Positions 1 through 35,451 of a stretch of 35,451 nucleotides of DNA are shown in pieces. The notes under the pieces were generated by a model, which saw only the letters and a list, made by a program, of their open reading frames with translations, did no database searches and was not told where the DNA came from. The position numbers and the translations under genes are program-made. How positions within the stretch are numbered: the first letter of the stretch is position 1; the number at the start of each line of letters is the position of its first letter. This DNA comes from an uncultured bacterium. Its GTDB lineage: Bacteria; Nitrospirota; Thermodesulfovibrionia; Thermodesulfovibrionales; Dissulfurispiraceae. The stretch spans positions 1-35,451 of the forward strand of contig CALGPO010000032.1 of NCBI GenBank assembly GCA_937960465.1. The letters are read 5' to 3'.

Positions 1-939
1 AAATATTTCCCTGTTCCAGAATATAAATACAAGGTTAAGAGCGGAGAAATTAACGAGGATATATACGGAGAAGAAAAAGCAAGGGAGTTTTTGCCTACAT
101 ACGAAAAACTTGTAAAGCAGTATAGAATTAAACTTTGTCAGGACAAAGCAGATAGTTTTCTTGATAAATGGTATTCACAGCATATAAGAGATGAAATTCA
201 ATTCGTATTTGACGAGATAAAGAAAATCAAAAATGCAGATACGAAAAAAATTGTCAGCATAATCCTGAGTAGGACTATTCGCTCATGCAGGGCAACAACA
301 CACTCGGATTTAGCAACACTCAAAGAGCCGATAACGACAACTTATTACTGTGCAAAGCATGGAAAGGTTTGCAAGCCACTTTTTTCAATCCTTAAGTGGT
401 GGAGGACATATTCTAAAGATACTATAAATCGTCTTAAGCAGTTTGATAAACTAAGAACGGATACATTTCAAATCTGTTTGACCGGGGACAGCAGGACCAT
501 TGATATTTTCAAGGAAATAGAAAAGAAAAATATTGCATTTGCAGAGTTAGTGCGGAAACAAAAAATCAAAGGCATCTTTTCATCACCACCTTATGTTGGG
601 TTAATTGACTATCATGAGCAGCACGCTTATGCATACGACCTTTTTGGTTTTAAACGGCAAGATGATTTAGAAATAGGTCCGCTTTTCAAAGGACAAGGAC
701 CGCAGGCAAGGCAAAGCTATATAGAGGGGATAGTCGCTGTTCTTAATAACTGTAAGCAGTATTTAGTTGATGATTATAATATTTTTCTTGTTGCCAATGA
801 CAAATATAATATGTATCCGACGATTGCAGAAAAAGCAGGAATGCAGATTGTAAATCGGTATAAGAGGCCGGTTTTAAACCGCATGGAAAAAGATAAAGGC
901 GCATATTCAGAAATTATTTTTCATTTAAAGGGGAAGTAA
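1..939 (+). CDS. DNA methyltransferase, C-terminal part (5' end outside window); type II R-M modification subunit
   Basis: Frame is open from base 1 through the listed ORF (KYFPVPEYKYKVKSGEINEDIYGEEKAREFLPTYEK...). Contains an SPPY amino-methyltransferase motif IV (GIFSSPPYVGLIDYHEQ). Followed 2 nt later by a restriction endonuclease gene. Confidence 0.8.
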   Translation, partial: KYFPVPEYKYKVKSGEINEDIYGEEKAREFLPTYEKLVKQYRIKLCQDKADSFLDKWYSQHIRDEIQFVFDEIKKIKNADTKKIVSIILSRTIRSCRATTHSDLATLKEPITTTYYCAKHGKVCKPLFSILKWWRTYSKDTINRLKQFDKLRTDTFQICLTGDSRTIDIFKEIEKKNIAFAELVRKQKIKGIFSSPPYVGLIDYHEQHAYAYDLFGFKRQDDLEIGPLFKGQGPQARQSYIEGIVAVLNNCKQYLVDDYNIFLVANDKYNMYPTIAEKAGMQIVNRYKRPVLNRMEKDKGAYSEIIFHLKGK

Positions 940-941
940 GC

Positions 942-2000
942 ATGGCACTATCTCAAGATAAAATTGAAAGAATATCGCTTGAGGTAATAAAAGTTTTATT
1001 CGCTTGCTTTGATAACTTTCCTGAAGATGCGGCAAATAACCGTAATGCTCCATTTCATAAAGCTTTCCTAAATGCTTTTGCAGATAAGTTCCAAGATAAA
1101 GTTTCTAATATTCCATTCTTCATCAGTTTGAGTAGTTGGCTTCAAGGATTGAATACTACACTTGGACAAGCTTTTTTTGAAAATGTAGCACACATATTAA
1201 GTAATGGTGAAAAGCGAGAATATACATCCAAAAAACTTGGAAATTTATCTGTCACAAAACAGCAGAAAGAAGCAGTTAACAGTATCATAACCGAATTGAG
1301 TACAGCTAACGCATTGCCAAATCTTAATAGCGAAAATCAAAAATTATTTATAAATGAATCCGGTGACCTTGTTAGCGCTATTGATTTTTCGGTAGATGTT
1401 TTTTTTGAAGATGCCGAACAGATTACTGCTATAGAATTAAAGTCAGTTAGACCAAACTCCGGCGAGATGAGAGGTGAAAAACAAAAAATACTTGAGGGCA
1501 AAGCAGCATTGTTTAAAAAATTTCAAGGTAAAAAAATAAAGTTTTTTATAGGATTTCCTTTTGACCCTACAAATGAAGAATCAGAAACCGGCTACGATAA
1601 AACCAGATTTCTTGGCTCAATTATTAATATGAACAAATTTTTTGCTGCAGATGAGGTATTATTAGCAAGTGAATTATGGGACTTCTTATCGGGTGAAGCA
1701 TCAACAATGGAGCAGTTGTTACAAATTATCAATGCCATAGCCACTACAGAGTTTCTATCTAAATACAACTTTTTAAATGAGCATAAGAACAAACTACAGA
1801 ATATTGAGTTATATAAACAAACATTAAGAGAATGGAATCTTTATTCAGAGTTAAAGTTGGTGAGTAATGAAACATCCATTAGAGAAAAAATTGGGTTCGA
1901 CAAAAAACTTAATAGAGTTTTCAATCAGTTAATATTTAAAAATGGTGAATACAATTTTGACAGATATAATGTTCTTAATAATCTTTTGTTGGGAAGTTAA
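942..2000 (+). CDS. Type II restriction endonuclease, TdeIII-like
   Basis: 352 aa. PD-(D/E)XK-like core VDVFFEDAEQITAIELKSVRPNSGEMRGEKQKILEGKAAL. Overall sequence resembles the TdeIII family from memory. Operonic with the methyltransferase. Confidence 0.75.
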   Translation: MALSQDKIERISLEVIKVLFACFDNFPEDAANNRNAPFHKAFLNAFADKFQDKVSNIPFFISLSSWLQGLNTTLGQAFFENVAHILSNGEKREYTSKKLGNLSVTKQQKEAVNSIITELSTANALPNLNSENQKLFINESGDLVSAIDFSVDVFFEDAEQITAIELKSVRPNSGEMRGEKQKILEGKAALFKKFQGKKIKFFIGFPFDPTNEESETGYDKTRFLGSIINMNKFFAADEVLLASELWDFLSGEASTMEQLLQIINAIATTEFLSKYNFLNEHKNKLQNIELYKQTLREWNLYSELKLVSNETSIREKIGFDKKLNRVFNQLIFKNGEYNFDRYNVLNNLLLGS

Positions 2001-2003
2001 CTC

Positions 2004-3026
2004 ATGCGTATAGAAGATAAAGAAATACATACCCTTTCTCCTGAAGTAAGCCAGGAAGAACTGACATATGAGATAAACCTCAGACCCCGCTCGCTCGATG
2101 AGTTTATAGGGCAGGAGCGGATAAAGGAAAACCTGAAAGTATTCATTGCCGCAACACGCCTCAGAAAGGAACCCCTCGACCACGTGCTTTTCTGCGGCCC
2201 TCCCGGGCTTGGAAAGACTACCCTTGCCACAATAATAGCCAATGAACTTATGGTGAACATAAAGACCACATCAGGGCCTGTTCTCGAAAGGCCGGGTGAC
2301 CTTGCTGCCATACTTACCAATCTCTCTGACAGGGATATCCTGTTTATAGATGAAATCCACAGATTGCCTCGAATTGTGGAAGAGGTGCTGTATCCGGCAA
2401 TGGAGGATTATAAGCTCGACATAATCATAGGACAGGGGCCAAATGCAAGGACGTTGAAATTAAATCTCCCGAGATTTACCCTTATAGGTGCAACAACGAG
2501 GACAGGACTTCTGACATCGCCATTGAGGGACAGGTTCGGAGTCATATGCAGGCTCGAGTTTTATAATCCTGAAGAGTTGAAGGAGATAGTAAACCGCTCT
2601 GCGCATCTGCTCGAGATAGAGATAAAGGGTGATGCTGCTATAGAGATTGCAAAGAGATCCCGCGGCACACCAAGGATTGCAAACAGACTTTTAAAGAGGG
2701 TGAGGGATTTTGCACAGGTAAAGGGTGATGGAATCATCGATATGAATATAACAAAGGATGCCCTTCATGCCTTAAATGTAGATGTCCTCGGCCTCGACGA
2801 GATTGACAGAAAGCTCATTCTCACAATAATAGAAAAATTCAGTGGAGGTCCTGCCGGAATAGATGCCATCGCTGCATCTTTAAGAGAAGACAGGGAGACG
2901 ATAGAGGATGTGTATGAGCCTTATCTCTTGCAGGAAGGCTTAATCGAAAGGACATCGAGGGGGAGGCTTGCCACCAGGCTGGCGTATGAGCATTTGGGGA
3001 AGAGTCTGCCGCAGGGATTATTTTAG
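2004..3026 (+). CDS. ruvB: Holliday junction branch migration DNA helicase RuvB
   Basis: 340 aa. Walker [10 protein letters not shown], Walker B DEIHR, RuvB signature [12 protein letters not shown] and C-terminal winged helix [14 protein letters not shown]. Confidence 0.97.
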
Positions 3027-3028
3027 AA

Positions 3029-3571
3029 GTGAAATTGCTGATGCATATATGTTGTGCCAATTGTGCCCTGTATCCTTTGACTGTTATCAAGCAGAGGGAT
3101 ATCGACGTGAAAGGCCTCTGGTTTAATCCGAATATCCATCCATTGACAGAATACAAAAGCAGACTGGATGCCTTAAAAAAACTTGAAACTCTGTGGAATC
3201 TAAATATTGAATATGTTGATTACTATGGATTAAAGGAATATCTAAGGAATGTGGTTGGCAATGAAGATAATCGATGCGAATATTGCTACTCTGTCAGATT
3301 AGAGGAAACTGCTAAAATGGCCAGAGATATTAATGCCGATGCCTTTACTACATCATTATTGGTGAGCCCTTACCAGAAATTTGATATGATTATAGATATA
3401 GGCAGGATGATGCAGGAACGGTATTCCGTGGAGTTTTTTATCGAGGACTTCAGGAATTGGTTTAATGAGGGCAGGAGGATGTCGAAGGAACTGGAACTCT
3501 ATAGGCAGAAGTATTGCGGGTGCATATATTCGGAAATGGAGCGATATGGACAGTATACAGCACATAGGTAG
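3029..3571 (+). CDS. queH: Epoxyqueuosine reductase QueH (DUF208)
   Basis: LMHICCANCALYP N-terminal Cys motif, NRCEYCYSVRLEETAK and YRQKYCGCIYSE; queA lies nearby. Confidence 0.9.
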   Translation: MKLLMHICCANCALYPLTVIKQRDIDVKGLWFNPNIHPLTEYKSRLDALKKLETLWNLNIEYVDYYGLKEYLRNVVGNEDNRCEYCYSVRLEETAKMARDINADAFTTSLLVSPYQKFDMIIDIGRMMQERYSVEFFIEDFRNWFNEGRRMSKELELYRQKYCGCIYSEMERYGQYTAHR

Positions 3572-3770
3572 GTTTTTAATAATTATAGGTATTGTTATTG
3601 CTGCCATAGGTGGTCTGTTGATGCTTTCTGGGAAGATTCCATGGCTCGGCAGACTTCCAGGAGATATAGTAATACAGAGGAAGAACTTCACATTCTATTT
3701 CCCGCTGGCAACAAGTATACTCGTAAGCCTTTTATTAACACTTATATTCTGGATTGTAGGGAGGAGATGA
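3546..3770 (+). CDS. DUF2905 family small membrane protein
   Basis: Internal ATG at 3546 gives MDSIQHIGRFLIIIGIVIAAIGGLLMLSGKIPWLGRLPGDIVIQRKNFTFYFPLATSILVSLLLTLIFWIVGRR (74 aa), a DUF2905-type sequence. Confidence 0.85.
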   Translation: MDSIQHIGRFLIIIGIVIAAIGGLLMLSGKIPWLGRLPGDIVIQRKNFTFYFPLATSILVSLLLTLIFWIVGRR

Positions 3771-4840
3771 TGAATATCGGAACAGCAGAGCAGCAGCGCA
3801 ACAGAGCAGAAGCTGCACTATGGAATAAATTATTCCTTAAAAAACTACTACGCTACTGCACTACTGCGCTTATTTCACTATTCACTATTCACTGTTTTCT
3901 ATTCACTGCTTACGCCGAGACCACCATAAGGGTATTGCTTGTTGACGGCAAGAATACAAAGCTTCCCAAAAAGGGTGAAAAGATTGAAAGGTTCGGCAAT
4001 GCAAAGGGAGAAGTGCTTTTGAGCGGACTGAAGTATTCAGGTTCTATAGAGGTCTGGAAAGGAGAAAATGGTCTTTACATTGTAAATGAGGTGCCGCTTG
4101 AGGATTATATAAAAGGCGTTGTCGCCGGAGAGGTGGGAAATAGCTGGGATATAGAGGCGCTAAAGGCGCAGGCTGTTGTTGCGAGGACATATGCCCTGTA
4201 TCAAAAGCTGCATAACGGTAAAATGCCGTATGACCTTACATCATCAGTCCTTCACCAGGTTTACAGAAGCGGCAATATACCGGAAAATATAGCTAAGGCG
4301 GTTAATGATACAAGAGGCGAGATATTGACATACGAAGGCAAGCCGATAATCGCATACTATCATTCCACAAGCGGCGGCATGACAGAAGACCCTGCCGAGG
4401 TGTTTGGAAAGAGTTATCCGTATTTGAAGCCAGTGGAGACGAGTTGCGAACTATCTCCTTATTTTATGTGGGAGAAACGCATACCCGTGTCCGAAATTGA
4501 GCGGGCATCAAATGTGACAGGCATAAAAGAGATTATGATAGATGATCTGACGGTTTCCAACCGTGCGAGGGATTTTAGGATTATTACAGAGAACGGTGAA
4601 CATAAAATTCCTGCCAGGGAATTAAGGAAGAGCCTCGGCTGGGACAGACTGCCGAGCACTATGATAACAAATATTGCAAAGGATGAGGATTTCTACATAT
4701 TCGAGGGCAGGGGCTATGGGCATGGTGTTGGGATGTGCCAGTGGAGTGCCCTCGCCATGGCAAAGAAGGGAATGAGTTACAGGGATATATTGTCTAAATT
4801 TTATCCTGGTACTGTCATAGAGTTATATGAGAACCGCTGA
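3767..4840 (+). CDS. SpoIID/LytB domain protein
   Basis: ATG at 3767 overlaps the DUF2905 stop. Signal peptide, then VPLEDYIKGVVAGEVGNSWDIEALKAQAVVARTYAL and GRGYGHGVGMCQWSALAMAKKG, which are SpoIID hallmarks. Confidence 0.92.
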   Translation: MMNIGTAEQQRNRAEAALWNKLFLKKLLRYCTTALISLFTIHCFLFTAYAETTIRVLLVDGKNTKLPKKGEKIERFGNAKGEVLLSGLKYSGSIEVWKGENGLYIVNEVPLEDYIKGVVAGEVGNSWDIEALKAQAVVARTYALYQKLHNGKMPYDLTSSVLHQVYRSGNIPENIAKAVNDTRGEILTYEGKPIIAYYHSTSGGMTEDPAEVFGKSYPYLKPVETSCELSPYFMWEKRIPVSEIERASNVTGIKEIMIDDLTVSNRARDFRIITENGEHKIPARELRKSLGWDRLPSTMITNIAKDEDFYIFEGRGYGHGVGMCQWSALAMAKKGMSYRDILSKFYPGTVIELYENR

Positions 4841-5912
4841 CTTTGATTTTCACCTGCCAAATGATTTAATTGCATTAAGACCTTCGGAAAAACGGGATAA
4901 TTCAAAGCTCCTCGTCCTGCACAGGGATGGGAGCATCGAGCACAGGAGGTTTTTTGATATTGTCGAATACCTGAAGGAAGGGGATATGCTTATACTTAAC
5001 AACACAAAGGTATTCCCTGCAAGGATTATTGCAACAAAACCTTCAGGCGGGAAGATCGATGTTCTGCTCATTAAGGATACAAATGAGGATAGTACATGGG
5101 AGATAATGTGCAGGGGCAGGTTTAATGGCGTGGTAACAATTGGTGATGGGGTCAGAGCAGAGGTGTGGACAGAAGAAGTCAAGAGTCAAGAATCAAGAGT
5201 CAGGAGTCAAGAGACAAAAAAGTTTTTAAGATTTTTAAACATCAAGCCGTTAGATGTGCAAGATGTTCTTTGGCAGTATGGCTGTATGCCTTTGCCTCCA
5301 TATATAAACCGCATACCCGACGATGCAGATAAACAGAGGTACCAGACCGTTTATGCAGAACATCAGGGGTCGATAGCTGCCCCAACTGCAGGCCTGCATT
5401 TTACCGAAGAACTCCTCAATAAAATAAAAGATAAAGGGGTATCTGTTGAGGCATTGACACTTCATGTGGGTACCGGTACATTTAGACCCATAAAGGCAGA
5501 GTACTTAGAAGATCACAAAATGGATTCAGAATATTTTGAGATAAAATCATCTCTGGCGAATAAAATGCAGGAGACAAAAGAGTCCGGCGGCAGGCTTATA
5601 GCAGTAGGGACAACAGCAACAAGGGCAATAGAAGCAATGTTTAGTGGTCAGTGGTCAGCAGTCAGCAGTGAAAAGAATATTGCGAATGGTTTGAACAGCT
5701 CTTTAAAAGGCTGCACTGACATCTTTATATATCCCGGATACAAATTCAATGCAGTGGACAGTCTTATAACCAATTTCCATCTCCCGCGTTCCACCCCACT
5801 GATGCTCGTATCTGCATTGAGCGATTTCAAGAAAATATTACATGCTTACAAGGAGGCAATTGCCATGGGTTATAGATTTTTTTCCTATGGTGATGCTATG
5901 CTCATTTTATGA
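4827..5912 (+). CDS. queA: S-adenosylmethionine:tRNA ribosyltransferase-isomerase QueA
   Basis: FDFHLPNDLIALRPSEKRDNSKLLVL ... AAPTAGLHFTEELL ... LHVGTGTFRPIK ... LITNFHLPRSTPLMLVSAL. Confidence 0.96.
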   Translation: MRTADFDFHLPNDLIALRPSEKRDNSKLLVLHRDGSIEHRRFFDIVEYLKEGDMLILNNTKVFPARIIATKPSGGKIDVLLIKDTNEDSTWEIMCRGRFNGVVTIGDGVRAEVWTEEVKSQESRVRSQETKKFLRFLNIKPLDVQDVLWQYGCMPLPPYINRIPDDADKQRYQTVYAEHQGSIAAPTAGLHFTEELLNKIKDKGVSVEALTLHVGTGTFRPIKAEYLEDHKMDSEYFEIKSSLANKMQETKESGGRLIAVGTTATRAIEAMFSGQWSAVSSEKNIANGLNSSLKGCTDIFIYPGYKFNAVDSLITNFHLPRSTPLMLVSALSDFKKILHAYKEAIAMGYRFFSYGDAMLIL

Positions 5913-6667
5913 GGCTTAGAGGACCGGAAAGATCATCTATTTTGCTGCTTGGCAGAAGCACCGTGATTATCGGCGCCATTGTCATAACTGTCCTGAGTTT
6001 TGGAATTGGATACTTCTGGGGATATAAGGGAAGTGATGTTTCCCAAACAGAGGACGATGTTAAAAAAGATACAGGACAGAAGGTAACTGTTCTTCCCGAG
6101 GACAAAAGGGTGCTGGAGACTACTTCGACCACTCCAAAGGAGGCTCCTATAGCACCTTCGATAAAGCCTCCCGAGTTTCCTCAGGAGACCACGCCTCAAA
6201 AATCAGCAGAGCCTGAAAAGGAGGTGCCCAGGGAGCAGAAAACTGCTGAGAGCAAAGCAGATAAAAGCCATGGGGTAGAGATTGCAGAGGACAGGGGCGA
6301 GCAGAAAGAGAAGGTGCAGCCTGCTGAGAGGGCTTTTTCAGATGCTGTCAGGAGTCAAGAGTCAAGAGTCAAAGGGCAAGCATCAGGCGCTCCGCACACC
6401 GCGCTCAACGCAAAACGCAAGGTACCATCAAAGTCCGTAAAACTTTATGCTATACAGTTTGGGGCATTTCCCAGTAAAGAAGGGGCGGAGCATCTCCGGC
6501 AAAGCCTGAGATCAAAGGGTATTAAGGCATACATTGTCAGCAGTACCGAAAGTGATCCCTACTTCAGGGTAAGAGTAGGTGCTTATAAAACCAAGAGAGA
6601 GGCTGATTTGGCAGCAGTATCACTGCAGAAGAGAACAGGAATGCAGAATTTTGTAACGACAAAATAG
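5909..6667 (+). CDS. SPOR domain protein, single TM
   Basis: TM segment near the N-terminus, low-complexity linker, C-terminal SPOR repeat YAIQFGAFPSKEGAEHLRQSLRSKGIKAYIV...PYFRVRVGAYKTKREADLAAVSLQKRTGMQNFV. Confidence 0.9.
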   Translation: MRLRGPERSSILLLGRSTVIIGAIVITVLSFGIGYFWGYKGSDVSQTEDDVKKDTGQKVTVLPEDKRVLETTSTTPKEAPIAPSIKPPEFPQETTPQKSAEPEKEVPREQKTAESKADKSHGVEIAEDRGEQKEKVQPAERAFSDAVRSQESRVKGQASGAPHTALNAKRKVPSKSVKLYAIQFGAFPSKEGAEHLRQSLRSKGIKAYIVSSTESDPYFRVRVGAYKTKREADLAAVSLQKRTGMQNFVTTK

Positions 6668-6674
6668 GTAATAT

Positions 6675-6755
6675 CTAAGTTGAGCGATTTTGTAAGACAG
6701 GCCTGCCTGTGCGTTGCACGCAGACAGGCCTGAATATAGAATCGCTCAATTTAGG
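6675..6755. repeat. F3 inverted-repeat element, copy 1 (81 bp, nested palindrome)
   Basis: ctaagttgagcgattttgtaagaCAGGCCTGcctgtgcgttgcacgcagaCAGGCCTGaatatagaatcgctcaatttagg. Outer arms TTGAGCGATT/AATCGCTCAA; inner GC-rich palindrome. Confidence 0.9.
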
Positions 6756-6808
6756 TAATAGGTAATAGGTAATAGTGATAGGTGGAACCATAACCTATAA
6801 CCTATATT

Positions 6809-7792
6809 TTGGAGGCTTTTACGAGAACTATAGAGATCGAACTGGACGAAGAAAGAGAATATCCTTTTCTTCACGGCGGAATAGACAAGACCCTTAAGGT
6901 TATAGAGAATTCCCTTGGGGTTGCTATCAGTGTCAGGGGCAATAAACTCCTCATCCAGGGAAATGACGGAAATGTTGAAAGGGCGGAGAAGGTAATCCAG
7001 GAAATACGGGAAGTAAATAAAAACGGATACATTCTAAAGTCCGAAGATATAAGCTATGCCATTAAATCCCTGTCAGAAGGCAAAGATATTTCTGTAAGGG
7101 ATCTTTTTAAGGGCAGTATCCCTGTTTCTTCAAAGAAGAGATTTATAATCCCTAAGACAGAAACACAGAGGCAATATATAGACTCGATAAATGAGTACGA
7201 TATAGTCTTCGGCATCGGACCTGCTGGCACCGGCAAGACGTACCTTGCAATGGCAATGGCCATCAATGGCTTTCTCACAAAACAGGTATCGAGGATCGTC
7301 CTTGTAAGACCTGCTGTTGAGGCAGGCGAGAAATTGGGTTTCCTGCCGGGCGACATAGCGGAAAAGGTCAGCCCTTATCTCAGGCCACTGTATGATGCCC
7401 TCTTTGACATGATGGAGATAGATAAGGCATCAAAACTGATAGAGCGTGGCATTATCGAGATAGCACCCCTTGCATTTATGAGGGGAAGGACATTAAACGA
7501 TTCCTTTGTGATCCTTGACGAGGCACAGAACACGACGTCAGAACAGATGAAGATGTACCTGACAAGGCTCGGCTTCGGTTCAAAGACGGTAATTACAGGC
7601 GATATAACGCAGATAGACCTTCCAGCGGGTAGGATGTCGGGGCTTGTCGAGGCATTAAAGATACTCAAAGACGTTGAAGATATAAAGATAGTATACTTTT
7701 CCGAAAGAGATGTTGTCAGACATAGGCTTGTTCAGGAGATTGTAAGGGCATACGAAAGGTATGAAAAACGGGAACCAGAAGAGCAGCAGTAA
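6809..7792 (+). CDS. phoH: PhoH family protein (PhoH-like ATPase); start codon uncertain
   Basis: PAGTGKTYLAMAMAINGF Walker A, DEAQNTT Walker B, VITGDITQIDLP. Upstream of 7TM-HD and ybeY, as is common. Confidence 0.93.
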   Translation: MEAFTRTIEIELDEEREYPFLHGGIDKTLKVIENSLGVAISVRGNKLLIQGNDGNVERAEKVIQEIREVNKNGYILKSEDISYAIKSLSEGKDISVRDLFKGSIPVSSKKRFIIPKTETQRQYIDSINEYDIVFGIGPAGTGKTYLAMAMAINGFLTKQVSRIVLVRPAVEAGEKLGFLPGDIAEKVSPYLRPLYDALFDMMEIDKASKLIERGIIEIAPLAFMRGRTLNDSFVILDEAQNTTSEQMKMYLTRLGFGSKTVITGDITQIDLPAGRMSGLVEALKILKDVEDIKIVYFSERDVVRHRLVQEIVRAYERYEKREPEEQQ

Positions 7793-9431
7793 AGGCCTCC
7801 AGAAAGCCTTTGAAGCAAAGGATAGCTGGAGCAGGCTCAAGGAATATATGGGAAGGCATAGGGGCGATATATACAAGATTATTGTCCTGATAGCCCTCGG
7901 TTTTATCTCTGCCCTGATAATTCAGGAAAAGATAGGTGTCGATCGCTTTGCCGGCAGCTTCCTTATAGCAACAGTAATCCTGTTCATCTTCTATAAAGAC
8001 ATAAGGCGATACAAGCCTGGCTATCTCAGGGACTATAAAATGCTGCTTCTTTTAGGCCTCCTTGTGACGGGCACGCTCCTGCTTGGGAGGGTATATGAAT
8101 ACTTGCTGGCAGGACTTCACAGGGGGCTTGCCTTTCCCGACGGCAGCGCCTTTATCTACGGCATACCTATCCCCATAGGAGCCATGCTCGTAAAGCTTAT
8201 ATTCGACTTTCACACATCCATAATATTCTCATTTGCCATAAGCCTTCTATCAGGAATATGGCTCAACGATCCTCTTTATACGGTTTATGTTTTTATCGGG
8301 AGTTTAACCGCTGCATTCGGGGTGGCGAGGTGTAAAAGGCGCTCGGCCCTTATAAAAGGCGGCATGTATGTAAGTGTTGTAAATGTTGTTAATACCGCCA
8401 TAATCCTGCTCCTCAACGGGAATCTCGTCTCCCAGATGTCGCCTTCTGCTTTCCTGTTTGCTGCCCTGTCCGGAATTATGGTCTCTGCAACGGTTTCCAT
8501 AATATTGCCTGTTATCGAATATATTTTCGGAATAACAACCGACATAAGCCTTGTGGAGCTGCTCGACCTCGATCAGCCATTAATGCGTAATCTTATGATA
8601 ACTGCTCCGGGGACATATCACCACAGCGTTATTGTTGGAAACCTTGCCGAGGCAGCGGCAGAGTCCGTGGATGCCAATCCCCTTCTTGCGAGGGTAACGG
8701 CTTATTATCACGACATAGGCAAGATAAAGATGCCCGAGTATTTTGTGGAAAACCAGACGGGTACAGCAAGCAAGCATGAGAGGCTAACGCCCCATATGAG
8801 CAGCATGATACTTATCTCCCATGTTAAAGAGGGCGTTGAACTGGCTAAACAGTATAAATTGCCGAGGTTAGTTGCAGACATCATACAGCAGCATCACGGC
8901 ACAAGTCTCATAACATATTTTTATCAGAAGGCTATAGAGCAGGCTGCAGACGTATCCCATGAGAATTATCGTTATCCAGGACCCAAGCCGCAGACAAGGG
9001 TGGCAGCCCTTGTCATGATGGCCGATGCAGTTGAGGCAGCTTCCCGTGCGCTTACAGACCCCACACCTGCAAGGATTTCAGCCCTTGTGGACAGGATAAT
9101 AAACAATATCTTCCTTGACGGGCAGATAGATGAGTGCGAGCTTACCTTGAAGGATATCTCGGAAATCAAGAAGCGGTTTACATATATCCTGACCAGCATC
9201 TTCCACAGGAGGATAGAATATCCCGAGCTTAATATAAAGGGCTTGCGCAATCCCGAAAAAACAATCTTTGAAGCCGGCATCCACAAAAATCCTGCAGAAA
9301 GGGGGTCTTTTGTGATGTCATTATTACAGAACAATGGAAATAACAATAAGGAACAGTCAGAGACTGATAAGGATAAACCAGCGCCGCATAGAGGGCATCC
9401 TAAAAAAAGTCCTGAGACATCTAACCCTTAA
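7761..9431 (+). CDS. 7TM-HD family membrane HD-domain phosphohydrolase (YqfF/PgpH-like)
   Basis: Multi-TM N-terminal half, then HD motifs TAPGTYHHSVIVGNLAEAAAE, YYHDIGKIKMPEYFVENQTG, LVMMADAVEAASR. Confidence 0.9.
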   Translation: MKNGNQKSSSKGLQKAFEAKDSWSRLKEYMGRHRGDIYKIIVLIALGFISALIIQEKIGVDRFAGSFLIATVILFIFYKDIRRYKPGYLRDYKMLLLLGLLVTGTLLLGRVYEYLLAGLHRGLAFPDGSAFIYGIPIPIGAMLVKLIFDFHTSIIFSFAISLLSGIWLNDPLYTVYVFIGSLTAAFGVARCKRRSALIKGGMYVSVVNVVNTAIILLLNGNLVSQMSPSAFLFAALSGIMVSATVSIILPVIEYIFGITTDISLVELLDLDQPLMRNLMITAPGTYHHSVIVGNLAEAAAESVDANPLLARVTAYYHDIGKIKMPEYFVENQTGTASKHERLTPHMSSMILISHVKEGVELAKQYKLPRLVADIIQQHHGTSLITYFYQKAIEQAADVSHENYRYPGPKPQTRVAALVMMADAVEAASRALTDPTPARISALVDRIINNIFLDGQIDECELTLKDISEIKKRFTYILTSIFHRRIEYPELNIKGLRNPEKTIFEAGIHKNPAERGSFVMSLLQNNGNNNKEQSETDKDKPAPHRGHPKKSPETSNP

Positions 9432-9813
9432 TCACCGCAGATACAGCTTTATCGAGTCTGCCGAGATAAGCGTACTCTTTGTAAATGACAGGAAGATGGG
9501 GGAACTGAATCTACAGTATCGCGGGAAAGATAAAACTACCGATGTGCTTTCATTTCCGCAGATTAAACAATTTGAACAACTTGAACAATTTGAACGGTTT
9601 GAGCTATCCCCTATCCCCCTCGGCGATATAGTTATCAACCTTCATCAGGCAAAAAGGCAGGCAAAGGAGCACGGGTTAAGCTTTTATGATGAGATCACAT
9701 GGCTTTTGATCCACGGACTTCTTCATCTCCTCGGATATGATCATGAGAAGAATAAATACCATGCAAGGAAGATGAGGGAGATGGAAAAGGAACTGCTTGG
9801 AGCAAAGAAATAA
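9334..9813 (+). CDS. ybeY: Endoribonuclease YbeY
   Basis: YRGKDKTTDVLSFP, GDIVINL and zinc motif HGLLHLLGYDH. Confidence 0.95.
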   Translation: MEITIRNSQRLIRINQRRIEGILKKVLRHLTLNHRRYSFIESAEISVLFVNDRKMGELNLQYRGKDKTTDVLSFPQIKQFEQLEQFERFELSPIPLGDIVINLHQAKRQAKEHGLSFYDEITWLLIHGLLHLLGYDHEKNKYHARKMREMEKELLGAKK

Positions 9814-9818
9814 AAATT

Positions 9819-10517
9819 ATGCCTTTAAGAAAATGGATAGACAGCGCAAATAATGCTATAGAGGGGATCCTGCATGCCGCGAAGACACAGAGGCATCTCA
9901 GGTATCATTTCTATTCAGCCGTTACAGTCCTTGTTTTAAGCTATATACTCGGCGTGGAACGGACGGATTTTCTGATCATCTCCATTGCCGTTATCCTTGT
10001 CCTGCTTTCAGAGATGATTAATACTGCTATAGAATATGTTGTGGACATGATTTCACCGGAACACAGCGAAAAAGCAAGGGTCGCAAAGGATGTGGCAGCC
10101 GGTGCGGTTTTAATCACCGCCTTTGGCGCTGCAGTCCTCGGATACGTCATACTGTTCCCCTATTTCAGTAGGGCATTTGAGCAGGGTATCGATATTGCCA
10201 AGCATTCGAAGGAAGAGATTACGCTTATCGCTGTCATTGTCGTTTTGATTATTGTGGTGGTGCTCAAGGCATATTCAGGCAAGGGGCATCCCCTGCGCGG
10301 AGGCATGCCAAGCGGCCATTCTGCGATAGCATTTTCAGCATGGGTTGCTGTTACATATATCACTGAGAGTTTTATTGCCTCTCTCTTAAGTTTTCTGTTG
10401 TCCGTTCTCATAGCCCAGAGCAGGATAGCGGTAAAGGCGCATACGCCCATTGAGGTGATCGCAGGCGCAGTTTTAGGGTCCGGACTCACCTTTTTATTAT
10501 TCATTATTTTTTATTGA
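9819..10517 (+). CDS. Diacylglycerol/undecaprenol kinase (DgkA) fused to a PAP2 phosphatase domain
   Basis: N-terminal half: NNAIEGILHAAKTQRHLRYH...LLSEMINTAIEYVVDMISPEHSEKARVAKDVAAGAVL (DgkA). C-terminal half: MPSGHSAIAFSAW...SRIAVKAHTPIEVIAGAVLG (PAP2). Confidence 0.88.
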   Translation: MPLRKWIDSANNAIEGILHAAKTQRHLRYHFYSAVTVLVLSYILGVERTDFLIISIAVILVLLSEMINTAIEYVVDMISPEHSEKARVAKDVAAGAVLITAFGAAVLGYVILFPYFSRAFEQGIDIAKHSKEEITLIAVIVVLIIVVVLKAYSGKGHPLRGGMPSGHSAIAFSAWVAVTYITESFIASLLSFLLSVLIAQSRIAVKAHTPIEVIAGAVLGSGLTFLLFIIFY

Positions 10518-10520
10518 CAT

Positions 10521-10574
10521 CTAAGTTGAGCGATTTTGTAAGGCAGGTCTGAATATAGAATCGCTCAATTTAGG
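10521..10574. repeat. F3 inverted-repeat element, copy 2 (54 bp, lacks inner palindrome)
   Basis: ctaagttgagcgattttgtaaggcaggtctgaatatagaatcgctcaatttagg; same outer arms as copy 1; between the convergent dgkA-PAP2 and typA genes. Confidence 0.9.
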
Positions 10575-10650
10575 TGACAGTTGTGGTGATTCTTTTTGAC
10601 TTTTTTCCTGCTGGCTTTCTATAACATCTTCGTTTTTGTATCGAACAGTT

Positions 10651-12456
10651 TTAATATTTTGTCTTCGGCCTCTTGTTTGCCTCTAATACCTTTTTCCTGA
10701 GCCTTATGGATTGCGGTGTTACCTCAACAAGCTCATCTTCCTTGATGAACTCCAGCGCCTGCTCCAGATTCAATATCCTCGGTGGTATCAGTTGTATTGT
10801 ATCATCCGCGCTTGCAGCACGCATGTTTGTGAGCTTCTTTTCCTTTGTGACATTTACATCCATGTCATTGTCCCTTGAGTTCTCTCCAATAATCATTCCC
10901 TCGTAAACAGGCGTATTCTCTTTTATAAAAAGCGTTCCCCTTGGCTGCAAATGGAAGAGCGCATATGTGGTTGATTTGCCTGCCCTGTCTGCAACGAGCG
11001 CTCCTGTCTGCCTCTTTGACATTGGGCCGTGCCATGTCTCGTATCCATCAAAGAGATGATTTAAAAGCCCTGTTCCCTTTGTATCCGTCAGAAACTGGGA
11101 TCTGAAGCCGATTAATCCCCTCGATGGAATCCTGAATTCGAGCCTTACCCTTCCATGTCCGTTATTCTGCATCTTCTGCATTTTGCCCTTTCTCATTCCA
11201 ACCTGTTGCGTTACAACACCGACAAATTCTTCAGGCACGTCTATGACAAGCAATTCCATCGGTTCATGAAGGACGCCGTTTATTTCCTTTGTTATGGTCT
11301 CGGGCATTGATACAGAGAGTTCGTATCCCTCCCTTCTCATCATCTCGATGATGATTGCAAGCTGCAATTCCCCGCGTCCCATCACCTTGAATGAATCAGT
11401 ATCATCAAAATCCACTCTAATCGAGACATTGTAGAGGAGTTCTTTTTCGAGCCTTTCCCTGAGATTTCTGGATGTAACGAACTTCCCTTCCTTTCCTGCA
11501 AATGGAGATGTATTGACAGAAAAAACCATTGAGATGGTCGGCTCATCCACCTTTATCCTCGGCAAGGGCATTGGCCTTTCAATGTCTGTGATTGTATCTC
11601 CTATATTAATGCCTTCAATGCCTGCGAGGGCAACGATGTCGCCAACAGATGCCTCTTTTGTCTCTATTCTTTCCAATCCCTGGAATGTGTAAATGGAGGT
11701 TATCTTCGTTTTTACTGCATCGCCATTGCCGTTTATCATGGCCACTGCATCTCCTACCTTTACTGTGCCTGAAAAGATTCTTCCGATTGCAAGTCTTCCC
11801 ACATAATCGTTGTAATCTATATTTGTGACAAGGAGCTGTAAGATTCCATCCCCTCTTCCTTCAGGTGAAGGAATTGTTTTGAGTATGAGGTCAAAGAGGG
11901 GCTTCAGGTTTTCTGAATCATCGTTCATATTAAGCATTGCAATACCCCTCTTGGCATTTGTATAAACAATGGGGAATTCCAGTTGCTCTTCTGTTGCATC
12001 AAGGTCAATGAACAGGTCATAAACCTCATTTAAAACTCCCTGAATCCTCGCATCGGGTCTGTCTATCTTATTTATTACTAAGATCGGAGGCAGTTTTAAT
12101 TCAAGAGCCTTTTTGAGTACAAACCTTGTTTGAGGCAGAGGGCCTTCTGATGCATCAACAAGCAAAAGCACGCCATCAACCATTTTCAAAGTCCTTTCCA
12201 CCTCGCCGCCGAAGTCTGCATGACCGGGTGTATCGACAATATTTATCTTTACGCCGTTGTATTCAACTGCTGTGTTTTTTGCCATTATTGTGATTCCGCG
12301 CTCACGCTCAAGGTCTATGTTGTCCATGACCCTTTCCTGAATCTGCTGGTTGGAACGGAATATTCCAGCCTGTTTCAGCATCGCGTCAACAAGGGTTGTC
12401 TTTCCGTGGTCAACATGGGCGATAATGGCTATGTTTCTTAAATCTTCTCTCTTCAT
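10651..12456 (-). CDS. typA: Ribosome-binding translational GTPase TypA/BipA
   Basis: [56 protein letters not shown]-terminal BipA signature. Confidence 0.97.
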
Positions 12457-12555
12457 AAAACCTCACTTTTAGTTGTTTGGTAAACGCAGGTGTGCATACG
12501 GTAAAAGGCTTTACAGATGCATGATTTTAACTGCGGACATTTTATTTTAACCTAT

Positions 12556-13335
12556 TTATATGCGAAAATACCAATTCAGGATCTCGCCGCCGAAAAACAG
12601 AGTAATGATTGAGCCGAAAGATAGAAACGGACCAAATGGTATCTTTGTCTTTCTCCCCTTACCCTTAACAATCATGAGAAATATTCCTACCAAAGAGCCA
12701 ATAAGACTTCCTATGAATGTTGTGAGAAAGACAGCCTTCCATCCCATAAATGCGCCCACCATTGCCATTAATTTAATATCACCACCTCCCATTCCGCCCC
12801 TGCTTAAAATGGCGATGAGATAAAATAGTCCGCCTCCGAGGAATAGTCCTGCAATAGAGTTTTTAAAGCCAACAACTGAAAGGCTGAGGGCTGAAGGCTG
12901 AAGGCTGAAAGGATCTGGGAGCAAAAAAGATGCTGATGCCAGACCTATGATAATTCCAGGAAGTGTTATAACATCAGGTATTATCTGGAAATCCAGATCA
13001 ACAAAGGTTATCACGACCATTGACGATACAAGGACAAAGAGAATCGGCAGATGCCATCCTAATCCGAAATAATTGAAAGTCGTCCAGTAAAGAATTCCAT
13101 TTAATAATTCCACCAGCGGATAGCGGATGGAAATGCTTTCACCGCATTTCCTGCATTTGCCTTTTAAAAAAATATAGCTCAGTATGGGAATATTGTCCCA
13201 CGGTTTAATAGGCGTGTTGCAGGCAGGACATGAAGATGAAGGTCTTATTATTGAGATATTTCTCGGCAATCTATAGATACAGACATTGAGAAACGAGCCA
13301 ACTATAAGTCCGAGAATGAAAAAAATTGCTGTCAT
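12556..13335 (-). CDS. pilD: Prepilin peptidase (type IV leader peptidase/methyltransferase)
   Basis: GSFLNVCIYRLPR, double CxxC (CPACNTPIKPWDN; CRKCGESISIRYPLVELLNG), aspartyl motifs DLDFQIIPD and GGGDIKLMAMVGAFMG. Confidence 0.94.
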   Translation of the reverse strand: MTAIFFILGLIVGSFLNVCIYRLPRNISIIRPSSSCPACNTPIKPWDNIPILSYIFLKGKCRKCGESISIRYPLVELLNGILYWTTFNYFGLGWHLPILFVLVSSMVVITFVDLDFQIIPDVITLPGIIIGLASASFLLPDPFSLQPSALSLSVVGFKNSIAGLFLGGGLFYLIAILSRGGMGGGDIKLMAMVGAFMGWKAVFLTTFIGSLIGSLVGIFLMIVKGKGRKTKIPFGPFLSFGSIITLFFGGEILNWYFRI

Positions 13336-13344
13336 AGGGATGAG

Positions 13345-13743
13345 CTATTGTGTCGCGATAAGATATTTTTTTATTTTATTCACAAAATTTATAGTTGCAG
13401 GGAGCATCTCGTCTACATCCTTTTGAGTAACCTCAGCCTGTTCCATATAATCGCCTTTCTACCTGAGTTCAAATGCGCGATGCAATATTTTAGACAATTT
13501 TTTATCAAATATCCCAGTTTTAATATATTCTCTGTCAAACAAGGAGATCGCACCAATATGTTTTGATGTTCTTATCTGCTTTTCTTGCAGTAGAGCCAGT
13601 ACAGTATAGAACATTGCATAATATAAGCGGTTCATTACAGCACGCTGGCTCATTTTTTCTTTGAGAAGAACCTTTGCCTCTTCTATAGAATCATCTGCCT
13701 GCTTTAGTCTATACTTTATCAGTGCAAGCATTTCTTCTGTCAT
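13345..13743 (-). pseudogene. HEPN-domain protein interrupted by an in-frame TAG at 13459-13461
   Basis: ORF 13459..13743 ends ...LHRAFELR*. Same-frame translation past the TAG gives KGDYMEQAEVTQKDVDEMLPATINFVNKIKKYLIATQ*, which looks like the usual C-terminus of this family; next stop at 13345-13347. ATGA overlap with the upstream nucleotidyltransferase gene. Confidence 0.75.
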
Positions 13744-14057
13744 ACGGTTACTCCTTCTCGGTAAATATTCTTTATAAAGACTGATTCACGGATTGGACTA
13801 TTTTTTAAACTATCAAGGCTTATAACTATAGGCATTATAACTATGTCTTCAGGGAAACCGGCTTCCCATGCACAATCGCTTATATAGCTTTCTATCTCAT
13901 GGTCAAGGTAGTCTACAACAACAAGGACATCAAGGTCTGATTCAGGACTGGCGTCTCCCCGTGCGCGGGAACCGAAGACCTTAACTTCATGAACTTTTAT
14001 CCTTTGTGATACAAGGGATTTGAATTTTTCTATCACCCTAATGTCCTTTTCCCGCAT
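13740..14057 (-). CDS. MNT-type minimal nucleotidyltransferase (HEPN/MNT toxin-antitoxin partner)
   Basis: VFGSRARGDASPESDLDVLVVVD nucleotidyltransferase signature; paired with the HEPN ORF. Confidence 0.88.
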   Translation of the reverse strand: MREKDIRVIEKFKSLVSQRIKVHEVKVFGSRARGDASPESDLDVLVVVDYLDHEIESYISDCAWEAGFPEDIVIMPIVISLDSLKNSPIRESVFIKNIYREGVTV

Positions 14058-14121
14058 TTTTTGCTTCCTTTCTTTTGCTCTTATTTAAATTTTACAATAT
14101 CCAATCTTATCCTGAGTTCGC

Positions 14122-14445
14122 TTATGCAACTATCCTGCTTATCTCCGATGCCTTTTCGAATGTCTCTTTTATTTCAGGCTCAAGGGTTTCGAGTTCTTTA
14201 ATCGCATTCATTACTTCTTGATTGGCGTAAATATTTTTTTCTTTTCCCCTCATGGAGTAAACCTGTTCCCCGATTTTTCTCATCAACTCATCCCTGCGTT
14301 TTTTCAACTCTTCTGATTTATACAGCAGTTTGAAGACCGTAATCTCGACCCTTATCCGCTCTGAAAGCAGGGATGAAAACCACTTGATTCTTTCAATGCC
14401 TTCGTCAAAATCCTTTTTTATCCTGCTGAACATAAGCCCTCCCAT
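14122..14445 (-). CDS. Hypothetical coiled-coil protein
   Basis: 107 aa charged helical ORF between recG and the MNT gene, co-directional; no recognised domain. Confidence 0.55.
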   Translation of the reverse strand: MGGLMFSRIKKDFDEGIERIKWFSSLLSERIRVEITVFKLLYKSEELKKRRDELMRKIGEQVYSMRGKEKNIYANQEVMNAIKELETLEPEIKETFEKASEISRIVA

Positions 14446-14471
14446 TAATTGGCTTAAGGTTAGCCTTGACC

Positions 14472-16604
14472 TTAACCTGTTTTGAACATCTCAAGCCTCC
14501 TTCCCCAAAAATCCTCGATTGATTTTCTGAGATGCGGATAGCCTGTAAGTGCTGAATCCCTTTCTATAAGGGAGAATGCCTCTTTTCGGGCTATTTCGAG
14601 TATTTTAGCATCTCTTAAAAGATTTGCAACCTTTAAGTCAGGCATGCCTGACTGCCTCGTGCCAAAAAATTCTCCGGGACCCCTGATATTCAAGTCCTCT
14701 TCTGCTATCCTAAAGCCATCTGTGGTCTTAACCATTACATCAAGCCTCTTCCTTGCATCCTCACTTCCGCCGTAACTCAAGAGAATGCAGTAAGATTGAT
14801 TGCTTCCCCTTCCAACCCTTCCCCTCAACTGGTGCAACTGGGCAAGGCCAAATCTCTCTGCATGTATTATAACCATCAATGTTGCATTTGGCACATCTAC
14901 TCCAACTTCTATTACGGTTGTTGAGACAAGGATGTGTATATTGCCATTTTTGAATTCCCTCATCACTTCTTCCCTTTCTATGGGTTTCATTCTTCCGTGA
15001 ATCAGATTCACTTTGAGATGAGGGAATATTTTCTGGAGTCCCTCTGCACCTGTAATTGCGGATTTAAGGTCTGTCTTTTCTGACTCTTCAATTACAGGAT
15101 AGACCACATATGCCTGCCTTCCTTTTTTTGTCTCTTCCTCGAGCAAGGAGTATATCTGGTTTTTGTTTTTTTCAAAAAAGAGTTTTGTGATAATAGGACT
15201 TCTGTTTGGAGGAAGCTCGTCGATTACGGAATAATCAAGGTCTCCATAAAAGGTCAGGGCAAGTGTTCTTGGAATCGGGGTTGCTGTCATTATCAATGTA
15301 TCGGGGTTTGTGCCTTTTTTTCTTAATATTGCCCTTTGCATTACACCAAATCTATGCTGCTCATCTATTACAATAAGCCCCAGTTTTTTGAATGACACGC
15401 CTTCTTGAATCAAGGCATGGGTTCCGATGACGATATCCGCATCCATACCGGAGGATGAGGAGTTGGATGATTGGCTTAACCCTGACCTTAACCTGTTTTT
15501 GCTGCTTCCTGTAAGGAGATGGATATTTAATCCTAAATCTTTAACAAGGCTGTGAATGTTGATATAATGCTGCTCTGCAAGAATTTCTGTCGGAGCCATG
15601 AGTGCTGCCTGATAACCGCATTCCACAGCAGCAAGCATTGACATAAGGGCAACTATTGTCTTCCCTGAACCCACATCTCCCTGTAAGAGCCTGTTCATGG
15701 GGACAGACGACTGCATGTCTTTAAGTATGTCTTTGAATACTCTTTCCTGGGCATCGGTGAGTTTAAAAGGCAGTTTGTTAAGTAATCCGTTTATTAGTCT
15801 GCCGTCGGGAGAGAAGACAATGCCTTTTTCAAGCACCTCTCCCTTTTTAATGGCTGCAAGTCCGAGTTGGAGGGTGAAGAGTTCATCAAATGCCAGTCTC
15901 TGATGAAAGGGGCTTGTCCCTCTGTTTAAATCATCTAACGAAGATGTTGGAGAAGGGAAGTGCACATTTGATATGCTTTCCTGCAGGTCTGCCAGGTTAT
16001 GCTCCTTGATTATATCTGAGGGCATCGGGTCTGATATGGCTGATACCGAACTGTTGATGACTGAATACATGATGTTTCTCAATTGCTTCTGGCTCAGGCC
16101 TTCGGTTGACCGATAGATAGGTACTATCCTGCCGGTGTGTATGCCATGGGCTGAAGGATTGGGCTCATTATCATTTTCATCCAGTATTTCATACTCTGGA
16201 TTTATTATCTCGAAACCGGTTCCCCAGTAATTGTATTTTACTGACCCGTACAATACTACTTCCTGTCCCGGTTTGAATATCTTTTTAAGGTATGTCTGAT
16301 TAAACCACTTTGCTCTGAGAAGCCCGCTTCCATCGGATACGGTAAGCTCGAAAATCTTTAGTTTCGGCCTTCTCGGGTTTGGGATAATGACATCGGCTTT
16401 TAGTACCTTGCCTGTAACGGTATTTATTTCTTCTGGCCTGAGATGTGCTATTTTTTTAATGGAGCTTCTGTCTTCGTATCTGTAAGGCAGATAAAAAAGG
16501 GCGTCTCTTACTGTCTTTATTCCAAGACGGTCAAGCAGTCTTGCCCTGCGGGGTCCGATGCCCTTTACATACTGAACTGGGGATAATAAATCATTACTGC
16601 TCAT
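14472..16604 (-). CDS. recG: ATP-dependent DNA helicase RecG
   Basis: LLQGDVGSGKTIVALMSMLAA, DEQHRFGVMQR, MTATPIPRTLALTFYGDLD, GRVGRGSNQSYCIL. Confidence 0.96.
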   Translation of the reverse strand: MSSNDLLSPVQYVKGIGPRRARLLDRLGIKTVRDALFYLPYRYEDRSSIKKIAHLRPEEINTVTGKVLKADVIIPNPRRPKLKIFELTVSDGSGLLRAKWFNQTYLKKIFKPGQEVVLYGSVKYNYWGTGFEIINPEYEILDENDNEPNPSAHGIHTGRIVPIYRSTEGLSQKQLRNIMYSVINSSVSAISDPMPSDIIKEHNLADLQESISNVHFPSPTSSLDDLNRGTSPFHQRLAFDELFTLQLGLAAIKKGEVLEKGIVFSPDGRLINGLLNKLPFKLTDAQERVFKDILKDMQSSVPMNRLLQGDVGSGKTIVALMSMLAAVECGYQAALMAPTEILAEQHYINIHSLVKDLGLNIHLLTGSSKNRLRSGLSQSSNSSSSGMDADIVIGTHALIQEGVSFKKLGLIVIDEQHRFGVMQRAILRKKGTNPDTLIMTATPIPRTLALTFYGDLDYSVIDELPPNRSPIITKLFFEKNKNQIYSLLEEETKKGRQAYVVYPVIEESEKTDLKSAITGAEGLQKIFPHLKVNLIHGRMKPIEREEVMREFKNGNIHILVSTTVIEVGVDVPNATLMVIIHAERFGLAQLHQLRGRVGRGSNQSYCILLSYGGSEDARKRLDVMVKTTDGFRIAEEDLNIRGPGEFFGTRQSGMPDLKVANLLRDAKILEIARKEAFSLIERDSALTGYPHLRKSIEDFWGRRLEMFKTG

Positions 16605-17709
16605 CTTTATCAGATTTCTCTGATTCTTTCTTTATAGCCTTATCAAGTGATTTGTCTGCTTCTTCCATCTTGATTTTTGAATACTCGGATTCGCTTAATA
16701 TCTCTATCTCCCAGCCTGTAAGCTTTGTTGCCAGTTTTATATTCTGCCCGCGTTTCCCTATGGCAAGGGACAACTGCTGATCATCCGCAATTACCATTGC
16801 GGTCTTTTCCTCTTCATTTATTCCTACCCTGTCTACAGTTGCAGGTGTAAGCGCCCTTGCAACAAATATGCGGGGGTCATCGCTCCATGGTATTATATCA
16901 ATCTTTTCTCCGCGTAGTTCCCTTACAATGGACTGAACCCTCGTTCCCTTCATGCCGACGCAAGCGCCCACTGCGTCTATAGCACTATCTTTAGAGTATA
17001 CTGCTATCTTTGTTCTTTCTCCAGGCTCTCTCGCAATCCCTTTTATAACAACAACACCGTCATGAATCTCTGGAACCTCCATTTTGAACAGGGCTACGAC
17101 AAAGTTCGGGTCTGTCCTCGAGAGCATTATAACAGGGCCCTTTGATGTGAGTTTTACCTCGGAAAGATATGCCTTAACAATATCCCCTCTTTTCAGGGTT
17201 TCATTAGGCAGTGTTTCCCTTTGGGGGAGACACGCCTCTGTCTTTGCAAGGCTGATGTAATAATTTCCTTTTTCCTTCCTTAGTACGGTGCCACTGATTA
17301 TCTGTCCTGTCTTATCTTTATATTCCTCGTAGATAATATCCCTTTCGGCTTCTTTTACCTTCTGGAATATGACCTGCTTTGCTGTTTGCGCTGCTATCCT
17401 TCCGAAGTCCTGCAAGGGTATCGGGATTTCAATTGTATCGCCTATTTTCTTATCGGGGAATAACTCCTTTGCCTTTTCTAACTGGATCTCTTCATCTTTG
17501 TTTGCGACCTTTTCTACTATCTGCCTAAGCTCGAAGACCTGTATGTTGCATGTTTTCGGCTCTATGCGCAGATCTATATTGGTCCTGCCGCCGAATTTCT
17601 TGCGGACAGCGGAAAGAAGGGCTGCCTCCAGCACCTTTAATAAGGAATCCCGTGAGATGCCTTTTTCCCTGCTGATCTGGTCTATTACATAACAGAGTTC
17701 CTTTGACAT
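16594..17709 (-). CDS. nusA: Transcription termination/antitermination factor NusA
   Basis: MSKELCYVIDQISREKGISRDSLLKVLEAAL, S1 and KH regions (GACVGMKGTRVQSIVRELRGEKIDIIPW; LAIGKRGQNIKLATKLTGWEIEI). Confidence 0.96.
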   Translation of the reverse strand: MSKELCYVIDQISREKGISRDSLLKVLEAALLSAVRKKFGGRTNIDLRIEPKTCNIQVFELRQIVEKVANKDEEIQLEKAKELFPDKKIGDTIEIPIPLQDFGRIAAQTAKQVIFQKVKEAERDIIYEEYKDKTGQIISGTVLRKEKGNYYISLAKTEACLPQRETLPNETLKRGDIVKAYLSEVKLTSKGPVIMLSRTDPNFVVALFKMEVPEIHDGVVVIKGIAREPGERTKIAVYSKDSAIDAVGACVGMKGTRVQSIVRELRGEKIDIIPWSDDPRIFVARALTPATVDRVGINEEEKTAMVIADDQQLSLAIGKRGQNIKLATKLTGWEIEILSESEYSKIKMEEADKSLDKAIKKESEKSDKDEQ

Positions 17710-17723
17710 GGTCAACACCTCTC

Positions 17724-18185
17724 TTAAAATTCTATTTCAAGCCTTGCCTTAGAAATTTTATCCATAGGGATAAAAATATCCTTCTTATCGAGTTTAAGCC
17801 TTATCCAACCTTCTCCGACATCGATAATCCTGCCAATGAAGAATGTCTGATTGTCTACTTTCTCGGTTGTGATAATCCGTGCAAGCTTTTCTATGTTCCT
17901 TTCGAAATCGGCCTGTGTTGAAAGCGGCCTGTCAAGCCCTGGAGACGATACCTCCAGCACATAGGGCCCTTTTATCGGATCCTCCACATCCAGCAGTGCC
18001 TCAAGGCTCCTGCTCATTTTTTCGCAGTCCCCAACGGTTACCCCGCCTTCTTTATCCACAACTACCTTTAACATTGTTCTTTTGCCGCCGCCTAAAAGCT
18101 CAACGCTGACAAGCTCCAGTCCTTCGTCCTCTGCAACCCGAGATGCGAGTTCAGAAATTTTTTGTTTTATAGTATTCTTATCCAT
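17724..18185 (-). CDS. rimP: Ribosome maturation factor RimP
   Basis: DEGLELVSVELLGGGKRTMLKVVVDKEGGVTVGDCEKMSRSLEALLDVEDPIKGPYVLEVSSPGLDRPL; upstream of nusA. Confidence 0.95.
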   Translation of the reverse strand: MDKNTIKQKISELASRVAEDEGLELVSVELLGGGKRTMLKVVVDKEGGVTVGDCEKMSRSLEALLDVEDPIKGPYVLEVSSPGLDRPLSTQADFERNIEKLARIITTEKVDNQTFFIGRIIDVGEGWIRLKLDKKDIFIPMDKISKARLEIEF

Positions 18186-18201
18186 ATGCTCCGGTAAAAC
18201 A

Positions 18202-18225
18202 AAAGAGTGGGAAGACCCACTCTTT
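18202..18225 (-). promoter_or_regulatory. Hairpin in the rimP-nusA leader (possible attenuator/terminator)
   Basis: Perfect 10-bp stem AAAGAGTGGG-AAGA-CCCACTCTTT; on the minus strand followed by TGTTTTACC just upstream of the rimP ATG. Confidence 0.65.
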
Positions 18226-18280
18226 GCATTTGTAAATAATAAAAGATATTAAAATATAACAGTTTTTGCCCTGAAAAAGC

Positions 18281-18320
18281 AACACCATGAGGGTTTGTAT
18301 ATATCCCTCATGGTGTTTTT
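18281..18320. terminator. Intrinsic terminator-like hairpin downstream of the lipoprotein gene
   Basis: 13-bp perfect stem AACACCATGAGGG...CCCTCATGGTGTT followed by T-tract (TTTTT on plus; GCTTTTT on minus after the stem). Confidence 0.8.
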
Positions 18321-18327
18321 ATTAACG

Positions 18328-18522
18328 CTACTTCTTTGATGCTTCTGCTGGCTGTTCAGGAGCCTGTGCTGGCTGTTCAGGAGCTGGTGCCGGCTGTTCA
18401 GGAGCCGGAGCTGGTGCTGGTGCCTCAGGAGCCTTTGGCTCTTCAGCCTTTTTGCAACCAACTGTCAGGGTAAATGCTACCAGAAGCATAAGGGAAAGTA
18501 TAAGAGCTAATACCTTCTTCAT
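18328..18522 (-). CDS. Small Pro/Ala-rich lipoprotein
   Basis: MKKVLALILSLMLLVAFTLTVGC lipobox, then (APAPEQP)n tail encoded by about 21-bp tandem repeats. Confidence 0.75.
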   Translation of the reverse strand: MKKVLALILSLMLLVAFTLTVGCKKAEEPKAPEAPAPAPAPEQPAPAPEQPAQAPEQPAEASKK

Positions 18523-18598
18523 TCTTTAAGTCACCTCCTTCCAAAATTTGTGCCAAAAATTGGGGGTAATTTTATCAACTCAATTATTAACATTTATG

Positions 18599-19378
18599 CT
18601 ATTTCTTGTCAAGAAATAAATTAGCCTCTATGTTTTTAACGAGTCCTTCAACGAGGAATATTATTGATTCCGCATCGAGAAATTTATCCGCTGTTGAGTC
18701 GAAAATAACCTTTGCCTTTGATTCGAACTCGTCTTCCGGCGGCCAGTAAAGGATCATAACCGGCAGCCTGGGGAGGAGGTAAAGATGCCATGCATTTTCT
18801 GTAGGGAATCCTTCACGCCTTTCTGCTCCGAGTCTGATAAATATTTTTTCTGTTTGGGCAAAATCCCTTTCGAGGAGTTCTTTAAGCGGCTCTTCGCAGT
18901 CCCTAAGAAATAACGATGCCTTTACCATGCCGCCTCTGAGTTCGCTGTATGATACCCATTTGCCCGACAATTTGCCTTTGCCGGCAGTCCTGATATAATG
19001 TAAGAGCAATATCTTGATCCAGGGGGTCATGTGTCCGTGTGTTGTTATTTCTCCATCAGGAGATATTATGAAGTCCCTTCCCATGCATTTGATGGCGATG
19101 CTGTTGTCTTTTTTTAGTTCAGCGCCGATGTCATCTGCAATGTCTTTGAAATTCATATTCTTGGCCTCTTCTTTAAGGCTTAATATCAACTCCTCACGCC
19201 AGTCTGATTTTTTTATAACGCCTTTCAACGCCTCTATTTCTTTTTCGGTCAGACAGGGACATTCGGAAAGTTCCGCATCCCCCTTTATCACGGAGAGCGC
19301 GAACGGCATGCATGTCTTCTGCCTGCATTTCCCACAGTTTTTCTTTGGGAGTTTTTTATAGAGTTCGATTGTGTTCAC
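18599..19378 (-). CDS. Fe-S (CxxC..C) domain plus DUF3786-like protein
   Basis: N-terminal KKNCGKCRQKTCMPFALSVIKGDAELSECPCL cysteine cluster; C-terminal GHMTPWIKILLLHYIR...W.PPEDEFESKAKVIFD resembles DUF3786. Confidence 0.75.
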   Translation of the reverse strand: MNTIELYKKLPKKNCGKCRQKTCMPFALSVIKGDAELSECPCLTEKEIEALKGVIKKSDWREELILSLKEEAKNMNFKDIADDIGAELKKDNSIAIKCMGRDFIISPDGEITTHGHMTPWIKILLLHYIRTAGKGKLSGKWVSYSELRGGMVKASLFLRDCEEPLKELLERDFAQTEKIFIRLGAERREGFPTENAWHLYLLPRLPVMILYWPPEDEFESKAKVIFDSTADKFLDAESIIFLVEGLVKNIEANLFLDKK

Positions 19379-20145
19379 TACTTCCGCCTTTCAAAAACAT
19401 TGGCAGCGATTATAACAAAAATAAGAGACGATATAACAATCACTGATATATCGAGGCTCAGCGGGAAATCATGCGTAAGTAATTTCTTTTCGGGGAATAC
19501 CATGTACTTCAATGCATCTATTCCGTAGGTTAAGGGATTAATCTTTGTTAAAAAGCTCAATACATGCGGCAGGAGCTTTACAGGATACATTGCTCCTGAT
19601 AAGAAGAACATGGGCATAATTATAAAGTTCATTATGACGCTGAAGCTTTCGAGGTTTTCATAAAATGTTGCTATGAGTATACCGAGGGATGAAAGGCAGA
19701 ACGACAGAATGATGGAAATGCTGAGTATTAAAAGTATCTGGATTATATCAAGTTTCAGTCCGATAACAGGGAAAAGCAGCACTATGATCAATGCCTGAAG
19801 TGTTGATACAACAGTGCCGCTCAATGCCTTGCCTATCACAATGGAGAACCTCGATACTGGGGCTGCGAGCATCTCCTTCATGAACCCGAATTCCTTGTCC
19901 CATATTATGGATATTGATGAGAATATGGAGCTGAACAGGATTGTCATTCCTATGATTCCCGGAAAGATAAACTGCATATAAGGTATTCCCATGTCTGGCG
20001 ACACCATCCTCGACATTCCGCCGCCAACCAGAAAAAGCCATAGGAGCGGTCTTGCGAGAGTGGATACAAGTCTTCCCCTCTCACGGACGAATTTTATGAA
20101 TTCCCTTGCGACAATTACATATACGGCATTTAAATCATATTTCAT
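19378..20145 (-). CDS. ABC-2 type transporter permease
   Basis: Six-TM protein, MYPVKLLPHVLSFLTKINPLTYGIDALKYM; adjacent ATPase. Confidence 0.9.
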   Translation of the reverse strand: MKYDLNAVYVIVAREFIKFVRERGRLVSTLARPLLWLFLVGGGMSRMVSPDMGIPYMQFIFPGIIGMTILFSSIFSSISIIWDKEFGFMKEMLAAPVSRFSIVIGKALSGTVVSTLQALIIVLLFPVIGLKLDIIQILLILSISIILSFCLSSLGILIATFYENLESFSVIMNFIIMPMFFLSGAMYPVKLLPHVLSFLTKINPLTYGIDALKYMVFPEKKLLTHDFPLSLDISVIVISSLIFVIIAANVFERRK

Positions 20146-21128
20146 CCTCTCTCGAACTTCCTCCTGTATGACCTTATGGCCTCTTTCAGTTCATCGCCGC
20201 CGGATACTGCTTCCGGCCTTATTGCCTTGCCTGTTAATTTTAAAAATACATCGTTCAATGTCGGCCTCTGCAGTCTTACAGACAGCACCATGTCCGCAAG
20301 GGTATTTATGAGCTTCGGGATGCATGCATCTCCTTTTGATACGGATATGAATATCTCGCCGTTTTTTTCTTCTGCATCGAGATTCAGGTTTTTCTTGATT
20401 TCATCTATAGCAATTGAATTATCTTTTGTCTTTAAATATATGACATCTCCTCCCACCATTTTTTTTAGTTCATCCGGAGAGCCCTGGGCAATTAATTTTC
20501 CCTTATCGATTATCGCTATCTTATTGCAGATTTCTGCCTCTTCCATGTAATGTGTGGTCATGAATATGGTCACATCATGCCTCTTGGGAAGCTCGGAGAT
20601 GAATTCCCACAGGTTTGCTCTGCTCTGTGGATCCAATCCGAGTGTAGGCTCATCGAGGAATAATACTTTTGGTTGATGGATTATAGACCTTGCCACTTCA
20701 AGTCTCCTTTTCATCCCGCCAGAAAATTTTTTTACGGTATCGTCTTTCCTTTCATAAAGCCCGACAAAATTCAGCGCATCATTTATCCTTCCTCTTCTCT
20801 CATTCTTAGGAACATTGTAGAGATAAGAATGGAAAAGCAGGTTTTCGTATGCTGTGAGTTCCTTGTCGAGGGTGTTGTCCTGGAAGACAATGCCAATCTC
20901 TCTTCTCACCTCCGATGATTCCTTCATACAGTCATAACCATCGATGGAAGCTTTCCCTGACGTTGGAGACAGCAGTGTGCAGAGGATGTTGATAGTGGTT
21001 GTTTTTCCTGCGCCGTTGGGGCCAAGGAAGCCGAATATTGTCCCCTTTTCCACCTCAAATGATATCCCATCAACGGCAGTGATGTTGCCAAACTTTTTTG
21101 TCAGGTTTTCTACTGCGATTATGGGCAT
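20142..21128 (-). CDS. ABC transporter ATP-binding protein (ABC-2 exporter)
   Basis: GFLGPNGAGKTTTINIL, FSGGMKRRLEVAR, LFLDEPTLGLDP. Probable start at the ATG ending at 21128 (MPIIAVENLTKKFG); the listed ORF extension to 21248 is repeat-derived. Confidence 0.93.
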   Translation of the reverse strand: MPIIAVENLTKKFGNITAVDGISFEVEKGTIFGFLGPNGAGKTTTINILCTLLSPTSGKASIDGYDCMKESSEVRREIGIVFQDNTLDKELTAYENLLFHSYLYNVPKNERRGRINDALNFVGLYERKDDTVKKFSGGMKRRLEVARSIIHQPKVLFLDEPTLGLDPQSRANLWEFISELPKRHDVTIFMTTHYMEEAEICNKIAIIDKGKLIAQGSPDELKKMVGGDVIYLKTKDNSIAIDEIKKNLNLDAEEKNGEIFISVSKGDACIPKLINTLADMVLSVRLQRPTLNDVFLKLTGKAIRPEAVSGGDELKEAIRSYRRKFERG

Positions 21129-21271
21129 TACTAATGCTGCTCCATCTTGTTTTTTTGGCACATGCCCGGTAAGTGAGTAAGTGAGCAAATGGGTGAATGA
21201 GTGAAATGAGTGAATGGGAGAATGTATGAAAATTTCTTGCTCATACACTCATATGCTCATCTGCTCATCCA

Positions 21272-21592
21272 CTATTTATTAATTGGCTTTTGAGGTATCT
21301 GCTGTGGCAACTGCGGTATCGCTTTTTGCTGTTCTGCAGGTGCGGTCTGTTTAATAACAGAAGCGGTCTTTGTTGTGACCATTGTCAGTGCAAGGGATGT
21401 GAGCATGAAGACAACCGCTGCTACTGTTGTGAGCTTGTTTAAAAAGGTTGCTGCGCCCCTGCTTCCAAAAAGGGTCTGGCTTGAGCCTCCGAATGCAGCC
21501 CCCATTTCAGCGCCCTTTCCGCTCTGCAATAAAACTACGGCAATCAAAAAGAGCGATGCCAGTATATGAATGATTATTATAAAGGTTGCCAT
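21272..21592 (-). CDS. secG: Preprotein translocase subunit SecG
   Basis: VVLLQSGKGAEMGAAFGGSSQTLFGSRGAATFLNKLT. Confidence 0.95.
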   Translation of the reverse strand: MATFIIIIHILASLFLIAVVLLQSGKGAEMGAAFGGSSQTLFGSRGAATFLNKLTTVAAVVFMLTSLALTMVTTKTASVIKQTAPAEQQKAIPQLPQQIPQKPINK

Positions 21593-21607
21593 TACTTCCT
21601 CCTCATT

Positions 21608-22351
21608 TTATTTTTTAAACTTTACAATCCTTGCGAAACTGTCAGCCTTTAAACTTGCACCGCCGACAAGGACGCCGTCCACATCAGGACAGGCCATCAA
21701 GGCGTCTATATTATCAGGCGTTACGCTTCCGCCATAGAGTATCCTGATTTCATTTGCCTTATCGCTGTAAAGCGAAGAAAGTCTTTCACGGATATATTTG
21801 TGGGCATCCTGTGCCTGCTCTGTAGTTGCTGTCCTCCCTGTTCCTATTGCCCAGATTGGTTCGTAAGCTACCACAATGCCGTCAGGAGATATATCTTTCA
21901 GTCCTTCTTCCATTTCCCTTTTCAGGACATCAAAGGTTTTTCCAGATTCCCTTTCTTGCAGGGATTCTCCGATGCAGAAGATTACACCAAGTGTGTGTTT
22001 TTTTGCTGCCTTTATCTTTTTGTTTATTATTTCGTTTGTCTCGTGGAAATACTGGCGCCTTTCGGAATGACCGATTATCACATACTTGCAGCCGATGTCT
22101 GTGAGCATAACCGGCGATACTTCGCCTGTGTAAGCGCCTTTGTCTTCATAAAAGACATCCTGTGCGCTAAGCTGGATGCTGGTATTTTTCAAAAGTGTTG
22201 ATGCGGTATGGAGTGCCGTGAATGAAGGCGCAATGATAATATCGACATCCTTTGTATCCTTCACAAGAGGAAGGAATTCATTCAGGTAAGATTCGGTCTC
22301 CCCAACTGTCTTGTTCATCTTCCAGTTTGCTGCTATAAACGGCCTTCTCAT
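21608..22351 (-). CDS. tpiA: Triosephosphate isomerase
   Basis: MRRPFIAANWKMNKT start; VIIGHSERRQYF; VAYEPIWAIGTGRTAT; ILYGGSVTPDN. The ORF extension upstream to 22483 is spurious. Confidence 0.97.
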   Translation of the reverse strand: MRRPFIAANWKMNKTVGETESYLNEFLPLVKDTKDVDIIIAPSFTALHTASTLLKNTSIQLSAQDVFYEDKGAYTGEVSPVMLTDIGCKYVIIGHSERRQYFHETNEIINKKIKAAKKHTLGVIFCIGESLQERESGKTFDVLKREMEEGLKDISPDGIVVAYEPIWAIGTGRTATTEQAQDAHKYIRERLSSLYSDKANEIRILYGGSVTPDNIDALMACPDVDGVLVGGASLKADSFARIVKFKK

Positions 22352-22449
22352 GATTATGTAATTTAGTTTATGGAGTTGGTTTATGTCAAGACAGTGCCAT
22401 AACCCATACGTTAAGCAATACTTGTGTAATTCGGATTCAAACATTATGA

Positions 22450-22534
22450 ACCTTAATGTTGCATAGACAGCAAGGACTAACATTCTTCAAAGCCATTACA
22501 AGCGACAGAAACCGTATTCATGCAGAGTATAAAA
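22450..22534 (+). repeat. F1 MITE-like element, truncated copy A (left part only)
   Basis: accttaatgttgcatagacagcaaggactaacattcttcaaagccattacaagcgacagaaaccgtattcatgcagagtataaaa matches the left part of copy B with few differences, then switches to nuclease-gene sequence. Confidence 0.88.
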
Positions 22535-22609
22535 GTTTTATTCGCTTGCTTTGATAACTTTTCTGAAGATGCGGCAAATAACCGTAATGCTCCATGGCTC
22601 AATTATTAA
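22529..22609 (+). pseudogene. Internally deleted fragment of the TdeIII-like endonuclease gene
   Basis: 22529-22595 matches 987-1053 at 66/67 nt (single difference at 22562); 22595-22609 (tggctcaattattaa) matches 1613-1627 exactly. Same strand and order. Confidence 0.92.
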
Positions 22610-22825
22610 CCTTAATGTTGCATAGATAGCAAGGACTAACATGCTTCAAAGCCTTTACAAGCGACAGGAAACCGTATTCATGCAGAATATAAATGTTTTA
22701 ACAGAGACTTGAATCCAATGCTGAATACGATATGGTGGTATGAAAATCTTATAAGGTGTCGCAGGCAAAGTCTTTTACGCATGTTAGTCCTTGCTGTAAT
22801 CTGTGATTTTATGCAACTGTAAGGT
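22609..22825 (+). repeat. F1 MITE-like element, copy B (217 bp, long imperfect terminal inverted repeats)
   Basis: ACCTTAatGTTGCATA...(217 bp)...TATGCAACtgTAAGGT; inner arms AGCAAGGACTAACATGC / GCATGTTAGTCCTTGCT. Near-identical to the reverse complement of 31158-31374. Confidence 0.92.
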
Positions 22826-22907
22826 AAAGATACCGCCGTGTAACGATGGTATCGTATATTTTGTCAAAGCCAGAATATGTTTTTAAAATTAATGAATTTA
22901 AAATTTG

Positions 22908-24101
22908 ATGAAAAATAAAAAATTTTTCGGTTTTGGCTGGAATGTATTTATTACCGGGCTGGTGAGCTTTTTCATGGACATTAGTTCCGAAATGATATAT
23001 CCCCTTGTCCCGCTATTTCTTGCAAATATACTCGGAGTAAATAAATCAATCATAGGCCTTATCGAAGGCATCGCAGAATCAACTGCAAGTCTGCTCAAGG
23101 TGTTTTCAGGCTGGTTTTCCGACCGGATAGGGAACCGGAAATGGCTGATGGCAGCCGGATACGGCATTTCAACCCTTAGCAGGCCGTTTGTCGCTCTCGC
23201 AACGGGATGGCAGCATGTGATGAGTTCCCGTTTCATAGACAGGTTCGGCAAAGGCATTCGCACAGCGCCGAGGGACGCGCTTATAGCCGAATCAGCGGAA
23301 AGCACGCATCTGGGCAGGGCATTCGGCCTTCATCGCGCAATGGATACAATGGGTGCGGTAGTCGGCCCGGCTTTGGCATTTTTCTTCATGGGATTGTTCT
23401 CCAATAATTATCGTACGGTCTTCTGGCTCTCTATGATACCCGGCGTAATTGCAGTGTTGCTCATCATATTTTTCATCACGGAAAAGAAAAAGGCTCTTGC
23501 TGCCCATGTTGAAAGGCCGAAATTGACAATGAAGCATTTTGACTGGAGGTTTAAGTTTTTTGTGGTCATTGCCGGATTGTTCGCAGTAGGAAATTCGAGC
23601 GATGTGTTTCTAATTTTGAGAGCCGAACAGGTAGGAGTTCCAACGGTAATGATTCCTGTGGTTTATCTGCTTTTTAATCTCGTTTATTCCATTTCATCAA
23701 TTCCGGCGGGAATGGCGGCTGACAGATTCGGCAGAAAGAGGGTCATTCTGCTTGGATTTATATTGTTTGCAGTCCTGTACTACGGATTTGCGATTGCATC
23801 AGATGCGAAAGCTATATGGATTTTATTCGGATTTTACGGTCTTTTTATGGGACTGACAGAGGGAATACAAAAGGCGTTTCTTGCCACCATAATACCACCG
23901 GACTTTAAGGCAACAGCCTTCGGAATCTATAACACAGTCGTAGGAATCGCAATGTTTCCCGCAAGCCTTATAGGCGGATGGCTTTGGGATAGTATTTCTC
24001 CATCAGCAACATTCTATTTCGGGGCTATAACAGCAGGCATATCGGCAATATTATTTGTTGTCTTTATTGCCTCGATAAAGAGGACACACCCTGCAACTTA
24101 A
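22908..24101 (+). CDS. MFS transporter
   Basis: 12-TM pattern, SGWFSDRIGNRKW and AGMAADRFGRKRVILLGF MFS loops. Confidence 0.9.
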   Translation: MKNKKFFGFGWNVFITGLVSFFMDISSEMIYPLVPLFLANILGVNKSIIGLIEGIAESTASLLKVFSGWFSDRIGNRKWLMAAGYGISTLSRPFVALATGWQHVMSSRFIDRFGKGIRTAPRDALIAESAESTHLGRAFGLHRAMDTMGAVVGPALAFFFMGLFSNNYRTVFWLSMIPGVIAVLLIIFFITEKKKALAAHVERPKLTMKHFDWRFKFFVVIAGLFAVGNSSDVFLILRAEQVGVPTVMIPVVYLLFNLVYSISSIPAGMAADRFGRKRVILLGFILFAVLYYGFAIASDAKAIWILFGFYGLFMGLTEGIQKAFLATIIPPDFKATAFGIYNTVVGIAMFPASLIGGWLWDSISPSATFYFGAITAGISAILFVVFIASIKRTHPAT

Positions 24102-24305
24102 CATTCCGGATGCAAAGTCTTTTTCAGCACACTCGGCATATATTTCGAAATGGTTGGCTTGAATTATGGTCGTTAGCCATTAATATAATATTCTGGAAAA
24201 GTTCATAAAAAGTATGATATTCTAACAATCCATAACCTAATGTAAGCACTAAATCCGAAATTTGAAATTAGGATTTGGAATTTATTTTTTATGAGGAGCA
24301 AAATT

Positions 24306-26045
24306 ATGAAAATGACAGGTGCCGAGATAATAATCGAATCCCTGAAGAGGGAAGGGGTTAAACATATCTTCGGATACCCCGGCGGGGTTATCCTGAATAT
24401 CTTTGATCTCCTTTATGACGACAAGGATTTACAACTGATTCTTACAAGGCATGAGCAGGGAGCTGTCCATGCAGCAGACGGCTATGCAAGGTCAACAGGA
24501 AAACCGGGCGTTGTTCTTGTGACATCAGGCCCTGGTGCTACAAACACTGTTACAGGCATAGCAACAGCATCCATGGATTCTATTCCACTTGTTGTATTGA
24601 CAGGGCAGGTTCCAACCATGCTCATTGGAAACGATGCCTTTCAGGAGGCGGACATTGTAGGCATAACAAGGCCGTGCACAAAATACAACATACTCGCAAA
24701 GGATGTGAATGCTCTATCAGAGCAGATCAGAGAGGCATTCTATATAGCCACAACAGGAAGACCGGGCCCTGTATTGATTGATCTGCCTAAAGACGTGACA
24801 TCCAGCAAGACAGACTTTGTATGGCCTGATCATGTAGAGATCAGGAGCTATAATCCCACCTATGAAGGCAATAGGTGGATGATAGAAAAGGCAGCCCATG
24901 AAATTGCAAGGGCAAAAAAGCCTGTCATAATTGCAGGCGGCGGCTGCATAATCTCTGGTGCATCAAAAGAACTGAAGGAGCTTGCAGAACATGCGAATAT
25001 TCCTGTCACCATGACCCTTATGGGACTCGGCTCATTCCCTGGAACCAATGAGCTATCCCTCGGAATGCTCGGAATGCACGGCACTTACTATGCAAATAAG
25101 AGCGTTCAGGAATCCGATTTATTAATTGCCGTTGGAATGAGGTTTGATGACAGGGTTACAGGAAAGATAGAGGGTTTTGCTCCACATGCAAAGATAATTC
25201 ATATAGATATAGACCCTACTTCCATAAGGAAGAATGTAAGGGTTGACGTTCCTATAGTTGGAGATGTGAAGAGGGTGCTCACGGTGATGAACAAGATACT
25301 GAAAGAAGATATAAAGGAGCAGTGGAAAGAGGTAAGAAAGGCGTGGCTGAAGCAGATAGCAGAATGGAAAAAGGAGAGGCCATTAACTTACACATATAAA
25401 CCTGACGTGATTAAACCCCAATTTGTCGTGGAAAAGATATATGACATTACAAAGGGAGACGCCATTATAACCACTGAGGTGGGGCAAAACCAGATGTGGG
25501 CTGCCCAGTTTTACAAGTTTGACAAACCAAGAAGATTCCTGACATCTGGAGGACTTGGAACAATGGGATATGGTTTCCCTGCTGCCATAGGAGCACAGCT
25601 TGCACATCCTGACAAACTCGTTATAGACATAGCAGGTGACGGAAGCATACAGATGAATATACAAGAGCTTGCCACAGCAATTATTTACAAGTTGCCTGTG
25701 AAGGTTGCAATACTGAATAACAGGTATCTGGGCATGGTGAGACAGTGGCAGGAGCTCTTCTACCATGAGAGATATTCCCATGTCCACCTTGAAACAGAGA
25801 CCACTCCTGATTTTGTCGAGCTTGCCCATGCTTATGGAGCAGTTGGTTTAAGGGCGACAAAACCCAGCGAAGTGGAACCTGTATTGAAAGAGGCAATCAA
25901 GATAAAGAAGCCTGTGTTCATGGACTTTGTCTGCGATTGGAAGGAGAAGGTATATCCAATGGTTCCGGCAGGTGCAACGCTGGATTCCATGCTCTTTGAA
26001 GAGAAAGAGAAGAAGGCTGAAAAGAAACTTAAGGCAGTAAAGTAA
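24306..26045 (+). CDS. ilvB: Acetolactate synthase large subunit
   Basis: [67 protein letters not shown] gagg is upstream of the ATG at 24306. Confidence 0.96.
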
Positions 26046-26059
26046 TCGGAGGTCATGAA

Positions 26060-26548
26060 ATGAGACACACCATTTCTGTGCTTGTGGAAAATAAATTCGG
26101 GGTTCTTTCGAGGGTTTCGGGCCTTTTCAGCGGCAGGGGATATAATATCGAGAGCCTTTCCGTGGGCGAGACAATAGACCCCAACATCTCGATTATGACC
26201 ATTGTCACTACAGGAGACGACTGGGTTATAGAGCAGATTACTAAACAGCTCAATAAATTGATCGATGTAATAAAGGTTGTTGACCTCACAGAGCTTGACC
26301 ATGTGGAAAGGGAGATGGTACTTATCAAAGTTGCTCCGAAACAGGAGCACAAGGCAGAGGTACTGAGAACCGCCGAAATATTCAGGGGAAGGGTTGTTGA
26401 TTCAAGCCCCAATACATACACCATAGAAATAACGGGTGATGAGAAGAAAATTGATGCATTTATCGAATTAATGAAGCCAATGGGCATAAAGGAATTTGTA
26501 AGGACAGGGAAGGTGGCCATTGCAAGGGAAATCACAAAAAAGAAATAA
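26060..26548 (+). CDS. ilvN: Acetolactate synthase small subunit
   Basis: [40 protein letters not shown] domain; immediately downstream of ilvB. Confidence 0.96.
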
Positions 26549-26587
26549 GACTAAAAAACTAATGAAGATAAAGAAGTCAGGAGGAGT

Positions 26588-27826
26588 ATGAATAACAATA
26601 AAGTATATCTCATTGATGTTACCAATAGAGACGGCGTTCAGACATCGAGGATTCTGCTGCCAAAGCTCTCAAAAACCATGCTGAATATATACCTCGATGA
26701 GATGGGTATCTATCAGAGCGAGGTGGGTTTCCCGACCTTAAAACACGAGGTTAATTATATTAATGCCAATATTGAACTTGCCAAATTAGGTGTAATAAAA
26801 AGATTGCACCTCGAAGGATGGTGCAGGGCTGTCTCTGAAGATGTAAAATTGTCTTTTAAGAACTGTCCTGGATTGAGACATCTCAATGTTTCAATGTCAA
26901 CATCTGAAATAATGCTGCATGCAAAATTCATGGGCAAAAAATCATGGAAGGATATATTGAAGACGGTTAAAGAATCCGTAAAACTTGCCAAAGAACTCGG
27001 TGCAGAAACAGTGGGCATTAATGCGGAGGATGCATCAAGGACAGAGATTGACAGGCTTATTGAGTTTGCACTTGCAGGCAAGGAAGCCGGTGCTGACAGG
27101 TTCAGATATTGCGATACCCTCGGAGCAGATGACCCAATAACAATTTATGAGAGGATAAAGGCACTATCAGTTGCAACGAAATTCCCTGTCGAGATGCACT
27201 GCCACAACGACCTCGGCATGGCAGAGGCAGTATCTGTTGCAGGCGCTCAGGGGGCCATAGAGGCAGGCGTTGATGCCTATATAAACACGACAATAAACGG
27301 CTATGGAGAAAGGGCTGGTAACTGCGACCTTGTTTCCACTATTCTTGCCTTTAAATTCTCACACGGCATCAAGGACAAGGTTCCCCTTGACGAACATGTG
27401 GATCTGACAAAATCATGGAAGATAGCAAAGTATGCATCATATGCCTTTAATCTTCCAATACCGATCAATCAGCCCGGTGTTGGCGCCAATGCCTTTGCAC
27501 ACGAATCCGGAATACATGCAGATGGTGCATTGAAGGACAGGAGAAACTACGAGCTTTATGACCCGGAGGATGTAGGAAGGGGAGAGCACGAGCTTGTGGA
27601 AACAGGACGCGTAATAACAACAGGCGAATACGGCGGCATAAAGGGCTTCAGGCATGTCTACAGCAAGCTTGGTATAGAATTCCACGACGACAGTGAGGCA
27701 AGAAAGATACTCGATCTTGTCCAGTATGCAAACCTGCATACACAAAAGCCCCTTACAGACGATGAGTTGAGACTTATTGCGCATTATCCTGAGGTAGTAA
27801 GGATGATACTTACAGCTAACCCGTAA
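26588..27826 (+). CDS. LeuA/homocitrate synthase-type Claisen condensing enzyme (HMGL-like; substrate unresolved)
   Basis: DVTNRDGVQTSR, MHCHNDLGMAEAVSVAGAQGAIEAGVDAYINTTINGYGERAGNCDL, GVGANAFAHESGIHADG. 412 aa, lacking an obvious LeuA C-terminal regulatory domain. Confidence 0.85.
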   Translation: MNNNKVYLIDVTNRDGVQTSRILLPKLSKTMLNIYLDEMGIYQSEVGFPTLKHEVNYINANIELAKLGVIKRLHLEGWCRAVSEDVKLSFKNCPGLRHLNVSMSTSEIMLHAKFMGKKSWKDILKTVKESVKLAKELGAETVGINAEDASRTEIDRLIEFALAGKEAGADRFRYCDTLGADDPITIYERIKALSVATKFPVEMHCHNDLGMAEAVSVAGAQGAIEAGVDAYINTTINGYGERAGNCDLVSTILAFKFSHGIKDKVPLDEHVDLTKSWKIAKYASYAFNLPIPINQPGVGANAFAHESGIHADGALKDRRNYELYDPEDVGRGEHELVETGRVITTGEYGGIKGFRHVYSKLGIEFHDDSEARKILDLVQYANLHTQKPLTDDELRLIAHYPEVVRMILTANP

Positions 27827-27953
27827 CCGGGTTGAAAAGACAGAAAAGATGATATAATTATTGTATGGATCCGAATTTACCTAACCATTTAGATCATTAT
27901 AGCGAGGGATACTCCTTGCTATGATGGCACTCTGTAAATATCCCGCTTAATTT

Positions 27954-29246
27954 ATGTGGCTTGAGATATTACTAATATCGATATTTATCCTTATAAACGG
28001 CTTTTTTGCTGCCTCTGAAATAGCCGTTGTCACGATCAGAAGGACACGTGTAAAACAGCTTGTGGAGGAGGGAAAAAAAAATGCCGAGATTTTGAATAAG
28101 CTGAGGGAATCCCCTGACAGGTTCCTTGCAACGATCCAGATAGGAGTTACACTTGCAGGCGCCCTTGCATCTGCCATCGGCGGTGCTGCTGCAGTCGAGG
28201 TTATAAAGCCCGTATTAAAGACTGTCCCGATAACTTTCATATCTGCATCCAGCGAGGCAATAGCCATAGGTATTGTGGTTGTATGCATTACTTATTTTTC
28301 CCTTATATTCGGGGAACTAATTCCCAAATCCGTAGCACTATCAAATCCCGAAGGCGTGGGGCTCTTTACTGCCCCTGTAATAAACCGAATTTCTAAGCTG
28401 GCAACTGTATTAGTAAGCATTCTTACATCAAGCACAAATTTATTACTGAAGCCATTCGGCAAAAAGGCATTTACAGAGAGGGGCTATATCACAGAGGAAG
28501 AAGTGAAGATGCTCATAGAAGAAGGCGGGGAGAGGGGAGTTTTCGAGCCAGAAGAAAAAGAGCTTATACACAGCGTCTTTGAGTTTACCGATACCTTTGC
28601 AAAAGAGGTTATGAGGCCTGTCCCCCAGATGGTAGTTATAGGCATTAATATGTCGGTTGATGATGTTAAGTCTATTATATCCGAGGAGAAGTTCTCACGC
28701 TATCCTGTTATAGGAAAAGACATAAATGACATTAGGGGCATTCTGTATGCAAAGGATTTCTATAATATACTCTCAAAAACAGGCAGTGTGGATATTCATA
28801 AGATCATAAAGCCGCCTATATTTATCCCCGAGACAATGAAGATAAGCATTCTCCTGCGCGAGATGCAGAAAAAAAGGATACATATGGCAATAGTTATAGA
28901 TGAATACGGCGCTGTCTCAGGCCTTGTAACCATGGAAGACCTTATCGAGGAAATTGTCGGCGAGATCAGGGACGAATACGATATAGAGAGCCCTGTCATT
29001 CAACTCAGCGACGGCACTGTAATAATAGATGCCTCCATAAGTGTGAGCGATCTCAAGGAGGATTATAATATAGAAATACCGGAATCGCCGGAATATGAGA
29101 CACTGGGAGGCTTTATTATTACATATCTCCAGAGGATACCGCAGACCGGCGATATCATAGAAATGGAAGACAAGAAATTAAAGGTTGTGGAAATGGTCGG
29201 CCAACGAATAGCAAAGGTGAAATTGGAAAAAATTGACAGGCAATGA
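27954..29246 (+). CDS. CorC/HlyC-type membrane protein (DUF21, CBS pair, CorC_HlyC domain)
   Basis: INGFFAASEIAVVTIRRTRVKQLVEEG, VMRPVPQMVVI, HMAIVIDEYGAVSGLVTMEDLIEEIVGEIRDEYD. Confidence 0.93.
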   Translation: MWLEILLISIFILINGFFAASEIAVVTIRRTRVKQLVEEGKKNAEILNKLRESPDRFLATIQIGVTLAGALASAIGGAAAVEVIKPVLKTVPITFISASSEAIAIGIVVVCITYFSLIFGELIPKSVALSNPEGVGLFTAPVINRISKLATVLVSILTSSTNLLLKPFGKKAFTERGYITEEEVKMLIEEGGERGVFEPEEKELIHSVFEFTDTFAKEVMRPVPQMVVIGINMSVDDVKSIISEEKFSRYPVIGKDINDIRGILYAKDFYNILSKTGSVDIHKIIKPPIFIPETMKISILLREMQKKRIHMAIVIDEYGAVSGLVTMEDLIEEIVGEIRDEYDIESPVIQLSDGTVIIDASISVSDLKEDYNIEIPESPEYETLGGFIITYLQRIPQTGDIIEMEDKKLKVVEMVGQRIAKVKLEKIDRQ

Positions 29247-29286
29247 ATTCTTTGGTAGTATTTAATAAAAAATAGCTGGAGGGCTT

Positions 29287-29445
29287 ATGGAAAAGTGGAA
29301 ATGCAGCGTATGCGGTTATGTATATGACCCCGAATACGGAGACCCTGACTCAGGTGTTGCAGCAGGAACGCCATTCGAAAAACTCCCGGATGACTGGGTA
29401 TGCCCTGTTTGCGGTGCAGGAAAGGACATGTTCGAGAAGGTTTAA
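29287..29445 (+). CDS. Rubredoxin (not in the ORF track, too short)
   Basis: Translates to [52 protein letters not shown]; two CxxCG knuckles. Confidence 0.97.
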
Positions 29446-29456
29446 AGGAGGAAATC

Positions 29457-29957
29457 ATGAATGCAGTTGAAATAGCCATAAAGATGGAGACAGATGCCAT
29501 AAAATTCTACAAAGAGGCATCAGACAAATGTAATCACGCAGTCGGTAAAAAGATGTTTCTGTCCATAGCAGAGGATGAGAAAAGACATCTTGATATGCTC
29601 TCGGAATTATTGAAAGGACTTGACTTCAAGATCCAAGAGGCATCTCCGATGAAGAATATGAAGACGATTTTTGAAGAGATGAAGCACGAGATGATGGAAA
29701 GAGTTGAGGCTACAAAGGATGAACTGGAGGCATTCAAGATTGCTGCTGATATGGAAAAACATGGGGTTGAGTTTTATAAAAAGGCTGCATCTGATGCCCC
29801 TACAGAAAAAGAGAGAAATCTCTTTGAAAGGCTTGTCCATGAAGAAGAGCAGCATTACGCAGTCTTTGCAAATACCTATTTCTTCATGTCCGATACAGGA
29901 AACTGGTTCATGTGGGAAGAGCACAGCATTGTGGACGGCGGAACGCCCTGGGCATGA
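29457..29957 (+). CDS. Ferritin-like/rubrerythrin-type diiron protein
   Basis: AIKMETDAIKFYKEASDKC...MFLSIAEDEKRHLDML...MEKHGVEFYKKAASDAPTEKERNLFERLVHEEEQHYAVF; ExxRH/ExxQH pattern. Confidence 0.9.
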   Translation: MNAVEIAIKMETDAIKFYKEASDKCNHAVGKKMFLSIAEDEKRHLDMLSELLKGLDFKIQEASPMKNMKTIFEEMKHEMMERVEATKDELEAFKIAADMEKHGVEFYKKAASDAPTEKERNLFERLVHEEEQHYAVFANTYFFMSDTGNWFMWEEHSIVDGGTPWA

Positions 29958-30000
29958 GCTTATATCGAAATAAAAGGCTGGCAAAACTGGCTTTCTATAA

Positions 30001-30082
30001 CCTAAATTGAGCGATTCTATATTCAGGCCTGTCTGCGTGCAACGCACAGGCAGGCCTGCCTTACAAAATCGCTTAAGTTAGG
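30001..30082. repeat. F3 inverted-repeat element, copy 3 (82 bp, inverted relative to copies 1-2)
   Basis: cctaaattgagcgattctatattCAGGCCTGtctgcgtgcaacgcacaggCAGGCCTGccttacaaaatcgcttaagttagg; reverse complement of copy 1 with few changes. Confidence 0.9.
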
Positions 30083-30105
30083 TATAAGTTATAAGTTTTA
30101 AGATT

Positions 30106-30328
30106 TAACCTGAATTACGCAAGTATTGATAGCATATGGCAGCAGGTGTGCTGAAAAGACTTTACACTTTAGAACATTATAATAAGGCATTCTCTTGAAT
30201 CCGTCACCTACTACATTGCTATCTATTTTAGGTAAAGGCGTTAATAGTCTTCTAATATGCATAAAAACAACGACTTTGTAAAGGCTTTGATGCACACCTG
30301 CTGCCATATATTGCGTAATTCGGGTTTA
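30106..30328. repeat. F2 MITE-like inverted-repeat element (~223 bp)
   Basis: Arms taacctGAATTACGCAAgtattgatagcaTATGGCAGCAGGTGTGC... and ...GCACACCTGCTGCCATATATTGCGTAATTCgggttt; ends abut the dapB stop codon. Shares TTGTAAAGGCTTTGA[A/T]GCA with F1. Confidence 0.85.
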
Positions 30329-30329
30329 A

Positions 30330-31133
30330 CTATTTTAGTCCTAATACATCCTGCATATCATAGAGTCCAGAAGTCCGGCCTGAAATCCACAGTGCTGCCT
30401 TTAATGCGCCCCTTGCAAAGGTATCCCTGCTTGATGCCTTGTGCGTAATTTCTATTCTCTCTCCCAGTCCTCCGAATAATACTGTATGCTCCCCAACAAT
30501 GTCTCCGGCCCTTACTGTCTGAATGCCTATTTCCTTTTTCGTTCTCTCGCCGATTAATCCTTTTCTTGCATAAACAGCCACATCGTCAAGGTCTCTATTG
30601 ACTGCATCTGCAATCACCTGCGCCATCTTCATGGCTGTACCGCTTGGAGCATCCTTTTTCAATCTGTGGTGGGCTTCTATTATTTCAATGTCATAGTCAT
30701 CACCAAGCACCCTTGCAATATCCTGCAAAACTTTGAGAAGGAGATTAACGCCAACGCTCATATTCGGGGCAAGAACTATGGGAATATTCTTTGAAAATTC
30801 TTTTATCAGTTCCATATCTTCTTTTGAGAATCCAGTTGTGCCGATTACCATTGCCTTTTTTCTTTCGGAAGCTAACTTTGCATGCTGCAGCGTTGAATTT
30901 ATGGATGTGAAGTCGATGATGACATCACAGGTGTCGATAATATCTTCGAGTCTATCTGTCAATTTTATGTTTGTTTCACCGATTCCTACAATCGGGCCAA
31001 TGTCTTTACCTATTGCGTCATGTCCTTTCCTCTCGATTGCTCCTACAAGTTTTAAATCATGATAATCCTTCGAAAGGGCAGTAATCCTGCTTCCCATCCT
31101 TCCTGTTGCGCCTGTCACAATAATCCTTGTCAT
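30330..31133 (-). CDS. dapB: 4-hydroxy-tetrahydrodipicolinate reductase
   Basis: IIVTGATGRMGSRI, EAHHRLKKDAPSGTAMKMA, IQTVRAGDIVGEHTVLF. Confidence 0.96.
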   Translation of the reverse strand: MTRIIVTGATGRMGSRITALSKDYHDLKLVGAIERKGHDAIGKDIGPIVGIGETNIKLTDRLEDIIDTCDVIIDFTSINSTLQHAKLASERKKAMVIGTTGFSKEDMELIKEFSKNIPIVLAPNMSVGVNLLLKVLQDIARVLGDDYDIEIIEAHHRLKKDAPSGTAMKMAQVIADAVNRDLDDVAVYARKGLIGERTKKEIGIQTVRAGDIVGEHTVLFGGLGERIEITHKASSRDTFARGALKAALWISGRTSGLYDMQDVLGLK

Positions 31134-31157
31134 AATGCAAGTCCTCCTTTTATATCA

Positions 31158-31374
31158 ACCTTACAGTTGCATAATATCACAGGTTACAGCAAGGACTAAC
31201 ATGCGTAAAAGACTTTGCCTGCGACACCTTATAAGATTTTCATACCACCATATTGTATTCAGCATTGGATTTAACCCTCTGTTAAAACATTTATACTCTG
31301 CATGAATACGGTTTCATGTCGCTTGTAAAGGCTTTGAAGCATGTCAGTCCTTGCTGTCTATGCAACATTAAGGT
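31158..31374 (-). repeat. F1 MITE-like element, copy C (217 bp, inverted relative to copy B)
   Basis: accttacagttgcata...tatgcaacattaaggt; reverse complement aligns along its whole length with 22609-22825; identical length. Confidence 0.92.
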
Positions 31375-31556
31375 CAATTATCAGTTTCTTTTTTCTCTTT
31401 CTCTCCCTTTTCCCCTGTCCCTTCTCCCGGAACCTTATACTCTTCAGATGCCCATTTGCCGAGGTCTATCAGTTTGCACCGTTCTGAGCAGAATGGCCTC
31501 CACGGATTTTCTTCCCATGTTGTCTTCTTTTTACAAACAGGACATACAATCTGCAT
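31374..31556 (-). CDS. yacG: DNA gyrase inhibitor YacG-like zinc protein
   Basis: [37 protein letters not shown] is the YacG (DUF329) zinc-finger signature. Confidence 0.92.
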
Positions 31557-31559
31557 AAT

Positions 31560-32585
31560 TCAATTGCTCCATTTTATCTTATCTTTTATCCCTTCGGTGA
31601 CATATATTTTACCATCTCTGTCAACTATAACGCCGTCAAACCCCAATTTCTTAATAACATCTAAGCCTTTTTCATGGCCAAGGATAAATATGCCTGTGGC
31701 AAAGGCATCTGTAAATGCAGCATCCTTTGTTATTATTGTTACACTCTGGCAGCCATAAGCAGGATAGCCTGTCTTTGGATTAAGAAGATGATGATACCTT
31801 TTCCCATCCTTTATAAAAAATCTCTGATAGTCCCCTGATGTTGATATGCTTGCATCCGAAAGGCCGATGGTGGCAATGATTTCATCCCTGTCGCTTTCCT
31901 GTCTCGGGTTTTGTATTCCAACATTCCACAGCCCGCTATCCGATCCTGTCGGCGGTTTTCTGCCAAATACCTTTATATCTCCGGCAACAGCCACAATACC
32001 TGATTTTATCCCTTTCTTTTTAAGAATCTCTACTGCCCTGTCCGCTGCATAGCCTTTTATAATACCCCCTAAGTCTATCTGCACTCCTTTTGTTTTGAGA
32101 AAGACCGTGGATTTTTCCTTATCCACAATTACATTCCTGTATCCCACGAGTTTAAGTTTTTCTTTAATCATTTTTTCATCAGGCAGCACTTTATTTTGGA
32201 AGTCCCACAGACGTACTACAGGGCCGACTGTAATATCAAATGCGCCTTCCGTATTTTCCGATACATAGAGCGCCTTATCTATTATCTCCAATGTCTCCGG
32301 AGATACCTTTACAGGTTTGTCGCCGGCGTTTCTGTTAATTATGAATACTTCGCTGTCTTCAGAATAAAAATTTAAGAGCCTTGCAAGCCTGTCCAGTTCG
32401 TTAAATGCCCTGTCAATTGCTGTTTTTGCTTTTTTTGCAGAGTCCGAGGATACAGTAATCTCCACAACAGTGTACATGGATGTCCTGGTTTCTTTGAAAA
32501 GCCTTTCCTGAGGAGGGCTGCAGGAAGATAAAAGAGCAAAGAGCAAAAAGCAAAAAGCAAAGAGCATAAGAGGATTAGTGATCAT
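31560..32585 (-). CDS. apbE: FAD:protein FMN transferase (ApbE lipoprotein)
   Basis: FALLSSC lipobox; DLGGIIKGYAADRAVEILKKKGIKSGIVAVAGDI; DASISTSGDYQRFF; HHLLNPKTGYPA. Start placed at the ATG ending at 32585. Confidence 0.94.
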   Translation of the reverse strand: MITNPLMLFAFCFLLFALLSSCSPPQERLFKETRTSMYTVVEITVSSDSAKKAKTAIDRAFNELDRLARLLNFYSEDSEVFIINRNAGDKPVKVSPETLEIIDKALYVSENTEGAFDITVGPVVRLWDFQNKVLPDEKMIKEKLKLVGYRNVIVDKEKSTVFLKTKGVQIDLGGIIKGYAADRAVEILKKKGIKSGIVAVAGDIKVFGRKPPTGSDSGLWNVGIQNPRQESDRDEIIATIGLSDASISTSGDYQRFFIKDGKRYHHLLNPKTGYPAYGCQSVTIITKDAAFTDAFATGIFILGHEKGLDVIKKLGFDGVIVDRDGKIYVTEGIKDKIKWSN

Positions 32586-32651
32586 TGCACCTAAAATGCA
32601 TGTCAGGTGCGGCGAAAAGGGGTGTCTTTGAGTTGTGCTTGACATACGAAG

Positions 32652-35186
32652 TTATCCTCTCAACTTCTTTGCGAGATACCTTCCAGTATATGATTCTTTG
32701 TTTTTTGCTATTTCTTCCGGTGTTCCGGTTGCCACTATTCTTCCGCCTTCGTCCCCGCCTTCGGGCCCGAGGTCGATAATGTAATCGGCAGACTTGATTA
32801 TATCGAGGTCATGTTCGATTATTATAACACTGTTGCCCATATCAACGAGTCTATTTATAACATTAAGAAGCCTATGAATGTCAACAAAGTGCAGTCCTGT
32901 TGTGGGCTCATCGAGGATGTACATGGTATTGCCCGTGGCTTTTTTGCCCAATTCTTTGGAGAGCCTTAATCTCTGCGCCTCTCCCCCTGAAAGGGTTGTT
33001 GCAGACTGGCCTAATTTTAAATATCCCATTCCCATGTCTTCTAAAATATCGAGACGCTGCCTGAGGGGAGGGATGGCCGAAAAGAACTCGAGCGCCTCTG
33101 ATATCGTCATTTCAAGGACATCGGAGATATTTTTCCCTTTGTAATAAATGTCGAGAGTTTCTTTGTTATATCTTCTGCCTTTACATACATCGCATGTCAC
33201 ATATGCATTGGGCAGAAAATGCATCTCTATTTTTTTCAATCCATCTCCCTGACATGCCTCACATCTTCCGCCGCTCACATTAAAGCTGAACCTCGATGGT
33301 TTGTATCCCCTTATCCTCGAATCAGGCAATTGGGAAAAAAGGTCTCTTATGATTGTAAGTATTCCTGTGTATGTAGCAGGGTTTGACCTCGGTGTTCTTC
33401 CCAATGGAGACTGGTCAATGCATATAACCTTATCAATTTTTTCAATGCCATCTATTTTTTTATATTTACCTGGAATCAGCTTGCTTTTGTAGATATGTTT
33501 TGAAAGTACCTTATACAGGATCTCGAAAATCAGTGTGCTTTTGCCCGAACCTGAAACGCCTGTCACGCACACAAATACTCCGAGGGGAATGGATGCATTG
33601 ATATTCTTCAGATTAAATTCCGATGCCCCGATGATTTTCAGAAAATCCATTGCCTTGCGTCTTTTTTTGGGAATTGGTATTGCGAGCTGCCCTCCAAGGT
33701 ATTTGCCTGTAATCGATGACTTGTCTTTGACAATATCAGCGGGTGCGCCTGTCGATATAATCCATCCGCCGTTTTTACCTGCACCGGGTCCCATATCTAT
33801 AACATGGTCTGAACTCCTTATGGTCTCTTCGTCATGCTCAACAATGATTACTGTATTTCCTGCATCTTTTATTGAAGAAAGGCTTTTGAGGAGCTTTGTA
33901 CAGTCCCTCGGATGAAGGCCGATGCTCGGCTCATCGAGCACATAAAGGACCCCAGTGAGGGATGAACCGATCTGTGTTGCAAGCCTGATCCTCTGCGCTT
34001 CTCCGCCAGAGAGCGTGAGAGAAGGTCTATCAAGGGTTAAATAACCCAAACCAACCCTGTCGAGAAATGAGAGTCTGTCCTTCACCTCTTTAAGAACCCT
34101 TCTTGAGATTACCGCTTCCCTTTCAGAGAGTCTCAGGTTATGCACAAAGGCTTCTGCATCTTTGACAGACATTCTCGCAAATTCGCCAATGCTTGTGTTA
34201 TTGAGCTTTATGCTCAGGGCCTCTTTTCTCAATCTCATGCCGCCGCATTCCTTGCATAAGGATAGATGAGTAAATTCCTCTTCATCCACAACTCCAAACT
34301 CTGGACTCTCAACTCCAAATCCATCGCTTATACCTTCAAATCCAATACCGTTGCATCTGGGGCACGCACCGTATTTGCTGTTAAATGAAAAAAGCATCGG
34401 CTCGATCTCGGGATAACTTATTCCGCACTTAGGGCAGGCGAGGGTTCTGCTGAATGGAATGTCCCTGTCTTCATCTATGAGATTGATTATAACCGTATCT
34501 GCATATCTCAGGGATGTGTCTATTGCCTGCCTTATCTGCCTTTCTATAGAGTGCTTTATTATAAACCTGTCTATTACTATCTCTATGGTATGCCTCTGCT
34601 GCTTTTTAATGGAAATGTCCTGTGTCAGATCCACCATCTTGCCGTTGATTCTTGCCCTGACAAAACCGTCCATCCTCATCTGCTGAAGCTCTTTTTTGTA
34701 TTCGCCTTTTCTCTCCCTTACAATTGGCGCAAGTACCTGAACCCTTGTTCCAGCAGGCAATGAGAGTATTGCCCTTATGATGTTATGTAAATCCTGAGTT
34801 GTGATAACAGAGCCGCATTGATAGCAATAAGGAATGCCTATCCTCGTGTAAAGCACTCTCATGTAATCGTATATCTCTGTAATCGTCCCTACTGTAGAAC
34901 GGGGGCTTCTGGTTACTGTTTTCTGATCGATGGCAATGGCAGGAGAAAGCCCTTCGATATAATCGACTTCAGGCTTTTGCATCTGTTCGAGGAACTGTCG
35001 TGCATATGCGGAAAGGCTCTCCACATACCTTCTCTGTCCCTCTGCGTAGATTGTATCCATGGCAAGAGACGATTTCCCGGAACCCGAAGGGCCTGTAATG
35101 ACGGTTATCTTATCCCTCGGTATTGTTACATCGATGTTTTTGAGATTATGCTCCCTTGCGCCTTTTATTATTATAAATTCTTGCAT
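32652..35186 (-). CDS. uvrA: UvrABC system protein A (844 aa, lacking the insertion domain)
   Basis: Two ABC modules, [35 protein letters not shown], two LSGGEAQR signatures, ZnF CPKC..CPRC and CEAC..CDVC. Deletion relative to canonical UvrA near residues 284-310. Confidence 0.95.
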
Positions 35187-35253
35187 GGCTATGTCTGTTT
35201 TTATTATAACCCAAATCCATCGATAAGGATGGGTCTCTGAAGCGAATAAGGAT

Positions 35254-35370
35254 ATGAGGCAAAGGAAATGGACAGCAGATGAAAAATTAGCTGTTATAAA
35301 GGTAATGAGGACAAAAAAGGAGACTTACAGATATGATAAAACAAAAACTCTTACCATTCATTCAAGTTAG
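35254..35370 (+). pseudogene. Putative remnant of an IS3-type transposase OrfA N-terminus
   Basis: Translates to MRQRKWTADEKLAVIKVMRTKKETYRYDKTKTLTIHSS*; the start resembles 'RRKWTPEEKLxIV' transposase N-termini, then truncates. Confidence 0.4.
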
Positions 35371-35451
35371 GGTTTTAAGGGAAGAAATAACACCGAGGAA
35401 GAGGGTTTGCTATATGATCAAAAGAGTCAATTTCCTTATATTATCTTCAAA

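What the first reader, a model, noticed from the sequence alone, without database searches (positions are those of the whole stretch)
30106..30328. F2: second ~223-bp inverted-repeat element sharing architecture with F1 despite diverged sequence
F2 has arms GAATTACGCAA..TATGGCAGCAGGTGTGC with an ~11-nt one-sided insert (gtattgatagc) in the same place where F1 has its asymmetric bulge. It shares TTGTAAAGGCTTTGA[A/T]GCA (30276-30294 vs 31323-31341) and an AAAAGACTTT block in the other arm. Sequences of the paired stems differ between F1 and F2 while pairing is kept, which suggests structure-level conservation: a superfamily of hairpin elements, possibly mobilised by one enzyme or expressed as structured RNA.
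Basis: partly seen in the sequence, partly recalled or inferred. Interest (0 to 1): 0.6.

Follow-up and report, generated by a model that had tools for sequence, protein, structure and literature searches.

The report
Mobile hairpin elements with conserved structure
This 216-base sequence is one copy of a large family of tiny jumping DNA elements, found across the bacterial phylum Nitrospirota, whose folded hairpin has been kept through compensating mutations while its stem letters and its outer ends have changed, so it is probably the hairpin, not the sequence, that does the work.

Summary
F2 is a 216-bp element (30109-30324) with 14-bp imperfect terminal inverted repeats (TIRs) and a TTTAA target duplication. 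F1 (31159-31373) is a homologue with other TIRs and a 4-bp duplication. Both are multicopy. A covariance model built without F1 finds F1 in the window (E about 1e-9 to 1e-11). In 21 diverse cores, 17 of 24 pairs carry double-sided compensatory changes and 98% of pair cells are kept (76% in shuffles); 103 copies agree. So structure-level conservation is supported. A single mobilising enzyme is not: at least four TIR types occur on the same core, with duplications of 4, 5, 5 and 6 bp. One type (CCYAAATTGAGCGATT) matches an end of an IS1380-family insertion sequence in the same genome; no autonomous partner was found for F1 or F2. A deeper model hits 47 of 296 Nitrospirota genomes. The core is not coding, not in Rfam, and not tied to REP-type transposases. 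G.U pairs far exceed A.C mismatches on the plus strand, which suggests it folds as RNA or single-stranded DNA. Copies lie mostly antisense to flanking operons. Best reading: a MITE superfamily with a selected hairpin, mobilised in trans by several transposases. The hairpin's job is unproven.

The parts
30104..30108 (.). left copy of the 5-bp target duplication TTTAA of F2
   Evidence: sequence
30109..30324 (+). F2 element (216 bp), plus strand = the strand whose pairs tolerate G.U
   Evidence: model R1 match 30134-30309 +, 160 bits
30109..30122 (+). left terminal inverted repeat CCTGAATTACGCAA
30123..30133 (+). one-sided 11-nt insert GTATTGATAGC; an insert of 11-13 nt sits at the same place in the F1, A and D subfamilies
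   Evidence: compared by eye
30134..30151 (+). 5' arm of the covarying middle stem
30155..30166 (+). conserved AAAGACTTTACA, 5' arm of the inner stem
30167..30276 (+). large loop with the conserved block CTTGAATCCGTCAYCTACTACATTG (F2, A and D subfamilies)
30277..30288 (+). conserved TGTAAAGGCTTT, 3' arm of the inner stem
30292..30309 (+). 3' arm of the covarying middle stem
30311..30324 (+). right terminal inverted repeat TTGCGTAATTCGGG
30325..30329 (.). right copy of target duplication TTTAA
   Evidence: sequence
31159..31373 (+). F1 element (215 bp), TIR CCTTACAGTTGCAT, target duplication TCAA (31155-31158, 31374-31377); same superfamily
22610..22824 (-). second F1 copy in the window
22451..22540 (-). 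truncated F1 copy joined to a fragment of the restriction gene
30001..30082 (+). F3: 82-bp element with the A-type TIR and 5-bp target duplication TATAA, no core
32595..32650 (+). likely internal-deletion derivative of an A-type hairpin (arms kept, loop lost)

Best explanation
F2 is a non-autonomous, MITE-like transposable element of a superfamily found across Nitrospirota. Each copy has an outer pair of TIRs, usually starting with CC, and an inner imperfect hairpin (one-sided 11-13 nt insert, middle stem of 14-19 bp, usually a small internal loop, AAAGNCUUU inner stem, large loop). Shown: multicopy mobility with target duplications, homology of F1 and F2, and pairing kept by compensatory change while stem sequences diverged. 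Inferred: DDE transposases supplied in trans cut at the TIRs, of the IS1380 family for the CCYAAATTGAGCGATT subfamily and of unidentified type for F1 and F2; the hairpin core is a reusable module that has been combined with at least four TIR types; and the hairpin is selected as a folded plus strand (RNA or single-stranded DNA), possibly to help transposase recognition or synapsis, or to limit harm to host transcripts. The last step is the least certain.
For: Copies: 70 blast matches to F2 and 114 to F1 in the own genome, each count including fragments and arm-to-arm self matches. Exact target duplications at one fixed length: F1 4 bp in 18 of 28 (3.3 by shuffling), F2 5 bp in 4 of 10 (0.6), A-type 5 bp in 11 of 38 (1.4), D-type 6 bp in 6 of 17 (0.3). 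F1 is inserted inside an F2 copy with TTAA on both sides (L110; L009). Covariation: 17 of 24 pairs with double changes, 98.0% of cells paired vs 75.7% shuffled, score 0.675 vs 0.222, slid controls 0.165 or less; 103 copies 97.2% vs 76.5%, score 0.588 vs 0.199. Model R1, built without F1, finds both F1 copies (E 2.9e-9, 2.9e-11), each better on one strand. Deep model R2: 47 of 296 Nitrospirota genomes. G.U vs A.C on the plus strand: 189:33 with an aligner blind to the difference, 71:21 without the two tandem-wobble columns, against 15:11 in the young F1 copies. The A-type TIR matches the visible end of an IS1380-family insertion sequence in the same genome (L147: CCCAAGTTGAGCGATTTT). IS1380 elements make 4-5 bp duplications (PMC12116815).
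Against: No autonomous element with F1 or F2 ends was found in the own genome or 27 relatives. The D-type duplication of 6 bp does not fit IS1380. The second end of IS L147 lies beyond the contig. Arms of an inverted repeat can also be kept alike by template-switch correction without selection, although young F1 copies show only one double change against 26 G.U or A.C cells. The G.U excess is partly shared by descent. No promoter signal and no transcript data.
Confidence: 0.75

Rival explanations
1. Ordinary palindromic MITEs without any function of the hairpin: arms stay complementary because mismatches are corrected by intrastrand template switching, and the shared blocks are inherited by descent.
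For: Bacterial MITEs commonly yield transcripts that form stable stem-loops (PMC10969869); the fold is almost equally stable on both strands.
Against: Consistent asymmetries are not homogenised: the tandem wobble UG/GU is present in 56 of 103 copies, and the one-sided insert persists. Young F1 copies show 26 G.U or A.C cells and only one double change. Loop blocks stay conserved while TIRs and stems change.
Confidence: 0.25
2. A host non-coding RNA or cis-regulatory hairpin carried between genes and retained because it processes or stabilises operon mRNAs (as reported for Correia or ERIC elements).
For: Copies sit close to both flanking genes, mostly between co-directional genes, with strong orientation bias (39 antisense vs 11 sense; 33 vs 6, p = 1.4e-5; these sets overlap in part).
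Against: The strand present in the mRNA is then the minus strand, whereas the strand that keeps G.U pairs is the plus strand; TIRs and target duplications mark the copies as mobile.
Confidence: 0.15
3. REP-like elements mobilised as single-stranded hairpins by an HUH (RAYT, Y1) transposase.
For: Y1 transposase genes occur in 12 of 18 genomes searched; plus-strand folding with G.T tolerance would fit single-stranded DNA.
Against: Fixed-length target duplications and TIRs; of 30 Y1 loci searched, cores lie near two by model R2, plus one weak hit by R1; G005, G024 and G169 have many cores and no Y1 hit.
Confidence: 0.05

Closest known systems
Bacterial MITEs (review PMC10969869)
   Same: 50-500 bp, TIRs, target duplications, AT-rich intergenic targets, non-coding, transcripts that would fold into stable stem-loops
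   Different: Here one hairpin core with covariation support is shared by subfamilies with at least four TIR types and different duplication lengths, and it reaches several classes of a phylum
IS1380 family insertion sequences (ISEcp1/ISEc9; PMC2887853, PMC12116815)
   Same: Ends start with CC (the ISEc9 IRL ACGTAGAATCTAGG reads CCTAGATTCTACGT in the other direction) and 4-5 bp duplications; an IS1380 transposase gene in the same genome is next to the A-type TIR
   Different: F1 and F2 TIRs are not those of any IS found; no transposase gene inside; D-type duplication is 6 bp
REP/REPIN elements with RAYT (PMC3116915)
   Same: Short hairpin repeats, many per genome, mobilised in trans (from general knowledge of REP/RAYT)
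   Different: TIRs with target duplications, about 215 bp, no consistent link to Y1 genes
Correia and ERIC elements (discussed in PMC10969869)
   Same: Imperfect palindromes near genes that can be transcribed and fold
   Different: No sequence relation was looked for; conserved internal loop and compensatory stem evolution as tested here

Membership tests
MITE (non-autonomous DNA transposon) | terminal inverted repeats | tested here: met
MITE (non-autonomous DNA transposon) | target site duplication of fixed length | tested here: met
   (5 bp for F2, 4 bp for F1)
MITE (non-autonomous DNA transposon) | multiple dispersed copies, no coding capacity | tested here: met
MITE (non-autonomous DNA transposon) | an autonomous element with the same TIRs | tested here: inconclusive
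   A-type: IS L147 shares the TIR at its one visible end; F1 and F2: none found in the own genome or 27 relatives
IS1380-derived MITE | CC ends and 4-5 bp duplication | tested here: met
   (for F1, F2 and A-type; not D-type)
IS1380-derived MITE | TIR shared with an IS1380 transposase gene | tested here: not met
   not met for F1 and F2; met for A-type only
REP/RAYT system | hairpins flanking a Y1 transposase gene | tested here: not met
Known structured RNA family (Rfam) | covariance model match | tested here: not met
   none at gathering; only sub-threshold eukaryotic entries
Small protein gene | conserved open frame | tested here: not met
   (frame shifts between copies, stops)
Functional RNA | transcript detected | not testable with these tools
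   no RNA-seq available

The most novel reading that the evidence does not exclude
An ancient, Nitrospirota-wide selfish hairpin module that survives by exchanging its outer ends, thereby using several different DDE transposases, and that acts as a folded plus-strand RNA or single-stranded DNA during transposition; its active strand is tolerated only when it is antisense to host transcription.
Probability: 0.25. Interest if true: 0.82.

Novelty: new variant of a known kind. Interest (0 to 1): 0.62.

Why it matters
Bacterial MITEs are usually seen as decayed insertion sequences in which only the ends matter. Here an internal hairpin is kept by compensatory change across genera and families while the ends are replaced, which would mean that a non-autonomous element can carry a selected structure of its own and switch between transposases. 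It gives a family defined by a covariance model, absent from Rfam 15, that can be mapped across Nitrospirota and tested for a role of RNA or single-strand folding in DDE transposition. It probably also explains many contig breaks in this assembly, since contigs often end inside F1 copies.

Tried and rejected
Coding: an open minus-strand frame QSLYK...VVGDGFK in F2 shifts frame and gains stops in other copies. Rfam: no match at gathering, only chance microRNA-type and lncRNA hits below threshold in five loci. REP/RAYT: Y1 genes not tied to cores. Internal promoter: best sigma70-like score not clearly above shuffles on either strand. Autonomous partner for F1 and F2 by TIR pairs: none (isolated TIR sites followed up in G034, G018, G005 and G028 turned out to be ends of hairpin elements or a tiny derivative). 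A replication rather than transcription origin of the orientation bias: in the complete genome G003, of five co-directional sites where gene direction opposes the assumed replichore, four follow the genes and one follows replication, so transcription is favoured but not proved; origin and terminus were assumed, not located. Papers: no description of such elements in Nitrospirota found in the held library.

Full report
WHAT IS THERE. F2 lies between a rubrerythrin-like gene (29430-29957, +) and dapB (30330-31133, -). Its exact borders are 30109-30324 with TTTAA on both sides. The arms are CCTGAATTACGCAA / TTGCGTAATTCGGG; the left arm then has an extra 11 nt (GTATTGATAGC), followed by an 18-bp stem, a 3x3 loop (UGA/GAU), AAAG/CUUU, one mismatch, CUUUACA/UGUAAAG, and a loop of 110 nt. 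The fold is far better than shuffles (z = -8.1, 0 of 200). F1 (31159-31373, duplication TCAA) has the same layout with different letters in the stems.

COPIES AND MOBILITY. Blast gives 70 matches for F2 and 114 for F1 in the own genome; both counts include fragments and arm-to-arm self matches, so real copies are fewer. Many contigs end inside F1, so assembled copies are a lower bound. Four TIR types were analysed: F1 (CCTTAMWGTTGCATA), F2 (CYYRAATTACGCAA), A (CCYAAATTGAGCGATT) and D (CCATAATCCGTAA). Exact flanking duplications peak at one length per type: 4 bp (18 of 28; 3.3 in shuffled pairings), 5 bp (4 of 10; 0.6), 5 bp (11 of 38; 1.4) and 6 bp (6 of 17; 0.3). The A set includes short F3-type elements that have the same TIR but no core. 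An F1 copy sits inside an F2 copy with TTAA on both sides (L110; L009).

STRUCTURE. Blast hits in more distant genomes covered only the interior (query positions about 28-201, most often 37-180, of 216), and those copies turned out to have the same inner hairpin with other ends. From 21 diverse cores RNAalifold predicts 24 pairs, 17 of them with changes on both sides; 98.0% of cells form standard pairs (75.7% in column shuffles), covariation score 0.675 (0.222), and slid versions reach at most 0.165. In 103 copies from 8 genomes the figures are 97.2% against 76.5% and 0.588 against 0.199; that alignment (A2) was fitted to the model, so A1 is the cleaner test. The model R1 was built without F1 and still finds both F1 copies in the window, 2.9e-9 at 31187-31356 (+) and 2.9e-11 at 22627-22796 (-), each clearly better on one strand than on the other.

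DEPTH. R1 hits 15 of 60 relatives, with 46 matches (the scoring cap) in several genomes. A deeper model R2, built from 13 members including F1, F2 and order-level relatives, hits 47 of 296 Nitrospirota genomes including other classes. Most members outside the F2, A and D lineages share an inner helix (GCGAYACCUU ... AUCGC). The F1-type TIR recurs with hairpin cores in other genera and in a different family of the order (G018, G028, G034), so it may be the older end type, with A, D and F2 ends derived; this ordering is inference. Other phyla were not searched with the model; an exact pattern scan of named genomes across phyla (TTGTAAAGGCTTTGAWGCAYRYC) found only two Nitrospirota assemblies.

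WHICH STRAND. On the plus strand (defined by the shared motifs) G.U pairs greatly exceed A.C mismatches. An aligner that treats the two alike gives 189:33 in 119 non-redundant arm pairs. Two neighbouring columns hold a tandem UG/GU in 56 of 103 copies, and most other copies have one wobble there. Without these columns the ratio is 71:21. Among 33 distinct young F1 copies it is 15:11, so mutation alone does not seem to produce the excess, though the samples are small and copies are related. This favours selection on a folded plus strand, RNA or single-stranded DNA.

WHERE COPIES SIT. Between co-directional genes the plus strand is mostly antisense: 39 against 11 in a first set and 33 against 6 in a second (p = 1.4e-5); the sets overlap in part, and gene calls are simple open-frame calls. 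In the complete genome G003 I count 17 of 18 co-directional sites as antisense from the table. This may reflect selection against the plus-strand hairpin in mRNA, or an insertion preference; it is not resolved.

MOBILISING ENZYME. Two IS1380-family transposases in the own genome (NCBIfam equivalog cut-off passed) have TIRs CCCAAGTTGAGCGATTTT (L147, matching the A-type; its other end is beyond the contig) and CCTATTTTGCCGATAG (L149, matching another small element, F4, that interrupts an F2 copy at C128). IS1380 elements make 4-5 bp duplications (PMC12116815), and ISEcp1 transposition favours AT-rich targets (PMC2887853). No IS with F1 or F2 ends was found. So IS1380-type mobilisation is suggested by TIR sharing for A-type only and is inferred by analogy for F1 and F2; D-type (6 bp) probably uses another enzyme.

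WHAT IT IS NOT. Not coding, not an Rfam family, not linked to Y1/RAYT genes, no promoter enrichment.

VERDICT. F2 is a genuine copy of a structure-conserved MITE superfamily.

Noticed in passing
22451-22609: A truncated F1 copy is joined at a 12-13 nt microhomology to a 67-nt piece that is 99% identical to part of the TdeIII-type restriction gene at 987-1053 of this window, followed 14 nt later by a full F1 copy: looks like a template-switch or gap-repair scar.
   Followed up: partly
30001-30082; about 6673-6754; about 10521-10580: F3 repeats with A-type TIRs around a palindromic centre (82 bp with 5-bp duplications at the first two sites; the third is shorter); the GTGCAACGCAC palindrome of 30001-30082 also appears as an indel in the loop of some F2 copies.
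   Followed up: partly
L223, L224, L230 (G001): Double elements: two cores in opposite orientation about 18 bp apart, with D-like repeats at the outside.
   Followed up: no
L108, L106 (G000 C128, C108): F4, a small element containing GTCATTGCGAGCGAAGCGAAGCAATCTC and sharing the TIR of the IS1380 element L149; in L108 it is inserted into an F2 copy, in L106 it follows an F2 end near the contig end.
   Followed up: partly
L109 (G000 C148:9481): Tiny F2 derivative of about 46-48 bp that keeps only the TIRs and a few bases.
   Followed up: no
22423-22438: TTGTGTAATTCGGATT, resembling a worn F2 right end, just outside the truncated F1 copy.
   Followed up: no
18341-18441: Short tandem repeats with 21-27 bp spacing (GCTGGCTGTTCAGGAGC-like).
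   Followed up: no
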